Assembly (NCBI RefSeq): GCF_000013005.1
Contig: NC_007722.1
Span: 1,741,501 to 1,805,500, forward strand
DNA from: Erythrobacter litoralis HTCC2594
GTDB taxonomy: Bacteria; Pseudomonadota; Alphaproteobacteria; Sphingomonadales; Sphingomonadaceae
DNA length: 64,000 bases
Direction: 5' to 3'
Positions 1-64,000 of this stretch are shown piece by piece. The notes beneath the pieces were generated by a model. That model was given only the letters and a program-made list of their open reading frames with translations, was not told the DNA's origin and searched no databases. A program made the position numbers and the translations under genes. Position 1 is the first letter of the stretch, and every line of letters begins with the position of its first letter.

Positions 1-1
1 G

Positions 2-451
2 GGCGAAAAGCTCGGCTTCCTGCCCGGCGACATGAAGGACAAGGTCGATCCCTATCTGCGCCCGCTCTACGATGCGCTCTACGATTGCATGCCGCCCGAA
101 CAGGTCGAGCGGCGCCTGGCCTCGGGCGAGATCGAGATCGCGCCCATCGCCTTCATGCGCGGGCGCACTTTGGCCGATGCTTTCGTCATCCTGGACGAGG
201 CGCAGAACACCACGCGCGAGCAGATGAAGATGTTCCTCACCCGCTTCGGCCAGAACAGTCGCATGGTGGTCTGCGGCGACCCCAAGCAGGTCGACATCCC
301 CGGCGGCGACCGCATGAGCGGCCTCGCCGATGCGGTCGGCAAGCTCGAGGGTGTCGACGGTTTCGGCACGATCCGGTTCACGGCCGCCGACGTGGTGCGT
401 CACCCGATCGTAGGGCGCATCGTCGAGGCCTACGAAGGGCCTGTGGAGTAG
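2..451 (+). CDS. phoH: PhoH family ATPase, C-terminal part (cut by window start)
   Basis: Only the last 149 codons are in the window; the reading frame is open from base 2 upstream of the first internal ATG at 32. The visible part contains the Walker B-like stretch [10 protein letters not shown] and the downstream [13 protein letters not shown] motif, both typical of the PhoH/YbeZ branch of P-loop ATPases; Walker A lies outside. PhoH proteins are cytoplasmic NTPases linked to RNA metabolism and usually precede ybeY, as here, where the next start codon is only 13 bases downstream. Family assignment is firm; the exact cellular role of PhoH is not settled even in model organisms. Confidence 0.93.
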
Positions 452-464
452 TGGCTCGAAGGCT

Positions 465-950
465 GTGAAGCTGGAAATCGAAATCGAACATTGGCCCGAT
501 GGCGAATGGGAATCCATCACGGGTGGCGCTGCCAAGGCCACAAGGGATGTCGAACCCGCCCTCGCCCACGCACGCCTTGAAACTTCGGTTCTGTTCACCT
601 CCGACGAGCAAGTCCACGTGCTCAACCGCGAATGGCGCGAGCGCGACAAGCCGACCAATGTCCTTTCTTTTCCGATGCTCGATCGCGACAGATTGCGCGC
701 GCTCGAGCCTGAGGGACCGCCAGAGATGCTGGGCGACATCGCGCTGGCCTACGAGACTTGTGCTCGCGAGGCAGAGGAGAAGGGCATCTCGCTTGAGGCC
801 CACGCCACGCATCTGATCGTCCACGGCCTGCTGCACCTTGCCGGGCACGATCATGTCGATTCCGACGCACAAGCCGAGGAAATGGAAGCGCTGGAGATTG
901 CAGCGCTTGCAAAACTGGGCATTGCGGACCCATATGGAGACCGCACATGA
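465..950 (+). CDS. ybeY: Endoribonuclease YbeY (16S rRNA maturation factor)
   Basis: A 161-residue protein with the YbeY zinc signature [11 protein letters not shown]; the three zinc ligands are His120, His124 and His130. YbeY is a cytoplasmic single-strand endoribonuclease acting in 16S rRNA 3'-end processing and ribosome quality control. The start is a GTG at 465, giving [10 protein letters not shown], a normal N-terminus for the family. It sits between phoH and a CorC-like gene, the usual arrangement in alphaproteobacteria, so co-transcription is likely. Length is normal for the family. Confidence 0.95.
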
Positions 951-985
951 TACTGCATTCGATTCAGGGAGCACGTTGAAGGGCC

Positions 986-1906
986 ATGCCCGACAGTGAC
1001 CAATCCGCCGGAGATGCGGAGAGTAGAAGCGGTCTGATGACCGCCTTTCGCAAATTATTCGACCCCCAGGCCGGCGACCGTTCGCTGCGCGCCCAGCTCG
1101 AAGAGAAGATCGACGAACACGAGGAAGACGAATCGTCGGGGCTCGAAGCGTCGGCCGATGGCGACCTTTCCCCCGTCGAGCGGCAGATGCTGCGCAACCT
1201 GCTCCATTTCAGCGAGCACGATGCGGACGACGTGGCCGTGCCGCGCGGCGAGATCGTCGCGGTCAGTGCCGCTGCAACCTGGCAAGACCTTCTCGACGTT
1301 TTCTCCGAGCACGGCCATTCACGCTTGCCGGTCTATCGCGACCAGCTCGACGACGTGATCGGGATGATCCACATCAAGGACGTCTTTCCCTACCTGACCA
1401 ATGGCAAGGCGCCACCGGACGACTGGACGGTGCTGATGCGCCAGCCGCTCTATGTGCCTCAGTCGCGCAATGCGCTCGATGTGCTGGCCGACATGCGCCA
1501 GAACCGGATGCACCTCGCCATAGTGCTCGATGAATTTTCAGGTACCGACGGGATCATCACGATCGAAGACCTGGTCGAGGAAATCGTCGGCGATATCGAG
1601 GACGAACACGACGACGCGCCGGAGATCTGGATCGCCGATATCGGTGAAGGCATGTGGGATTGCGATGCCCGCGCAGAACTGGATGATGTTGCCGAGCAGA
1701 TCGACCCGCGCCTCGCCGAAGTGGACGAGGCGGTCGACACGCTGGGCGGCCTCACGTTCGTGCTCGCCGAGCGGGTGCCACCGGTCGGAGAGGTCATCGA
1801 ACACCCGAGCGGGTGGCGGATCGAAGTGACCGACGGCGACGAGACGCATGTCAAACGCCTGAGGTTGCACGCCCCGCAACGGGAAGAGGTCGTCGCCGAG
1901 AGTTAG
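986..1906 (+). CDS. CorC/HlyC-type CBS-pair protein (hemolysin family)
   Basis: 306 residues. An acidic N-terminal segment (about 1-65) leads to two CBS repeats (about 75-190, including DVIGMIHIKDVF and GIITIEDLVEEIVGDI) and a C-terminal CorC_HlyC transporter-associated domain (about 215-295, LGGLTFVLAERVP). It has no transmembrane helices, unlike the longer CNNM/CorB proteins. Relatives have been linked to magnesium/cobalt efflux and adenosyl-nucleotide sensing. It follows ybeY by 35 bases in the phoH-ybeY-corC block; the apolipoprotein N-acyltransferase often found next is absent and a LysR gene follows instead. The biochemical role is inferred from family only. Confidence 0.9.
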   Translation: MPDSDQSAGDAESRSGLMTAFRKLFDPQAGDRSLRAQLEEKIDEHEEDESSGLEASADGDLSPVERQMLRNLLHFSEHDADDVAVPRGEIVAVSAAATWQDLLDVFSEHGHSRLPVYRDQLDDVIGMIHIKDVFPYLTNGKAPPDDWTVLMRQPLYVPQSRNALDVLADMRQNRMHLAIVLDEFSGTDGIITIEDLVEEIVGDIEDEHDDAPEIWIADIGEGMWDCDARAELDDVAEQIDPRLAEVDEAVDTLGGLTFVLAERVPPVGEVIEHPSGWRIEVTDGDETHVKRLRLHAPQREEVVAES

Positions 1907-1970
1907 GGCATTCGGACTACGGCCTTTCTACCTTCTCGACATTGCAATTTTTGCACCCCACATAGGGACC

Positions 1971-2855
1971 ATGCCCCTGCGACGCCTCCCCCCGCTGCGC
2001 GCTCTCGAAGCCTTCATGCGCACTGTCCGCCTCGGCTCGGCCCGCGCCGCAGCGGAGGAACTCAATCTCAGCCCCAGCGCGCTGTCTCGGCGGATCGCCA
2101 ATCTCGAGGAGTTCGTCGGCAAGAAGCTGTTTACCCGCGCCAAGCAGGCCATGGGCCTGACCGACGAAGGACACCAGTTCTACGAGGCCGTGAGCCCGCA
2201 TTTCGAAGCGCTGCAACGCGCGGTCGAGGGGCAGTCGGACAATCTCTCGCTGCTGCGCCTGCGCCTGGGCGTCTTGCCGCTGTTCGGCAGCCAGCGCCTG
2301 TTCCCTCGCCTGGGCGAACTGCGCGCGCGGCATAAACTCCTGCATATCGATATCGATACCGGCCCGCATCTCGAAGACCGGGTCGGCGACACGCTGGATG
2401 CGGCGATCATCCTCTCGCGCGGGCCCGAGCGCGGCCTGCACGCCGTGCGGCTCGACGAGAACAAGGTGCACGCAATCTGCAGCAAGGAGCTTGCTGCGGA
2501 TATCGGGACCAATCCCGATCAGGATACGCTCGCGAAGCAAACCTTCCTGATCCACAACGAGCTGCCCGAGAGCTTCATGGCGTGGAAGGACGAGCTCGAC
2601 ATGCGCGATCTCGATCCGGCGGCGATCGATCATTACGACAGCGGCCAGCTGATGCTGGAGGCCGCCGCACAGGGCCTCGGCATCGCCATCATGCATGACG
2701 ACCACCTGCGCCGCGCCGATGACGACCGGCTGACCGAGCTGTTCGATCTCGATGTCGACAGCCCCTATAGCTACTGGTTCGTCTGCAAGCCGACCGCACT
2801 GGAAAGCCGCCCGGTGCGGCTGTTCCACGACTGGCTGGTCAACGCGGGTCTGTAA
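1971..2855 (+). CDS. LysR family transcriptional regulator
   Basis: 294 residues. An N-terminal winged helix-turn-helix (about 4-62, with LRALEAFMRTVRLGSARAAA and LSPSALSRRIANLEEF) is followed by a periplasmic-binding-like effector domain (about 90-290). It resembles the GcvA/AmpR branch by its N-terminus (PLRRLPPLRALEAF). The ligand and target genes are unknown; no divergently transcribed partner gene is next to it, which removes the usual hint. The 3' end overlaps the convergent small membrane-protein gene by 17 bases. Confidence 0.9.
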   Translation: MPLRRLPPLRALEAFMRTVRLGSARAAAEELNLSPSALSRRIANLEEFVGKKLFTRAKQAMGLTDEGHQFYEAVSPHFEALQRAVEGQSDNLSLLRLRLGVLPLFGSQRLFPRLGELRARHKLLHIDIDTGPHLEDRVGDTLDAAIILSRGPERGLHAVRLDENKVHAICSKELAADIGTNPDQDTLAKQTFLIHNELPESFMAWKDELDMRDLDPAAIDHYDSGQLMLEAAAQGLGIAIMHDDHLRRADDDRLTELFDLDVDSPYSYWFVCKPTALESRPVRLFHDWLVNAGL

Positions 2856-3147
2856 CCGCGGCCCCGGCCTCCGTGCTGCGCCTGCCCAGCCGGAACTCGA
2901 CCGGCACACATGCCATCCACGGTATCAGGACGGGCGAGACGAACATCAATCCGATCATATACCACTGCACCGCGGTGCCATGTTCTGGCTTTGGCGTCGC
3001 GAGATAGAAGGCGGTGTAGATCAGTACCGGAGCGACGATCGCCGACCACTGCGCGAACTTCCGGCGTGAACCCGCGAACCGCGAGATCGCATACCCTGCC
3101 ACCAGGCCGATCGCTGCCGTGGCCAGTATGATGAGGACGGCGCGCAT
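2839..3147 (-). CDS. Small membrane protein of unknown function
   Basis: Using the ATG at 3147 the product is 102 residues with about three hydrophobic segments (VLIILATAAIGLVAGYAI, WSAIVAPVLIYTAFYL, WYMIGLMFVSPVLIPWMACV), so it should lie in the inner membrane. I do not recognise the family. The start codon overlaps the stop codon of the upstream lipase gene (TGATG), which implies translational coupling and supports this start over more upstream in-frame codons. Its 3' end overlaps the convergent LysR gene. Confidence 0.65.
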   Translation of the reverse strand: MRAVLIILATAAIGLVAGYAISRFAGSRRKFAQWSAIVAPVLIYTAFYLATPKPEHGTAVQWYMIGLMFVSPVLIPWMACVPVEFRLGRRSTEAGAAVTDPR

Positions 3148-4097
3148 CAGTCGGCGTCCTGCTCGGGCGCGCGGGGGCGGTGGATGCACGGAACGTCCGA
3201 TGTCGTGCCCGGCCCCGGATGCGGCTTGCCCGCCTCGCCGCATTCGACCGGCGGCTTGGCAATGCCGTTCGGCTCGACCAGCGCCAGCGCGGCGCGGCTC
3301 TCATAGGCGGCGATCCACGTCAAACAGTCGGCTAGCGGACGGATGCCGTGTTTTTTGCCGGCGTTGCGATCCGGCGCGCAATTGACCACCAGCATGTCGG
3401 CCGCCGGAGGCGAGCGATAGCGGCGCAGGAAGCGCAGAAATTCTCCGCGCTCGTTGATCGCCACCCGTTTGCCGTCATTGACTGTCGAGTCCCCGCGATA
3501 GAATGGCGAAACATTGAAGGTGTAGGCGGGGATGTCGGGGTTCTCGATTGAGATCTGCGTCGCCAGCGCCCCGCCCAGCGAATGGCCGGCAACGATAAGC
3601 TGCAAACCGGGATAATCCGCCGCCAGCCGCGCGCTCTCGGCGGCATAGACCCGCCGCGCGACCGCTATCTGGTCGGCGCGGATGGAACCCCGGATGATGT
3701 CGGTCGGGCTGGAGTATTCGGTGCCCCGGAATGCAAGCACGCGCGCCTTGCGCGCACCGCGCGCGAACGTGCCGCCGCGCTCGACAAGCTCGAATTCGTC
3801 GAATAGCGAATAGGCAAGCCCGTCGCGGTTCTCGCCCTCTTCAGGCGGGATGATCCCGACTTCTGCGAAGCGCGGGCCGAGTTCGGTATAGGTGTCCTCG
3901 TCCTGATAGGCGTTGCTCGCCAGCATGGCGTAGCCATAGCTGTCCGTCGCCAAGTCGCGCACGAAGCCGCACCAGCCGCCTGGCTCCATGCGGCACGGGC
4001 TGCGGGCCTGCGTGATGTCGGGATAGGTGACGCAGCCGCTCAAGGTCAGCAGCGCAAATGCCGCCAGCAGCTTCGGTGCGACCCGGGACAGCGTCAC
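3147..4097 (-). CDS. Class 3 lipase-like lipoprotein
   Basis: 316 residues. The N-terminus is a lipoprotein signal (LLAAFALLTLSGC, lipobox LSGC), so the mature protein is probably anchored to a membrane facing the periplasm. The middle shows an alpha/beta hydrolase lipase_3 core: VLAFRGTEYSSPTDI and the nucleophile elbow GHSLGGALAT, followed by an aspartate/histidine region typical of triacylglycerol lipases. The substrate is unknown. It lies 18 bases downstream of a cyclophilin gene on the same strand and overlaps the next small membrane-protein gene, so the three probably form one transcript. Confidence 0.82.
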   Translation of the reverse strand: MTLSRVAPKLLAAFALLTLSGCVTYPDITQARSPCRMEPGGWCGFVRDLATDSYGYAMLASNAYQDEDTYTELGPRFAEVGIIPPEEGENRDGLAYSLFDEFELVERGGTFARGARKARVLAFRGTEYSSPTDIIRGSIRADQIAVARRVYAAESARLAADYPGLQLIVAGHSLGGALATQISIENPDIPAYTFNVSPFYRGDSTVNDGKRVAINERGEFLRFLRRYRSPPAADMLVVNCAPDRNAGKKHGIRPLADCLTWIAAYESRAALALVEPNGIAKPPVECGEAGKPHPGPGTTSDVPCIHRPRAPEQDAD

Positions 4098-4115
4098 CTC
4101 AAGGCTCCCGCTGGA

Positions 4116-4577
4116 TCAGGAAACGGTCGCTTTCACGATCTTCCCCGGGTTCGCCGGCGGCTCGCCCTTGGGCAAAGCGTGGACATGCTCCATGCCGGAA
4201 GTCACCTGGCCCCAGACGGTGTACTGCCCGTCGAGGAAATGCGCGTCCTCGAAGCAGATGAAGAACTGCGAATTGGCGCTGTCCGGATTTTGCGCGCGTG
4301 CCATCGAGCACGTGCCTTCGACATGCGGCTCGGCGTTGAACTCGGCCTTCAGGTCGGGCTTCTCGCTGCCGCCCATGCCGGTGCCGGTCGGGTCGCCGCC
4401 CTGCGCCATGAAGCCGGGGATCACGCGGTGAAACACCACGTCATCGTAGAAGCCTTCACCTGCCAGCTCGGTAATGCGTTCGACGTGGTCCGGCGCGAGG
4501 TCCGGGCGCAGCTTGATCGTGACGTCCTTGCCTTCGCCGTCGCCGGTGTCGAGCGTGAGGGTGAGGGTATCGGCCAT
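4116..4577 (-). CDS. Peptidyl-prolyl cis-trans isomerase, cyclophilin type
   Basis: 153 residues without an obvious signal peptide, so probably cytoplasmic (PpiB-like). Cyclophilin motifs are clear: DDVVFHRVIPGFMAQGGDPT contains the catalytic Arg of FHRVI and the FMAQGGD loop, and NSQFFICFEDA plus DGQYTVWGQV form the substrate pocket. The enzyme catalyses proline isomerisation during protein folding. It is the first gene of a minus-strand group with a lipase lipoprotein and a small membrane protein, and is divergent from mgtE. Confidence 0.94.
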   Translation of the reverse strand: MADTLTLTLDTGDGEGKDVTIKLRPDLAPDHVERITELAGEGFYDDVVFHRVIPGFMAQGGDPTGTGMGGSEKPDLKAEFNAEPHVEGTCSMARAQNPDSANSQFFICFEDAHFLDGQYTVWGQVTSGMEHVHALPKGEPPANPGKIVKATVS

Positions 4578-4705
4578 GGGTATTCTCCGTTTGCCTGGTT
4601 CTTGCTCGCCCTGATCGCGGGCGGTGATGGATTGCGCGCTTCTCTAGCAGCCCGTGCGCATGTGTCACGGCTTGCTTTTCGGACCTCCGCGCCTAGAGCG
4701 AGCAC

Positions 4706-6154
4706 ATGTCCGACGAAACGCGCCTCGACGACGATGACGTGACGCTGGCCGAACGGCCGGAAGAGGCCGCGCGGCCCGACGACCGCTTGGACGACGAGCG
4801 GCTGGACGAGGAAAACACGCTCAAGCCCGACTACGTCCGCCGCGTGCGCGACGCGCTGGAAGCGGGCGAGAACGGTACGGTCTACGATCTGGTCGAGCCG
4901 CTGCATCCGGCCGATATCGCCGACCTGTTCGAATTGTGCGAGGCGGACGAGCGCGCCCTGCTGGCGGTCGCCATCAGCGACCTGATGGGCAGCGAGGTGA
5001 TCGCCGAGCTCAACGACTACGTCCGCGAAGACATGATGGAAGCGCTCGACCCGGAAGCGGTCGCGACCATCGTCGAACAGCTCGAGACCGACGACGCAGT
5101 CCAGCTGATCGAGGATCTGGACGAGGAAGACCAGCAGGCCGTCCTCGCCGAGGTCGAAGCGGAAGACCGCGTCGCCATCGAAAGCGCGCTCTCCTATCCG
5201 GAGGAGACCGCCGGGCGCCTGATGAGCCGCAATTTCGTCGCGGTGCCCGAGCACCTGACCGTCGGACAATTGATCGACTTCCTGCGCGCCGAAGACGACC
5301 TGCCAACCGAGTTCTACGAAGTCTTCATCGTCGATGCCTCGCACCACCCGGTCGGCACCTGCGCGCTGGGTTGGGTGCTGACGACGCCGCGCAACATCGC
5401 CCTGTCGGATGTGATGAAGCGCGACCAGACCCTGATCCCGGTCATGCTCGACCAGGAAGAGGTCGCGCTGATGTTCCAGAAGTACAACCTCATCAGCGCC
5501 GCCGTGATCGACGAGGATGGCCGTCTGGTGGGCCAGATGACGGTCGACGATATCGTCCACATTATCTCCGAGGAAGCGGGCGAGGACACGCTGTTGCTTT
5601 CCGGCGCAGGCGATGGCGACATCAACGAGCCGATCCGCGATGCCTATTCCGCCCGCGTGCGCTGGCTGGTCGCCAATCTCGGCACGGCGCTGGTCGCGAG
5701 CCTTATCATTGCCGCTTTCGGGGCCGCGATCGAGAAGCTCGTCGCGCTCGCCATCCTGATGCCGATCGTCGCCAGTATCGGCGGCAATGCGGGCACGCAG
5801 ACCATGGCGGTGACGGTGCGCGCCATCGCGACCAACCAGCTTACCCGGTCCAACACCGGGCGTATCCTGTGGCGCGAGACGCGGGTCGCGTTTCTCAACG
5901 GTATCACGATTTCGGTCCTGATCGGCGCGGCCACGGCGGCGATCTTCACCCCGACGCTCGGTGCGGTCATCGCAGCGGCCATGATCATCAACCTGCTCAC
6001 CGCAGGCCTCGCCGGCGTACTGGTGCCGGTGGCGTTCGAGCGGCTCGATCAGGACCCGGCGGTCGCTTCCAGCGTGTTCGTGACGATGATCACCGATTCG
6101 ATGGGATTCTTCGCCTTCCTCGGCCTCGCGGTGGCGAGCGGGCTGGCAAACTGA
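4706..6154 (+). CDS. mgtE: Magnesium transporter MgtE
   Basis: 482 residues. The order is an Asp/Glu-rich extension (1-40), the MgtE N domain (about 45-150), a CBS pair (about 160-290, with SRNFVAVPEHLTVGQLIDFL and GQMTVDDIVHIISEEAGED) and five transmembrane helices from about residue 315 to the end. The conserved pore region IVASIGGNAGTQTMAVTVRA is present. MgtE is a gated inner-membrane Mg2+ channel whose cytoplasmic domains sense Mg2+. No M-box riboswitch-like leader was recognised upstream. The run of acidic residues at the N-terminus is longer than I expect for the family. Confidence 0.95.
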   Translation: MSDETRLDDDDVTLAERPEEAARPDDRLDDERLDEENTLKPDYVRRVRDALEAGENGTVYDLVEPLHPADIADLFELCEADERALLAVAISDLMGSEVIAELNDYVREDMMEALDPEAVATIVEQLETDDAVQLIEDLDEEDQQAVLAEVEAEDRVAIESALSYPEETAGRLMSRNFVAVPEHLTVGQLIDFLRAEDDLPTEFYEVFIVDASHHPVGTCALGWVLTTPRNIALSDVMKRDQTLIPVMLDQEEVALMFQKYNLISAAVIDEDGRLVGQMTVDDIVHIISEEAGEDTLLLSGAGDGDINEPIRDAYSARVRWLVANLGTALVASLIIAAFGAAIEKLVALAILMPIVASIGGNAGTQTMAVTVRAIATNQLTRSNTGRILWRETRVAFLNGITISVLIGAATAAIFTPTLGAVIAAAMIINLLTAGLAGVLVPVAFERLDQDPAVASSVFVTMITDSMGFFAFLGLAVASGLAN

Positions 6155-6223
6155 CCGCTGGAGACATGGACCGCATGGACCACGGTCCAGGGGCGGAAAA
6201 CCAGGGGGGCGCAGGGTTGGACG

Positions 6224-6265
6224 TGTCACTTTAAGAGTGACAGGTTGCGAGGCGAGAGTGACAGG
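6224..6265. repeat. Palindrome TGTCACT-N5-AGTGACA plus direct repeat GAGTGACAGGT
   Basis: Seven-base perfect inverted arms at 6224-6230 and 6236-6242 are separated by TTAAG. The 11-mer GAGTGACAGGT occurs at 6235-6245 and again at 6255-6265, a spacing of 20 bases, about two helical turns. It could be a protein-binding site or part of a repeat element; it lies downstream of mgtE rather than in front of a gene on the plus strand. Confidence 0.5.
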
Positions 6266-6330
6266 TCCAGATGCACTTGCGAAAGGCATTGTCGGAAGAT
6301 GCCAGAACTAATGGCCTGTAGGACAGCGGA

Positions 6331-6486
6331 GTCCTTCTCCCCGTGGGAGAAGGATGGCAAAGCTTGCTCCTGAAAGGAGCTAGCGCAGCCTGGATGAGGG
6401 TGTTGCACTTAGTGACCCTCACCCTAGCTCCGCTAGCCCGCTACGCGGCCAAGCTGCGCTACCCTCTCCCAAGGGGAGAGGGTGAG
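6331..6486. repeat. Intergenic repeat with terminal hairpins
   Basis: The left end is the hairpin CCTTCTCCCCGTGGGAGAAGG and the right end is CCCTCTCCCAAGGGGAGAGGG; between them lies a segment with GCTAGCGC and CTAGCTCCGCTAGC. This is the layout of mobile, non-coding palindromic elements that are common in sphingomonad intergenic regions. It ends at the stop codon of the minus-strand cyclase gene and may act as a two-way transcription barrier. Confidence 0.6.
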
Positions 6487-6489
6487 CCG

Positions 6490-7431
6490 CTACCTTATCG
6501 CCACCGGATTGATCACCGCCTGCACCGATCCCGCGAACCGCGGCTGGCCCAGCACGAAGAAAAATTCGTGCACGCTGTCCGCCGCCAGTCGCGACGTATT
6601 CATCGTCTCCAGAACGTAGATGCCGTAATCCACCAGCAGCATCTGGTGGACCGGAAACAGCGTGCCGTCCTCGAATGCCATCGTCTCCAGCGCGGCGCTG
6701 TCGGCGCCGATAGCCACGACGCCCAGATCCGCGAGGTAGCGCGCGCCATCGACATTGATGCCGGGTTGCCGGCCGATAAATGCCTCCGGATCTTCCTCCG
6801 CCATCGATAACCAGCCGGTGTTCAACAGCACCACATCGCCCGCGCGCACCTCGACGCCCTGCGCCGTCGCCGCCGCGCGGATGTCTGCGCTGCCGAAGCC
6901 TTGCATCGGCTCCAGCCGCTCGACGCCGAAATGCTTTGCCATGTCGATCATCACCCCGCGCGTGGCGATGGGCGGGATATGCTCGGTGCCGAGCTCCTTC
7001 ATGCCGGTCGGGGTGAAGATATCCTCGCGCCTCAGGCCGCCATAGTGCACCCCGTCGCGCCCAATGTGGGCAAGCCCGTCCAGCTGGCTGCCGATCCCGA
7101 CATGGGTCACCAGCCGGTCGTCATGCGCGGTGACCTTGTTGGTGCCCTGCGGGTCGCCGCCGTCGAAGGTCTCGATCCCGTAGCTGCGGCCCGGATAGGC
7201 GGGCGTGTCGGGCCCGGTGATCACGCCAAGCGCATAGACCTTGCCGTCCGTTACGAGCTGCGCCGCCTGCGCGGTCATCTCCGGCGTGACGGTGGTCACC
7301 ATGCCGAGCCGCGGATCGGGCTCGCCTGTCTGCGCTGTTGGCGGCTCGTCTTCCGCAGAGGCCGTCGATCCTCCCGCAACCATGGCCAGCATTGCCACCG
7401 CAGACCAGGCTGCCTTCCACTTCGTTCGCAT
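6490..7431 (-). CDS. Cyclase family protein (kynurenine formamidase-like), exported
   Basis: Starting at the ATG at 7431 gives 313 residues with a Sec signal peptide (MRTKWKAAWSAVAMLAMVAG, cleavage likely after STASA). The frame is open further upstream but without a signal peptide context. The cyclase/KynB-type fold is supported by DRLVTHVGIGSQLDGLAHIG and by RGVMIDMAKHFGV and VVLLNTGW. The usual metal motif HxGTHxDxxxH here reads HVGIGSQLDGLAH, so the second metal His is replaced; the Asp and last His remain. The substrate is unknown. Other members hydrolyse amides or lactones such as N-formylkynurenine. Confidence 0.78.
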   Translation of the reverse strand: MRTKWKAAWSAVAMLAMVAGGSTASAEDEPPTAQTGEPDPRLGMVTTVTPEMTAQAAQLVTDGKVYALGVITGPDTPAYPGRSYGIETFDGGDPQGTNKVTAHDDRLVTHVGIGSQLDGLAHIGRDGVHYGGLRREDIFTPTGMKELGTEHIPPIATRGVMIDMAKHFGVERLEPMQGFGSADIRAAATAQGVEVRAGDVVLLNTGWLSMAEEDPEAFIGRQPGINVDGARYLADLGVVAIGADSAALETMAFEDGTLFPVHQMLLVDYGIYVLETMNTSRLAADSVHEFFFVLGQPRFAGSVQAVINPVAIR

Positions 7432-7497
7432 GTCGTTCCCCTCCCCCCGCCTTAGTGACGGGCTTGAAAAAGCGCCCTGTTGTGCCAGATCATAGCG

Positions 7498-7887
7498 ATG
7501 CCGCTCAACCTGACCAAGATCGCATTCGGTGCGCAAAGCTATGCCGATATCGAGAAATGGTATGCGGCGCGGCGCAGCCCCAACCTGACGACCCGGTATC
7601 GCCCGACCAAATGGGAAAAGTGCATCGGCGGATCGCTCTACTGGATACACCAGCACAGTATCGTTGCCCGCAGCGAGATACTCGGCTTTTCGGAGACGAA
7701 AGACGGCCGCTGGTCGATCGACCTGAAGCCCGAACTGGTCCGTGTCCTGCCCCGACCTAAGCGCGCGCATCAGGGCTGGCGCTATCTCAAAGGCGAACCG
7801 CCGCGCGATCTCGAAGACGGCGAGGATATCGGCGACGCGCTGCCGGGCAAGCTGCAGTTGAAACTGCAGAAACTGGGGCTGGTCTAG
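7498..7887 (+). CDS. DUF1489 family protein
   Basis: 129 residues from the ATG at 7498 (MPLNLTKIAFGAQSYADIEKW), which matches the N-terminus I recall for DUF1489; an in-frame ATG six codons upstream is less likely. Conserved features are the KCIGGSLYWIHQHSIVARSE core and the later RAHQGWRYL. The family is restricted largely to alphaproteobacteria and has no established function; it is soluble and basic. It is divergent from the cyclase gene and precedes a stress-promoter-driven small gene on the same strand. Confidence 0.82.
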   Translation: MPLNLTKIAFGAQSYADIEKWYAARRSPNLTTRYRPTKWEKCIGGSLYWIHQHSIVARSEILGFSETKDGRWSIDLKPELVRVLPRPKRAHQGWRYLKGEPPRDLEDGEDIGDALPGKLQLKLQKLGLV

Positions 7888-7899
7888 GCGCAGGAATTA

Positions 7900-7925
7900 G
7901 GAACCTTAGCGCACCTTTTCCCGTT
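7900..7925 (+). promoter_or_regulatory. EcfG-type general stress promoter
   Basis: GGAAC at 7900-7904 and CGTT at 7922-7925 are separated by exactly 17 bases. This matches the consensus GGAAC-N16/17-CGTT for the alphaproteobacterial general stress sigma factor EcfG. The site ends 21 bases before the ATG at 7947, with AAAGGAG between, so transcription would start just in front of the ribosome binding site of the small downstream gene. Confidence 0.75.
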
Positions 7926-7946
7926 GATCGGGAAAGGAGAAATTTC

Positions 7947-8192
7947 ATGCCCGAACGCCAGAGCCGCCACCCCGACAACGAATTGATAGATGAGATCACC
8001 AGCGAGAAGACACCGTCGCAATCGAGTTCCTCGGGCGGCGAAGTGAACACCCGCGTGGGTAGTCGCGCCGAGCTTCATCGCGCCACCGATCCGGACAATC
8101 GCGAACCGGTCGTGGGCTCGGACAATCCCGAGGAAGACGCGATGAAGGGTCCCAAGACCATGGAAAAAATCAAGAAAGGCGAAGCGAACTAA
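7947..8192 (+). CDS. Small hydrophilic protein, probable general stress gene
   Basis: 81 residues, highly polar and charged, rich in Ser, Asp, Glu and Asn, with no predicted membrane segment or recognisable domain (MPERQSRHPDNELIDEIT at the start). It looks intrinsically disordered. A strong ribosome binding site AAAGGAG precedes the ATG, and a perfect EcfG promoter stands directly upstream, which places it in the general stress regulon by inference. Its stop overlaps that of the convergent SDR gene by four bases. Function unknown. Confidence 0.72.
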   Translation: MPERQSRHPDNELIDEITSEKTPSQSSSSGGEVNTRVGSRAELHRATDPDNREPVVGSDNPEEDAMKGPKTMEKIKKGEAN

Positions 8193-8998
8193 TTTCGGTT
8201 TGCTTGTAGCGCGGCGATAAAATCGCGCGTGTCGTAGGCATCGTCGCCTTCGTTTCGCGGCGCATTGCGCGCATACGCATCGAGCAGCGGGTCGATCCGC
8301 TCCTCGATGCGTTTTACGTTGGAATAGTGGCTGACGACGAAGCGCTCGTTCGCCAGGATCTGGGGCACGATGATCCTGGCATATTTTGCAGAGTCCATGC
8401 CGAATTGCATGAACCGCTCTTCGCCAAGCGGCGTGAATACCCAGCCGGGAATGATGAGGCCGGCATGGACATGGTCCGGCAAGTCTTCGCGCAGGCTTTC
8501 CGTCATGCCCAGCACGGCATGCTTGGCGGCGATGTACGCCGCCGTCTGAGGGACCGCGCAGAAGAAGCTGTTTTCACTGCCGGTATTGTAGATCGCGCTG
8601 GGGCGGTCTTGCGCGATCAGGCGCGGCGTGAAGACGCGACAGCCGTTCCAGACGCCCCAGAAATTGACATCGAAATGCGCGCGGGCGGCCTCGGGATCGA
8701 CGTCCCACAGCTTGCCGCGCACGCCGCCCTGACCGGCATTGTTGAGGACGAGATCGACATGGCCTGTCCAGTCGAACGCTGCCTCGGCCAGCGCTTCGAC
8801 CTGCGCGAGATCGGAGGTGTCGCACACCTGCGTCAGCGCCTTGTCGCCGAATTCTTCGCTTGCATCGGTGAGCGCGCGCTCGTTGACATCGGCGAGCACG
8901 ACGCTGCCGCCTAGCCGCACCAGTTCGCGCGCGACGGCAAGGCCGATCCCGCTCGCGCCGCCGGTGATGACGGCGACCTTGTCTTGGAAGTCGCTCAA
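8189..8998 (-). CDS. SDR family NAD(P)-dependent oxidoreductase
   Basis: 269 residues, a classical short-chain dehydrogenase. Rossmann glycine motif TGGASGIGLAVAREL near residues 12-26, the NNAG motif (LVLNNAGQGG), a catalytic Ser in NTGSENSFF, and YxxxK in YIAAKHAVLG are all present. The substrate cannot be told from sequence. It is the last gene of a four-gene minus-strand operon; its start overlaps the stop of the FrnE-like gene by four bases (ATGA). Confidence 0.9.
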   Translation of the reverse strand: MSDFQDKVAVITGGASGIGLAVARELVRLGGSVVLADVNERALTDASEEFGDKALTQVCDTSDLAQVEALAEAAFDWTGHVDLVLNNAGQGGVRGKLWDVDPEAARAHFDVNFWGVWNGCRVFTPRLIAQDRPSAIYNTGSENSFFCAVPQTAAYIAAKHAVLGMTESLREDLPDHVHAGLIIPGWVFTPLGEERFMQFGMDSAKYARIIVPQILANERFVVSHYSNVKRIEERIDPLLDAYARNAPRNEGDDAYDTRDFIAALQANRN

Positions 8999-9684
8999 GC
9001 CTCTGTCTTCTCGGCCACGCGCCGCAGCACATTGACATAGGTTTCAGGCGGTTGCGCGCCGGGGATCATGAACTTGCCTTCGACGACCATCGCCGGGACG
9101 CCGCTGATATTGAGGTCCCACGCCTTGCGCTCTTCGGCGCGGACGCGCTGTGCCAGCTCCATGTCGTTGAGAGCTGCAAGCGCACCGGCGCGGTCAAGCC
9201 CGACGCTCTCGGCGACATCGAGCAGGACGTCGCGCTGGCCGATATTGCGCCTCTCGTTGAAATGCGCGCGGAACAGCGCGAGCTTCAACTCGGTCTGCTT
9301 TTCCGGCCCGGCCGTTTCCAGCGCCCAGGTCAGCAGGCAATGCGCCGCGAAGGTGTTCCACATCATCGCCGGCGGCGCTTCACCTTCCCCTTCATAGTCG
9401 AGCGAGACACCCGCGCCCTCTGCAATCGAACGCATCTGCGAGCGGACTGCCGCGCCTTCCTCTGCCGTGCGGTTGTATTTGCGCTGGATATGCGCGGCCT
9501 GCTCTTCGCCGCTTTCGGGCATGTCGGGATTGAGTTCGAAAGCATGCCAGCGAATGTCGGCCTCGATCTCGCCTTCCAGTTGGCCGAGCGCCTTTTGCAG
9601 CTGCCCGTAACCGATCGCGCACCAGGGACACATCACGTCGGACCAGATGTCGATCGTCATGCGGCGCGGATCTGTCTCGGTCAT
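8995..9684 (-). CDS. FrnE-like DsbA family oxidoreductase
   Basis: 229 residues from the ATG at 9684. Begins with IDIWSDVMCPWCAIG, carrying the CPWC active site (Cys19 and Cys22), and has the helical insertion and cis-Pro region (ISGVPAMVV) of the DsbA/FrnE group, which is cytoplasmic; no signal peptide is present. Members act as thiol-disulfide oxidoreductases, isomerases or polyketide-related enzymes. The start overlaps the NudC stop (ATGA) and the stop overlaps the SDR start, so all are likely co-translated. A longer frame upstream is only the shadow of the Nudix gene. Confidence 0.88.
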   Translation of the reverse strand: MTETDPRRMTIDIWSDVMCPWCAIGYGQLQKALGQLEGEIEADIRWHAFELNPDMPESGEEQAAHIQRKYNRTAEEGAAVRSQMRSIAEGAGVSLDYEGEGEAPPAMMWNTFAAHCLLTWALETAGPEKQTELKLALFRAHFNERRNIGQRDVLLDVAESVGLDRAGALAALNDMELAQRVRAEERKAWDLNISGVPAMVVEGKFMIPGAQPPETYVNVLRRVAEKTEA

Positions 9685-10574
9685 TTGTTCAACCACCATT
9701 GCATCAGATTGTGCGCGATCGCGTGTTTGGGCGGCGCGCGGAACGGGCCATCGCCGTTCAGCGACGATACCACGTCCTCGCGGCTGAAGAAAACGACCTC
9801 GGCCATCTCGGTTTCGTCGATGGTCAATTCGTCGTTGTCGGCATGGCTGTGGCATCCGATCATGAGCTGGCTGGGGAACGGCCATGGCTGGCTCGCGACA
9901 TAGGCCACATCGCGCACCCGCACGCCGGATTCCTCGAACACTTCGCGCGCTACTGCCTCTTCGATCGTCTCGCCCGGCTCCACGAATCCGGCAAGCGCGG
10001 AAAAGGCACCTTCGGGCCACCCGAGCCCACGCCCGAGCATCAATCGCCCGTCGTGCTCGACCAGCATGATCGTGACCGGATCGGTGCGCGGGAAATGCTG
10101 CGCGCCGCACGCCTCGCAGCCGCGTTGCCAGCCGCCCTTGGCGAGCTTGGTGTCCGAACCGCATTGCGCGCAGAAGCGATGCCGCGCGTGCCAGTCGATC
10201 AGACTGCGCGCGCCGCCATAGGTCGCCAGATCACCCGGATCGAGCGTCGCCATCAGCGACCAGAGCTGCGGATTTGCCATGCGTGGGCTGGCATCGCCCT
10301 TGTCCGGCACCGCAGCGAAACAGGCCCGCTCGCCGCCGTCCGTGCGGTCGAGGCCGAGGAACACCAGCTCGGCATCCTCCGGCGCGTCGGCCAAAGTGCC
10401 CCATCGCAGCCGGTGGTCGTCGTCGAGCGCGGGAAACAGCCCGTCGAGCGCGAGCAACCGCGCCTTCCAGTTCATGAGCCCAGCCAGCGCATCGGGATCG
10501 GCGCGCAGATTATCCGCGCGATCGATCGGCGATCCGGCGAAGAAAATCTGTCCGGTCGGGCTGCCCGCCGCCAT
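9681..10574 (-). CDS. nudC: NAD(+) diphosphatase / NAD-capped RNA hydrolase NudC
   Basis: 297 residues. An N-terminal NudC-like domain is followed by a four-Cys zinc ribbon (CAQCGSD ... CEACGAQHFPRTDP) and a Nudix domain with the catalytic box GFVEPGETIEEAVAREVFEE followed by SGV. The SQPWPFPSQLMIG motif after the box is characteristic of NudC-type NADH pyrophosphatases, which split NAD(H) to NMN(H) and AMP and remove NAD caps from RNA. Its start codon overlaps the stop of the serine hydrolase gene (TGATG). Confidence 0.93.
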   Translation of the reverse strand: MAAGSPTGQIFFAGSPIDRADNLRADPDALAGLMNWKARLLALDGLFPALDDDHRLRWGTLADAPEDAELVFLGLDRTDGGERACFAAVPDKGDASPRMANPQLWSLMATLDPGDLATYGGARSLIDWHARHRFCAQCGSDTKLAKGGWQRGCEACGAQHFPRTDPVTIMLVEHDGRLMLGRGLGWPEGAFSALAGFVEPGETIEEAVAREVFEESGVRVRDVAYVASQPWPFPSQLMIGCHSHADNDELTIDETEMAEVVFFSREDVVSSLNGDGPFRAPPKHAIAHNLMQWWLNK

Positions 10575-11890
10575 CAGGAGCTTGCAGCCCCGGCCATCTC
10601 GCCCGTCAGCGCCTGCATGAAGTCCTGCCGCATCGGGTAGGCTTCGGTCGGCATGTATTGCGTGTAGAGCCCGGTGCGAAGATTGTTACGATAATCGACC
10701 GCGCCGAGGGTTCCGGCCGCGCCGCCCCAGCCATAGCTGCCGTTGAAAGATCGACCGCCAGCGCCGAAGCCCTCGCCGCCGACCCAGGTGCCTTCGGTCG
10801 AAACGCCTTTGGGCAGGATGTTCGAAGTCCCGACGCGCACCGCCAGTTCGCCCATCACGCGCCTGCCCTCAAGTTTGCCGTAGCCGAGCAGCATCCGCAG
10901 GAACCGGTCGTAATCGCGCGGGCTGGAGACGAGGCCCGCGCCGCCGAAGGGGAAAGCAGGCTGGTCGAGATAGATCGAGTTGGCGGCCGTATCGATCGGG
11001 ACCGGCGTTCCGGCGACGACGCCGTAATTGTCCGTCAATCGACCGACCTCGCTCTGCGGCACGGTGAAATAGGTGCTGGTCATGCCGCACGGGTCGAACA
11101 GGCGTTCCTGCAGGACCTGATCGAACGGCTTGCCTTCGACGACCTCGATAACCCGGCCCAGCAGGTCGAGGCTGACCGAATAGCTCCACTTCGTTCCCGG
11201 TTGATAGACCAGCGGCAGCTCGGCCAGACGGTCGGCAAAGGTTTCGAGACTGCGGACCGGCGTGCCGCGGCCGAGGCCCGGGATCGGTAGGCGGCTGACC
11301 TGCCCCGGGATCAGGCCTTGTTCTTCATAGGCTTTCTGGATCGGCCCCTTCTGGACGATGCCGTAGCCCAGACCCGCCGTGTGCGTCAGCAAATGGCGGA
11401 TCGTGATCGGGCGCTCGGCGGGTACGAGATTGTCCCCGGTGATCGCACCATCATACTTCTTCTGCACCTGCATATCGGCATAGGCCGGCAGGATTTCGGC
11501 AAGCGGCTGGTCGAGTCCGAGCTTGCCCTCGTCGATCAGCATCATCGTGGCCATGCCGGTGATCGGCTTTGTCATCGAATAGATGCGATAAAGGCTGTCG
11601 AGACCCGCCTCGGTCGACCCCCTGAGCGACAGCGTACCTTTGGCAATAGCCATCGGCTCGCGCATTCCCTGGCCCAGCGTCACGACGATATTGGCGACTT
11701 TCCCGCTCGACACATATTGATCGACGAGGCCGGTGAGGCGCTGGAATATCGCCATTTCGGCCGGCGTCTGCGCGAAGGCAGCCCGCCCCATCGGCAGCGT
11801 CGCCAACGCGCCGAGCGCCCCGGCATACGCGCCGCCGCGCAGCAAGGAACGGCGGGAAAGCGGGTCGGTGGAAAATTCGCGATAGGCCAT
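10574..11890 (-). CDS. Serine hydrolase, beta-lactamase class C fold, Tat-exported
   Basis: 438 residues from the ATG at 11890, preceded by AGAGGA. The N-terminus has a twin-arginine signal (SRRSLLRGGAYAGALGALAT, then AFAQ), so export is by Tat. The active-site SxxK is in YRIYSMTKPITG and the second motif YSV in KWSYSVSLDLLG. Family members include esterases (EstB-like), D-aminopeptidases and class C beta-lactamases; the sequence fits an esterase-like serine hydrolase better than AmpC. It is the first gene of the operon with nudC, the FrnE-like gene and an SDR. Confidence 0.85.
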   Translation of the reverse strand: MAYREFSTDPLSRRSLLRGGAYAGALGALATLPMGRAAFAQTPAEMAIFQRLTGLVDQYVSSGKVANIVVTLGQGMREPMAIAKGTLSLRGSTEAGLDSLYRIYSMTKPITGMATMMLIDEGKLGLDQPLAEILPAYADMQVQKKYDGAITGDNLVPAERPITIRHLLTHTAGLGYGIVQKGPIQKAYEEQGLIPGQVSRLPIPGLGRGTPVRSLETFADRLAELPLVYQPGTKWSYSVSLDLLGRVIEVVEGKPFDQVLQERLFDPCGMTSTYFTVPQSEVGRLTDNYGVVAGTPVPIDTAANSIYLDQPAFPFGGAGLVSSPRDYDRFLRMLLGYGKLEGRRVMGELAVRVGTSNILPKGVSTEGTWVGGEGFGAGGRSFNGSYGWGGAAGTLGAVDYRNNLRTGLYTQYMPTEAYPMRQDFMQALTGEMAGAASS

Positions 11891-11993
11891 CGGGACAGGT
11901 CCTCTTGTGAAACCGTTTGACGGGTTAGTGGAGAATGCAGGTTTAACCGTCAATGATCTTGCAAAAAGGTGGTGTCATAGCTATGTAACACAC

Positions 11994-12218
11994 ATGCTCA
12001 ATCTGCTTTCAATCCTCATCGGGATCATCTCGCTCGTCATCGTCATTCCGGCGACCATTCCGCTGCTCGGCTGGGCCAACTGGTTCGCCTTGCCGCTGAT
12101 CGTGATCGGCGTAGTGATCGGACAGCTATCCGGATCCGGACGCGCCGGGCGCAATTTCTGCATCGTCGTCGGCCTGATCGCCATTGTTCGCCTGAGCCTG
12201 GGCGGCGGGATTTTCTAA
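11994..12218 (+). CDS. Small two-to-three-helix membrane protein, unknown
   Basis: 74 residues from the ATG at 11994 (MLNLLSILIGIISLVIVIPA). Hydrophobic stretches at about 3-24, 28-45 and 52-68 suggest two or three inner-membrane helices with a short basic loop (GSGRAGRNF). I do not recognise the family. The longer frame from 11907 has no ribosome binding site. It lies between the divergent serine hydrolase and a palindromic repeat that separates it from mutY. Confidence 0.6.
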   Translation: MLNLLSILIGIISLVIVIPATIPLLGWANWFALPLIVIGVVIGQLSGSGRAGRNFCIVVGLIAIVRLSLGGGIF

Positions 12219-12227
12219 GTTTTCTGT

Positions 12228-12302
12228 GAGCCCCAGCGTAGGCTGGGGCCTCCATCGACTTGGCGCTCCGTTGATCGAGGTCCCAGCCTTCGCTGGGACT
12301 CA
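12228..12302. repeat. Paired-hairpin palindromic repeat
   Basis: Two hairpins: GCCCCAGCGTAGGCTGGGGC at the left and GTCCCAGCCTTCGCTGGGAC at the right, with GAG...CTC-like ends. It is the same type as the elements at 32068-32146, 29035-29115 and 47071-47152. Its right boundary contains the TGA stop of the minus-strand mutY gene. Confidence 0.8.
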
Positions 12303-13343
12303 GGTGATTTGCCTGGCCCTGCGCGCGGCCTTGGCGAACAGCGTCGGCAGGCCCGCCTTGCCGAGATCGTCGAGGGGCCACCACTCGCCCTCTCCCGTCG
12401 GGTGCTCCGCACCGCCATGGCGCAGAACAGTCAGTTCGAGCGCGAAATGGGTGAAGACGTGGAACACGCTGCCGGCATTCTCCCACTCGCCTGCAAGCGG
12501 TAACTCACCCGAACCATCGCTCCGTGCTGACCAGCCGTCGTCCGGCAGGCTGCGCATCCCACCGAGCATTCCCGAGCCCTCGCGGCGGACCAGCCAGACC
12601 GTTCCCTCTCGCTCGATCCAGAATGCCCTCCCCTTGCGGAGGGGCTTGGCTTTCCTTGGCGGCTTGACAGGAAACCGCTCCGGCTCCTGCGTCCTCGCCT
12701 CGCAGAATCGCGCCAGGGGGCACAGCAGGCATTGCGGCGCACGCGTCGTACAGACTTGCGAGCCCAGATCCATCATCGCCTGCGCAAAATCGCCCGCGCG
12801 CCGATCGGGGGTGATCGCATCGGCATGGGCGCGGATCGCCCTGCGCGCCTTCGGGAGCGGTTCTTCGATCGCGAACAAGCGCGACACGACCCGCTCGACA
12901 TTGGCATCGACGACTACTGCCCGCCTGCCGAAGGCGATCGCGGCAATCGCAGCAGCGGTGTACTCGCCTACGCCCGGCAGGCGCCGCAGTTCGGCCTCGG
13001 TTTCGGGGAACCCGCCGAGGTCGCCCACGGCTTTGGCGGCCATGAGCAGATTGCGCGCCCGCGAGTAGTAACCAAGCCCGGCCCACGCCGCCATGACGTC
13101 TTCCTCCGAAGCTTCGGCAAGCGCTTCCACCGTCGGCCAGACCTCGGTGAACCTGGCAAAATACGGCTTCACCGCAGCCACGGTGGTCTGCTGCAGCATG
13201 ATCTCGCTCAGCCACACGCGGTAGGGATCGGCGGCAGGCTCCCCCGGCTGCGCGCGCCACGGCAGGTCGCGGGCATGGCGATCGTACCAGTCGAGAAGCA
13301 CCCCCGAAACGGTGGGCTTGGCGGCGTTGCTGCTAGCGGTCAC
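12300..13343 (-). CDS. mutY: Adenine DNA glycosylase MutY
   Basis: 347 residues. The HhH-GPD glycosylase domain is clear: catalytic Glu in WLSEIMLQQTTV, the hairpin LPGVGEYTAAAI and the catalytic Asp in VVDANVERVVSRL. A [4Fe-4S] loop follows with spacing C-X6-C-X2-C-X5-C (CTTRAPQCLLCPLARFC). The C-terminal NUDIX-like domain (about 235-345) recognises 8-oxoG. MutY removes A mispaired with 8-oxoG. It is divergent from the DUF721 gene. Its stop codon falls in the edge of a palindromic repeat. Confidence 0.95.
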   Translation of the reverse strand: MTASSNAAKPTVSGVLLDWYDRHARDLPWRAQPGEPAADPYRVWLSEIMLQQTTVAAVKPYFARFTEVWPTVEALAEASEEDVMAAWAGLGYYSRARNLLMAAKAVGDLGGFPETEAELRRLPGVGEYTAAAIAAIAFGRRAVVVDANVERVVSRLFAIEEPLPKARRAIRAHADAITPDRRAGDFAQAMMDLGSQVCTTRAPQCLLCPLARFCEARTQEPERFPVKPPRKAKPLRKGRAFWIEREGTVWLVRREGSGMLGGMRSLPDDGWSARSDGSGELPLAGEWENAGSVFHVFTHFALELTVLRHGGAEHPTGEGEWWPLDDLGKAGLPTLFAKAARRARQIT

Positions 13344-13357
13344 GCCGCGCCTATGGC

Positions 13358-13954
13358 ATGGGCCTCGGCACGATGGAACGGGACAAAGACCAGCCCAAAG
13401 GGAAACAGGCCTCAGGTAACGGAGCGGCAGGCCGGAAAGGCTCTCGCAAAAAGGTTGCTAAACCCTACGAGCGGCCGCGTGGCGGCCCGGCCAAGGCCGT
13501 CGGCGACCTCATGCCGCAGATCGGGCGAACCGCTTTCCGTCGCTTCGGCTTCGTGCAAAGCTCCGTCGTCACGCGCTGGCCCGAGATCGTCGGGCCGCGC
13601 CATGCCAGGGTCTGCGCGCCGGAGGCGATCCGCTTTCCCCCCGGAGAAAAATCCGAAGGCATATTGCAGCTTGTCGTGCTGCCCGCCCACGCTCCGATCA
13701 TCCAGCACGTGATCCCCGAGATCATCGAGCGGGTGAACCGTTTCTTCGGCTACAAGGCGGTGGCGCGAGTGAAGATGCGGCAAGGTGCGGTTCAGGCGCC
13801 GCCTGCTGAAGAAAAAGCGAAAGCGCCGCCGTCGCTCAAGCCGATTCCGATGGAATTGGGCGACAGTTTGCGCGATATCGGCGATCCCGAAATGCGCGCC
13901 GTGCTCGAAGGTCTGGCGCGCAGTCTCGGGCAGCAGGAGGATAAAGAGAAATGA
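13358..13954 (+). CDS. DUF721 (DciA-like) protein
   Basis: 198 residues. A basic disordered N-terminus (about 1-45) is followed by the DUF721 domain (about 48-135; VGDLMPQIGRTAFRRFGF, RWPEIVGPRHARVC, LQLVVLPAHAPIIQHV). DciA proteins of this family load the replicative helicase DnaB in bacteria lacking DnaC; that role here is inferred. The C-terminal tail is polar and probably disordered. Its stop overlaps the start of the next DsbA-like gene (ATGA). Confidence 0.85.
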   Translation: MGLGTMERDKDQPKGKQASGNGAAGRKGSRKKVAKPYERPRGGPAKAVGDLMPQIGRTAFRRFGFVQSSVVTRWPEIVGPRHARVCAPEAIRFPPGEKSEGILQLVVLPAHAPIIQHVIPEIIERVNRFFGYKAVARVKMRQGAVQAPPAEEKAKAPPSLKPIPMELGDSLRDIGDPEMRAVLEGLARSLGQQEDKEK

Positions 13955-14628
13955 TCGCATCGCGACGGCTGACCGCCGGGATGCTTGCCGTGGCCGCGCT
14001 GGCGACCATGGGCATGATGAAGAACTGGGTGACCGAAGTGGAGCGGACCGAGGTCTCGCACATCGTCGGCAATCCGGAAGCCGAAGGCACGCTGACCGAA
14101 TTCGTCAGCTATACTTGCCCGGCCTGCGGCAATTTCGCGCGGCAGGGAGAGGAAGTCGTCAAGCTCGGCTATGTCGGTCCCGGCAAGGCCAGGCTCGAAA
14201 TCCGTCATGTCCAGCGCAATGTCGTCGATATAGCCGCCACGCTGCTCGCATGGTGTGGGCCGAAAGAGAAATTCCTGCAGAACCATTCCGCGCTGATGTG
14301 GCAGCAGGACAAGTGGCTGACCAAGGCGCAGCAAGCGACCCAGGGCCAGCAGCAGCGCTGGTTCAGCGGGGCCGAAGCGGCGCGCTACAAGGCCATTGCC
14401 AACGATCTCAGCCTCTATGAACTGTTCGAAGGGCGCGGCTACGATCGCCCGCAGCTCGATCGCTGCCTGTCGGATACCGCGCTCGCCGCGAAGTTCAGGG
14501 AATCGACCGTCGCCGATGCGGAGACCTTCGGTGTGCGTGCGACCCCCAGCTTCGCCATCGACGGCGAGTTCCAGTCCGATGTTACCGGATGGAGCACGCT
14601 GGCCCCCAAACTGAGCGAAAAATTCTGA
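13951..14628 (+). CDS. DsbA family thiol-disulfide protein (CPAC), exported
   Basis: 225 residues. An N-terminal hydrophobic segment (LTAGMLAVAALATMGMM) is probably a signal peptide or anchor. The thioredoxin-fold region starts with VGNPEAEGTLTEFVSYTCPA, whose active site continues as CPAC, and the cis-Pro loop VRATPSFAID is conserved. This resembles the DsbA/Com1-like periplasmic oxidoreductases. It overlaps the DUF721 gene and is followed by a second, distinct DsbA-like gene, then smc. Confidence 0.88.
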   Translation: MIASRRLTAGMLAVAALATMGMMKNWVTEVERTEVSHIVGNPEAEGTLTEFVSYTCPACGNFARQGEEVVKLGYVGPGKARLEIRHVQRNVVDIAATLLAWCGPKEKFLQNHSALMWQQDKWLTKAQQATQGQQQRWFSGAEAARYKAIANDLSLYELFEGRGYDRPQLDRCLSDTALAAKFRESTVADAETFGVRATPSFAIDGEFQSDVTGWSTLAPKLSEKF

Positions 14629-14721
14629 CTTTTTGTGGGTGGGTCTGTGGATACTAACGCCGTTCCTGTCCCCCTGCCCTTTCCCCGCGCAGACCGATAG
14701 GTCTAGCCTCCCTCAATTCCC

Positions 14722-15492
14722 TTGAAGGAACTCACGATCATGACGCCATTTCGCCGTGTAGTTTTTGCCACCTTCGCCGCGCCGTTGGCGCTGGGCCTTG
14801 CCGCATGTGGCGATACCGCCACCGATGAAGGCGTCGTCGAAGGCGAGCCGGTCGCCGAAGTGCCGGCGCCCGAAGGCCAGCAATGGGCCGATGTTACCAC
14901 CGTGACGGATCTTCAGGGTCACATGATCGGCAATCCCGATGCGCCGATCAAGCTGGTCGAATACGGCTCGCTGACCTGCGGCACCTGCGCCAATTTCACA
15001 CAGACGGGGTTCGAGGAACTGCGCAGCGAATATATCAACACGGGCCGCGTCAGCTTCGAATTGCGCCCGCTGGTGCTCAATCCGCTCGATCTGGTGATGG
15101 TCAATCTCGCGCGGTGCAGCAGCGACGAAGCGGTCGTGCCGCTGTCGGAGCAGGTCTGGATGAACTTCCAGGAGGTGATGGGCCAGGCGCAGCAGGCGGG
15201 CCAGGCCTTCGAACAGGCGATCGGTCTGCCGGAGGAGCAGCGCTATGTTGCCGCCGCTGAAGCGACCGGCCTGCTCGATTTCTTCGCCGCCCGCGGCTTG
15301 AGCCGCGACCAGGCGCGAACCTGTCTGCAGGATGTCGAAAAGGTCAAGGCTATCGCCGAGCGCTCCGCCCAGCAGGGCGAGGAATTCAACGTCACCGGGA
15401 CCCCGACCTTCTTCGTCAATGGCAACAAGCTGGCCGATGTCTACAGCTGGGAAGCGCTCGAGCCCGTGCTCCAGCGCGCCGGGGCCCGTTAA
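14722..15492 (+). CDS. DsbA family lipoprotein (CGTC)
   Basis: 256 residues. The start MTPFRRVVFATFAAPLALGL leads to a lipobox LAAC, so the mature protein should be lipid-anchored in the periplasm. An acidic linker is followed by a thioredoxin-like domain with active site TCGTCANF and cis-Pro loop VTGTPTFFVN. The long GTG start frame is not needed; the first ATG of the annotated protein at 14740 is an alternative if the KELTI prefix is not translated. Together with the preceding gene it gives a tandem pair with different CxxC dipeptides, suggesting different redox roles. Confidence 0.85.
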   Translation: MKELTIMTPFRRVVFATFAAPLALGLAACGDTATDEGVVEGEPVAEVPAPEGQQWADVTTVTDLQGHMIGNPDAPIKLVEYGSLTCGTCANFTQTGFEELRSEYINTGRVSFELRPLVLNPLDLVMVNLARCSSDEAVVPLSEQVWMNFQEVMGQAQQAGQAFEQAIGLPEEQRYVAAAEATGLLDFFAARGLSRDQARTCLQDVEKVKAIAERSAQQGEEFNVTGTPTFFVNGNKLADVYSWEALEPVLQRAGAR

Positions 15493-15501
15493 GGCACGCG
15501 C

Positions 15502-18500
15502 ATGCAGATACGGCGGCTCAAACTCAGCGGATTCAAGAGCTTTGTTGAGCCTGCCGAGCTGCGGATCGAGCCGGGGCTGACCGGGGTCGTCGGCCCCAAT
15601 GGCTGCGGCAAGTCCAACCTGCTCGAGGCGATCCGCTGGGTGATGGGCGAGAATTCGCCCAAGTCGATGCGCTCGGGCGGGATGGAAGACGTGATCTTCG
15701 CCGGAACCGAAACGCGCCCGCCGCGCGATTTTGCCGAAGTGGTGTTGCAGGCGGTCGACGACGACGGCGAGGAGCTCGACGTCACCCGCCGGATCGAGCG
15801 CGGGGCCGGATCGGCCTATCGCGTCAACGGGCACGATGTGCGGGCGAAGGACGTTGCGCTCACCTTTGCCGATGCCGCGACTGGCGCACACAGCCCTGCC
15901 CTCGTCAGCCAGGGCAAGATCGCGCAGGTTATTGCGGCCAAGCCTATCGAGCGTCGGATGATGCTAGAGGAAGCGGCGGGCATTGCGGGCTTGCACGTGC
16001 GCAAGCGCGATGCCGAGAGCAAGCTGCGCTCGACCGAGAAAAACCTCGAGCGACTCGAAGACCTGATGGCCGGGCTCGACAGCCAGATGGCCTCGCTGCG
16101 GCGGCAGGCCAAGCAGGCTGAGCGCTACACCAAGCTGACCGACCAGATCGCCATCGCCGAGGCGCGGCTGCTCTACGCCCGCTGGCGCGATGCCGCCGAA
16201 GCTGCTGATGCGGCGCGCGCGGAGGCGAAGGCTTCCGAAGAACGTGTCGCCGGTGTGCAGAAAGCCGTCGCGGAGGCGCAGGCAGCGCAGCGCGAAGCGG
16301 CGGAAAAGCTTGCCGAAGCGCGCGAGGAACAGGCCGACCGCCGCGACGATGCCAGCGCGCACGGGCACCGGATGGCCGCGCTCACGAGCCAACTCGAAGC
16401 GGCCGAACAGCGGCTGGCCGATCTCGATCGGCAGAAAGCGCGACTGGAAGAAGACCGGGTCGAGGCCGACCGGCTGACGACGGATGCTGCCGCCGCGCTG
16501 CAACGGCTGGAGAAGGACCTCGCCGCCAGCGAGCAGGCTCTGTCCGAAGACGAGGCCCGCCGTCCCGCGCTTGCCGCCAAGCTGGAGGACACCGAACGCG
16601 CCGGTCGCGCAGCGGAACTGGCGCTGGCCAAGGCGACCGCCGACCATGGCGGTGTCGAGGCCGAGTGGCGCGTGGCCGGGGCGGAAGTGGAGCAAGCGGA
16701 AAATCGGCTGGCGCGGCTTGAGAGCGAAAAGCGCCGGCAGGACGATCTGCGCGCGTCGCTTTCGGATAGCGGAGATCCCGAGACGGCCGTCGAAGAAGCG
16801 CGGGCCGCTGTCGATGCAGCGGGCCGCGAACTTGCGCGGTTGCGCGAAGAGCTTGAGAGGCAGCGCACACGCAAGGATGAATTGCAGCAGGCACGCGACA
16901 CCGCGGCCGATGCGCTCTCCGCGACACAAGCGGAGCTGGCGGGGATCGAGCGCGAATATCAGGCGCTCGATCGCGATCGGCAGGCGCGCGAGAAGCAGGC
17001 GGCCGGGCGACAGGGGCTGCCCGCCGCGCTCGACAAGGTCCGCGCCGCACCGGGCTACGAGCGTGCCTTGGCCGCAGTGCTGGGGCGCGATGCCAAGGCG
17101 CCGCTGGGCAAGCCTGAGGGCGAAGCCGAAGGGCGGTTCTGGACCGGCGGGAAAGCTCCCTCGCCCGTCAACGACAGCCTCGCAAGCCACGTCACCGACT
17201 GTCCGCCGCAGCTGGCCGCGCGGCTGGCGCTGGTCCATGTCGCGGAGAGCGATGACGGGCGCGACCTCGCTCCTGGCGAGTGGCTGGTCACCAAGGATGG
17301 TGCGCTGCGCCGGTGGGACGGCTTCGTCGCGCGTGGCCAGGGGGCAGCCGAGGCGGCGCGGCTCGAAGCAGCCAACCGGCTGGCCGAGCTTGAGGCCGAA
17401 CTGCCCGCCAAGCGCGATGCGCGCGAGCAAGCCCAGGTCGCTCAGCAATCGGCACAGGAAGACTTGTCCGAATTGCAACGGCAGCTCGTCGCCACCGAAC
17501 GCGCCGTCGGCGAAGCAGCCGAGACCGAGCGGCAGGCGCTCCGCGCGCTCGACCAAGCCGATGCGGCGCGCGAGCGGATCGCGGCGCGGCTGGAAGAATT
17601 GAAGCAATCCGAGGCCGACCTCGCCGAACAGCGCATGCAGGCCGAGACCGAGCTTGCTGCGGCGAGAGAAAAGCGCGCCGCCCTGCCCGACCCCGAAGCC
17701 GGCCGCGCGCAGCTGGACGCGGCGCGGGCCAAGAACGACGCCGCACGCTCGGCGATGCAGGCGGCGACGGCAGAGCTTGCCGCGCATGACCAGGGCTTGG
17801 CCGTCACCCGCGAGCGCACCAATGCCCAGCGCGCCGAGAAAGCCAACTGGGAAGCGCGCTCGGGCGAAGCGGCGCAGCGGCTTGCGGGCATGGAGTTGCG
17901 GTTCGAGGAAATTGCCAAGGAGCGCGCAGTCATCGCGGCCAAGCCCGAGGGGCTCATGCGCGAGATCGAACAAGGCGATACAGTCCGCGCGCGGCTCGCC
18001 GGGGAACTGGCCAAGGCCGAAGCCGATGTCGCTGCCGCGCAGGATGTCGCCAACACTGCCGAGCGCGCGCTCTCCGACGCAACCGAGCGTCTCGCCACCG
18101 CCCGCGAAAGCCGCGCCGGTCTCGCTGCCCGCGCCGAGAACGAGGAAGCGCGGCGGCAGGAAATGGCGCGCATCTCGGGGGAGCGATTCCAGTGCCCGCC
18201 GCCGATGCTGGCGGAAAAATTCGCTTTCGAAACCGAGGAAGTGCAGTCGAAAGAGGCGGAAGGCGAGGAAATGGACCGCCTGACCGCCAGCCGCGAGCGG
18301 ATCGGGCCGGTCAACCTCGTGGCGCAGGAAGAGCTTGCGAAGATCGAGGAGGAGCATGGCACCAGCGCCTCAGAACAAGCCGAGCTGGTCGAAGCGGTCA
18401 ATCGCCTGCGCGGTTCGATCGGCAATCTCAACCGCGAAGGCCGCCAGCGGCTGCAGGCCGCGTTCGAAGAGGTCAACGAACACTTCAAAGTGCTCTTCAC

Positions 18501-18924
18501 CAAGCTGTTCGAAGGCGGGCAGGCGCACTTGGCCCTGATCGACAGCGACGACCCGCTCGAGGCGGGCCTCGAGATCTACGCCCAGCCGCCGGGCAAGAAG
18601 TTGCAGTCGCTCACACTGCTGTCGGGCGGCGAGCAGGCGCTCACCGCGACGGCGCTGATCTTCGCGCTGTTCCTGACCAATCCGGCCCCGATTTGCGTCC
18701 TCGACGAGGTCGATGCGCCGCTCGACGACGCCAATATCGACCGCTTCTGCGCGCTGCTCGATTCGATGGTGCAGGAGACCGACACCCGCTACCTCATCGT
18801 GACCCACAACGCCGTGACCATGAGCCGGATGCACCGCCTGTTCGGCGTGACCATGGTCGAAAAAGGCATCAGCCGCCTGGTCAGCGTGGACTTGCAGGAA
18901 GCCGAACTGATGGCGGCGGAGTAG
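15502..18924 (+). CDS. smc: Chromosome segregation protein SMC
   Basis: 1140 residues. Walker A is GPNGCGKSN near residue 32, the ABC signature LSGGEQALTATAL and Walker B VLDEVDAPLDDAN are near the C-terminus, and two long coiled coils rich in Ala, Glu and Arg surround a short hinge at roughly 500-610. SMC forms the chromosome condensin with ScpA and ScpB, neither of which is in the window. The hinge is short and divergent, as is usual in alphaproteobacterial SMC. It starts 9 bases after the DsbA-like lipoprotein gene, so read-through is likely. Confidence 0.97.
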   Translation: MQIRRLKLSGFKSFVEPAELRIEPGLTGVVGPNGCGKSNLLEAIRWVMGENSPKSMRSGGMEDVIFAGTETRPPRDFAEVVLQAVDDDGEELDVTRRIERGAGSAYRVNGHDVRAKDVALTFADAATGAHSPALVSQGKIAQVIAAKPIERRMMLEEAAGIAGLHVRKRDAESKLRSTEKNLERLEDLMAGLDSQMASLRRQAKQAERYTKLTDQIAIAEARLLYARWRDAAEAADAARAEAKASEERVAGVQKAVAEAQAAQREAAEKLAEAREEQADRRDDASAHGHRMAALTSQLEAAEQRLADLDRQKARLEEDRVEADRLTTDAAAALQRLEKDLAASEQALSEDEARRPALAAKLEDTERAGRAAELALAKATADHGGVEAEWRVAGAEVEQAENRLARLESEKRRQDDLRASLSDSGDPETAVEEARAAVDAAGRELARLREELERQRTRKDELQQARDTAADALSATQAELAGIEREYQALDRDRQAREKQAAGRQGLPAALDKVRAAPGYERALAAVLGRDAKAPLGKPEGEAEGRFWTGGKAPSPVNDSLASHVTDCPPQLAARLALVHVAESDDGRDLAPGEWLVTKDGALRRWDGFVARGQGAAEAARLEAANRLAELEAELPAKRDAREQAQVAQQSAQEDLSELQRQLVATERAVGEAAETERQALRALDQADAARERIAARLEELKQSEADLAEQRMQAETELAAAREKRAALPDPEAGRAQLDAARAKNDAARSAMQAATAELAAHDQGLAVTRERTNAQRAEKANWEARSGEAAQRLAGMELRFEEIAKERAVIAAKPEGLMREIEQGDTVRARLAGELAKAEADVAAAQDVANTAERALSDATERLATARESRAGLAARAENEEARRQEMARISGERFQCPPPMLAEKFAFETEEVQSKEAEGEEMDRLTASRERIGPVNLVAQEELAKIEEEHGTSASEQAELVEAVNRLRGSIGNLNREGRQRLQAAFEEVNEHFKVLFTKLFEGGQAHLALIDSDDPLEAGLEIYAQPPGKKLQSLTLLSGGEQALTATALIFALFLTNPAPICVLDEVDAPLDDANIDRFCALLDSMVQETDTRYLIVTHNAVTMSRMHRLFGVTMVEKGISRLVSVDLQEAELMAAE

Positions 18925-18955
18925 GTCGCGCCGACCTGGTTCTCAAAATTGAAGT

Positions 18956-19402
18956 TCAGGCGTCGATGGCGGCGGCGAGCCGCTCGCGAATGCCCTTGAG
19001 TTCGGCCAGCACGTCGGCGGGAATATCCGCGCCCCTGTCTTTGTTCTCGCTGGATGGCCCGACCGGTTTCGGCAGGCGCTCTTCCTCGACAGTCTCCGGC
19101 GCCTCCGCCTTCGCGGGCGCAGATGGCGACGCTTCGGCCATTGCAACGCGACCCTCTTCGATCGCCTGCTTCGCACCCTTCAGCGTGTAGCCTTCGTGGT
19201 TGACCAAGCGGTCGATCGTCTCGACGAGTGCGACATCTTCAGGCCGGTAATAGCGCCGATTGCCGCTGCGCTTGAGCGGCTGGAGCATGGGGAATTGTTC
19301 TTCCCAATAGCGCAGGACATGCGGTTTCAGCCCCAGTGCCGTCCCGACTTCGCCGATGGTGCGCAATGCGCCGTCGTCCTTGCCATCGTCGAATGTCGTC
19401 AC
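18956..19402 (-). CDS. MerR family transcriptional regulator
   Basis: 148 residues. A single MerR winged helix (about 13-80; RTIGEVGTALGLKPHVLRYW, then NRRYYRPEDVALVETI) is followed by a low-complexity Ala/Pro/Glu linker and a short C-terminal helix. No metal-binding cysteines are visible, so it is not a metal sensor. It lies immediately downstream of the IHF alpha gene, the usual place for this regulator in alphaproteobacteria and near fatty-acid genes. Targets unknown. Confidence 0.88.
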   Translation of the reverse strand: MTTFDDGKDDGALRTIGEVGTALGLKPHVLRYWEEQFPMLQPLKRSGNRRYYRPEDVALVETIDRLVNHEGYTLKGAKQAIEEGRVAMAEASPSAPAKAEAPETVEEERLPKPVGPSSENKDRGADIPADVLAELKGIRERLAAAIDA

Positions 19403-19403
19403 A

Positions 19404-19706
19404 TCAGCCTCCCTTCGCTATCCTCTCCCGTAATAGCTGGCTGGCGCGGAAAGTCATGACCCGGCGCGGAGTTATCGGCACTTCAACGCCGGTCTTGGGG
19501 TTGCGGCCGATCCGTTCCTTCTTGTCGCGCAGCACGAAGCTGCCGAAGCCGGATATCTTGACGTTTTCGCCCTTCCTCAGAGCGCCGCACATGTGTTCGA
19601 GAATGGCTTCGACCATATCGAGCGATTCAGCACGGCTGAAGCCCATCTTTCGATTGATCGCTTCTGCCAAATCGGCCCGTGTCAGCGTGCCCACCGATCG
19701 CGACAT
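19404..19706 (-). CDS. ihfA: Integration host factor subunit alpha
   Basis: 100 residues with the DNABII fold: [20 protein letters not shown] at the N-terminus, [20 protein letters not shown] with the beta arm, and the intercalating proline region [19 protein letters not shown] bends DNA as a heterodimer with IhfB and acts in replication, recombination and transcription. The ribosome binding site is strong (GGAAGGGGAGGAG on the minus strand). One base separates its stop from the MerR gene. Confidence 0.95.
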
Positions 19707-19853
19707 TGGCGCTCCTCCCCTTCCTGTCGGTGCGACCCGAATTTTCTTAACATATGATAGGATGCGTAACCGATTTCACGCCGCATCGCAACGTGCCAGG
19801 AAAGAAAAATCGTTTGCTCGCGCTAGGTTAGCGTAGTGGCGCTCGGGCCGCGC

Positions 19854-20819
19854 CTAGTAGCGCACCAGGCTCGCGCCCCAAGTGAAACCGCCGCCCATGG
19901 CTTCGAACATTACGAGGTCGCCCGGCTTGATGCGGCCATCGCGGACCGCGGTATCGAAGGCGAGCGGAACCGATGCAGCCGAAGTATTGGCGTGTCGATC
20001 GACCGTCACCACGATCTTTTCCATCGGCAGGCCCAGCTTGCGCGCGGTTGCATCGAGGATGCGGGCATTGGCCTGATGCGGCACCACCCAGTCGATGTCG
20101 CTGGCGGAAACGCCAGCATCATCAAGCACTTCCTTGAGCACATCGGCAAGATTGACGACGGCGTGGCGGAACACCTCGCGGCCCCTCATGCGCAAGTGGC
20201 CGACCGTTTGCGTCGTCGACGGTCCGCCATCGACATAGAGCAAATCGTGCTGCGCCCCGTCGGCATGCAGGCGGCTGGCAAGGATGCCGGGCGCTTCCGT
20301 ATCGCCCTCGGCCGCTTCCAGCACCACCGCTCCGGCCCCGTCGCCGAACAGCACGCAGGTGGTGCGATCTTCCCAGTCGAGGATCCGGCTGAAGGTTTCC
20401 GCCCCGATCACTAGCGCGCGCTTGGCCATGCCGGTCTTGAGCAGCGAGTCGGCGGTCGCCAGCGCATAGAGAAAGCCCGAGCAGACCGCCTGCACATCGA
20501 AGGCGATGCACCCGTTGCAGCCGAGTGCTTCCTGGACCTTGGTGGCGGTGGCGGGAAAGGTGTTGTCGGGCGTTGCGGTGGCGAGCACGATAAGATCAAT
20601 GGTTTCCGGCGTTATACCGGCTGCCTCGAGCGCCTTGCGCGACGCTTCCATCGCGAGCGTCGACGTGAATTCGTCCGCGCCCGCTATGTATCGTTGACGG
20701 ATGCCGGTTCGCTCGACGATCCACTCGTCGCTGGTATCGACCCTGGCGGCCAGTTCCTCGTTGGTGACGACCTTCCGGGGAAGCGCCGATCCGCTGCCCT
20801 TGATGGCCGCGCGGATCAT
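19854..20819 (-). CDS. fabH: 3-oxoacyl-ACP synthase III (KAS III)
   Basis: 321 residues from the ATG at 20819. The catalytic triad is visible: Cys in [14 protein letters not shown], His in [11 protein letters not shown] and Asn in [13 protein letters not shown]. FabH condenses acetyl-CoA with malonyl-ACP, starting fatty-acid synthesis. The start overlaps the plsX stop (ATGA), confirming it over the upstream in-frame codon. It belongs to the rpmF-plsX-fabH operon. Confidence 0.96.
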
Positions 20820-21883
20820 TTTGGGGCCGGCCCGTTGCCGTTGCCACCGGTCGCATCCCACATGCGCTCGCCCAATTCGGCGAGGTCGGATGCGATCCGC
20901 GCGGTGAGGTCGTTCTCCAGCAGGCTGGCGGCAACCGCGACGGCATTGGCCACGCCGACCGAATTGGCGCTGCCATGGCTTTTGACGACCACCCCGTTGA
21001 GGCCGAGGAAAACCGCGCCATTGTGGTTGTTCGGGTCGAGGTGGTGCTTGAGCAATTCGGTCGCCGGGCGCGAGACGAGGAAACCGACTTTCGAGCGGAT
21101 CGAACTGGTAAAGGCATTGCGCAGCAGATCGGTCACGAAACGGGCCGCGCCTTCGATCGCCTTCAACGCAATATTCCCGGAAAAGCCGTCGGTCACGACC
21201 ACGTCGACCTGTCCCCGGTTGATCTTGTCGCTCTCGACGAAACCGTCGAATTGCATGGCGAGGCCAGCCGCGTCCTGCAATTGGGCAGCGGCATCCCGCA
21301 AGGCATCGGTGCCCTTGATTTCTTCGGTGCCGATGTTGAGCAGGCGCACGCGCGGTTCCTCGCGGCCGGTGAGAATGCGCGAATAGGCCGCGCCCATGAT
21401 CGCGAACTGCACGAGGTTACGCGCATCGGCCTCGGTATTGGCGCCGAGGTCGAGCATGACGACATCGTCTTCCTCGAGCGTCGGCATGACGCCGGCGAGC
21501 GCGGGACGGTCGATCCCCGGCATGGTGCGCAGCGCAAGCTTGCTCATCGCCATCAGCGCGCCGGTATTGCCGGCGCTCACGGCTGCCCCGGCCTCGCCCT
21601 GCTTCACGGCGTTGACGGTGAGCCCCATGCTGGTGGTCTTGGCCCGGCGCAGGGCCTGGGTCGGCTTCTCGTCGCCGCCGACCACATCTTCGCAATGGAG
21701 AATTTCGGATGCGCCCCGCATATTGGGGTGTGTGTCGAGCGCGGCCTTGATCCGCGTCTCGTCGCCTACCAGCAGGAATTTGAAACGGTCGTGCCGACGG
21801 CGCGCCTCGGCAGCGCCATCGATCATCACGCGCACGCCTACATCCCCGCCCATCGCATCAAGGGCGATACGGGGCAGGCTCAT
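20816..21883 (-). CDS. plsX: Phosphate acyltransferase PlsX
   Basis: 355 residues beginning [20 protein letters not shown], the typical PlsX N-terminus, with conserved [15 protein letters not shown] and [19 protein letters not shown]. PlsX makes acyl-phosphate from acyl-ACP for phospholipid synthesis. The C-terminal tail (GNGNGPAPK) is variable. It follows rpmF closely and overlaps fabH by four bases. Confidence 0.96.
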
Positions 21884-21905
21884 TACGCGCTCTCCCTAGT
21901 GGGAA

Positions 21906-22085
21906 TTAAAGGCTCGGAGCGAGGACTTCGCGACCGTTGTAGAAGCCGCAGTGCGAGCACATGTTGTGCGGACGCTTCAATTCGCCGCAATTGTTGCATT
22001 CGTGGAAGGCCTCGACCTTCAGCGAATCATGGGCACGACGGTTGCCACGGCGATGCGGCGATACTTTTCTCTTAGGGACAGCCAT
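21906..22085 (-). CDS. rpmF: 50S ribosomal protein L32
   Basis: 59 residues, starting [20 protein letters not shown] and containing the two zinc-ribbon pairs CNNCG and CSHCG, the signature of L32. It ends [10 protein letters not shown]. The gene is first in the rpmF-plsX-fabH operon, with 22 bases to plsX. A ribosome binding site-like AAGGAAC lies upstream. Confidence 0.95.
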
Positions 22086-22202
22086 GGCGGCACCTGTTCC
22101 TTGAATTCAAACTGTTGCGAGCCGCCCTAGGCGATAGGCGATGCACACACAACCCATCAGCGGGTGCGGTGCTTACCAGTCGCATTGGCGGCGAAGGCGC
22201 GC

Positions 22203-22230
22203 CCTATATAGGAATTTTCGCGCGTTGCAA
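22203..22230 (-). promoter_or_regulatory. Possible sigma-70 promoter of rpmF-plsX-fabH
   Basis: Reading the minus strand, TTGCAA (22225-22230) and TATAGG (22203-22208) are 16 bases apart. They lie about 118 bases upstream of the rpmF ATG. No other comparable pair was noticed in this gap. The match is moderate and there is no experimental support. Confidence 0.4.
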
Positions 22231-22280
22231 CCACCTGCGCGCCATGCGAGGGCGATGATGCATTTCTAGGAGAGGGAAAG

Positions 22281-22679
22281 ATGGGAATCACTTTACCGGT
22301 CACGCTGGCATCCGCAGCCGCTGCGGGCATTCTCGCGATCTGGCTTATGATCCGCGTCGGGCAGGTCCGCCGCGCATTCCAGGTCAGTATCGGTGATGGC
22401 GGCGAAGAAGCCGTCACCCGGCGGATGCGCGCTCACGCCAATTATGTCGAAAGCGCGCCCTTCGTGCTGGTGCTGATCGCGGGAATCGAACTAGCCGCTG
22501 CGGGTGGCGGCTGGCTGCAATGGGTGGCGATCGCCTATTTCGTCGGCCGCATCCTACATGCATTCGGCATGGAAGGCGGCAGCCTGCAGATCGGCCGCGT
22601 GATCGGCACGATCGTTACGTTGCTGACATTGCTCGGCCTTGGTGTCGTCGCTGCGCTGGTCGCCGCCGGGGTACTCTAG
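22281..22679 (+). CDS. MAPEG family membrane protein
   Basis: 132 residues with four hydrophobic helices and the MAPEG signature region RMRAHANYVESAPFVLVLIA followed by FVGRILHAFGM. MAPEG proteins are inner-membrane glutathione-linked enzymes or relatives; the bacterial members are mostly uncharacterised. A ribosome binding site GGAGAGGG precedes the ATG. The gene stands alone between the divergent rpmF operon and a convergent hydrolase gene. Confidence 0.9.
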   Translation: MGITLPVTLASAAAAGILAIWLMIRVGQVRRAFQVSIGDGGEEAVTRRMRAHANYVESAPFVLVLIAGIELAAAGGGWLQWVAIAYFVGRILHAFGMEGGSLQIGRVIGTIVTLLTLLGLGVVAALVAAGVL

Positions 22680-22685
22680 CGAGCC

Positions 22686-23351
22686 TCAGCCCAGCGCGTA
22701 ATCGCTGACGAAAGCGTTGGTCTTGCGCTCCTGCCCGAAGGTGCTGGTGGGGCCGTGGCCGGGAATAAAGGTCACGTCGTTCCCCAGCGGCCACAGCTTC
22801 TGGGTGATGGCATCGATCAGGTCCTGGTGGTTGCCCATCGGGAAATCGGTGCGCCCGATGCTGCCTTGGAACAGCACGTCGCCCACGACGGCGAATTTGC
22901 TAGGCGCGTGGTAGAATACGACATGGCCCGGCGTGTGACCGGGGCAATGGATGACGTCGAGTTCGAGTTCGCCGACAGTGACCGTATCGCCATCGTCGAG
23001 CCAGCGATCGGGCTCGAACACTTCGCCCGCAATCCCGTACTTCTTGCCGTCTTCGTCCAGGCGGCTGATCCAGAAGCGGTCGGCCTCGTGAGGACCTTCG
23101 ATCGGTAGCCCCAGCTCTTTCGCCAGCACGCCGGCCTCGCCGCAATGGTCGATATGACCGTGGGTGATGAGAATCTTTTCCAGCTCGACCCCGGTCTTTT
23201 TCACCCCGGCCTTGAGCTTGTCGAGATCGCCGCCGGGATCGATCAGCGCGCCCTTGTTGGTCGCTGTGCACCAGATCAGCGAGCAATTCTGCTGCAGCGG
23301 CGTGACGGGAATGATCCCGGCTTTCATCGGAGAAGTCTTCGTGTTGGTCAT
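22686..23351 (-). CDS. MBL fold metallo-hydrolase (glyoxalase II-like)
   Basis: 221 residues from the ATG at 23351. Zinc-binding motif THGHIDHCGE is followed by later ligands in IHCPGHTPGHVVF and VGDVLFQGSIGRTDFPMGNH, and the tail FIPGHGPTSTFGQERKTNAF. This is the YcbL/GloB-like hydrolase group acting on thioesters such as S-lactoylglutathione. The C-terminal HxxxxGG dimer domain of true GloB is absent. Longer upstream extensions are low complexity and unlikely. Confidence 0.9.
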   Translation of the reverse strand: MTNTKTSPMKAGIIPVTPLQQNCSLIWCTATNKGALIDPGGDLDKLKAGVKKTGVELEKILITHGHIDHCGEAGVLAKELGLPIEGPHEADRFWISRLDEDGKKYGIAGEVFEPDRWLDDGDTVTVGELELDVIHCPGHTPGHVVFYHAPSKFAVVGDVLFQGSIGRTDFPMGNHQDLIDAITQKLWPLGNDVTFIPGHGPTSTFGQERKTNAFVSDYALG

Positions 23352-23495
23352 GGGGCAGATGTGGCGGGCAGGGCCCGGCATTGCAAGGCTCGCCGCAGCG
23401 GATACTCGCCCTGCCGAAAGCAACCGGCAAGATAGGCGTCGTTCATATTGGACCGCATATTGCTGAACAATCATAGGCCGACAAGGAGAGTGCCC

Positions 23496-23828
23496 ATGCT
23501 GAAAGTTCTGTTTGCTTCCGGTGTCGCGCTGGCGGCGCTGTCCGCGACGCCCGCCGCAGCCGACTCGCGCGGATACAACAGCTACTACGGCAACGGCTAC
23601 CAACGCGCAGTCGAACGGATCGAGCGGCGCTGCTCGCGGGCACTGCGTTTTGCCGAGAGCCGCCGTGAGTACTGGCAGATCACCCGCCGCTGCGATGCGC
23701 AACTGCGCGATCTTCGCTATCGCTGGAACGACGATCGCAGGTGGCGGGACGACGACGATGACGACGATGATGACGACCGCCGCCGGTGGCGCGGCCGCGA
23801 CCGGGATGACGATGACGACGACGATTGA
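23496..23828 (+). CDS. Exported protein with poly-Asp/Arg tail
   Basis: 110 residues from the ATG at 23496, after AAGGAG. A signal peptide (MLKVLFASGVALAALSATPA, then AAA) is followed by a helical basic region (about 30-80, with two cysteines in ERRCSRALRF and RRCDAQLRDL) and a tail composed almost wholly of Asp and Arg with runs of ten and seven Asp. Cation binding is possible. I do not recognise a family. A good terminator follows within about 20 bases. Confidence 0.7.
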   Translation: MLKVLFASGVALAALSATPAAADSRGYNSYYGNGYQRAVERIERRCSRALRFAESRREYWQITRRCDAQLRDLRYRWNDDRRWRDDDDDDDDDDRRRWRGRDRDDDDDDD

Positions 23829-23847
23829 TTGATCGTCTCGATGGAAG

Positions 23848-23882
23848 AGGGCCTTGTGCACAAAGCGCGGGGCCCTTTTCGT
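23848..23882 (+). terminator. Rho-independent terminator
   Basis: Arms AGGGCC (23848-23853) and GGCCCT (23871-23876) enclose an inner TTGTGCACAAAG that can form its own stem, followed by TTTTCGTTT. It closes the poly-Asp gene and sits just before the stop of the convergent S24 gene. Confidence 0.65.
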
Positions 23883-23886
23883 TTCG

Positions 23887-24570
23887 TCAGACGCGGCCGC
23901 TCTTCCAGACGACGCGGCCGATCACTTCGACGTCTTCCAGTGCCATATCCAGGGGCGGGTAGGCGAGGTTCTGGCTCAGCAGACTGATCCTCCCCTGCCC
24001 GCTGCGCGACAGCCGCTTCACCATCAGCGTCTCGCCCAGGCGCACGACGTGGATACCGTCGCGCAAAGGCCCCGGCGATCGATCGACGAGGATTTCGTCC
24101 CCATCGCGCAGCAACGGCTCCATGCTGTCGCCTTCTACCGTGACCGAGGACAGCATCTTGGGATCGAAGCCGTGGTCGCGCAGCCAGCGGCCCGAAAAAC
24201 CGAAATTGTCGAAGGGCGATTCGTCGCCCGCAAACTGGCCCGGCCCCGCCGCCACCGCGATCGACAGGCGCGGGATGGCGACGAAATCCTCATCGGCAAG
24301 GAGGCTCGGGGACGCATTGTAGGATTTTTCCTTGTTCGCCCCTAATTCCGATTCGTCGACACCGAAGAATTCCGCCAGCAACCGCCGGTCGCCTTCCTCC
24401 AGTTTCTTCGGACTGCCGCGCCGGACAAACTGTTGCAAATAGCTGGAATTGCGCCCGATAAGCGCAGAAAGCTTTGAAAGTCCTACACCTTTTTCCTGTG
24501 CAAGCTCGAGCAGTCTCACTCGCGCGTCGCCACTGTCGGCAGATGGCATGGATTTCCGGGCACTTGTCAT
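23887..24570 (-). CDS. S24 family repressor: HTH plus LexA-like peptidase domain
   Basis: 227 residues. The N-terminal helix-turn-helix (about 20-75; LAQEKGVGLSKLSALIGRNS, SYLQQFVRRG) is joined to a LexA/CI-like S24 peptidase domain (about 110-222). The catalytic Ser is in VEGDSMEPLL and the Lys in LMVKRL. A canonical Ala-Gly cleavage site is not obvious; SIAVAAGPGQ at about 105 is the best candidate. No phage genes surround it, so it is more likely a domesticated regulator. It is divergent from two small genes. The ATG coincides with a predicted transcription start, so its mRNA is probably leaderless. Confidence 0.88.
   Translation of the reverse strand: MTSARKSMPSADSGDARVRLLELAQEKGVGLSKLSALIGRNSSYLQQFVRRGSPKKLEEGDRRLLAEFFGVDESELGANKEKSYNASPSLLADEDFVAIPRLSIAVAAGPGQFAGDESPFDNFGFSGRWLRDHGFDPKMLSSVTVEGDSMEPLLRDGDEILVDRSPGPLRDGIHVVRLGETLMVKRLSRSGQGRISLLSQNLAYPPLDMALEDVEVIGRVVWKSGRV
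24321..24332. promoter_or_regulatory. Second copy of AGGATTTTTCCT inside the repressor gene
   Basis: The near-palindrome AGGATTTTTCCT is found exactly as at 24588-24599, 267 bases away, in coding sequence (Glu-Lys-Ser region). The neighbouring base context TAGG...CCTTG also resembles the upstream copy. It may be an auxiliary operator for looping or roadblock repression. Confidence 0.45.
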
Positions 24571-24576
24571 TTTTCC

Positions 24577-24605
24577 TATCTACACAAAGGATTTTTCCTA
24601 GACAA
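24577..24605 (-). promoter_or_regulatory. Predicted leaderless promoter of the S24 repressor
   Basis: On the minus strand TTGTCT (24600-24605) and TAGATA (24577-24582) are separated by 17 bases. The ATG at 24570 lies seven bases after the -10 hexamer, so transcription would begin at or next to the start codon, as in lambda cI transcription from PRM. No Shine-Dalgarno sequence is needed or seen. Confidence 0.6.
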
Positions 24606-24611
24606 GTAGGA
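24588..24611. promoter_or_regulatory. Candidate operator cluster in the repressor/small-gene divergent region
   Basis: AGGATTTTTCCT (24588-24599) lies in the spacer between the -35 and -10 hexamers of the repressor promoter. TCCTA (24596-24600) and TAGGA (24607-24611) form a perfect inverted repeat with a 6-base spacer across the -35. A further TTTTTCCTA half-site starts at 24570, 22 bases from TTTTTCCTA at 24592. The arrangement fits negative autoregulation. Confidence 0.6.
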
Positions 24612-24668
24612 TTTCGCTTTGCACCAAACGCCTCATGGACAGCGAATCGCTTGAGACATGAGGGTTGA

Positions 24669-24857
24669 ATGCTGATCAGAAGAATCGAGAAATTCCTGCG
24701 CGAAGTGGACATGCCGGCGACCAAGTTCGGTCGCCTGGCGGCTCACGATCCGCGCTTCGTGCTGGACCTGCGTAATGGCCGGATACCGCGCACCGGAACC
24801 GAGCAGCGGGTCGACGGCTTCATGCGCGAATATCGCGAGGTGCATCATGCAGGCTGA
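24669..24857 (+). CDS. Small HTH-like protein, divergent from the S24 repressor
   Basis: 62 residues starting MLIRRIEKFLREVDMPATKF; the stretch ATKFGRLAAHDPRFVLDLRN looks like the two helices of an XRE-type helix-turn-helix, with a third helix EQRVDGFMREY. The protein would be little more than a DNA-binding domain. GAGGG precedes the ATG. It overlaps the next gene by 11 bases. The assignment as DNA-binding is inference from the pattern of residues. Confidence 0.65.
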   Translation: MLIRRIEKFLREVDMPATKFGRLAAHDPRFVLDLRNGRIPRTGTEQRVDGFMREYREVHHAG

Positions 24858-25197
24858 GCCAATCCCCGCCCCGCGTCGCGCCCGGCGGAGCATCGGCGAA
24901 CGCCTGCGCTCCGCCATCCTCGCCCTGGCCGGTGGGCATGGTGATGTGCAGCATCACGCAGAAAAAGCCTGGGCCAGCATCACCTTCGCCGGGACGCGCC
25001 ACACGCTGCGCCTCGTCTTCGAAGGCGATGAGGCCGTTGCGCAGGGCGAAGCACTGGTGGCGGCCCTGCCCAACCATGAATTCGCGATCCCGCGCCAACT
25101 CGTCGCCGACGCGACGATCACCGCGGTCGAAAGCGAGCTGCTGCCCGTCCCGCGGATGCTGGTCGAATGCGAGCTGTTGCTGCTGGAGGATGTCTAG
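24847..25197 (+). CDS. Hypothetical protein, co-transcribed with the small HTH protein
   Basis: 116 residues from the ATG at 24847, which overlaps the preceding gene by 11 bases. The basic N-terminus (PAPRRARRSIGERLRSAIL) leads into a compact alpha/beta region with alternating hydrophobic strands (TLRLVFEGDEAVAQGEALVA, AIPRQLVADATITAVESELL). No membrane segment or known domain was recognised. Translational coupling to the HTH-like gene suggests a linked function. Confidence 0.6.
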   Translation: MQAEPIPAPRRARRSIGERLRSAILALAGGHGDVQHHAEKAWASITFAGTRHTLRLVFEGDEAVAQGEALVAALPNHEFAIPRQLVADATITAVESELLPVPRMLVECELLLLEDV

Positions 25198-25207
25198 CCA
25201 AAACGAG

Positions 25208-25304
25208 CCCGCTCGCCCTGAGCCTGTCGAAGGGCCGCTCTTTCTTCGAGCGCAGCGCTTGCCAAAAGAAGAACAGTGCTTCGACAGGCTCAGCACGAAC
25301 GGGT
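25208..25304. repeat. Palindromic repeat of the TTCGACAGGCTCAG type
   Basis: Left arm CGCCCTGAGCCTGTCGAAGG and right arm TGCTTCGACAGGCTCAGCAC are inverted copies. The inner part contains CGCTC...GAGCG. The same arm sequence occurs at 27396-27494. It fills the gap between the hypothetical gene and the dehydrogenase gene. Confidence 0.8.
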
Positions 25305-25322
25305 CAGGAGTGGTTCCTTACT

Positions 25323-26261
25323 CTAATAACCCAGCGTCAGGTCGAAACGCGGTTCGACTGGTTCGCCTGCGATGTAGCGATGACAATTCTGCACAAACCG
25401 CTCGGCCGAGCGCTGAAACATCTTGGTCTGCGCGCGACCCGACAGGTGCATGGTGACATGCGCATTGTCGAGCGACCAGAGCGCGTGGTCGGCGGGCAGC
25501 GGCTCGGGCGTGGTCACATCGAGAAACGCGCCGCCGATCGTCTTGTCTTGCAGCGCCTTTACCAGCGCGGGCTGGTCGACCACTTCGCCGCGGGCGATGT
25601 TCACCAAGACCGCGTCGCTTTTCATTGCCGCCAGCTCCTCGGCACCGATCATGCCTTCGGTTTCTGCGGTGGCGGGGACGGCGAGGATGATCCAGTCGAA
25701 TTCGCCGAGTTGGCCGCGCCACTGGTCGGGTGCCAGGCAGCCCTCCCCGCCCGAGCGCCGCACCACGGTGACCTCGATATCGAACGCCTCGAGCCTCGGT
25801 TTGATCAGCTGTCCGATCGCGCCGTAGCCGAGCAATAGCGCCCTGGAACCGGCCAGTTCGATCTTGCCGGGCGAATCGAGCAGCCACTCATGCTTCTCCT
25901 GTGCCCGCACCACATCGCGATAGCCCTTGGCGTGGACCAGCATCCCCATCACGACATACTCCGCAATGGTGACGGCGTTGATCCCGACGCCGTTGGTGAC
26001 CGTCACGCCGCGCTCCAGCAACAATTCGTGCGGCAGGAAATCGAGCCCGGCATAGATCGAGCTCAGCCATTTCAGCCTCTCGGCCCTTTTCACCGCTTCG
26101 ATCATCGGCTGCTTCTGGTCGAGATCGAACCAGCCGATTTCCGCCTGCGGTGCCAGCTCCATCAAATCCTCGACAGAGGCGAAGAACTTCGCTTCTATCC
26201 CGTCGGGAAGATGCGGCTCGACGAGCGGGCGGACGAGGGCGGACAGGACGGCGATGGGCAT
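25323..26261 (-). CDS. D-2-hydroxyacid dehydrogenase family protein
   Basis: 312 residues from the ATG at 26261. The NAD-binding motif GYGAIGQLIKPRLEAFDIEV, the active-site Arg in VNIARGEVVDQPAL and the catalytic His in HVTMHLSGRAQTK are present, with the Glu in LDVTTPEPLPADHALW. Members reduce 2-keto acids such as glyoxylate, hydroxypyruvate or phosphohydroxypyruvate; the specific substrate is not evident. It is divergent from a 2-oxoglutarate oxygenase gene. Confidence 0.9.
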   Translation of the reverse strand: MPIAVLSALVRPLVEPHLPDGIEAKFFASVEDLMELAPQAEIGWFDLDQKQPMIEAVKRAERLKWLSSIYAGLDFLPHELLLERGVTVTNGVGINAVTIAEYVVMGMLVHAKGYRDVVRAQEKHEWLLDSPGKIELAGSRALLLGYGAIGQLIKPRLEAFDIEVTVVRRSGGEGCLAPDQWRGQLGEFDWIILAVPATAETEGMIGAEELAAMKSDAVLVNIARGEVVDQPALVKALQDKTIGGAFLDVTTPEPLPADHALWSLDNAHVTMHLSGRAQTKMFQRSAERFVQNCHRYIAGEPVEPRFDLTLGY

Positions 26262-26327
26262 GGACAATCTCTGGCTAGTGGCGCGGAAGCCCTTCCCTTG
26301 CCCGATCGGCTTCCGGGATGCCAGTCG

Positions 26328-26939
26328 ATGAACGCACCGCACACGCCTGCGCACGTCATCATCGATGATTTCCTGCCCGAACAGGACGCCGCCGATCTGC
26401 TCGCCTTCGCGCTGGAAAACCGGACGGCGTTCGAGCCTGCCGTGGTGGTTCGCGACGGGGACGTCCTTGCGGAGAAAGACAACCGCAGCGCCATGACATC
26501 GACCGATCTCGGCCCGATGCGCAGCACCTTCACGGCGGCAGTGGAAGCGCATTTCGAGCATTTGTGCAAAGGCATCGGCCTTGCGCCATTCGGCATCTCG
26601 GGGTGGGACATGAGCCTTGCCGTCCACCGCGACGGCGATTTCTTTTCCGAACATATCGACACGTTGACGGCTGAGAATCGCGACACACTGCCCGGCGACC
26701 GGCTGATCAGCATGGTCTATTACATGCACCTGCCCGGAGCGCGGTTCGAAGGCGGCGAGTTGGTGGTGCGGCATCTGTTCGGACGGACAGAACCGGTCCG
26801 CATCGCCCCGCGCCACAACCGGCTGGTCGCCTTCCCCAGTATCGCGCCGCACGCAGTCGAGCCTGTGCGCGTGCCGGGCAACGCATGGGAAGACGCGCGC
26901 TTCTCGGTCAATTGCTGGCTCCTGCGCGGGCGGGGCTAG
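26328..26939 (+). CDS. 2-oxoglutarate/Fe(II)-dependent dioxygenase
   Basis: 203 residues from the ATG at 26328. The double-stranded beta-helix core has the metal motif HRDGDFFSEHIDT (HxD) and a distal His in SIAPHAVEPV, and the 2-oxoglutarate-binding Arg in the C-terminal DARFSVNCWLL segment. It resembles prolyl-4-hydroxylase-like proteins. Its TAG stop is interleaved with the TAG of the convergent RES gene (a CTAG palindrome). Substrate unknown. Confidence 0.83.
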   Translation: MNAPHTPAHVIIDDFLPEQDAADLLAFALENRTAFEPAVVVRDGDVLAEKDNRSAMTSTDLGPMRSTFTAAVEAHFEHLCKGIGLAPFGISGWDMSLAVHRDGDFFSEHIDTLTAENRDTLPGDRLISMVYYMHLPGARFEGGELVVRHLFGRTEPVRIAPRHNRLVAFPSIAPHAVEPVRVPGNAWEDARFSVNCWLLRGRG

Positions 26940-27370
26940 GCGGGCAGGCTCAGCGTTTCGCGAAAATCGAATGGGCGGGTCGTGAGCCGGCGCACATAGT
27001 GCGCGTCGGGATGCGCCGGGTTCATCATCACGATCTGCGCTTCGGGAAGGACCGCGGACTGGACCGATGCCAGCAGCGATCGGCCCGAGGCAAGCCATTC
27101 ATCGCCGATGCGGCGTTTCTCGACCTGGTCTTCGGTGAAGGCGAAGCTTTCGGGCTGGGCATTGATGTCGGTGAAGCCGAGCACGTAGTCGGTGTCGATA
27201 CCGGCCAGATCGCGCGGCAGGTAGCGCAGCACCACTAGCACCGCGAGGCCCGGTTCGGAGGCGAAATTGACAACGGGCTTGCCCGGAGAGACCCAGCGCG
27301 CGCCGTGTTTCTCCGGCCCCGACCCGTCGAGCGCGACGAAAGGCGCACGGGTCAGGCGCCACAGCCTCAC
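26936..27370 (-). CDS. RES domain protein (NAD+-degrading toxin family)
   Basis: 144 residues if the GTG at 27370 is the start (V/M-RLWRLTRAPF). RES features are GARWVSPGKPVVNFASEPGL, AVLVVLRYLPRDL, RIGDEWLASGRSLLASVQSA and the C-terminal IVMMNPAHPD. RES proteins are usually NAD+ phosphorylase/glycohydrolase toxins paired with an Xre-MbcA-ParS antitoxin encoded directly upstream. Here the upstream 150 bases hold only a palindromic repeat and then the 3' end of cysS; no antitoxin is present. The frame is also open through the repeat to an ATG at 27475, but that N-terminus would be repeat-derived. Confidence 0.78.
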   Translation of the reverse strand: MRLWRLTRAPFVALDGSGPEKHGARWVSPGKPVVNFASEPGLAVLVVLRYLPRDLAGIDTDYVLGFTDINAQPESFAFTEDQVEKRRIGDEWLASGRSLLASVQSAVLPEAQIVMMNPAHPDAHYVRRLTTRPFDFRETLSLPA

Positions 27371-27395
27371 TTCGGTTCGACCCAACGATCCAATA

Positions 27396-27494
27396 CCGTT
27401 CGGGCTGAGCCTGTCGAAGCCCAGCCGCAACAGCCGTGGCTGCCCTTCGGAGTCAAAGACGGCGCAAAGCGCCACCGGCTCAGGGCGAACGGGG
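27396..27494. repeat. Palindromic repeat of the CTGAGCCTGTCGAAG type
   Basis: Left arm CCGTTCGGGCTGAGCC and right arm GGCTCAGGGCGAACGG are inverted copies, enclosing a GC-rich core with CAGCCGTGGCTG. It shares its arm with the element at 25208-25304. It lies immediately upstream of the RES gene and 18 bases from the cysS stop. Confidence 0.78.
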
Positions 27495-27512
27495 TTTGAG
27501 AATTAGGATTGG

Positions 27513-29015
27513 TCAAGTGCCCCGCTTCCACTCCCAGCCGAGCGGGTCGCCGTCCATAACCTCGACGCCTTTGGCCGCGAGGTCGTCGCGGATTGCGTCG
27601 GAGCGGGCGAAGTCCTTGGCCGCGCGGGCTTCCTTGCGCTCGGCGAACGCGGCCTCGATTTCGGCTTCGCTGATTTCGGCGGTCGCGGGGCGGGTGCGGA
27701 GATCGGTGCGAGAAAGGTTGAGGAGGTCAAAACCCAAAACGGCATCGAAAGCACTTGCGAGAACGAGCTTCTTAGCAGGATCGATCTTCTTGGTGGCGAG
27801 AAGGTCTTCCATGGCGGTCAGGGAGATTGCGGTATTGAGATCATCGGCGATTGCGGTGCCGAACTTCTCGATTGCAGGGCCAAGCTTCCCCCAATCGTCA
27901 CCCTGAACTTGTTTCAGGGTCCATGCTTCCATTTGCGCCCACGGTTTGGAGTTCGGCATCGATGCTGAAACGAGTTCAGCATGACGGGCCTTGAGGGTTT
28001 CGAGCGCCATTACCATGCGCTTTAACCGCACCAGCGCCGCTTCCAATCCTTCCCACGTGAATTCCAGCTCGCTGCGATAATGCGCCTGCAGGCACAGCAT
28101 GCGGTAGGCGAGCGGGTGGAAGCCGCGGTCGACCAGCGCCTGCAGCGTCAGGAACTCGCCCGAGCTTTTCGACATCTTCCCGCGCCGGTCGATCAGGAAG
28201 TTGTTGTGCATCCAGATCTTCGCGCCGCTGTCGGGCGAGCAATTATGCGCCTGGTTCTGCGCGATCTCGTTGGGGTGGTGGATCTCGCGGTGATCGATTC
28301 CGCCGGTGTGGATGTCGAACGGGTGGCCGAGCAGTTCTGCGCTCATGACCGAGCATTCGAGGTGCCACCCCGGTGCGCCCTTGCCCCACGGCGAATCCCA
28401 TTCCATCTGCCGCGTCTCGCCCGGCGGGGTCTTGCGCCAGATCGCGAAGTCGGCGGCGTTGCGCTTGCCTTCGACCTCATCGATGCGGCCTTCACCTTCA
28501 TCGGTTACGGCGCGCGCCAGCCGCCCGTATTCGGGTACGGTCGAGACATCGAAATAGAGCCCGCTGTCGAGCTCGTAGCAATGCTTCGCTTCGATGCTTT
28601 TGGCCCATGCGATCATGCTTTCGACATAGTCTGTCGCACGCGGGTGCTCGGGCTTGCGAATGTTGAGCCGATCCAGGTCGGCCTCGAACACTTGCTGGTA
28701 GTAGCGCGCGATGTCCCATGCGCTCTTGCCCTCGCGCGCGGCGGCCTTTTCCATCTTGTCGTCGCCCGCATCGGCATCCGAGGTCAGGTGGCCGACATCG
28801 GTGATGTTGATCACATGCTTGAGGTCGAAGCCCTTCCAGCTGAGCGTACGCCCCAGCGTATCGGCGAAGATATAGGCCCGCATATTTCCGATATGCTGGT
28901 AGTTATAGACCGTCGGCCCGCAGGTATAGACGCGCGCTTCGCCCGGGTGGATCGGCTGGAATTCCTCCAGCGAGCGGGTGAGCGAATTGAACAGCTTGAG
29001 CGGCGTGGTGGTCAT
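27513..29015 (-). CDS. cysS: Cysteinyl-tRNA synthetase with an in-frame repeat insertion
   Basis: 500 residues, class I synthetase. The zinc Cys and HIGH-like motif are in YTCGPTVYNYQHIGN and KMSKS is in KMSKSSGEFL. Cytoplasmic; charges tRNA-Cys. Residues about 344-373 (from RHAELVSAS to LKQVQGDD) are the translation of a palindromic repeat at 27897-27985, placed after the helices that follow KMSKS, in the linker towards the C-terminal anticodon-binding region. The frame is kept on both sides and the C-terminus (LGWEWKRG) is normal, so the gene is probably functional. It is longer than the typical roughly 460 residues by about the size of the insert. Confidence 0.96.
   Translation of the reverse strand: MTTTPLKLFNSLTRSLEEFQPIHPGEARVYTCGPTVYNYQHIGNMRAYIFADTLGRTLSWKGFDLKHVINITDVGHLTSDADAGDDKMEKAAAREGKSAWDIARYYQQVFEADLDRLNIRKPEHPRATDYVESMIAWAKSIEAKHCYELDSGLYFDVSTVPEYGRLARAVTDEGEGRIDEVEGKRNAADFAIWRKTPPGETRQMEWDSPWGKGAPGWHLECSVMSAELLGHPFDIHTGGIDHREIHHPNEIAQNQAHNCSPDSGAKIWMHNNFLIDRRGKMSKSSGEFLTLQALVDRGFHPLAYRMLCLQAHYRSELEFTWEGLEAALVRLKRMVMALETLKARHAELVSASMPNSKPWAQMEAWTLKQVQGDDWGKLGPAIEKFGTAIADDLNTAISLTAMEDLLATKKIDPAKKLVLASAFDAVLGFDLLNLSRTDLRTRPATAEISEAEIEAAFAERKEARAAKDFARSDAIRDDLAAKGVEVMDGDPLGWEWKRGT
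27897..27985. repeat. Palindromic element inside cysS
   Basis: Ends are GTCA...TGAC. Left hairpin CCCTGAACTTGTTTCAGGG and right hairpin TGCTGAAACGAGTTCAGCA each have a short inner loop. In the minus-strand frame it reads HAELVSAS ... TLKQVQGDD, a peptide I recognise as the common translation of a short interspersed repeat in sphingomonads. Its 89-base body plus flanks adds a multiple of three, so the frame is not broken. Confidence 0.85.
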
Positions 29016-29034
29016 GTGGGGCCTAATATATGCC

Positions 29035-29115
29035 CGTCATCCCAGCGCAAGCTGGGATCTGGCTCCACCGGCGCGACGGGATTGAGAGAGATCCCAGCTT
29101 GCGCTGGGATGACGG
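29035..29115. repeat. Paired-hairpin repeat upstream of cysS
   Basis: CGTCATCCCAGCGCAAGCTGGGAT at the left (19 bases of hairpin ATCCCAGCGCAAGCTGGGAT) and its inverted copy ATCCCAGCTTGCGCTGGGAT with GACGG at the right. It fills the gap between the cysS start and the nitroreductase stop. Same class as 47071-47152. Confidence 0.85.
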
Positions 29116-29121
29116 AGGGAG

Positions 29122-29796
29122 TTACTCCCACCCCTCCCATCGCACGCTTTCTTCCAGCGGGGCGCGCTTGACCTCGAACTGGTTCACCGCCGCCTCCGGG
29201 TCGCGGTACCCGATGGCGATGCCGCAGAAGAAGATGTGGTCCTCCGGAATATCGACCATCTCGCGGATTTGCGGCGCGAACACCGCCCACGCCTCCTGGT
29301 AACAGCAATCGAGCCCTTCCTCGCGCAACAGCAAGCCGATGGTCTGCATCCACATGCCGATATCGGACCATTGCGGCGGGCCCATATATTTGGGCGTGTG
29401 GACCAGCATCAGCACCGGCGCCCCGAAGGCGCGGAAATTGTTGGCGAACCACATCAGCCGCTTGCCCTTCTCCTCGCGGGAGATTTCGAGCGCGCCATAC
29501 ATATCCTCGCCCACCCCGCGGCGGCGCTGCTCATAGGCCCCGTCGAGCTCGGGCGGATACACATGATACTCCGGCGCAAACGCCTCGCGCCCCTTGGGCA
29601 GGTCCTGCGCTACGCGGGTAAACAGCTTCTGCATCGGCTCGCCGGTGAGGACGATGCCATGCCACGGCTGGGTGTTCCCACCGGAAGGCGAGCGCTGCGC
29701 TTTTTCGAGAATGCGGGTGAGCGTTGCCTGGTCGACGGGTGTGTCGAGAAAGGCGCGGACGGAGCGGCGGGACTGGACGGCTTCGGTAACGTTCAT
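29122..29796 (-). CDS. Nitroreductase family protein
   Basis: 224 residues from the ATG at 29796, chosen because GAGG lies seven bases in front; an ATG two codons earlier has no room for a ribosome binding site. The FMN-binding N-terminus NVTEAVQSRRSVRAFLDTPV, the SPSGGNTQPWH loop and the C-terminal IAIGYRDPEAAVNQFEVKRA are typical of FMN-dependent NAD(P)H nitroreductases. The substrate is unknown; the protein is cytoplasmic. Confidence 0.92.
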   Translation of the reverse strand: MNVTEAVQSRRSVRAFLDTPVDQATLTRILEKAQRSPSGGNTQPWHGIVLTGEPMQKLFTRVAQDLPKGREAFAPEYHVYPPELDGAYEQRRRGVGEDMYGALEISREEKGKRLMWFANNFRAFGAPVLMLVHTPKYMGPPQWSDIGMWMQTIGLLLREEGLDCCYQEAWAVFAPQIREMVDIPEDHIFFCGIAIGYRDPEAAVNQFEVKRAPLEESVRWEGWE

Positions 29797-29810
29797 ACTC
29801 ATACCTCATG

Positions 29811-29893
29811 ATTCCCACGAAGGCGGCGACCCAAAGCTATCTGGCAGCACTTCGCAAATTCGCACTGGATTTCCGCCTTCGCGGGGATGACGG
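29811..29893. repeat. Paired-hairpin repeat of the CCGCGAAGGCGG type
   Basis: ATTCCCACGAAGGCGG at the left and CCGCCTTCGCGGGGATGACGG at the right form inverted ends, with TTCGCAAATTCGC in the middle. It separates the nitroreductase gene from the low-GC hypothetical gene upstream of it. Confidence 0.75.
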
Positions 29894-29905
29894 TGAGGAG
29901 CCAAA

Positions 29906-30241
29906 TCATTCCGCTTCTATTACCCCCTTCTTCTCAAGATGATTCACGAGCGCAATCGCCAAGTCCGACTTCGTTCGAAGCATGTTCAGACAGTTAGTCC
30001 CCGTATTGCCAATGTACCGACCTTGATAATTGGAAAGAGCCAATCTGCCCTGATGCTGTTCGTTCAGAACCCATACGGCCAGCGCGAATCCCTTGGCCAG
30101 CTCAAACTCAGTTTTGTTAAATCCGAAGTTCAGTGCTTCATTTCCAATAACGCATTCGCAGTTGACGACGGTTTCTCTGGCCCAATCGGGAACATGTTTC
30201 GCAATCTTAAGACTGGGTCGATCAAACAGGCCGAATACCAT
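29906..30241 (-). CDS. Hypothetical protein of atypical base composition
   Basis: 111 residues from the ATG at 30241 (a GTG directly before it is also possible). The coding sequence is about 48% GC by eye against well above 60% around it, and uses codons such as AAT, TTT and TTA that neighbours avoid. No domain was recognised; the segment ELAKGFALAVWVLNEQHQGR and the C-terminal TKSDLAIALVNHLEKKG are amphipathic helices. Its ATG overlaps the cobT stop (TGATG). Likely acquired relatively recently. Confidence 0.62.
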   Translation of the reverse strand: MVFGLFDRPSLKIAKHVPDWARETVVNCECVIGNEALNFGFNKTEFELAKGFALAVWVLNEQHQGRLALSNYQGRYIGNTGTNCLNMLRTKSDLAIALVNHLEKKGVIEAE

Positions 30242-32058
30242 CACTCCACCTCAAACAAATCGGCTAGCTGCTCGATAATCGTCCCGCCGAGCTGTTCGAC
30301 ATCCATGATCGTCACCGCGCGCTTGTAATAGCGGGTCACATCGTGGCCGATGCCGACGGCCACCAGTTGCACGGGTGACTGCTTCTCGATCCAGTCGATC
30401 ACCTTGCGCAAGTGGCTTTCGAGATAGCCCGCGCTGTTGACGCTGAGCGTGCTGTCGTCGACCGGCGCGCCGTCGCTGATCACCATCAGGATGCGGCGAT
30501 CCTCGGGTCGCGCGATCAGGCGATTATGCGCCCACAGCAGCGCCTCGCCGTCGATGTTTTCCTTGAGCAGCCCTTCGCGCATCATCAGGCCGAGATTGCG
30601 GCGCGCGCGGCGCCAGGGTTCGTCGGCCTTTTTGTAGAGGATGTGGCGGAGGTCATTGAGGCGGCCGGGCTGCGGCGGCTTGCCGTCGGCGAGCCATTTC
30701 TCGCGCGCCTGCCCGCCCTTCCACGCGCGGGTCGTGAAGCCGAGGATCTCGGTCTTGACCCCGCACCGCTCCAGCGTGCGCGCCATGATGTCGGCGCTGA
30801 TTGCGGCGATGCTGATCGGCCGCCCGCGCATGGAGCCGGAATTGTCGATCAGCAGGGTGACGACCGTGTCCTTGAACTCGGTATCGCGCTCGATCTTGTA
30901 GCTCAGCGAATGGCCGGGGCTGATGACGACACGAGCCAGCCGCGCGGCATCGAGCAACCCCTCTTCCTGGTCGAAATCCCAGCTACGATTCTGCTGCGCC
31001 ATCAGGCGGCGCTGGAGCCGGTTGGCGAGCCGGGTGACGACGCCCTGCAGCCCTGTCAGCTGGCTATCGAGATAGGCCCGCAGCCGGTCCAGTTCCTCGG
31101 CATCGCACAGTTCGGCCGCGGCGATTTCCTCGTCATATTGCGTGGTGTATTCGGTGTAGTCGAAGCTGTCGGGCAGGTCGGTCCACGGGCGGTTGGGGCG
31201 GACCGGCATCATGCCTTCCTCGCCCTCGTCGCCCAGCTCGCCGTCGGCCACTTCCTCGCCGGCCTCGGTTTCCGCCTCGCCCTCGGCGTCGCCTTCGGTC
31301 TGCTCGCCGGCCATTTCCGCAGGGCTCGGCTGCTCGTCGCCGCCGGTTTCGTCGTCGCTCTCGTCTTCCTGCTCGTCCTGCCCGTCTTCGTCCTCGCCAT
31401 CTTCATTGTCGGCGCTGTCGGGCTGATCGGTCGGATCGGTCAGTTCGAGATGCCGCAGCATGTCGAGCGCGAGCGACTGGAACGCTTTCTGGTCCTCGAG
31501 CGACCCGGCCAAATCCTCGAAATCGCTGCCGGTTCGGCTCTCGATATACTCGCGCACCAGTTCGACGCCGGCACGCGCCCGTTCGGGAATCGGCTTGCCG
31601 GTCAATTGCTCGCGCAGCATCAGGCCGAGCGCGCTTTGCAGCGGCACGTCGCCGTCGTTCTGCGCGCGGGCAATGGGATCGCTGGCGGTGCGCAGTTCGA
31701 CCGCGGCGTCGAGATTGTCCGCAATCCCTTCGTAGCCGCTCGCGCCCAATGCTTCGTAGCGGACCTGCTCGACCGCATCGTAGCACGCCCGCGCCACCGG
31801 ATCGCTGGGCGCGTTGGCCTCGTGCAGCTTCAGATTGTGGTGGCGCAGCTTGAGCGCGAAACTGTCCGCGAAGCCGCGCGCCTCGGCGGCCTGCTCGGGC
31901 GGCAGATTGCGACCGGGCAGCGGTACGCGGAAATTCCGCCCCTGCGCGCTCGGGCTGTCGGCGCTCCACGCGACTTCGATCTCCGGCTCGCGCGCAAGGG
32001 CCCGCGCCGTGCCGGTCAGCGCGCGCTTGAAGCTGTCGAGGGGGGATTCGTCGCTCAT
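30241..32058 (-). CDS. cobT: Cobaltochelatase subunit CobT
   Basis: 605 residues from the ATG at 32058 ([20 protein letters not shown]), with AAGGA in front; the frame upstream is repeat-derived. The order is a CobT N-domain, a long acidic low-complexity segment (about 210-290), then a VWA domain with the MIDAS motif [15 protein letters not shown] and the conserved C-terminal [17 protein letters not shown]. With CobN and the AAA+ ATPase CobS it inserts cobalt in the aerobic B12 pathway. cobS, often adjacent, is not next to it here; the downstream gene is a lower-GC hypothetical. Confidence 0.94.
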
Positions 32059-32067
32059 ACAATCCTT

Positions 32068-32146
32068 GCGAGCCCCAGCGAAGGCTGGGGCCTCCAACCA
32101 CTAGCGATCCGCCGGTGGAAGGAGGTCCCTGCCTGCGCAGGGACAC
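32068..32146. repeat. Paired-hairpin repeat between cobT and the transaldolase gene
   Basis: GCCCCAGCGAAGGCTGGGGC at the left and GTCCCTGCCTGCGCAGGGAC at the right. It ends about ten bases upstream of the cobT start, next to its ribosome binding site, and begins just after the stop of the transaldolase gene on the same strand. Same type as 12228-12302. Confidence 0.82.
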
Positions 32147-32153
32147 ATGCCAA

Positions 32154-32807
32154 TTACAAGATACTCTGCCCCGTCGCTTCCCAATCCTTGAGGAAGCCTT
32201 CGATGCCTTTGTTGGTCAGCACATGGTTCGCCAGCGCCATGATCACCTTGGGCGGTGCCGTCATGACATCCGCGCCGATCAGCGCGGCTTCCAGCACATG
32301 CGTGGTGTGGCGCACGCTGGCGACGAGGATTTCGGTCTCGAAAGCATAATTGTCGTAGATCGTGCGGATATCGCGGATCAGCTCCATGCCGTTGAAACCG
32401 TTGTCGTCGTGACGGCCGACGAAGGGCGAAACGAATGTCGCACCCGCTTTCGCTGCCAGCAGCGCCTGGTTGGCGCTGAAGCAGAGCGTGACGTTGACCA
32501 TGGTGCCGTCATCGCTCAGCGCCTTGCAGGTCTTGAGCCCGTCGATCGTCAGCGGCACCTTGATGCAGACATTGTCCGCGATCGCGCGCAGTTTGTCGGC
32601 TTCCTTCATCATCGTGGCGTGATCGAGCGCGACGACCTCGGCGCTCACCGGCCCGTCGGTGATACCGCAGATCTCCTTCGTCACTTCGATGAAGTCGCGG
32701 CCCGACTTGTGGATCAGCGAGGGATTGGTGGTCACGCCATCGAGCAGGCCGGTCGCGGCCAGTTCCTTGATGTCGTCGATTTCAGCGGTGTCGGCGAAGA
32801 ATTGCAT
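32154..32807 (-). CDS. fsa: Fructose-6-phosphate aldolase / TalC-type transaldolase
   Basis: 217 residues, the short transaldolase family. [20 protein letters not shown] at the start and the Schiff-base Lys in [14 protein letters not shown] are diagnostic, with [20 protein letters not shown] later. Short members either transfer dihydroxyacetone (TalC) or cleave fructose-6-phosphate (Fsa); sequence alone does not decide. The gene is divergent from nothing close; a repeat separates it from cobT. Confidence 0.9.
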
Positions 32808-32888
32808 GGGGCGGCTGCTCCGAATAGTGATTCCCCGATCTCCTACCGAACCGTGCCCACGGGGGCTAGCCCCGCCTATCGGTCAGGC

Positions 32889-33590
32889 TCACAGCCGCGA
32901 CGCAGCACCGAACACGCCGATCAGCAGCGGATCGCGGGTCGCGCGCGGATGGGCGCGAATGGCGGCCTCCTCGCGGCCCATCTCGGCCCAGATCGCGTCG
33001 CTGACCCGCGTGCCCAGCCGGTTCGCCACGCCGCCGACATCGACGCCGGTGAGCGCGCCGAGCGCTTGGCCGACGAGCGGGTCTTCCGCCACGCGCAGGG
33101 CGCGGTCGAGCCCGGGCACCATCGCATCGAGCACGCGCGTGCCGACTTCGGCGCTGAGGAAATCGGTCGCCGCGCTCGGGCCGCCGCGCACAAGGTCTAT
33201 GGCGTTCTGGAACCCGATCACGCGCACGGCATCGGCGACGACGGGCGCGGCGCGTTCGCTGGCGTCGATCGCGAAATCGGCAAAGACGCCTTCCAGCCGG
33301 TCCTTGAACAGCGCCGAGGTCAGGATGCGGGAGAGCACATCGCCGCGCGTGCCCAGGAACGAACCGAGGCCGATGCGGGCGACCTGGTCGTCCCAATAGC
33401 CGCCGGGCGCCGTCAGCCGGTCGAAAGCGCGTTCGCTCGACAGCAGGAGCAGGCGGCGGATCGCCTCGGTAAAGCTGAAGCCGCCGCCATAGCCGCCGGC
33501 GCAGCCGGGCAGGAGGACGAGCGAGCTCGCGCCCAGTCCGGCGAGCATCGAGCGACGGGTGATGATCTCGGACCCAACAATCTTGGACAT
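32889..33590 (-). CDS. DUF4197 protein, Tat-exported lipoprotein
   Basis: 233 residues from the ATG at 33590. The N-terminus carries a twin-arginine motif (TRRSMLAGLGASSLVLLPGC) ending in a lipobox LPGC. The mature domain is helical, with FTEAIRRLLLLSSERAFDRL and a C-terminal VSDAIWAEMGREEAAIRAHP, fitting DUF4197. The family is periplasmic and has no known function. It is divergent from priA. Confidence 0.82.
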   Translation of the reverse strand: MSKIVGSEIITRRSMLAGLGASSLVLLPGCAGGYGGGFSFTEAIRRLLLLSSERAFDRLTAPGGYWDDQVARIGLGSFLGTRGDVLSRILTSALFKDRLEGVFADFAIDASERAAPVVADAVRVIGFQNAIDLVRGGPSAATDFLSAEVGTRVLDAMVPGLDRALRVAEDPLVGQALGALTGVDVGGVANRLGTRVSDAIWAEMGREEAAIRAHPRATRDPLLIGVFGAASRL

Positions 33591-33645
33591 AGTGCAGTCT
33601 CCAAACCTTGCGGGGCGTGCATGCCGCCGCCCATATGGCACCAGC

Positions 33646-35811
33646 ATGAACCGCGCGCGCATCCTCACATTCAACGCCGCCCTGCCGGTGCTCGATTACC
33701 GGGTGCCGGAGGGGATGAGCGTGGTGCCGGGCAGCGTCGTGGTCGCCCCGCTCGGCCCGCGCGAAATCCTCGGCGTCGTGTGGGAGGAAGAACGCCTGCC
33801 GGGTCAATCGGTGCCCGATGCCAAGCTTCGCCCCTTGCGTGATACGGTGCCGGTGCCGCCCCTGCGCCCGGAATTGCGGCGGCTGATCGAATGGACGGCG
33901 GATTATTACTGCGCCCCGATGAGTGCTGTGGCGCGGATGGTGCTGTCGAGCGGCGGCGCTCTGCGCGGGCCGATGACAACGACGGAATATCGCCTCTCGG
34001 GCGGCATGCCGGAGCGCATGACCGCGCAGCGCGAGAGGGCGATGGAGCGGCTGGAAGGCGAACAGGCGACCATCCGCGAACTGGCCGAGATCGCCGAGGT
34101 GTCCGACGGCGTGCTACGGGGCCTCGTGAACCAGGGTGTGCTGGAGCCGGTCGTGGTCGATATCGACCGGTCCTACCCCCGCGCGCATCCCGACCATGCC
34201 GAACCGATCCTGTCGGCGGAGCAGAAGGAGGTAGCAGACGAGCTGGTGGCCGCCGTCGAGGCAGAAGAGTTCGCCCCGATCCTGCTCGACGGCGTGACCG
34301 GTTCGGGCAAGACCGAGACCTATTTCGAGCCCGTCGCGGCGGCGTTGCGGATGGACCGGCAGGTGCTTGTCCTTTTGCCCGAGATCGCGCTCACGGAAGC
34401 CTTTCTGCGCCGCTTCGCAGATCGCTTCGGTGCTGCGCCGATCGTCTGGCATTCGAGCCTGAAGTCGACCGAGCGCCGCCGCGCGTGGCGGGCGATCTCG
34501 ACGGGCGAGGCACAGGTGGTCGTCGGCGCACGCTCGGCGCTGTTCCTGCCATATGACAATCTCGGCCTGATCGTGGTCGATGAAGCGCATGAGGTGAGCT
34601 TCAAGCAGGACGATGGCGTGCGCTACAATGCCCGCGACGTCGCGGTAATGCGCGGACATTTCGAGAAGCATCCCGTGATTCTCGCCAGCGCCACTCCCGC
34701 GCTCGAAAGCCTGCAGATGGCCGAAAGCGGCATCTACCGGAAGCTGGACCTGCCGAGCCGGTATGGCGGGGCGGAGCTGCCGGACATAAAGCTGATAGAC
34801 CTCACGGAAGAAAAGCCCGAGCGCGGTCGCTGGCTCGCCCCGTCGCTCGCTCGCGAGCTGTTCGCGCGGCTGGAACGCGGCGAGCAGTCGCTGCTGTTCC
34901 TCAACCGCCGTGGTTATGCGCCCCTGACGCTGTGCCGCAATTGCGGCTTCCGTTTCCAATGCAGCAATTGCAGCGCCTGGCTGGTCGAGCATCGTTTTTC
35001 GCAACGCCTAGCCTGCCACCATTGCGGGCACGAGGAACAGCCGCCCGAGACTTGCCCCGATTGTAACGAGCCCGATTGCCTAGTCGCATGCGGACCCGGT
35101 GTGGAGCGGATTGCGGACGAGGTGGCGGAAATCCTGCCCGATGCCCGGGTCGCGGTGGTCACTTCGGATACGCTCAACACGCCCGACAAGGCCGCCGAAT
35201 TCGTAAGGCAGGCCGAAGCGCGAGAAATCGACGTGATAGTAGGCACGCAGCTCGTCACAAAGGGTTTCCATTTCCCAGAACTGACGCTTGTCGGCGTGGT
35301 CGATGCCGACCTAGGCCTGGAAGGCGGCGATCTGCGCGCGGCCGAGCGAACCTACCAGCAGGTCGCGCAAGTCGCCGGGCGCGCCGGGCGTGGCTCGAAG
35401 CCGGGCGAAGTCCTGATCCAGACCCGCCACCCCGAAGCGCCGGTAATCGAAGCGCTTGCCGCCGGAGATCGCGACGCCTTCTACGAAGCCGAAACCGAAG
35501 CGCGGCGTTTCGCCGGGGCCCCGCCCTTCGGACGCTGGGCCGCGATCATCGTCTCTTCTGAAGACGAGGCCGAAGCGCGCGAAGCCGCGCAGCGCATCGG
35601 CGCGACCCAGCCGCGGATCGAGGATATCGCCATCCTCGGCCCCGCCCCTGCCCCGATGGCGCTGCTGCGCGGTCGCTATCGCTACCGCTTCCTCGTCAAC
35701 GCGCGCCGCAGCGCAAAGGTGCAGGAGGCGCTGCGCCAATGGCTCGATCCGCTGGACTTCCCGCGCGGGGTGCGCGTATCGATCGACATCGATCCCTACA
35801 GCTTCGTTTGA
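33646..35811 (+). CDS. priA: Primosomal protein N' (PriA helicase)
   Basis: 721 residues from the ATG at 33646. The N-terminal DNA-binding domain precedes a superfamily 2 helicase core with Walker A GVTGSGKTETYF and DEAH box VDEAHEVSF. The two zinc sites (CRNCGFRFQCSNC and CHHCGHEEQPPETCPDC) and GTQLVTKGFHFPELTLVGVV follow. PriA restarts collapsed replication forks by reloading DnaB. The in-frame upstream extension is unlikely. It is divergent from the DUF4197 gene. Confidence 0.96.
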   Translation: MNRARILTFNAALPVLDYRVPEGMSVVPGSVVVAPLGPREILGVVWEEERLPGQSVPDAKLRPLRDTVPVPPLRPELRRLIEWTADYYCAPMSAVARMVLSSGGALRGPMTTTEYRLSGGMPERMTAQRERAMERLEGEQATIRELAEIAEVSDGVLRGLVNQGVLEPVVVDIDRSYPRAHPDHAEPILSAEQKEVADELVAAVEAEEFAPILLDGVTGSGKTETYFEPVAAALRMDRQVLVLLPEIALTEAFLRRFADRFGAAPIVWHSSLKSTERRRAWRAISTGEAQVVVGARSALFLPYDNLGLIVVDEAHEVSFKQDDGVRYNARDVAVMRGHFEKHPVILASATPALESLQMAESGIYRKLDLPSRYGGAELPDIKLIDLTEEKPERGRWLAPSLARELFARLERGEQSLLFLNRRGYAPLTLCRNCGFRFQCSNCSAWLVEHRFSQRLACHHCGHEEQPPETCPDCNEPDCLVACGPGVERIADEVAEILPDARVAVVTSDTLNTPDKAAEFVRQAEAREIDVIVGTQLVTKGFHFPELTLVGVVDADLGLEGGDLRAAERTYQQVAQVAGRAGRGSKPGEVLIQTRHPEAPVIEALAAGDRDAFYEAETEARRFAGAPPFGRWAAIIVSSEDEAEAREAAQRIGATQPRIEDIAILGPAPAPMALLRGRYRYRFLVNARRSAKVQEALRQWLDPLDFPRGVRVSIDIDPYSFV

Positions 35812-35825
35812 GAAGGACCTCCGCA

Positions 35826-36464
35826 ATGCTCACCGTCCACCACCTGCGCCTGTCGCAATCCGAACGTATCGTCTGGCTGTGTGAGGAACTGGGGCTCGAT
35901 TACGACTTGAAGCTTTACACCCGCCGCGAGGACAACAATCTTGCACCCGACGAATACAAGGCGCTGCACCCGATGGGCATCGCTCCGGTCATCACCGATG
36001 GCGATTTCGTGCTCGGCGAAAGCGGTGCGATCATCGACTGGATCGTCGCCAAACATGCGCCCGACACCGACCTGGTGCCCGGCCCGGACCACTCCGACTT
36101 CGCCGACCACCTGTTCTACTACCACTGGGCCAACGCGACCTTCATGACCAACGGCATGATGTCGCTGGTCGCGAGCCGCATGGTGGACGGCGGCGCGATG
36201 CCGCCCTTCGTCGCCGATCGCAACGCCAAGGGCTGGGCCATCGTCGAAGAACGGCTCGGTGAGGCCGACTATTTCGGCGGTTCGCAACTGACCACGGCGG
36301 ACATCATGATGGGCTTCCAGCTCACCACCAGCCGCGCAATGAGCGGCATGAGCATCGACGGGATGCCCAACCTGCAAGCCTATCTCAAGCGCATGGGTAA
36401 ACGCGAGGCCTACCAGCGCGCGATGGCGAAATGCGAGCCGGGCATGCCGCCCAAGCTCGACTGA
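35826..36464 (+). CDS. Glutathione S-transferase
   Basis: 212 residues from the ATG at 35826. N-terminal thioredoxin-like domain MLTVHHLRLSQSERIVWLCE with the cis-Pro loop MGIAPVITDGDFVLGESGAI and its ESGAI glutathione-binding motif, then an all-helical C-terminal domain with LTTADIMMGFQLTT. Ser in SQSERIVW is the likely catalytic residue. It starts 14 bases after priA. Confidence 0.92.
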   Translation: MLTVHHLRLSQSERIVWLCEELGLDYDLKLYTRREDNNLAPDEYKALHPMGIAPVITDGDFVLGESGAIIDWIVAKHAPDTDLVPGPDHSDFADHLFYYHWANATFMTNGMMSLVASRMVDGGAMPPFVADRNAKGWAIVEERLGEADYFGGSQLTTADIMMGFQLTTSRAMSGMSIDGMPNLQAYLKRMGKREAYQRAMAKCEPGMPPKLD

Positions 36465-36500
36465 GCGGGAGCGCGCGGCCCGTTCATGCGTTAGCCCCGC

Positions 36501-38069
36501 ATGGCATCCGACAAACCAATCCTCGTGCCCGTGCTGGGCGACCAGCTGACCCGTGACCTCGCCTCGATCAGGGGCCGCACCAAGGACGATACCGTCATCC
36601 TTATGATGGAGGTGTGGGACGAGGCGACTTACGTCAAACACCACAAGCAGAAGATCGCGCTGATCTTTTCCGCCATGCGTCACTTCGCTGCCGAGCTGGA
36701 GGATGCGGGATGGACGGTCGACTATGTCAAGCTGACCGATCCCGACAATGCGGGCAGCTTCACCGGCGAAGTCGCCCGCGCCATCGAGCGCCACCAACCG
36801 CGCGCGATCCAAATCGTCGAGGCGGGTGAATGGCGGGTGCAACAGGCGATCGAGGAATGGCCAGACAAGTTCGATTGCGAAGTCGAGATTTTAACCGACG
36901 ATCGCTTCCTGTGCTCGCTATCCGAATTCAACGACTGGGCCGAGAACCGCAAGACCTTGCGGATGGAGCATTTCTATCGCGAGATGCGCCGCAAGACCGG
37001 CATCCTGATGGCCGACGACGGCAAGCCCGAAGGCGGCGAATGGAATTACGACGAGGATAACCGCGCCTCGCCGAAAGAGGACATGGACCCGCCCGCGCGG
37101 CCGCTGTTCGAACCCGACGAGATCACGCGTGAGTGCATCGATCTGGTCGAAGAGAAATTCGGCGATCATTTCGGCAGCCTCGAGAATTTCGGCTGGCCGG
37201 TCACGCGCGACGAGGCCGAGAAAGCCGCCGACGCCTTCTTCGCCGAACGGATCGAGAAGTTCGGCAAGTTCCAGGATGCCATGGTCTATGGCCAGGACGA
37301 CCTTTACCACTCGATGCTCTCGACCAGCATTAATCTCGGCCTGCTCGATCCGGTCGAATTGTGCCGCCGAGCGGAGCAGGCATACCAGGACGGCAAGGCC
37401 CCCATCAATTCGGCCGAGGGCTTCATCCGCCAGCTCATCGGCTGGCGCGAATATGTGCGCGGCTTCTACTGGCGTTTCATGCCGGACCTTGAGAGCAACA
37501 ATGCGCTCAACGCCCAGCGCGCGTTGCCCGAATTCTACTGGACCGGCGAAACCGACATGCGCTGTTTGGCCGACAGCATTCGCTCGACGAAAGAGAACGC
37601 TCACGCCCACCACATCCAGCGGCTGATGGTGCTGGGCAATTTTGCGCTGATCGCCGGGCTGTCCCCGCGCGAAGTGCAGGACTGGTATCTCGTCGTCTAT
37701 GCCGATGCCTACCAATGGGTCGAACTGCCCAATGTCGCGGCGATGATCCTCTACGCCGATGGCGGCAAGCTGGCGTCCAAGCCCTATGCGGCGAGCGGCA
37801 ATTACATCAACAAGATGAGCAACTACTGCTCCGACTGCACATACTCGGTCAGCAAGAAGACCGAGGAAAACGCATGCCCGTTCAACTCGCTCTACTGGCG
37901 CTTCATGGATCGCCATCGCGACCGGCTCGAAAGCAATCCGCGCATAGGGCGCATCTACTCGAACTGGGATCGGATGGGCGAGGAAAAGCAACAGGCCTAT
38001 CTCGATCGGGCGGAGAGTTTCCTCGACACGCTGGAACCCGCGCAAGATGGCTGGGCCCGCAACGATTAG
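36501..38069 (+). CDS. Fe-S photolyase/cryptochrome (PhrB/FeS-BCP family)
   Basis: 522 residues. N-terminal domain LVPVLGDQLTRDLASIRGRT and MRHFAAELEDAGWTVDYVKL; FAD-binding region with GWREYVRGFYWRF and ENAHAHHIQRLMVLGNFALI; and a C-terminal Cys cluster, NYCSDCTYSVSKKTEENACP, which with an earlier Cys (DMRCLADSIR) matches the four ligands of the [4Fe-4S] cluster in prokaryotic (6-4) photolyases. The enzyme repairs (6-4) photoproducts with light. Located between a GST and an aldehyde dehydrogenase gene, no operon role evident. Confidence 0.9.
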   Translation: MASDKPILVPVLGDQLTRDLASIRGRTKDDTVILMMEVWDEATYVKHHKQKIALIFSAMRHFAAELEDAGWTVDYVKLTDPDNAGSFTGEVARAIERHQPRAIQIVEAGEWRVQQAIEEWPDKFDCEVEILTDDRFLCSLSEFNDWAENRKTLRMEHFYREMRRKTGILMADDGKPEGGEWNYDEDNRASPKEDMDPPARPLFEPDEITRECIDLVEEKFGDHFGSLENFGWPVTRDEAEKAADAFFAERIEKFGKFQDAMVYGQDDLYHSMLSTSINLGLLDPVELCRRAEQAYQDGKAPINSAEGFIRQLIGWREYVRGFYWRFMPDLESNNALNAQRALPEFYWTGETDMRCLADSIRSTKENAHAHHIQRLMVLGNFALIAGLSPREVQDWYLVVYADAYQWVELPNVAAMILYADGGKLASKPYAASGNYINKMSNYCSDCTYSVSKKTEENACPFNSLYWRFMDRHRDRLESNPRIGRIYSNWDRMGEEKQQAYLDRAESFLDTLEPAQDGWARND

Positions 38070-38138
38070 CGCGTGAAGGCCGGAACGGTGCGTGCGGCTG
38101 CGGATTGATGGGGTGAACCTCCAATCGAAAGGCCCCCC

Positions 38139-39518
38139 ATGCCCAGCATTACCACCGTCAATCCCGCAACCGGCGAAGATATCGAAAGCTACGAGACGCT
38201 CTCGCTCGAACAGGCGAAAGCCAAGGTCGATGCCTGCCAGAAAGCGTTCGAAAAGTGGAAGCTGCGCAGCCTCGAAGACCGCGCCAGCGTCATCAAGTCG
38301 ATCGGCCAGGCCCTGCGGGACCGCAAGGAAGACCTCGCCCAGTTGATGACCAAGGAAGTTGGCAAGTTGATCGGCGATAGCCGCGACGAGGTCGAGCTGT
38401 GTGCAGCGATCTGCGACTACACCGCCGCCAACGGGCCGGACGAACTGGCCGACGAGCGACGCGATCCGAACAATGCCGATCACGGTATCGTCACCTATTC
38501 GCCGATCGGCATCGTCTACGGCATCCAGCCGTGGAATTTCCCGGCCTATCAAGTCATCCGCTATGCCATCGCCAGCCTGATGGTCGGCAATGGCGTGCTG
38601 CTCAAGCATGCCAGCATTTGCACCGGTTCGGGCCTGCTGATCGAAGAGATTTTCAAGCAGGGCGGCCTGCCGGACAATCTCTTCAGCGTGCTGGTGATCG
38701 ATCACGACATCTCGGACGAGATCATCGCGCATGACAAGGTGCGCGGCGTCACGCTCACCGGCTCCGACGGTGCGGGCAAGCATGTGGCGGAAAAGGCCGG
38801 CAAGCTGCTCAAGAAAACCGTGCTCGAGCTAGGATCGAACGACGCTTATCTCGTGCTGGAAGACGCCGATCTCGATCACGCGGCAGAAGTCTGCGCACGG
38901 GCGCGGCTCTACAACAACGGTCAGACCTGCATCAACGGCAAGCGCTTCATCGTGACTGACAAGATCTATGATGCGTTCGTCGAGAAGTTCGTCGCCAAGT
39001 TTGAAGCCATCGAAACCGGTGATCCGACCGCCGACGGCACCGACATGGGCCCGATGTCCAATGCCGACCTGCGCGGCGACCTGCAGGACCAGGTCGACAA
39101 ATCGGTCGAAAACGGTGCGACCATCGCCTGCGGCGGCGCCATTCCGGAAGGACCGGGAGCCTTCTATCCCGCTACAGTCCTCACCGATGTGGCACCCGGG
39201 CAGCCGGCCTATGACGATGAGCTGTTCGGCCCCGTCGCCTCGGTCATCCGCGCGAAGGACGACGAAGACGCCATGCGCCTTGCGAACGACAGTCGTTACG
39301 GCCTCGGAGGCGGCATCCTGTGCGGCGACAAGGACCGCGCGGTCGAGATGGCCAAGCAGCATTTCGACACCGGCATGGTCTTCATCAACACCTATGGCGT
39401 GGCGGACCCGTCCATGCCCTTCGGCGGGGTGAAGGACTCGGGCTACGGGCGCGAGCACGGCGGTTTCGGCGTCAAGGAATTCGCCAACGCCAAGTCGATC
39501 TTCGTCGGCGCCGACTGA
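38139..39518 (+). CDS. NAD(P)-dependent aldehyde dehydrogenase, succinate-semialdehyde type
   Basis: 459 residues. NAD-binding and catalytic features are IQPWNFPAYQVIRYAIASLM, the general base Glu in VLELGSNDAYLVLEDAD, the nucleophile Cys in YNNGQTCINGKRF and the C-terminal MPFGGVKDSGYGREHG. It matches the gabD/sad-like branch. It is preceded by AAAGGCCCCCC rather than a strong ribosome binding site, and is separated from the photolyase gene by 69 bases. Confidence 0.92.
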   Translation: MPSITTVNPATGEDIESYETLSLEQAKAKVDACQKAFEKWKLRSLEDRASVIKSIGQALRDRKEDLAQLMTKEVGKLIGDSRDEVELCAAICDYTAANGPDELADERRDPNNADHGIVTYSPIGIVYGIQPWNFPAYQVIRYAIASLMVGNGVLLKHASICTGSGLLIEEIFKQGGLPDNLFSVLVIDHDISDEIIAHDKVRGVTLTGSDGAGKHVAEKAGKLLKKTVLELGSNDAYLVLEDADLDHAAEVCARARLYNNGQTCINGKRFIVTDKIYDAFVEKFVAKFEAIETGDPTADGTDMGPMSNADLRGDLQDQVDKSVENGATIACGGAIPEGPGAFYPATVLTDVAPGQPAYDDELFGPVASVIRAKDDEDAMRLANDSRYGLGGGILCGDKDRAVEMAKQHFDTGMVFINTYGVADPSMPFGGVKDSGYGREHGGFGVKEFANAKSIFVGAD

Positions 39519-39539
39519 GCCGGTCGGGCTAATTACGGC

Positions 39540-39923
39540 TCAGGGCCTGCCGAGGGCTTTCATCACCCCGGCGGCCCTGGCCGTATCGAGATATTCGCGG
39601 ATCGACGTGATCCGCCCGTCCTGGACTTCCGCTACGACACAGGCGGGGATTCGCACTTCGGATTGGTCGGGCAGGGTTCCGCAGACATCGTGCTCTTCGA
39701 CGAAGCCGGTCTCGGTCACCGAGCAGGTGGCGTTGTCATAGCGATAGCCCTGCACCACCGAGCGGAAGGCCGCTGCAAACTTGAGCAGCGTGTCGCGATC
39801 CATCGGCGGCCCGCCGTTTTGCGTGCCGCGGAAGTCTTCCCCCAATAGTTCGCGCGCTGTTTCGGCATCGCCATCGGCGAAAGCGCGAAACAGGCGCTCT
39901 GCGATAGCGCAGTTGTCGCTCAT
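39540..39923 (-). CDS. NTF2-like (SnoaL-type) protein
   Basis: 127 residues with the NTF2-like fold pattern: AERLFRAFADGDAETARELL, a central beta-sheet with FRSVVQGYRYDNATCSVTET and a terminal helix TSIREYLDTARAAGV. Members are small enzymes or binding domains; function unknown. Its start overlaps the RidA stop by four bases (ATGA), suggesting co-translation. Confidence 0.8.
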   Translation of the reverse strand: MSDNCAIAERLFRAFADGDAETARELLGEDFRGTQNGGPPMDRDTLLKFAAAFRSVVQGYRYDNATCSVTETGFVEEHDVCGTLPDQSEVRIPACVVAEVQDGRITSIREYLDTARAAGVMKALGRP

Positions 39924-40315
39924 GCGACCGCCGTCGCTTCGATCTCGATCATGATATCAGGGTGATAAAGTTCCTTCACGCCGAGCAGCGTGCTTGCAAT
40001 CTCGGCCCCTGCCGCACCGTGGATCGGCATGATCTCTTCCGCTGCGCTCATAAAGGCGGGCACGTCGGTAACATAGAAATTGAGCCGCGCGAGGTTGCTT
40101 GCATCCATCCCGGCTTCTGCAAGCGCATCCTGCAGGCATTTCCACGCCTCCTTGTACTGCGCCACCATGTCGCCCGGATGCAGCGGCGAACCGTCAGGCG
40201 CGGAGGAAGTCTGGCCCGAGAAATAGACCGTACGCGTAGCACCCGAAACCTCGACCGCATGATTGAGGCCGAAGCCTTGCAGCCACGGCGTAGGGTTGTG
40301 TGTTTTCTTGTTCAT
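39920..40315 (-). CDS. RidA family protein (enamine/imine deaminase-like)
   Basis: 131 residues from the ATG at 40315. The YjgF/YER057c/UK114 fold is supported by RTVYFSGQTSSAPDGSPLHP, LAEAGMDASNLARLNFYVTD and the terminal HPDIMIEIEATAVA. The conserved Arg of the active site (normally in the C-terminal RxxxE motif, here LLGVKELYHPD) is not obvious, so it may be a RidA subfamily without deaminase activity. It overlaps the NTF2-like gene. Confidence 0.82.
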   Translation of the reverse strand: MNKKTHNPTPWLQGFGLNHAVEVSGATRTVYFSGQTSSAPDGSPLHPGDMVAQYKEAWKCLQDALAEAGMDASNLARLNFYVTDVPAFMSAAEEIMPIHGAAGAEIASTLLGVKELYHPDIMIEIEATAVA

Positions 40316-40355
40316 TTCAGCTCTCCTCCTCGTATTTCGGAGTGCTGCATCAAAC

Positions 40356-41393
40356 TCAGCGCCGAGTCGACTCCCGCCGCAGCAGTTCAGCCTTGATCTC
40401 CGGCCCATAGGCGTAGCCGCCGATCGACCCATCGGCTTGCACCACGCGGTGGCACGGGATCAGCACTGCGATATTGTTGGCGCCGTTGGCACTGCCGACC
40501 GCACGGCTGGCCTTGGGATTGCCGAGCATCGCCGCCTGCTCGCCGTAGCTGCGTGTTTCGCCCAGTGGGATTTCGCGCAAGGCCTGCCAGCAGCGCTGTT
40601 GGAAGGCAGTGCCTTTGACGTCGAGCGGGACGTCTTGGCCTGTGCCGGGCTGTTCGACAGCGGCAGCGACCCGTTCGAACAGGTCTCGGAACTTGTCGCT
40701 GCCCTCGACCAGATCGGCTTTGGGGAAACGCGCACGCAGCTCTTCCTCCCCTTCATTGAAGGAAAGGCAGCACACGCCTCTGTCCGTGGCCGCCACCAGC
40801 ATCGGCGCAATCGAGGTCTCGATCACCGCGTAATGGATTTCGCGACCCTCGCCGCCGTTCTTCCAGTCGCTCGCGCTCATGCCCATCTTGCCCTGCATCC
40901 CTTCGTAAAACCGGCTCGGCGCTTCATAGCCTGCATCGTAAATCGCATCGGTCACCCGCTTTGCTTCGCCGAGCGCATCTTTCGCCCGTTCTTCGCGCAA
41001 AGCCCGTGCATAGGCAGCCGGGGAAAGCCCGGTCGCGCGCTTGAATACCCGCTGGAAATGGCTCGGCGAATAGCCCGTCAGCGTCGCCAGCTCGTCGAGC
41101 GTCGGCCTGCCCTCGCTGGCCTTGATCTCGTCCACCGCTGCCAGCACCGCCGCTTCGTCGCGCCCGATATCGTCGGGCAGGCAACGCTCGCAGGCGCGCA
41201 ATCCCGCAGCACGCGCCTCCGCCCCATCGGCAAAGAAGCGCACGTTCTCGCGCGCCGGATGCCGCGCGGCACAGCTTGGGCGGCAATAGATCCCGGTGGT
41301 GAGCACGCCGGTGACGAAGCGCCCGTCGAATGAGCGGTCGCGTCGCTGGACAGCGGCCCACGCATGATCGGGAGAGATAGCTTGGTTGGTCAT
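40356..41393 (-). CDS. ada: Bifunctional Ada: alkylation regulator / O6-methylguanine-DNA methyltransferase
   Basis: 345 residues. N-terminal methyl-phosphotriester domain with the zinc cysteines in GIYCRPSCAARH and LRACERCLPDDIG; AraC-type HTH in the middle (LDELATLTGYSPSHFQRVFK); C-terminal MGMT with the acceptor Cys in IPCHRVVQADGSIGGYAYG. Repairs methylated DNA and, once methylated, activates its own regulon. Length is close to E. coli Ada. Confidence 0.95.
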   Translation of the reverse strand: MTNQAISPDHAWAAVQRRDRSFDGRFVTGVLTTGIYCRPSCAARHPARENVRFFADGAEARAAGLRACERCLPDDIGRDEAAVLAAVDEIKASEGRPTLDELATLTGYSPSHFQRVFKRATGLSPAAYARALREERAKDALGEAKRVTDAIYDAGYEAPSRFYEGMQGKMGMSASDWKNGGEGREIHYAVIETSIAPMLVAATDRGVCCLSFNEGEEELRARFPKADLVEGSDKFRDLFERVAAAVEQPGTGQDVPLDVKGTAFQQRCWQALREIPLGETRSYGEQAAMLGNPKASRAVGSANGANNIAVLIPCHRVVQADGSIGGYAYGPEIKAELLRRESTRR

Positions 41394-41473
41394 ACAGCCT
41401 GTTTACGCCCGGTTGTCGATCGCCTCATCCCGAAACTTGCGATCAAAGCGAAGGGAGGTCAAACACAGCGTCG

Positions 41474-43024
41474 ATGATCCGCTTGCTGACCCTCTTCGCT
41501 GTGCTTCTCGGCCTCGCCCTGCCGCACCCTGCCCTCGCCGACCCCGCCGATATCCAGGCCGCTGCGCGCGGCGTCGTGCGTGTGGTGATTATCGGCAGCG
41601 ACGGCGAGCGGGTCTATCCGATCAGCCACGGCAGCGGCTTTGCCGTCGCGCCGACACGGATCGTCACCAATGCCCATGTCGTGCGTGAAGCGGCGCAGGA
41701 CGATTCGCTGCGCATCGGCATCGTGCCGAGCGATGGCGACGATGCCAGCTATGCGCGGATCGTAAGGATCGCGCCGGCCAAGGATCTTGCGCTGCTGGAG
41801 ATTACCGGGGGCGAGCTGCGACTGCCGCCGCTCACCCTCGCCGGCTCGCGAGAGCGCGATGCGGCGGAGGTCATATCGGTCGGCTATCCCATGAATGTCG
41901 ACCGCGCACAGGGATTGGAGATCGACGATATCTTCCGGCCCCAACCGACCGTCAACAGCCGCGGCTACATCTCAGGCTCGCGGCCCAGCACGCAATTCGA
42001 CACGATCCTGCACACGGCCCCCATCGCGCGGGGCAATTCGGGCGGGCCGCTGCTCGACCAGTGTGGTCGCGTGCTCGGGGTCAACAGCTTCGGTGCGGAT
42101 GGCGAAGGCGCCGATGGCGAATTCTACTTCGCCGTCAGCAATCGCGAGCTGATCCCCTTCCTGCGGGCGAGCGATGTCACCCCGCGCACCAATGGCCAGC
42201 CGTGTCGCTCGATCGCCGAACTGGACGCGCAGGAGCGGGAACGCGCCGCGCAGGAGCAGGCGCTGGTGCGGCAGGAAATCGCCGCCCGCGCGACCGCCGA
42301 GCGCGAACGGCGCGACCGCGCCCAGCTCGAGGCCGAGCTGCAGGTGCAGGAAAGCCGCGAGAACCAGATGGCGATGGCGCTTATCGCTCTGCTGATCGGT
42401 GTCGGCGGCGGTTATGCGACCTATCTCGCCTGGGGGCGCGAAGACGGCGAGAGGCAGCGCATGATCGCGGGCACGATCGCTGGCGTCGGCCTGATCGCTG
42501 CCTTGGCGCTGTGGTTTACGCGCCCCGGCCTTGATGCGATCGACCGCAAGGTCGCAGCGGCAATGGCCGAGGGTGACGAGAATGGCGACCCCGATGGCAC
42601 CGCGCTAGCCTCGCCCGGAAACGCCAGCCTCACCTGCCGCCTGGTACCCGAGCGCAGCCGCATCACCGGCGCGCCTGCAGAAACTGTGGAATTCGACTGG
42701 GCCGAAAACGGCTGCGTCAACGGCCGCACGCAATACGGCTTCCAGTCGGGCGAATGGAGCCGCGTCTTCGTGCCCAATGACGAAGCCGCCGTCGCAATCA
42801 ACCGCTACGATCCCGAGACCCGCACCTATCGTACCGACCGCTACTTGCTCACCGCCAGCGCCATGCGCGCGGCGCGACAAGCGCGTGAAGCCTACACGCC
42901 GCCCGCCTGCACGGTCGATGGCGCTGCGGGGCAGCTCGGCGACCTGCAAAGCGCAGTGACGAGCCAGTTGCCGGAGCGACCAAACGAGCGGCTGGTCTAT
43001 CGCTGCGAGGTCAAGGACAGATAA
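41474..43024 (+). CDS. Trypsin-like serine protease with C-terminal membrane helices
   Basis: 516 residues. A signal peptide (MIRLLTLFAVLLGLALPHPA, then LAD) precedes a chymotrypsin-like domain with His in VTNAHVVREA, Asp in AKDLALLEI and Ser in ARGNSGGPLLDQCG. An Arg/Glu/Gln-rich coiled coil (about 255-300) leads to two membrane helices (ALIALLIGVGGGYATYLAW and IAGVGLIAALALWFT) and a C-terminal domain with four cysteines. DegP-like PDZ domains are missing. Its stop overlaps the start of the next membrane-protein gene (TAATG). Confidence 0.85.
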   Translation: MIRLLTLFAVLLGLALPHPALADPADIQAAARGVVRVVIIGSDGERVYPISHGSGFAVAPTRIVTNAHVVREAAQDDSLRIGIVPSDGDDASYARIVRIAPAKDLALLEITGGELRLPPLTLAGSRERDAAEVISVGYPMNVDRAQGLEIDDIFRPQPTVNSRGYISGSRPSTQFDTILHTAPIARGNSGGPLLDQCGRVLGVNSFGADGEGADGEFYFAVSNRELIPFLRASDVTPRTNGQPCRSIAELDAQERERAAQEQALVRQEIAARATAERERRDRAQLEAELQVQESRENQMAMALIALLIGVGGGYATYLAWGREDGERQRMIAGTIAGVGLIAALALWFTRPGLDAIDRKVAAAMAEGDENGDPDGTALASPGNASLTCRLVPERSRITGAPAETVEFDWAENGCVNGRTQYGFQSGEWSRVFVPNDEAAVAINRYDPETRTYRTDRYLLTASAMRAARQAREAYTPPACTVDGAAGQLGDLQSAVTSQLPERPNERLVYRCEVKDR

Positions 43025-43575
43025 TGGAACAGGCACTGGTCTTCGCATCGATTGTCTTGGGCGTTGCTGTGGCATTCGAACTCGGCAATCTCGATCGGGT
43101 GCTGCGGTCGAAGCGCGTAAAGTGGCACTGGGCCCAGCCGGCATTCGCACTGTTTATTCTGTTGAGCAGCATCGCCTATTGGTGGCAGGCGGCCGGTCGC
43201 GAAGGGGCGATCACTTTCGCGGAATTCCTGCCGGTGATGTTCCAGCTCGTTATGCTCGTGCTGCTCGCTGCCGTATCTTTGCCCGACAAGGTGGACGCGG
43301 AAGGCGTGGACCTTGCAGCGTATTACCAAGAAAACCGAAAATATCAGTGGCTCCTGGTGAGCCTCTATTTCTGGTCGATCCATGTCGGCTATCTTGGACA
43401 CGTTTTGCTGACGTCCAACAGTGTCCGCGACGTTGTCTTACGAGCGGGTCCCGACACGTTGTTCGGGCTATTGTTTATAGGCATGATCTTTGCCGCGCGC
43501 TGGCGTTGGATCGCTGCGGGCTTCGCTGTCCTCGCCCTGTCGCCGATTATCTGGGCCGCAAGAACTTTGGGGTGA
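43024..43575 (+). CDS. Six-helix membrane protein of unknown function
   Basis: 183 residues with about six hydrophobic segments (for example LVFASIVLGVAVAFEL, FALFILLSSIAYWW, FQLVMLVLLAAVSL, LFGLLFIGMIFAARW). I do not recognise the family. The ATG is within the TAATG junction with the protease gene, so translation is coupled and the product may work with the protease in the inner membrane; this link is inference. Confidence 0.68.
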   Translation: MEQALVFASIVLGVAVAFELGNLDRVLRSKRVKWHWAQPAFALFILLSSIAYWWQAAGREGAITFAEFLPVMFQLVMLVLLAAVSLPDKVDAEGVDLAAYYQENRKYQWLLVSLYFWSIHVGYLGHVLLTSNSVRDVVLRAGPDTLFGLLFIGMIFAARWRWIAAGFAVLALSPIIWAARTLG

Positions 43576-43610
43576 GACTCCCCCTCCAGGCCATCGCGAG
43601 AATTGCCGTT

Positions 43611-44438
43611 TTAGGCCGCCAGCGCCTCGCCCGACAACGTTATCCGATGCATCTCGCGGCGGTGGCCGGCGTAGTCGTTGATCGCATTGTGCCAGGTCGT
43701 GCGGTTGTCCCAGATCGCCACCGTGCCCGGCTTCCATTGCAGGCGGCACTGGTTGTCGCCCGTCAGCGCGGCGGCGTAGAGCTTTTCGAGCAGCGGCAGG
43801 CTTTCCTCGCGCGTCTTGCCGACGATGTTGATGGTGAAGGCGCTGTTTACATAGAGCAGCTTGCGGCCCGTATGCGGGTGGCGGATCACCACCGGGTGCA
43901 CGGCACCGGTCTTCAGATCCTGCCCGCGCAGGTTCTTGCCCATGTCGGTCTGCGCATAGAGGCCGTCGGTCTTGTAGACATGGTCGGCGGTGTGGAACGC
44001 CTCCAGCCCCTCGATCTCGGCTTTCAGGTCATCGGGCAGCGCATCATAGGCTGCGCCCATATGCGCCCATTCGGTATCGCCCCCGCTCGGCGGAAGGTCG
44101 CGCGCCACCAGCACCGAGCCCATGGCCGGGATCTGGTCGTAGGAATGGTCGGTGTGCCACGCCCCGCCGATATTGGTCGATTCATCCGCCTCTTTCTTGA
44201 CGATCGCGATCTCGCCGTAATCGTCGTCGAGCGGGAAGTAATTGTTGATGTCGATCCCGCCCCAGCGCTTGCCGAAACGAATATGGTCCTCTTGCGAAAA
44301 TTCCTGGTCGCGAAAAACGGCAACGCCGTGTTCGTAGATCGACTGCTTGATATCTTCCATTTCCGCATCGGTGCAGCTGGCGAGCTGGACGCCGGAAACT
44401 TCGACGCCGCATTTCGGCGCCATCGGTGTGGTTTGCAT
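43611..44438 (-). CDS. TauD/TfdA family dioxygenase
   Basis: 275 residues from the ATG at 44438. The metal motif is in NIGGAWHTDHSYDQIPAMGS (HxD), the distal His in VAIWDNRTTWHNAIND and the 2-oxoglutarate Arg in HRREMHRITLSG. Members use 2-oxoglutarate and Fe(II) to hydroxylate substrates such as taurine or 2,4-D. The substrate cannot be told. The gene stands alone and a hairpin-rich gap lies upstream. Confidence 0.9.
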   Translation of the reverse strand: MQTTPMAPKCGVEVSGVQLASCTDAEMEDIKQSIYEHGVAVFRDQEFSQEDHIRFGKRWGGIDINNYFPLDDDYGEIAIVKKEADESTNIGGAWHTDHSYDQIPAMGSVLVARDLPPSGGDTEWAHMGAAYDALPDDLKAEIEGLEAFHTADHVYKTDGLYAQTDMGKNLRGQDLKTGAVHPVVIRHPHTGRKLLYVNSAFTINIVGKTREESLPLLEKLYAAALTGDNQCRLQWKPGTVAIWDNRTTWHNAINDYAGHRREMHRITLSGEALAA

Positions 44439-44973
44439 GGTTTGGTCCTCTCCAATCCGCTGGCGCAATTATGCGGGGAGTTATTGTTTTGCGCAAGCGC
44501 ATCCGCGCTCGCGATTTCCTCGCTCAAGGGGCCTGCGGCCCAATCGCTGCGGGCGCGCAGTCGCGCTTGCAGTCGGCTGGCCGCCGACCGTGCTCCGCCA
44601 CACGGTAGCGTATTTCATCTGGCGAGAGATATCGGCTTGGCTGCGGAGCGCCGAGCCGGCGGAGGCTCGGCAAGGGCGACCGCCCGCCCCGCAGCGGGTG
44701 CGGCTTGCCGCACGTCTAGCGAGGACGCAGCCACGGATGTGGCTGCATGAAACAAAAAAATCAAAGCCCGGCCCCACCCACCCTCACCTCAGTCAGCACC
44801 CGCGCCAGAGACCAATCTCGCAACATCCGTTCCAAAAACCGCATCGGACTCGGCTTGCCTTCGGGCATACCCGATGCTAGGCGCGCGCCAGCTTTGCCGG
44901 GGTGCCATTCCAGCATCCCAATCGGCCCAAGCGATGCATCGTTATTCTCCGGATCCAAGAGGACCTCAAGCGC
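44439..44973. other. Non-coding gap of 535 bases before atpH
   Basis: No convincing gene. The middle contains three perfect or near-perfect hairpins between 44650 and 44746, and the right part reads TTGCCTTCGGGCATACCCG before the atpH ribosome binding site. Open frames on both strands translate to Arg/Ala/Gly-rich, repeat-like peptides without ribosome binding sites. Confidence 0.65.
44650..44746. repeat. Three adjacent hairpins
   Basis: GCCGAGCC/GGCTCGGC at 44650-44671, GTGCGGCTTGCCGCAC at 44698-44713 and GCAGCCAC/GTGGCTGC with a GGAT loop at 44727-44746. The A-rich run after the last hairpin is on the wrong side for a terminator of either flanking gene. Probably a remnant of a palindromic repeat. 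Confidence 0.5.
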
Positions 44974-45528
44974 GTGGATATTTCCGCCGGTATTCAGGCT
45001 AGCCTGGCAGGCCGTTATGCCTCGGCCCTGTTCGAACTCGCCGCCGAAGAAGGTGTCGTGACCGCGGTCGAGTCCGACCTCGACAAGCTTCACGCCGCAC
45101 TCGGCGAATCGGACGATCTCAAGGCCGTGACCAACAATCCCGAAATCAGCCGCAAGGACCAGGCCTCCGCCATCGAAGGCGTCGCAGGCGTCCTGGGCCT
45201 CTCGCCGCTGACCACGAAGTTCCTCGGCACGCTGGCCGCCAATCGCCGCCTGTCGAAGCTCGGCGACATGATCCGCGCCTTCCGCACGATCGCGGCGGCG
45301 CAGCGCGGCGAAGTCACCGCTGACGTCGTCAGCGCGCATCCGCTCAAGGACGATCAGCTCGAATCGCTCAAGACCAAGCTGACCGCGCGCGAAGGCCGCA
45401 CCGTGAAACTTTCCCCGACCGTCGATCCTGACCTGCTCGGTGGCCTCGTCGTCACCATCGGCTCCAAGCGCATCGACGGTTCGATCCGCACCCGCTTGAA
45501 TACCCTCGCCAACGCGATGAAAGGCTAA
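44974..45528 (+). CDS. atpH: ATP synthase F1 subunit delta
   Basis: 184 residues from a GTG at 44974, preceded by AGAGGA ten bases upstream; this start gives the normal [21 protein letters not shown]-terminus and the 72 bases of open frame before it are discarded. The C-terminal [20 protein letters not shown] motif is the delta/OSCP signature. Delta links F1 to the peripheral stalk. First gene of an atpHAGDC operon; F0 genes are elsewhere, as usual in alphaproteobacteria. Confidence 0.94.
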
Positions 45529-47064
<1,536 letters not shown>

Positions 47065-47070
47065 GTTTCG

Positions 47071-47152
47071 CCGTCATCCCAGCGGAAGCTGGGATCTCGT
47101 GCCGCGAGGTACGACCTAGTGGAAAGAGACCCCAGCCTTCGCTGGGGTGACG
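47071..47152. repeat. Paired-hairpin repeat between atpA and atpG
   Basis: ATCCCAGCGGAAGCTGGGAT at the left and CCCCAGCCTTCGCTGGGG at the right, bounded by CGTCA...TGACG. It begins seven bases after the atpA stop and ends directly in front of the atpG ribosome binding site (AAGGAG at 47155-47160). Confidence 0.88.
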
Positions 47153-47170
47153 AAAAGGAGAGTTAAAAGA

Positions 47171-48043
47171 GTGGCTTCACTCAAGGAACTCAAGGATCGG
47201 ATCGGGTCGGTCAAATCGACCCAGAAGATCACCAAGGCCAAGCAGATGGTCGCAGCCGCCAAGCTGCGCCGTGCGCAAGCCAATGCCGAAGCGGCCCGCC
47301 CCTATGCGGAGCGGCTGGCGGACGTGATGGCGTCGCTCGCGGGCAAGGTGTCGGGCGACAGCGCGCCCAGGCTTCTGGCCGGTAGCGGCAACGACCAGAA
47401 ACATTTGCTGGTCGTCGTCAACACCGACAAGGGTCTGTGCGGCGGCCTGAACTCCAACATCGTCAAGGAAGCCAAGGCGCAGGCCAAAAAACTGATCGCC
47501 GCCGGCAAGGATGTGCAGTTCTACCTCGTCGGCAAGAAAGGCCGCGCGCCGATCAAACGCGACTACGAGAAGCAGATCGCCAAACATTTCGATACCAGCA
47601 CGGTGAAGCAGCCCGGTTTCGAAGAAGCCGACGCGATCGCCAATGAGCTGATCGACATGTTCGAAGCCGGTGAATTCGATGTTGCGCATCTGGTCTATCC
47701 GACCTTCAAGAGCGCGCTCGTACAGGACCCGACCACCAACCAGCTCATCCCCGTCCCCTCCCCCGAGGGCGAAGGCACTGGCGGTGACGCTGTGGTCGAA
47801 TACGAGCCGGGCGAGGAGGAAATCCTCGAGGAACTGCTCCCCCGCTACGTCAAGACGCAGCTGTTCGGCGCATTGCTCGAACGCGAAGCTTCCGAACAGG
47901 GCGCCTCGATGACCGCGATGGACAACGCCACGCGCAATGCGGGCGACCTCATCAACAAGTTGACCATCCAGTACAACCGCAGTCGCCAGGCCGCGATCAC
48001 GACCGAGCTGATCGAGATCATCGCCGGTGCAGAAGCCCTTTAA
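47171..48043 (+). CDS. atpG: ATP synthase F1 subunit gamma
   Basis: 290 residues from a GTG at 47171 giving [20 protein letters not shown], the normal gamma start, with AAGGAG ten bases before. The C-terminal [20 protein letters not shown], followed by [11 protein letters not shown], is the gamma signature. Forms the rotor shaft. An acidic, Gly-rich insertion around residues 195-225 ([18 protein letters not shown]) is alphaproteobacterial in style. The in-frame ATG at 47147 lies in the repeat and is rejected. Confidence 0.97.
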
Positions 48044-48056
48044 CGCCAGGATCCCC

Positions 48057-48404
48057 ATGACGAAACGCGCTCTCCTCCTCCTTCTCCCCGCTTTCGCGCT
48101 GGCAGCCTGCGGCGAAGAACCTGCCGCTGAGCCGGCCCCGGTCGAAACCGCCACTGCGGAACCGGCGGAGTCGCTTGCGGCACCCGACGAGAATGTGTTT
48201 GCGTCAGTCTATGCCGCCGCCTGTCCGGATGCAGAGCCGGTCAATACCTCGGTCTGCAAGCGTCTCGGCATCGGCTCCGCAGATGTCTTGTGCGAGTATG
48301 GCCTCGGCGACGACGAATACCTCCGCAACAAGGCGACCCTCACCCCGGGCGACGGGGAATGGACGATCGCCGATCCCGAAACCGTTTGCGCCGCTGGCGC
48401 CTGA
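48057..48404 (+). CDS. Lipoprotein of unknown function inside the atp operon
   Basis: 115 residues. The N-terminus MTKRALLLLLPAFALAACGE has a lipobox LAAC, followed by an Ala/Pro/Glu-rich linker and a small C-terminal domain with four cysteines (ACPDAEPVNTSVCKRLG, ADVLCEYG, ETVCAAG). I recognise no family. It starts 13 bases after atpG and ends 28 bases before atpD, on the same strand, so it should be co-expressed with the ATP synthase. A role in ATP synthase is not shown. Confidence 0.75.
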   Translation: MTKRALLLLLPAFALAACGEEPAAEPAPVETATAEPAESLAAPDENVFASVYAAACPDAEPVNTSVCKRLGIGSADVLCEYGLGDDEYLRNKATLTPGDGEWTIADPETVCAAGA

Positions 48405-48417
48405 ACATCTGAGCTAG

Positions 48418-49890
<1,473 letters not shown>

Positions 49891-49895
49891 GCATC

Positions 49896-50153
49896 ATGGC
49901 CCTGCACTTCGAGCTCGTCACGCCCGAACGCCAGGTCCGCTCCGAGGACGTCCACATGGTGGTCGTGCCCGGCAGCGAAGGCGAGTTCGGCGTATTGGAG
50001 GGTCACGCGCCCTTCATGTCCACCATCCGCGACGGCGCAGTCCAGGTCTTCAAGACCGAAGGTGCCACACCGGAAGAGATCATGGTCGAAGGCGGCTTTG
50101 CCGAAGTCGGTGAGAACGGTCTCACGGTCCTCGCGGAGAAGGTCACCGAATAA
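49896..50153 (+). CDS. atpC: ATP synthase F1 subunit epsilon, short form
   Basis: 85 residues: only the N-terminal beta-sandwich ([51 protein letters not shown] [20 protein letters not shown]) is present. The C-terminal two-helix domain that inhibits ATP hydrolysis in E. coli-type epsilon (about 138 residues) is missing. Alphaproteobacteria often use a separate zeta inhibitor subunit instead. It lies five bases after atpD and is followed by a terminator, closing the operon. Confidence 0.94.
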
Positions 50154-50190
50154 TCCTTCGGGTTAGAACCAGAAGAACACAAAACGACTA

Positions 50191-50217
50191 AAGGGCGGCC
50201 ATGCGGTCGCCCTTTTT
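50191..50217 (+). terminator. Rho-independent terminator of the atp operon
   Basis: AAGGGCGGCC and GGTCGCCCTT form a 10-bp stem with one G-T pair around the loop ATGC, followed by TTTCG within a five-T run. It is 38 bases after the atpC stop. Confidence 0.88.
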
Positions 50218-50314
50218 CGTTCGACGAACCGCCGACCTTGGCCTTCCGAACCCCTTGTTTTCGCTGCTCAGCTTGGCATGGTGCGCATCTGAACTTCATC
50301 CAGGGGACGCATCC

Positions 50315-52486
50315 ATGAAATTCACTTCCATGCAGGCGCTTGCCGCCGGCCTTGCGCTGGCTACCGCCGTTTCACCGCTCGACGCACAGGATTCCAACAC
50401 AGTGCTAGAACCAGAATACGAGGCCGAGAACGATCCGTTCATCTGGCTGGAGGAAACCCGCAGCGATCGCGCGCTCGAATGGGTGCGCGGCGAGAATGCC
50501 AAGACCGAAGAGGCGCTGCAGAGCGATCCCCGGTTCGAAGAACTCAAGGCCGAAGCGCTGGCTATCTATAACGCCGACGACCGTGTCCCGAGCATCAGCT
50601 TCACGCATTATGGCCGCGTCAACTTCTGGCAGGATGCCGACAACCCCAAGGGCATCCTTCGCCGCACCACGATGGAAAGCTGGCGGACCGACGATCCGCA
50701 ATGGGAGACCATCCTCGATATCGACGCGCTGGCGGCGGCCGAGGGCAAGGAATGGGTCTATGGCGGGATGACCTGCCTGCCGCCCGACGGCACGCGCTGC
50801 ATGGTCTACCTGTCTGACGGGGGCAAGGATGCGCGTGTCGTGCGCGAATTCGATCTTGAAACGCTCGATTTCGTCGAAGGCGGTTTCGAACTCGAGGAAA
50901 GCCAGGGCAGCGTCAGCTGGCTCGACCGTGATACACTGCTGGTGAGCCGCAACTTCAACGAAGATACGACGACCGAGAGCTTTTACCCCTTCACCACCCG
51001 GCTGTGGAAACGCGGCACGGCGATCGAAGATGCACCGGAGATCTTCCGCGGCGAAAAGAGCGACGTGTCGTCAGGTGCCTACCTGCTGCGCGATGGTGAA
51101 GCGACAATCCATGGCCGCATGGCTTACCGCGGCCTTTCCTTCCACGAACGCACCTATTTCTTCGAGAAGGACGGCGAGTGGCTGCAACTCGACATTCCGA
51201 AGAAGGCGAATCCCTACGGCATTATCGACGGGCAGATCCTGTTTTCGACCGATGTCGACTGGACCAGGGGCGAGCAGACCTTCCCCGCCGACGCCATTGT
51301 GGCGGCTGACCTGGAGGAGTGGAAGGCCGATCCCAATGGCGCCGACTTGACGCTGGTCTGGGCTCCAGGCGAACGCCAGACCAAGCGTGGCGGCGCGAAC
51401 ACCAAGAGCAGTATGTATGTGAATCTGCTCGACAATGTGCGCGGCAAGGTTCTCAAGTTCGACTACGAGGACGGCGCGTGGGTCAGCCGCGAAATCGACC
51501 TGCCCGACAATGCCACCACCGGCATCACCACCGCTTCGGACGAGACCGACGAAATCATGTTCGCGGCGACCGATTTCCTCACCCCGACGCGCTGGTTCTA
51601 TGCCGAAGACGGTGTAACGCTCGAACAGGTCAAGGAAAGCCCGAGCCGCTTCGATGCCGAGGGCATGGACATCGAGCAGTACGAAGCGACCAGCAAGGAC
51701 GGGACCAAAATTCCTTATTTCATCGTCAAGCCTGAGGGCATGGTGATGGACGGCTCAACCCCGACCCTGCTCACCGGTTACGGAGGTTTTCAGGTCCCGC
51801 GCCTGCCGGGCTATCTCGATTCGACCGGCAAGCTGTGGCTGGAGCGCGGCGGGGCCTATGTGCTCGGCAACATGCGCGGCGGCGGAGAGTTCGGGCCGCA
51901 ATGGCACCAGACTGCGATCCGCGAGAACAAGCAGCGGACCTGGGATGATTTCATCGCCATCGCCGAAGATATCCAGGCGCGCGGCTTCACCAGCGCCGAA
52001 CATCTCGGCATCCAGGGTGGCTCGCAGGGCGGCCTGCTGGTCGGCACCGCCTTCACCCAGCGCCCGGACCTGTTCAACGCGGCGATCGTGCAGATCCCGC
52101 TGTTCGACATGCTGCGCTATCACCTGATCGGGCGCGGTGCCTCGTGGATCGGCGAATATGGCGACCCGCGCATCCCCGAACAGCGCGAATGGATCGAGGG
52201 CTATTCACCCTACCAGAAACTGACCAAGGACAAGGACTTCCCGCGCATCTATTACGTCACCTCGACTGCCGATGACCGAACCCACCCGAGCCACGGCCGC
52301 AAGGCTGCCGCGCGGATGGCGGCTAACGGGCAGGACTACCTCTATTACGAGGACATGACCGGCGGCCATTCGGGCGGCGTCGACAACGAACAGCGCGCCA
52401 AGCTGCAAGCGATGCAGTGGGTGTACCTGATGCAGCAGTTGATGGATGCGCGTGCAGAGGGGGCGGAAGCGGCGGGCGCCGAATAG
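50315..52486 (+). CDS. Prolyl oligopeptidase family (S9) peptidase, exported
   Basis: 723 residues from the ATG at 50315. A signal peptide (MKFTSMQALAAGLALATAVS, then PLDAQ) precedes the seven-bladed propeller (about 90-430) and the alpha/beta hydrolase domain. Catalytic Ser is in LGIQGGSQGGLLVG, Asp in TSTADDRTHPSHG and His in MTGGHSGGVDN. The signal peptide places it in the periplasm, where it may degrade proline-containing peptides. A strong terminator follows. Confidence 0.92.
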   Translation: MKFTSMQALAAGLALATAVSPLDAQDSNTVLEPEYEAENDPFIWLEETRSDRALEWVRGENAKTEEALQSDPRFEELKAEALAIYNADDRVPSISFTHYGRVNFWQDADNPKGILRRTTMESWRTDDPQWETILDIDALAAAEGKEWVYGGMTCLPPDGTRCMVYLSDGGKDARVVREFDLETLDFVEGGFELEESQGSVSWLDRDTLLVSRNFNEDTTTESFYPFTTRLWKRGTAIEDAPEIFRGEKSDVSSGAYLLRDGEATIHGRMAYRGLSFHERTYFFEKDGEWLQLDIPKKANPYGIIDGQILFSTDVDWTRGEQTFPADAIVAADLEEWKADPNGADLTLVWAPGERQTKRGGANTKSSMYVNLLDNVRGKVLKFDYEDGAWVSREIDLPDNATTGITTASDETDEIMFAATDFLTPTRWFYAEDGVTLEQVKESPSRFDAEGMDIEQYEATSKDGTKIPYFIVKPEGMVMDGSTPTLLTGYGGFQVPRLPGYLDSTGKLWLERGGAYVLGNMRGGGEFGPQWHQTAIRENKQRTWDDFIAIAEDIQARGFTSAEHLGIQGGSQGGLLVGTAFTQRPDLFNAAIVQIPLFDMLRYHLIGRGASWIGEYGDPRIPEQREWIEGYSPYQKLTKDKDFPRIYYVTSTADDRTHPSHGRKAAARMAANGQDYLYYEDMTGGHSGGVDNEQRAKLQAMQWVYLMQQLMDARAEGAEAAGAE

Positions 52487-52516
52487 AAGCAGCGGCAATC
52501 GACGACGGATAGACAT

Positions 52517-52545
52517 GGGCGGCTCCGCGTGAGCCGCCCTTTTCT
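52517..52545 (+). terminator. Rho-independent terminator after the S9 peptidase gene
   Basis: GGGCGGCTC (52517-52525) and GAGCCGCCC (52531-52539) form a perfect 9-bp stem with loop CGCGT, followed by TTTTCT. It also overlaps the 3' end of the convergent SOUL gene. Confidence 0.88.
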
Positions 52546-53188
52546 ATTCGTTCGTGGAAACTTCGATCATGACTTCGTTGCGCCGCAAGGGACCGGGCAC
52601 CATCGGCGCATCGTAGAAAGCGTACTCGGCACCGCCGATCACTTCGAAGCCATTTGTCTCGATCCACTCGCGCAGGGCGCGCTCTTGCCGCCCGAGTTCC
52701 TCGCTTCCAGCGCGACCGGAGAAGGTGATGGCAGCAACAGTGCGCGTCGGCACTTCCTGCAACTGGATGTAATCGGGCGCGGCCGGCAAGGTCGCCATCG
52801 TATATTGGCGCGGCATTACGAAGCGGGTGCGCCACGCGCCCTGTCCGACACCGTCCTGCATCACCGGGGCGGTCATCGCGATCGCTTCCGCCTGGTCCTG
52901 CAAGACGGGCGAAGTCATGGCGATCTCCGCACCCGGTCGATCTTCGGCGAAGATATAGTCGGCCAGCCGCCGGAAGCCCGCGGCGAGCGCCCGTTCGCGC
53001 GGGCCGGCGTGGATCGTCTGTGCGATGATCATGGGCTCGTATTGCCTGAGTTCGATAACGCCATCACTCGCGATGCGTTCGTAGGCCTGCTCTTCGACCG
53101 AGCTGTACTGCGCGATGGCTGTGCCACCGACCGCGGTGATCGCCGCACCAATTGCCAAACTCAGGAATTTCAACACGCTACGCTCCAT
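52544..53188 (-). CDS. SOUL heme-binding family protein, exported
   Basis: 214 residues. A signal peptide (LKFLSLAIGAAITAVGGTAI, then AQ) precedes a SOUL domain with VIELRQYEPMIIAQT, FRRLADYIFAED, repeated AMTSPVLQD / AMTAPVMQD segments and FVMPRQYTMATLP. SOUL proteins bind heme or tetrapyrroles; the bacterial role is unknown. Confidence 0.9.
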   Translation of the reverse strand: MERSVLKFLSLAIGAAITAVGGTAIAQYSSVEEQAYERIASDGVIELRQYEPMIIAQTIHAGPRERALAAGFRRLADYIFAEDRPGAEIAMTSPVLQDQAEAIAMTAPVMQDGVGQGAWRTRFVMPRQYTMATLPAAPDYIQLQEVPTRTVAAITFSGRAGSEELGRQERALREWIETNGFEVIGGAEYAFYDAPMVPGPLRRNEVMIEVSTNE

Positions 53189-53244
53189 CGACCTTTCGAT
53201 GAGAGCAATGGGGGACCGGATGATAAGTTCCGTCGACGAATGAC

Positions 53245-53514
53245 TTATCGCCGATAGGGTGCATGGAAATCGGCAGGCTTGCCCTGTATCCAGGCGACAA
53301 ATCTCGCCAGTTCCTCGTCTTCGAGCAGCCGCGCCCTATCCTCGCCGAAACGCCCCAACTCGGCATTGGTGAAGTGGGCGTGGATCGCCCGGTGGCAGAT
53401 CGGGTGGACGGGCACGGTCTCACGCCCCTTCTTCGACTTGGGCACGGGGTGATGCCATTGCAGCCGCGTTTCGATGGCGCGCCCGCACAGCCAGCAGGCC
53501 AGTTCGTCAGCCAT
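53245..53514 (-). CDS. HNH-like zinc protein
   Basis: 89 residues from the ATG at 53514, overlapping the upstream PilZ gene by eight bases. CWLCGR and VHPICHRAIHAHF with WHHPVPKSKKG between give a Cys/His arrangement like HNH nucleases (CxxC...HH...C..H). Nuclease activity is inferred only from this pattern. It is shorter than most HNH enzymes. Confidence 0.72.
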   Translation of the reverse strand: MADELACWLCGRAIETRLQWHHPVPKSKKGRETVPVHPICHRAIHAHFTNAELGRFGEDRARLLEDEELARFVAWIQGKPADFHAPYRR

Positions 53515-53905
53515 TACCCTGTGCGATGTCCGCCAGTGTGCCATTCGCGGCGGCATCATCCAGCAATATCGCCCGCTCCCGCTCGATGTGAGCGACGACG
53601 CTGGCGTCGATGCCGGTGCGAAATTCCAGTCCCAGGCGATCCGCGCTGACCCATTGCACGCGCGCGACCGCGCTGGGAAAATCGTCGATGGAAACGGCGA
53701 CCGTATCGCCTGCGGATGTCGATGTGCCGGCCGGGACGATCAACAAGACGCCGTCGGTCGTCACATCGGCGATGCGGCAAGCAATATGGCGACCGGACAG
53801 GAATAGGTTGGCCGCAGGGCAGCCAATCTTCCCTCGTTTGCTTTGCTCGACCAAGACCGCACGCTCCCCCATTACAAAAGAAGACCGACTGTCGTGTCGG
53901 CTCAT
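53507..53905 (-). CDS. PilZ-like domain protein
   Basis: 132 residues; an ATG 11 codons in is an alternative, as neither start has a clear ribosome binding site. The central region (ACRIADVTTDGVLLIVPAGT, AVARVQWVSADRLGLEFRTG) has the beta-barrel pattern of PilZ domains, which in many proteins bind cyclic di-GMP. The RxxxR motif is not well conserved here (KRGKIGCPAANL), so c-di-GMP binding is uncertain. It overlaps the HNH-like gene. Confidence 0.65.
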   Translation of the reverse strand: MSRHDSRSSFVMGERAVLVEQSKRGKIGCPAANLFLSGRHIACRIADVTTDGVLLIVPAGTSTSAGDTVAVSIDDFPSAVARVQWVSADRLGLEFRTGIDASVVAHIERERAILLDDAAANGTLADIAQGNG

Positions 53906-53951
53906 CTTGTGTTCAAGGGATTGCCGCGCAGGTGAGCCGGGTCAATCACAT

Positions 53952-55319
53952 TTACTTTTTGGGCTCCGCCGCTTTCTTCTTTTTCATCGTGTCGTGGAAG
54001 CGGTCGGCCCAGCCCGGCTTCACCGATTGCTCGGCGCGCTCCATGCGTAGCTCGCCGTCCGCGACATCGCGGGTGACGGTGCTGCCCGCAGCCACGATCG
54101 CATCGGCACCGATCGTCACCGGCGCGACCAGCGCGCTGTTGGAGCCGATGAAGGCACGCTCGCCGATCACGGTCTGGTATTTGAAATAGCCATCGTAGTT
54201 GCAGGTGATGGTGCCCGCGCCGATATTGGCCTTCGCGCCGACGGTAGCGTCGCCGAGATAGGTCAGGTGGCTGGCCTTGGCCCCGGGCCCGAGGGTCGTT
54301 TTCTTCATCTCGACGAAATTGCCGATGAAGCTGTCTTCCTCCATCACCGCGCCGGGGCGCAGGCGGGCGTAAGGACCGACCTGGCAGTTGGGGCCGACCG
54401 TCGCGCCCTCCAAGTGGCTGAAGCTCTTGATATGCGCGCCGTCGGCGACTTTCACGCCGGGGCCGAACACGACATTGGGTTCGACGGTGACATCGCGGCC
54501 CAATTCGGTGTCCCAGCTGAAGAATACGGTTTCCGGCGCCTTGAGCGACACGCCCGCCGCCATCGCCTCCTCCCGCTTCAGCTCCTGCCACTGCGCTTCG
54601 GCAGCGGCGAGTTCGGCGCGGGAGTTGATCCCGGCGACTTCGCCCGGATCGTCCGTCACCACGACCGCGCTGTGGCGACCATCCCCGCGGGCGATGTTGA
54701 CGATGTCGACCAGGTAGTATTCGCCTTGGGCGTTATCGTTGCCAACCCGGCGCAAGAGGTCGAACAGGTCCGCGCCCTTCACCGCCATCAGGCCCGAATT
54801 GCACAGGGTACACGCGCGCTCTTGTTCGCTCGCATCCTTGAACTCGACCATCTTTTCGATGTGGCCATCAGCATTGGCGATTACCCGGCCATATTGCAGC
54901 GCATCGTCGGGTTCGAAGCCCAGCACGACTACCGCCGGCGCATCCTGCTCGTGGAGCCGGTCGAGCATCATTTCCATCGTCGAGCTGCGCACGAAGGGCA
55001 CGTCGCCATACAGGATGAGCACATCGCCTTCGTATCCAGCTAAATCGCTCTCGGCCTGCTGCACAGCGTGCCCGGTGCCATGTTGCGGCTCCTGCAAGCA
55101 GGTCTTGGCGCGGCCTTCGACCGCCGCTTCGAGCTGCTCGCGTCCGGCCCCGACCACGACCACTTTCTCGCTCGGCGCAAGCGCGTCGACCGAGGCCATC
55201 AGGTGGTCGAGCATGGCGCGCCCCGCGATCGGGTGCAGGACCTTGTGCAGGTCGCTCTTCATGCGGGTGCCCTTGCCCGCGGCAAGGATGACGGCGGCGA
55301 AATCTCGTTGGGTGCTCAT
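53952..55319 (-). CDS. glmU: Bifunctional GlmU
   Basis: 455 residues from the ATG at 55319. N-terminal uridylyltransferase with VILAAGKGTRMKSDLHKVLH and ILYGDVPFVRS, then a left-handed beta helix acetyltransferase domain (about 250-450) with PYARLRPGAVMEEDSFIGNF and YLGDATVGAKANIGAGTITC, followed by NYDG. Makes UDP-GlcNAc for cell wall and LPS. Divergent from the phosphatase gene. The C-terminal tail is Lys-rich. Confidence 0.96.
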   Translation of the reverse strand: MSTQRDFAAVILAAGKGTRMKSDLHKVLHPIAGRAMLDHLMASVDALAPSEKVVVVGAGREQLEAAVEGRAKTCLQEPQHGTGHAVQQAESDLAGYEGDVLILYGDVPFVRSSTMEMMLDRLHEQDAPAVVVLGFEPDDALQYGRVIANADGHIEKMVEFKDASEQERACTLCNSGLMAVKGADLFDLLRRVGNDNAQGEYYLVDIVNIARGDGRHSAVVVTDDPGEVAGINSRAELAAAEAQWQELKREEAMAAGVSLKAPETVFFSWDTELGRDVTVEPNVVFGPGVKVADGAHIKSFSHLEGATVGPNCQVGPYARLRPGAVMEEDSFIGNFVEMKKTTLGPGAKASHLTYLGDATVGAKANIGAGTITCNYDGYFKYQTVIGERAFIGSNSALVAPVTIGADAIVAAGSTVTRDVADGELRMERAEQSVKPGWADRFHDTMKKKKAAEPKK

Positions 55320-55378
55320 GCGCGTGCCCTGCCAGCAAATTGTTGCAGTTTCCATAGCATAGCGGCATCGCAGGGCGC

Positions 55379-56062
55379 ATGGCCGATTTTGCTTTCGACG
55401 CCGTGGGTTTCGACCTCGACGGCACGCTGCTCGACACCTTCCGCGATCTCGGAGCGGCGGTAAACCACGCGCTGGAGCTCGGCGGTTTCGATCCGGTCCC
55501 GGTCGATAGTTCGAAAGACCTGATCGGCGGCGGGGCCAAGATCATGCTGGGACGCACGGTCGAGCAGCAGGGCGGCATGCCGGAGGACGAGTTCCACGCG
55601 CTCTACAAAGCGATGCTGGGGTATTATGCCGAAAACAACGCCGTGTATTCACGCCCCTATCCGGGCGTGGAGGGAGTGCTGGACGATCTGGCCGCGCGCA
55701 ATGTCACCATGGCCGTCGTCACCAACAAGTTCGAAGGGTTTGCGACTTCGATCCTGACTCAGCTTGGCCTCGCCGACCGCTTCGTGGCCATCATCGGTGG
55801 GGACAGCATGGGCAAGGGTCCTGACGGGCGACACCTCGCCAAGCCGCATCCCGATCCCGTTATCGAAGCACGCAAGCGCACAGGCGGTGCGCGCTTCGCT
55901 TTCGTCGGCGATTCATCCTACGACGTTGCGGCGGCACGCGGGGCCAATGTGCCTGTCGTCGTCGCCGCCTACGGCTATTGCGACAAGCCACCGCACGAGC
56001 TCGGCGGCGATGCGATAATCGAGCGATTCGACCAATTGTTGCCGACGCTCGAACGATTGTAA
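55379..56062 (+). CDS. gph: Phosphoglycolate phosphatase (HAD family)
   Basis: 227 residues. HAD motif I AVGFDLDGTLLDTFRDL, motif II VTNK region VTMAVVTNKFEGFAT, motif III KPHPDPV and motif IV FVGDSSYDVAAARGA. Removes phosphate from 2-phosphoglycolate; related activities cannot be excluded. The divergent neighbour is glmU. Confidence 0.88.
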   Translation: MADFAFDAVGFDLDGTLLDTFRDLGAAVNHALELGGFDPVPVDSSKDLIGGGAKIMLGRTVEQQGGMPEDEFHALYKAMLGYYAENNAVYSRPYPGVEGVLDDLAARNVTMAVVTNKFEGFATSILTQLGLADRFVAIIGGDSMGKGPDGRHLAKPHPDPVIEARKRTGGARFAFVGDSSYDVAAARGANVPVVVAAYGYCDKPPHELGGDAIIERFDQLLPTLERL

Positions 56063-56221
56063 CAGTGGTTCGCGAGCCTGCCCCTACGGCATGCGCGAAT
56101 GCCGATTTGCGTGTTGCAACGCAGCAGGGAAAATGCCACCCAGCCGCCACGTTGACGGGCGCGTAAAGCTCGCGAAACCAGAAAATCACATTCCCCAATT
56201 CGTCTTCAGGAGGACATCCCC

Positions 56222-57151
56222 ATGAGCATCTCATTCAAGGACAAGGTCGCCATCGTCACCGGTGCGGGCGGCGGTCTGGGTCGCGAATATGCGCTCGAAC
56301 TCGCCCGCCGCGGCGCAAAGGTTGTGGTCAACGATCTCGGCGGATCGCGTGACGGCACCGGCCATTCGGACATGGCGCTGCAGGTGGTCGAGGAAATCGA
56401 GAAGGCCGGCGGCGAAGCGATGTCGAACGGCGGCAGTGTCACCGAATACGAGCAGATGGAAAAGATGGTTGCCGACGCGAAGCAGAAGTGGGGCGGCGTG
56501 CACGTCGTCATCAACAATGCCGGCGTCCTGCGCGACAAGACCTTCGCCAAGATGACGATGGACGACTTCCGCTTCGTCGTGGACGTCCACCTCAACGGTT
56601 CGGCCAATGTCAGCAAGGCGGCGTGGGAAACCATGCGCGAGCAAGCTTATGGCCGCATCCTTATGACCGCCAGCTCGACCGGCCTGTTCGGCAACTTCGG
56701 CCAGGCCAATTATGGCGCGGCCAAGCTGGGCCTTGCCGGTCTCACCAAGACGCTCCAACTCGAAGGCGCGAAGTACAACATCAAGGTCAACACGATCTCG
56801 CCGGTCGCTGGCACGCGCATGACCGAAGACCTGTTTCCCGAAGAAGCCTTCAAGCTGTTCGACCCGGTCAACGTGGTTCCCGCGGCCCTTTTCCTCGTCA
56901 GCGAAGATGCCCCGACCAACGCCATCGTCGGCGCCGGCGCGGGTGGCTTCCACTCGGCATGGACGGTGATGAACGACGCCGTCTGGCTGAAGGACGAAGA
57001 CCGCACAGTCGAAGGCTTCGCCGCCAACTGGGACAAGATCAGCGAGTTCGCCAACCTCAAGGCGCCGCAGAGCGGCTCCGAACAGTCGGGCGCGATCCTG
57101 ACCGCCATGCAGAAGGTCACGGGCACCGGGCCAAGCAGCGCGCGCGGCTAA
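56222..57151 (+). CDS. SDR family oxidoreductase, peroxisomal multifunctional enzyme-like
   Basis: 309 residues. Starts [20 protein letters not shown], with [33 protein letters not shown], catalytic Ser in [20 protein letters not shown] and YxxxK in that block (YGAAKLG). The length and the C-terminal [14 protein letters not shown] segment are like the (3R)-hydroxyacyl-CoA dehydrogenase part of type 2 multifunctional beta-oxidation enzymes. AGGAGG precedes the ATG. A terminator follows. Confidence 0.9.
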
Positions 57152-57176
57152 CGCCCATTTCTGCGGATGAGAACGG

Positions 57177-57207
57177 GGCCTCGCATTCCGGTGCGGGGCC
57201 TCTTTCC
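57177..57207 (+). terminator. Rho-independent terminator after the SDR gene
   Basis: GGCCTCGCA and TGCGGGGCC form a 9-bp stem with one T-G pair around TTCCGG, followed by TCTTTCC. The T-run is weak. Confidence 0.65.
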
Positions 57208-57214
57208 GTGGAAG

Positions 57215-57568
57215 TCAGTCCCCGATCGACTTGAGCAGCCGCCGCTCCATCGGAGCAAGCACCCCGGCCAGCTCATGCCCGCGCTTTAGGATCTGTCCGT
57301 GCTCGCCGAACAGCGCCCACATGCCCTGCTTGTTGCGTAGGGACGGACGCTTCTCGACCCGCGCTTGCGGACGCTCGGCGGCGCGGCGGAAAGCGGCGAA
57401 AACGGCTGCGTCCTTGGTGAAATCCATCGCGTAATCGCGCCATTCGCCGGCGGCGACCATGCGGCCATAGAGCTCCAGGATGCGCTGCAGTTCGTCGCGC
57501 TCGAAACCGACCTGGTTGGGCTTGCGGCCGGGAAACGCGACGACGGTATCGCCGAGAGGTGATTTCAT
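57215..57568 (-). CDS. DUF2794 family protein
   Basis: 117 residues. Conserved QVGFERDELQRILELYGRMV, EWRDYAMDFTKDAAVFAAFR and EKRPSLRNKQGMWALFGEHG match the alphaproteobacterial DUF2794 family, which has no assigned function. The start overlaps the cysE stop by one base (TGATG), so it is translated with cysE. Confidence 0.85.
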   Translation of the reverse strand: MKSPLGDTVVAFPGRKPNQVGFERDELQRILELYGRMVAAGEWRDYAMDFTKDAAVFAAFRRAAERPQARVEKRPSLRNKQGMWALFGEHGQILKRGHELAGVLAPMERRLLKSIGD

Positions 57569-58275
57569 CAGCTGTCGGTCCCGCTCCGCCGGGCGGTTTC
57601 AGGCTCGGCTTCGGCGGTGCGTGCCTGTTTCAGCTCGTCGATCTCTGCCCTCAGCGAGTGCAGCTCGCCTTCCAGCTTCTCTATGCAGTCGATCCGGTTC
57701 CCCTCGGCATCCTCGCAGGGCGTGCCGTAGGGGAGGAATTCGCGCGCCCATTCCTCGGCCGGAACGAGTGTGGAGCGAGCCTTCATGCCGATCATGGTCG
57801 CGCCTTCGGGCACGTCTTCCATCACCACGGCATTGGCACCGATGCGTGCGCGCTTGCCGACGGTTATCGGGCCGATCACCTGCGCGCCGGAGCCGATAAT
57901 GACATTGTCCTCGATGGTCGGGTGCCGCTTACCGCCGACCCCGTTGGTCGGATTGGTCCCGCCCAGGGTAACGCATTGATAGATGGTGACATCGTCGCCG
58001 ATTTCGGCAGTCTCCCCGATCACCGTAAACCCATGGTCGATGAAGAAGTTTTTCCCGATCTTGGCCCCGGGGTGGATGTCGATTGCGGTGAGGAAACGCC
58101 CGATGTGGTTCACCAGCCGGGCAAGGAAATAGAGATGGGCTTCGAACAGCCAGTGCGCGGCCCGATGGAAGCCGAGCGCCCAGACACCGGGGTAAAGGAG
58201 TATCTCCCAGCGCGAGCGCGGGGCCGGATCGCGGGCGCGGACGGAATCCAGATAGGCGGTGAGCCCGTTCAGCAT
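57568..58275 (-). CDS. cysE: Serine O-acetyltransferase (EpsC/CysE type)
   Basis: 235 residues. The left-handed beta helix carries the acetyltransferase signature: IDIHPGAKIGKNFFIDHG, GETAEIGDDVTIYQCVTLGG, GKRHPTIEDNVIIGSGAQV. It makes O-acetylserine for cysteine synthesis. The C-terminal part (about 190-235) is a Glu-rich coiled coil and lacks the usual GIxxI/xxI tail that docks cysteine synthase. It is part of the minus-strand run from the DUF2066-like gene through HdaA, CysE and DUF2794. Confidence 0.92.
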   Translation of the reverse strand: MLNGLTAYLDSVRARDPAPRSRWEILLYPGVWALGFHRAAHWLFEAHLYFLARLVNHIGRFLTAIDIHPGAKIGKNFFIDHGFTVIGETAEIGDDVTIYQCVTLGGTNPTNGVGGKRHPTIEDNVIIGSGAQVIGPITVGKRARIGANAVVMEDVPEGATMIGMKARSTLVPAEEWAREFLPYGTPCEDAEGNRIDCIEKLEGELHSLRAEIDELKQARTAEAEPETARRSGTDS

Positions 58276-58312
58276 TGGCGGGGTTCTCCCACTTTTGCGA
58301 CCTTGGACGCCC

Positions 58313-58942
58313 TCAAAACAAGCGCGCCTGTTCAGGCCCTTGTACAGCTTCCAGCGCGTCGCGCCAAATTCCCAGCGTCGGCGCCACTTTGCGTTCGAGG
58401 CTCAGGCGGTCGATATGACCGACCAGTTTCTCGATATCGGCAAAGCTGCGCGTTGCCCTTGGAATCAGGTAGGTAAGGGCATCTTCGCCGAGCGCAAGGC
58501 CACGCCGTGTCGCATGGCTGAGCACGAGATCGCCCAGCATGGCATCGTCCGGCGTGCCGATTTCGACGTGGAGCGCGGCTCCGAGGCGCGATTTCAGGTC
58601 GGGCAGCGTAATGTGCCAGCTTTCCCCGTCGGCGATGAGCAGCAATTTCTCCCCATTTTGTTGCGCCCTGTTCCAGCGATGGAACAGCGTCGTTTCGCTT
58701 TCGCTGTCCGCTCCGTCGATCACTGTCGCCTTGCCCTGCTCTTCGACCCAGCGGCCCAGCAGCGACTTGCCCGAGCGGGGCGGCCCCATCAGGATGGCCG
58801 TGCCGAACGGCCAGGCGCTCGGCTCTGCCAGCGCTTCGATGATCCGCGCATTGGCATTTCCGACCACGATTGCCGCAGGGTTGGATGAATGCCCGTGCGC
58901 CAGCGGCAAGGCGATCTGCGAAAAGCGAGCCGGAGCGGGCAC
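58313..58942 (-). CDS. hdaA: DnaA-like regulatory ATPase HdaA
   Basis: 209 residues, a AAA+ core resembling DnaA domain III without the DNA-binding domain. Walker A is [13 protein letters not shown], the Walker B position lies in [10 protein letters not shown], and [20 protein letters not shown] resembles the sensor II region. Hda/HdaA promotes hydrolysis of DnaA-bound ATP with the sliding clamp; the N-terminal clamp motif resembles QIALPL ([11 protein letters not shown]). Located next to the DUF2066-like gene, an order seen near purM in other proteobacteria. Confidence 0.88.
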
Positions 58943-58953
58943 GACCGCCTGGC

Positions 58954-60234
58954 CTAGCGACTGATACGAAGCGCGTTGCTGCCCTGGGTCACGGTGAACC
59001 CGCGCGCACGCAGTGCTCCGGCAAGTTGCTCGAGGCTGCCCGAATAGCTCACCTGCATCACCGAAGTGCCGCCGATCCCGACGCTGCTCGGCGCGGCGGC
59101 GCGGACGCCCGGGGTCGCGCGCACTCCGGAGAGCGTCGCGTCGAACGATCCCGCATCGGGTGTAACGAACTGGACCACGAAGGTGGCAGAGGTTGCGGCC
59201 TCGGTCGGCGTCGGCGCAGGCGTCGGAGCAGTCTCGGCACCCTCCTCTCCTTCGCTCCCTGCCGCCGCCGCGGCTGCCGCGCGATCTTGCGCCTGTGCCG
59301 CGCGCCCCGCCTCGATCAGGCGCTGCAGTTCCGGGCTCACCCCGATATTGCGCTGGTTGAGCGTCGGGTCGGGTCGCAGCTTGCCCTCGGCCAGGGCCGC
59401 TTCGAAGACATCGTCGAATCGGTTGACTGCCTGCCGCATCATGTCCGGAACGGCTTCCGGATTGGGCGCGGTGAGCGTAAAGCGGTCCAGATAGCGATTG
59501 TCCGGCCCGTAGCGAGCGGTGAAAGTCCCTTGGACCGGCCCTCCCGGATATTGGTAATCGAGCCGGGCGATCGGCACCAGCACATCAGCGGCACCGAACT
59601 GGTCGAGGATGTTGCTCCACCACGCGCGGCTGCGGCGGCTGGTCTGGCCGTAGGTAATGAGCAGAGAGTCCCCGCCAGCGCCAGAGGGGCGGACATAATC
59701 GATCCGGCTCGAGCCCGACTGGTATTCGGCCCAGGCCCGCTGCCAGTCGTTGCGCTGTTCGTAAACCAGCGCTGTTCCTCCGGTCATGAGAACGGGTACC
59801 AGCAGCATCGGGGCCGAGCGAGCCTGCGCCCCGCTGCCGCCGAGATAGCGTCCGGCACGCTGGCGATCGAAGATCACGCCCAATGTCGCGACATAGCGGC
59901 GCCCGCCCAGCCGCTCGCGCTCGACGACGATGGCGGAGACCATGCTCTGCAGCTGCCCATCGGATATGTTCGGCCCGTCGAGTTTTTCCCATGCTTTGCG
60001 CAAGGCTTCGAGATAGCCTGCCTCGCGTGCATCGGCGGCGGTGTCGCCGGTGACGTCGACCTCGATCCCGGACACGTCGATATCGCGGCTGGCGGTAACG
60101 ACAGGAATGCCGCGCTCGCCCTCGACCTGCCCGAACAGGGTCGACGTCATCACCGCAATTCCCACGCCGAGCGCTGCCAGGAGCGCCAGACCTGCGATCA
60201 GGATGCGGGTGGGGAGGTGTGCGATCAGTGCCAT
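58954..60234 (-). CDS. DUF2066-like membrane-anchored protein
   Basis: 426 residues from the ATG at 60234. One membrane helix ([20 protein letters not shown]) anchors a large periplasmic part. The segment [20 protein letters not shown], followed by RKAW, matches the DUF2066 pattern as I recall it, as does its position between purM and hda. An Ala/Pro/Glu linker (about 315-345) separates a small C-terminal alpha/beta domain ([20 protein letters not shown]). Function unknown; it is divergent from purM. Confidence 0.65.
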
Positions 60235-60303
60235 GGGGAAAACCGCGAGCCTTTTGCCGAAAGCCACGTGCGATTCCAAGCGCGAAAGACTAAAGGTCGT
60301 GGC

Positions 60304-61410
60304 ATGTCTGCGGATAGTTCTGGAAAAACCGGCTATACCTATGCCGATGCCGGGGTCGATATCGATGCCGGCAACGCGCTCGTCAAAGCGATCGGACCGC
60401 TGGTGAAAGCCACGATGCGCCCCGGCGCGGACGGCGAGATCGGCGGCTTCGGCGGATTCTTCGACCCCGGGGCGGCCGGGTACAAGGACCCGCTGCTGGT
60501 CGCAGGCAATGACGGCGTCGGCACCAAGCTCAAGCTCGCGATCGACACCCAGCGCCATGATACGGTGGGTATCGATCTCGTCGCCATGTGCGTGAACGAT
60601 TTGATCGTGCAGGGTGCCGAGCCGCTGTTCTTCCTCGACTATTTCGCCACCGGCAAGCTGCAAAACGGCGTCGCCGAGCGCGTGATCGCGGGCATTGCCG
60701 AGGGCTGCAAACTGGCCGGATGCGCGCTGATCGGCGGGGAAACGGCGGAGATGCCCGGCATGTATGCCGAAGGCGACTACGACCTCGCCGGCTTCTGCGT
60801 CGGCGCGGTCGAACGTGGCGAGCAGCTGACCGGCACGAAGGTTGCGCCCGGCCATGTCCTGCTTGGCCTCGCCTCATCGGGCATCCACTCCAACGGCTAT
60901 TCGCTGGTCCGGCGGCTGGCGGCGGACAAGGGCTGGAAGCTCGACCGCCCCGCCCTGTTCGACAACGAGCGCCTGCTGATCGAGCATTTGCTCGAACCGA
61001 CGCGGATTTATGTCGCCAGCCTGCTGCCCGCAGTGCGCGCAGGCGAAATCGACGCGCTGGCGCATATCACCGGTGGCGGGCTGCTGGAGAATATTCCGCG
61101 CGTGCTGCCGCAAGGCGCGCATGCGGTGATCGATGCCGATGCGTGGGAACAGCCGCGCCTGATGGCTTTCCTCCAGGCGCAGGGCGGCATCGAACCGGGC
61201 GAGATGGCGCGCACTTTTAACTGCGGGATCGGAATGGTCCTGGCGGTCACGCCGGACAAGGTAGAGGCGGTGACGGCGCGCCTGAACGAGGCGGGCGAAA
61301 CCGTCCACCGCATCGGAACGATCGAGGCGGGTGAGAAAGGCTGCACCGTGCGCGGCTCGACAGGCACATGGTCCGCCACCGCCGATTGGGAAACCCGGCA
61401 TCTTGGCTGA
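60304..61410 (+). CDS. purM: Phosphoribosylformylglycinamidine cyclo-ligase
   Basis: 368 residues from the ATG at 60304. Conserved [46 protein letters not shown]-like [20 protein letters not shown] and [20 protein letters not shown]. Catalyses AIR formation in purine synthesis. The very long upstream extension of the frame is antisense to other genes and is not part of the protein. The next gene overlaps by eight bases. Confidence 0.96.
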
Positions 61411-62371
61411 GACGCCGCTCGCCAAGGTGGCCGTGCTGGTTTCGGGCAGCGGGACCAATATGGCGGCGCTCCTCTATGCCAGCCGCCTCCCGGACAGCCC
61501 CTACGAAATCGTCCTCGTCGCCAGCAACGATCCGAACGCGGGCGGCCTGTCGTTGGCCGAAGCCGAGGGTATCCCGACCTTTGCGCTCAGCCACAAAGGG
61601 ATGAGCCGCGAGGAACACGACCAGGCGATGGACGCTGCTGTTCGAAGTTCCGGCGCAGAATATATCGCGCTCGCCGGATACATGCGCATCCTTTCGGACG
61701 AGATGGTCACGCGGTGGGAAGGCCGGATGCTCAACATCCACCCGTCGCTTCTGCCCAAATACAAGGGATTGAAAACCCACGAACGCGCGCTCGAGGCGGG
61801 CGACGAATTTTGCGGCACGTCGGTGCATCTCGTCACCAGCGAGCTCGACGGTGGCCAGGTGCTGGGGCAAGCTCCCGTTGCGATCATGGACAGCGACACG
61901 CCCGAAACGCTCGCCTACCGGGTCAAGCTGGCCGAGCACCAGCTTTACCCGCGCGTGCTGGCCGACTTCGTCTCGCGCCCGTTCGATTCCGGCTGGCTTC
62001 TGGAACGGGTGCGCGCGCTGGCGATGGCGCTTCCCGAAGCCGAGGAGCGCCCCAGCCACGGCGCGCCCGGCTGGCGCACCGGCGGCATGAGCGGGAAGTA
62101 TTTCGCCTATTTCAGCGACCGGCACCACGGCGAGGATAATATCGCCCTGCTCGCCAAGACCAGCGGCACCGACGAGCTGATGGAACTCGTCGAGCGCGAT
62201 CCGGACGCATTCTACAGACCCGCCTACTATGGCGCGAGCGGCTGGGTCGGCGTGATCCTCAACCGCCCGAATTGCGATTGGGATCAGGTCGAGTACTGGC
62301 TGAAGCGCAGCTGGCAGGCGGTCGCACCGAAGCGCCTGACCAAGATGATGGATGTGGCTGACGAGTGTTAG
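61403..62371 (+). CDS. purN: PurN fused to a C-terminal MmcQ/YjbR-like domain
   Basis: 322 residues from a TTG at 61403, overlapping the purM stop by eight bases. The first ~200 residues are glycinamide ribonucleotide formyltransferase: [19 protein letters not shown], the catalytic region [20 protein letters not shown] and [20 protein letters not shown] with [16 protein letters not shown]. From about 210 a second domain follows ([51 protein letters not shown]) that matches the MmcQ/YjbR fold. The frame is continuous, so this is a fusion, not two genes. The TTG start is uncertain. Confidence 0.9.
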
Positions 62372-62398
62372 GTCCGCTTGCGACCCAATTGCGGATAT
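62372..62398. repeat. Direct-repeat copy left of the zinc-ribbon gene
   Basis: Begins GTCCGCTTGCGACCCAATTG one base after the purN stop. It matches the copy at 62825-62851 at 20 of 27 positions. Its ends (GTCCGC...GCGGAT) can form a short hairpin. Confidence 0.6.
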
Positions 62399-62424
62399 GC
62401 AGATGTTCGGGCATCTACCTGCAA

Positions 62425-62823
62425 ATGAGCCAACCGCCCTCCAAGTCTGAGCGCATGGAAGTCCGCAAAGCGATTGGGAACCGATCTATTCCCGGACCGA
62501 GTGTGCCGCCAACGCATCGCGGGCCGGATTATCTTTCCGCTCATGCGTGCTTCGATTGCCGAAAGTCTTGGAAACTGTCTGAAGACAGCGCGGCCGTTTG
62601 TCCTGAATGCGGGGAACCAGCGCATTTCATGGGCAGAGCGTTTAAGGCACCGAAGAAATCAGACAAGGAACAATGGAACAAAGCCGAGAGGCTTTGGAAT
62701 GCTGGCTTTCGATTCTTTCCCAACACTGGTAGGCGAGATGTTGAGCCGTATCCCGAGCGTCTGAGAGATGTCGACGAGTTCGTTAGGCAAAACCCGAACC
62801 ATCCATTTCGAGTGCAGAGCTAA
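62425..62823 (+). CDS. Zinc-ribbon hypothetical protein of lower GC
   Basis: 132 residues from the ATG at 62425; an ATG ten codons later is possible. A rubredoxin-like zinc ribbon (CFDCRKSWKL ... VCPECGEPAHFMG) is followed by a charged region (APKKSDKEQWNKAERLWNAG) and a tail PYPERLRDVDEFVRQNPNHP. No family recognised. Coding GC is about 53% by eye, lower than its neighbours, and it is flanked by imperfect direct repeats, suggesting acquisition as a unit. No strong ribosome binding site is visible. Confidence 0.68.
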   Translation: MSQPPSKSERMEVRKAIGNRSIPGPSVPPTHRGPDYLSAHACFDCRKSWKLSEDSAAVCPECGEPAHFMGRAFKAPKKSDKEQWNKAERLWNAGFRFFPNTGRRDVEPYPERLRDVDEFVRQNPNHPFRVQS

Positions 62824-62824
62824 C

Positions 62825-62851
62825 GTCCGCTTCCCACCCAATTCGCGACAC
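62825..62851. repeat. Direct-repeat copy right of the zinc-ribbon gene
   Basis: Begins GTCCGCTTCCCACCCAATTC two bases after the stop of the zinc-ribbon gene, as the left copy does after purN. Confidence 0.6.
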
Positions 62852-62885
62852 AAAAAAGGCCGCCCCGATCGGAGCGGCCCTCTTT
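62852..62885. terminator. Two-way rho-independent terminator
   Basis: GGCCGCCCC and GGAGCGGCC (one mismatch) around GATC. On the minus strand it is followed by TTTTTTG, on the plus strand by CTCTTTG. It can end both the zinc-ribbon gene and the convergent ndk gene. Confidence 0.8.
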
Positions 62886-62906
62886 GAATTCGCTTGAGCG
62901 CGAGGC

Positions 62907-63329
62907 TCAGCCGACGATCTCGTCCTCGTCGAAGAAGAAGTCGATCTCGATTTTCGCGTTCTCTTCGCTATCCGAGCCGTGGACGGTGTTTTCGCCGATC
63001 GACAGGGCGTATTCCTTGCGGATCGTGCCTTCGGCGGCTTCGGCCGGGTTGGTCGCGCCCATAACGTCGCGATTGCGCTTCACGGCGTCTTCGCCCTCGA
63101 GCACCTGCACGACCACCGGCTCGCTCATCATGAAGTCGACGAGTTCACCGAAGAAAGGACGTTCCTTGTGAACCGCGTAGAAGCCTTCGGCCTGTTCGCG
63201 GGACATGCGGATGCGCTTCGAAGCGACGACGCGCAGGCCGGCCTCTTCCAGCATCTTGGTGACGGCGCCGGTCAGGTTGCGCTTGGTGGCATCGGGTTTG
63301 ATGATCGAAAAGGTGCGGGTGACCGCCAT
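62907..63329 (-). CDS. ndk: Nucleoside diphosphate kinase
   Basis: 140 residues. Begins [20 protein letters not shown] and has the active-site His in [20 protein letters not shown]. Transfers phosphate between nucleoside di- and triphosphates. Length is normal. AAGGAAA lies in front of the ATG. Confidence 0.97.
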
Positions 63330-63432
63330 GGGAATTTCCTTCAGTCGAATTGTCGGGGGCGAAATTGGTTGCGCGCGCCCTTAGCGCCGCCGCGCACGAC
63401 GGGCAAGCCTTGCCGAAGCGGCGTAGCGCTCC

Positions 63433-63930
63433 CTAGTTTCCCGAACCCTCGCTCACCATCAACTGTACGCTCGTGGCGCTGCCCTGCTCACCCGCATTGA
63501 CGGAGAAGGAAGCACCGCTTGCGCCCTCACCCGCCAGCGCCCGGCTTTCGCCCGTTGTCATGTCCATCTTGATATCGATGCCCGCCGCCTCGGCTTCGGC
63601 CTTGTAGTAGGCGATGATCTCGTCGGGCGTGGCGTTGGTCTCCATCATCACCAGCGAGCCTTTCTCGCCGTCGCTGTCGATATTGGTCGCGCTGAGGACG
63701 GTCGCGCCGGGGTAGACTTTGAAGCCCAGCGGCAGGCGCGCCCGGACATTGGGGCCGGTCTGCATCGTTGCCGTGCCGTCTTCGGTGGTGATGGTCGCGT
63801 TCGTTTCGCCGCTGTTCTCGTCGACGGAATAGTCCATGCGTTCGCCGTCCTCGCCCTCGAGCGTGCCGGAGGTTTCCGAACCGCATGCGGCAAGCGCGAG
63901 CGCGGCGATGACAGGCAGGACGATACGCAT
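63433..63930 (-). CDS. Lipoprotein of unknown function
   Basis: 165 residues. MRIVLPVIAALALAACGSET has a lipobox LAAC. An acidic Thr/Glu/Asp-rich part with repeated TTEDGTATM-like strands is followed by a helix-strand region (NATPDEIIAYYKAEAEAAGI). I do not recognise the family. Separate from ndk by 103 bases. Confidence 0.7.
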   Translation of the reverse strand: MRIVLPVIAALALAACGSETSGTLEGEDGERMDYSVDENSGETNATITTEDGTATMQTGPNVRARLPLGFKVYPGATVLSATNIDSDGEKGSLVMMETNATPDEIIAYYKAEAEAAGIDIKMDMTTGESRALAGEGASGASFSVNAGEQGSATSVQLMVSEGSGN

Positions 63931-63952
63931 GGAATTCTCCCGAGACTGCTGA

Positions 63953-64000
63953 TCAGGCGACCTTGGTCCATTTGCCGCCTTCTTGTCGGAAGAATGATCG
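63953..64000 (-). CDS. C-terminal end of an unidentified gene
   Basis: The last 15 codons and a TGA stop at 63953-63955 (ending FRQEGGKWTKVA) are open to the window edge, 23 bases upstream of the lipoprotein start. By position and by the Trp-containing tail it could be the DNA polymerase III chi subunit (holC), which I recall next to ndk in sphingomonads, but too little is visible. Confidence 0.35.
   Translation of the reverse strand, partial: RSFFRQEGGKWTKVA

Follow-up and report, generated by a model that had tools for sequence, protein, structure and literature searches.

Introduction

Rickettsia palindromic elements (RPE) are palindromic repeats that are translated in frame inside conserved genes, and REPIN systems consist of dispersed, non-autonomous REP pairs, to which the dispersed REP pairs described here can be likened. 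According to the available text of Di Nocera, De Gregorio and Rocco (2013; PMC3733652), GTAG REPs go with Y1 transposases (RAYT/REPtron), and CGTC REPs, which occur in five phyla, lack a transposase of their own and lie near transposase genes only by chance. A CGTC REP is defined there by a CGTC (or TGTC/CCTC) tag that is left unpaired at one end, a stem of 8‒9 bp with complementary AT "almost invariably" in the first and second position, a loop of 4‒5 bases and a CCA tail. CGTC REPs are predominantly HH dimers, and heterodimers are found in CGTC-2. The same source mentions tRNA synthetases interrupted by REPs in E. litoralis and S. alaskensis, and its main text does not name cysS.

Here we analyzed a window of 64,000 nucleotides from Erythrobacter litoralis HTCC2594, whose cysS gene carries a translated REP pair. 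This element resembles the CGTC super-family, as far as the available text describes it, in its CGTC tag, 8-bp stem and 5-base loop (the geometry of CGTC-2), in the CCA on one unit, in being a heterodimer and in its intragenic position, which is occasional in the super-family. Unlike the super-family as described in that text, REPs of this kind flank GIY-YIG nuclease genes. They share with the RAYT/REPtron system, as described there, a resident nuclease gene flanked by REPs whose type is matched to each gene lineage, but the nuclease is GIY-YIG (PF01541) and not Y1_Tnp, and the tag is CGTC and not GTAG. The element is also like RPE in that a conserved protein contains the in-frame translation of a palindromic repeat. 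The original prediction had drawn this analogy, and it is sound, since RPE-6 and RPE-4 of R. conorii are equated with CGTC-1 and CGTC-4 in the available text of PMC3733652. The bacterial order, the stem and the loop differ from those of RPE, the sequence link between the two runs through that source only, and pool exchange and a candidate enzyme are indicated here.

Results

A REP heterodimer translated within cysS

The cysS gene (27513..29015, minus strand) encodes a cysteinyl-tRNA synthetase (CysRS) of 500 residues, which scores 374.5 bits against TIGR00435 (cut-off 340) and matches PF01406. Since the genome search gave a single cysS match, this copy is not a silent duplicate. The frame is open over its 500 codons, and the insert occupies residues R344 to D374 (first base of codon D374), reading RHAELVSAS...WTLKQVQGDD in frame. 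A palindromic repeat of about 30 residues is thus translated inside cysS as predicted, and the further proposal that a normally non-coding repeat has become part of an essential enzyme is upheld for this single-copy and presumably essential CysRS. In the structure model, the insert is predicted as a low-confidence loop joining two helices. Structure comparison confirmed the CysRS fold and nothing further. The insert is probably a flexible loop of ~31 residues in a length-variable helix-helix connection of CysRS, and the enzyme fused with it would be fully active.

The sequence, the translation in cysS and the lengths of REP pairs elsewhere define the element as a CGTC-type REP heterodimer of 91 bp (27896..27986) with its tags outward. 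The two hairpins of the original prediction are real, and the limits lie one base further out at each end than the predicted 27897..27985, so that the ends are CGTC/GACG instead of GTCA/TGAC. Unit 1 (27896..27923, plus strand) has the stem ACCCTGAA/TTCAGGGT and the tail CCA, and unit 2 (27959..27986, minus strand) has the stem ATGCTGAA/TTCAGCAT and the tail CGA. Both units begin with the unpaired CGTC tag, both 8-bp stems pair at 8/8 positions, and the loops, CTTGT and CTCGT, have five bases each. The stem of unit 2 starts with AT, as in the CGTC definition, and that of unit 1 with AC paired with GT. In alignments, the spacer between the units (27924..27958, minus strand), which codes roughly for MPNSKPWAQMEA, is the variable part of the insert.

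A 26-base REP pattern (≤3 mismatches) matched the window once, at 27961‒27986 in unit 2, and matched 0 of 100 shuffles. The plus strand of the element, which is antisense to the mRNA, folds to -52 kcal/mol versus -34.8 kcal/mol after shuffling (z = -4.95). Known RNA families gave only a chance match below threshold at the element (E = 0.49). The length of 91 bp is the commonest one for REP pairs of this family, found in 20 of the 43 distinct pairs in the loci examined, cysS copies included.

The family has at least one copy in 73 of 149 family genomes and up to 128 copies in one genome. The window's genome holds three copies in all at ≤3 mismatches and so lacks the many dispersed copies expected of a REP. 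The insert is still called a CGTC REP here, judged on its repeat structure and on its relatives. It is short, palindromic and non-autonomous, its ends are REP hairpins, and a candidate enzyme is encoded elsewhere in the genome. A RAYT origin is ruled out for the window's genome, which has no match to PF01797 (Y1_Tnp), a profile matched in 5 of 14 control genomes, and in which the tag is CGTC instead of GTAG.

The original prediction also took the insert to be of the same kind as an element found in gaps of this genome type. This holds weakly for the genome, where the other two family copies both flank one GIY-YIG gene, and fails for the gap pairs of the window, which belong to a second CGTC family. 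One of these pairs (29035‒29114) occupies the gap that separates the cysS start from the neighboring gene (ORF 29122‒29802), and the other, with its REPs outward, lies at 47072‒47152. A third kind of palindrome, of the GAGCCTGTCGAAG type, was seen by eye just downstream of cysS (~27395‒27500) and also upstream, close to 25.2 kb (~25167‒25300).

GIY-YIG genes flanked by CGTC REPs

Below, G000 is the window's genome, and other G, L and P numbers denote genomes, loci and CysS homologue proteins, respectively. The two further copies of the cysS REP family in G000 (C1:2116862-2117264; L089, 2363‒2765) flank a short GIY-YIG gene (2116911‒2117216) located between ruvB and another ORF. Three other GIY-YIG genes of this genome, at G000:C1:654550, 804375 and 1484761 (L122, L124 and L125), are flanked by outward CGTC REPs of the second family (CATCCCAGCG or CATCCCCGCG). 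Outward CGTC hairpins stand on both sides of four of the eight GIY-YIG loci examined in G000 (nine hits).

We sampled 111 GIY-YIG loci smaller than UvrC from 59 family genomes (loci 119‒229), a set without frames above ~550 residues (UvrC-sized), one weak hit of 326 residues, one own-genome hit lacking a locus and matches beyond those listed. Counting hairpins with [CT]GTCA tags in flanks and control windows alike, the GVT class had outward hairpins on both sides at 33 of 74 loci, on one side at 14 and none recognized at 27. The GHT class, which we read as YhbQ-like, had hairpins on both sides at 0 of 29 loci in the same genome set. The eight loci of other GIY-YIG classes gave one with both sides and two with one side, and the 236 control windows gave none with both and one with one side. 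The GIY-YIG domains of 33 units conserve the residues Y, Y, R, H and E, which we take to be the catalytic set, at ≥90%.

The two REPs flanking one unit are 92% alike, versus 55% after shuffling (n = 34). Nuclease similarity correlates with REP similarity (r = 0.43, n = 50), and the correlation falls to a null mean of 0.11 when REPs are swapped within genomes (p = 5e-4); therefore the REP type goes with the nuclease lineage and not with the genome. Eleven loci of the cysS REP family are flanked on both sides. Measured from the domain, their hairpins are found at -62 to -75 (one at -118) and +101 to +116, and in five of the loci exactly at -67/+111.

One type of GIY-YIG gene was defined as A-type at a threshold of 62% identity, set after seeing the match list. 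REP-A copy number has a median of 13, without a single zero, in the 35 of 149 genomes that carry an A-type gene, versus a median of 0 in the remaining 114, of which 76 have no copy. At least three REP-A copies occur in 29 of the 35 A-type genomes versus 28 of the 114 without the gene (p = 8e-10). When 56 genomes were paired on the CysS tree and each gene's own flanking REPs and the cysS copy were removed, the association of the A-type gene with dispersed copies was not significant (4.3 pairs the same way, 1.1 the opposite way, median p = 0.375), in a test of little power. Thirty top A-type loci were fetched, and in 23 of the 27 in which the gene was located it lies between inverted repeat copies, by hairpin tags broader than those of the control windows (GGTC/CCTC-type tags also allowed) and with no matched control.

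The neighborhoods of the 30 A-type loci fall into 11 groups, the largest with 14 and 6 members. The group of 14 is that of ruvB, which directly adjoins 13 of the 30 loci. A flanking ORF is common to 107 of 435 A-type locus pairs versus 364 of 406 cysS locus pairs. A hopping GIY-YIG transposon would be expected in varied neighborhoods, and the loci are mostly fixed; the gene is therefore read as a resident one and probably not itself the hopping unit. RAYT genes are resident in fixed neighborhoods too, and the A-type genes resemble them in this. A role in defense was also considered for the nuclease and set aside, the PADLOC search having given one weak match (E = 3e-4) confined to residues 20‒53.

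The fixed positions of most A-type genes and the non-significant paired copy-number test would also suit a link of another kind, in which the REPs serve these genes as regulatory hairpins, or the two merely occur together in REP-rich gaps. Such a link without mobilization is possible though somewhat unlikely, since the hairpins point outward on both sides in matched pairs, the REP type follows the nuclease lineage within genomes, and none of the 29 GHT-class loci of the same genome set shows them. The most likely mover of these REPs would be the resident small GIY-YIG nuclease whose gene the same REPs flank, and we infer their mobilization by it.

A phylum-wide search with the same nuclease covered 299 genomes, with 30 loci requested and the gene located in 23 of 29 new ones. 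Hairpins flank the gene on both sides at 3 of 5 loci of the family, 1 of 7 of other class members and 3 of 11 of other phylum members, and on either side at 5 of 5, 3 of 7 and 7 of 11, respectively. Five named plasmid loci (Novosphingobium aromaticivorans pNL2, Azospirillum lipoferum, Sinorhizobium meliloti pSymB, Sphingobium and Rhizobium) were hand-picked from 33 records and scored by a looser definition (stems up to 12 bp) with no matched control. In all five, CGTC hairpins surround the GIY-YIG gene, as outward REP pairs or as REP dimers. At the Azospirillum lipoferum locus (AZO_p3; L370, 573‒1081), the GIY-YIG gene, which has one REP dimer to its left and one to its right, is located between sufB and sufC.

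Distribution of the insert among CysS relatives

Among the 120 best CysS homologues, 80 have both arms, at the same site, 2 have one and 38 have neither; an arm was counted at ≤2 substitutions, and the list is biased, being ordered nearest first from a query that holds the insert. Occurrence of the block, with conserved sequence, in distant CysS proteins had been named in the original prediction as a sign that it is native. The block is indeed conserved in this biased list, but what is conserved is the REP, and its carriers are scattered. Conserved insert sequence among homologues is by itself no proof of protein function.

At the DNA level, both arms are intact in 16 of 136 cysS rows (L103 duplicates L018). 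The rows comprise 80 named loci and the 56 best-scoring of 147 family genomes with a match, a sample biased by similarity to the query. On a CysS tree built without the insert columns, the label changes 14 times for the 16 carriers, 11 of these changes being forced by starred branches; shuffled labels gave a mean of 15.4 changes, and 62 of 500 shuffles were as low as the observed 14. The carriers show almost no clustering on this tree, whose shape recombination may distort. Within one genus, G000 and G002 have the insert and G096 lacks it. A native CysRS segment, shared by most homologues through vertical inheritance, is not what the alignments and the tree show. The insert looks like neither a private accident nor a simply inherited segment, a state that appears new.

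The 16 intact copies measure 76, 85, 88, 91 or 112 bp from end to end. All these lengths are 1 mod 3, as the reading frame demands, which makes selection on frame evident; the spacer, in contrast, is free to vary. Some non-carriers hold decayed inserts at the same site that still read RHA...W(T/N), as in L104 (RHAEA...EGWTFERVRSE), L111 and L116. The pattern of a decayed insert matches 17 of 120 non-carriers, with L086 a false match. A minority of the 120 non-carriers (L019, L020, L023, L037, L059, L104, L111 and others) have W(T/N) at the place of the REP-derived WT, a pair that is possibly a remnant turned useful. In P0113, which contains TLKQVQGDVVVVQGNVAGVQGAF, and in P0120, P0029 and P0097 the insert is enlarged further, as if a repeat-derived loop were still growing.

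Arm conservation and the local REP pool

Among same-residue codons, the fraction with identical codons is 0.86 in the arms versus 0.60 in the rest of cysS, with the higher value in the arms for 104 of 105 pairs. The arms have a mean homozygosity of 0.860, whereas the highest of 442 windows elsewhere in the gene reaches 0.811. Since the synonymous sites of the arms are too conserved, this codon analysis rules out selection on the peptide alone. The tails, examined in depth for one lineage, are TTA and not CAT in 49 of the 55 REP copies of G137. Its cysS copy, included in this count, has TTA at both ends, and TTA tails occur in 0 of 53 REP copies read in loci of nine other carrier genomes.

The state of the cysS copy also goes with the REPs of its genome. 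At least two copies elsewhere occur in 10 of 10 genomes with an intact cysS REP versus 20 of 46 without (Fisher p = 0.001; phylogenetically paired, 5.4 pairs the same way, 0 the opposite way, median p = 0.0625). The A-type gene is present in 8 of 10 versus 7 of 46 (p = 1.5e-4; independent pairs, 5.9 and 0.0, median p = 0.03). G018, whose assembly is 85% complete, and G033 have an intact cysS REP without the A-type nuclease. The A-type gene of G002 (L311, G002:C2:181317-181622) has an internal TAG; this genome nevertheless retains 10 REP copies, and its cysS insert is intact. In G069 and G138, with 42 and 17 REP copies, the cysS insert is decayed or missing. Because of the codon-level conservation of the arms, the tails of G137 and the association with the REP pool, we infer that the local REP pool either renews the cysS copy or exchanges sequence with it.

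Scattered carriers, host-type tails in G137 and the tie between insert presence and REP pools could also result from many independent insertions of the REP dimer into a single cysS hot spot, in which case neither an old insertion nor exchange would be involved. This explanation is unlikely, since the dimer would have met the same codon boundary in the same frame every time while relatives without the REP show no conserved target. The RHA...W(T/N) remnants of L104, L111 and L116 suggest old occupation, and the spacers look lineage-related, MPNSEPW recurring in several Altererythrobacter/Parerythrobacter-type proteins. We therefore favor an old occupied site over a hot spot, because of the identical place, the lack of a visible target motif in non-carriers and the decayed forms.

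A single ancient insertion, inherited vertically and kept since its hairpins (as RNA or DNA) or its peptide are useful to cysS, would fit the common site in many relatives, the codon-level conservation and a compensated stem change in G018 and G066 (ATGCCGAA/TTCGGCAT). We consider it improbable. Its presence is near random on the tree, many close relatives, G096 included, lack it, and some copies (L094 and L097) have broken stems. Synonymous sites are too conserved for a purely useful peptide, and selection on cysS alone does not predict that the insert tracks REP pools and the nuclease. The spread of one REP-bearing allele by horizontal exchange of cysS segments among Sphingomonadales would explain the scattered carriers and the separate positions of the same-genus G000 and G002 on the CysS tree, but it is highly improbable, since the tails of G137 are host-specific and the codon identity of the arms exceeds that of every other window of the gene, so that any exchanged tract would be the REP arms alone.

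Discussion

We consider, with moderate confidence, that the cysS insert is a CGTC-2-like REP heterodimer located in a helix-helix connection and renewed from the REP pool, with a small GIY-YIG nuclease as the likely mover. A resident GIY-YIG nuclease would recognize its own REP and cut or nick it, and repair would then copy REP dimers to new places and between existing copies. The site in cysS may have been occupied long ago in Sphingomonadales. Where the REP population is active, other REPs of the genome would replace the cysS copy or convert it and so keep it REP-like; elsewhere it would have decayed or been lost. Such exchange would rewrite the arms within cysS, while the frame and the loop position would let the protein survive.

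A REP inside a tRNA synthetase is already published, and the renewal of the insert and the link to GIY-YIG nucleases look new. In the open-access papers that our search covered, no literature joining GIY-YIG nucleases with REPs was found. The wider proposal is that small GIY-YIG proteins are the dedicated enzymes of CGTC REPs, forming a second REP system apart from RAYTs that extends through Alphaproteobacteria to other groups and in which each REP type has its own nuclease lineage, and that in Sphingomonadales this system rewrites a CysRS loop with the current REP. We hold the chances for and against this proposal to be evenly balanced. The GIY-YIG link, if proven, would answer the open question of which enzyme serves CGTC REPs. 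With a nuclease gene that matched REPs enclose, that varies with the REP type and that follows REP abundance, this question becomes one of cloning and a cleavage assay. Since the cysS element stays REP-like at the codon level in an essential gene, REPs within genes are not necessarily neutral scars of a single event. If the proposal is true, part of a housekeeping protein is encoded by mobile DNA that is renewed again and again.
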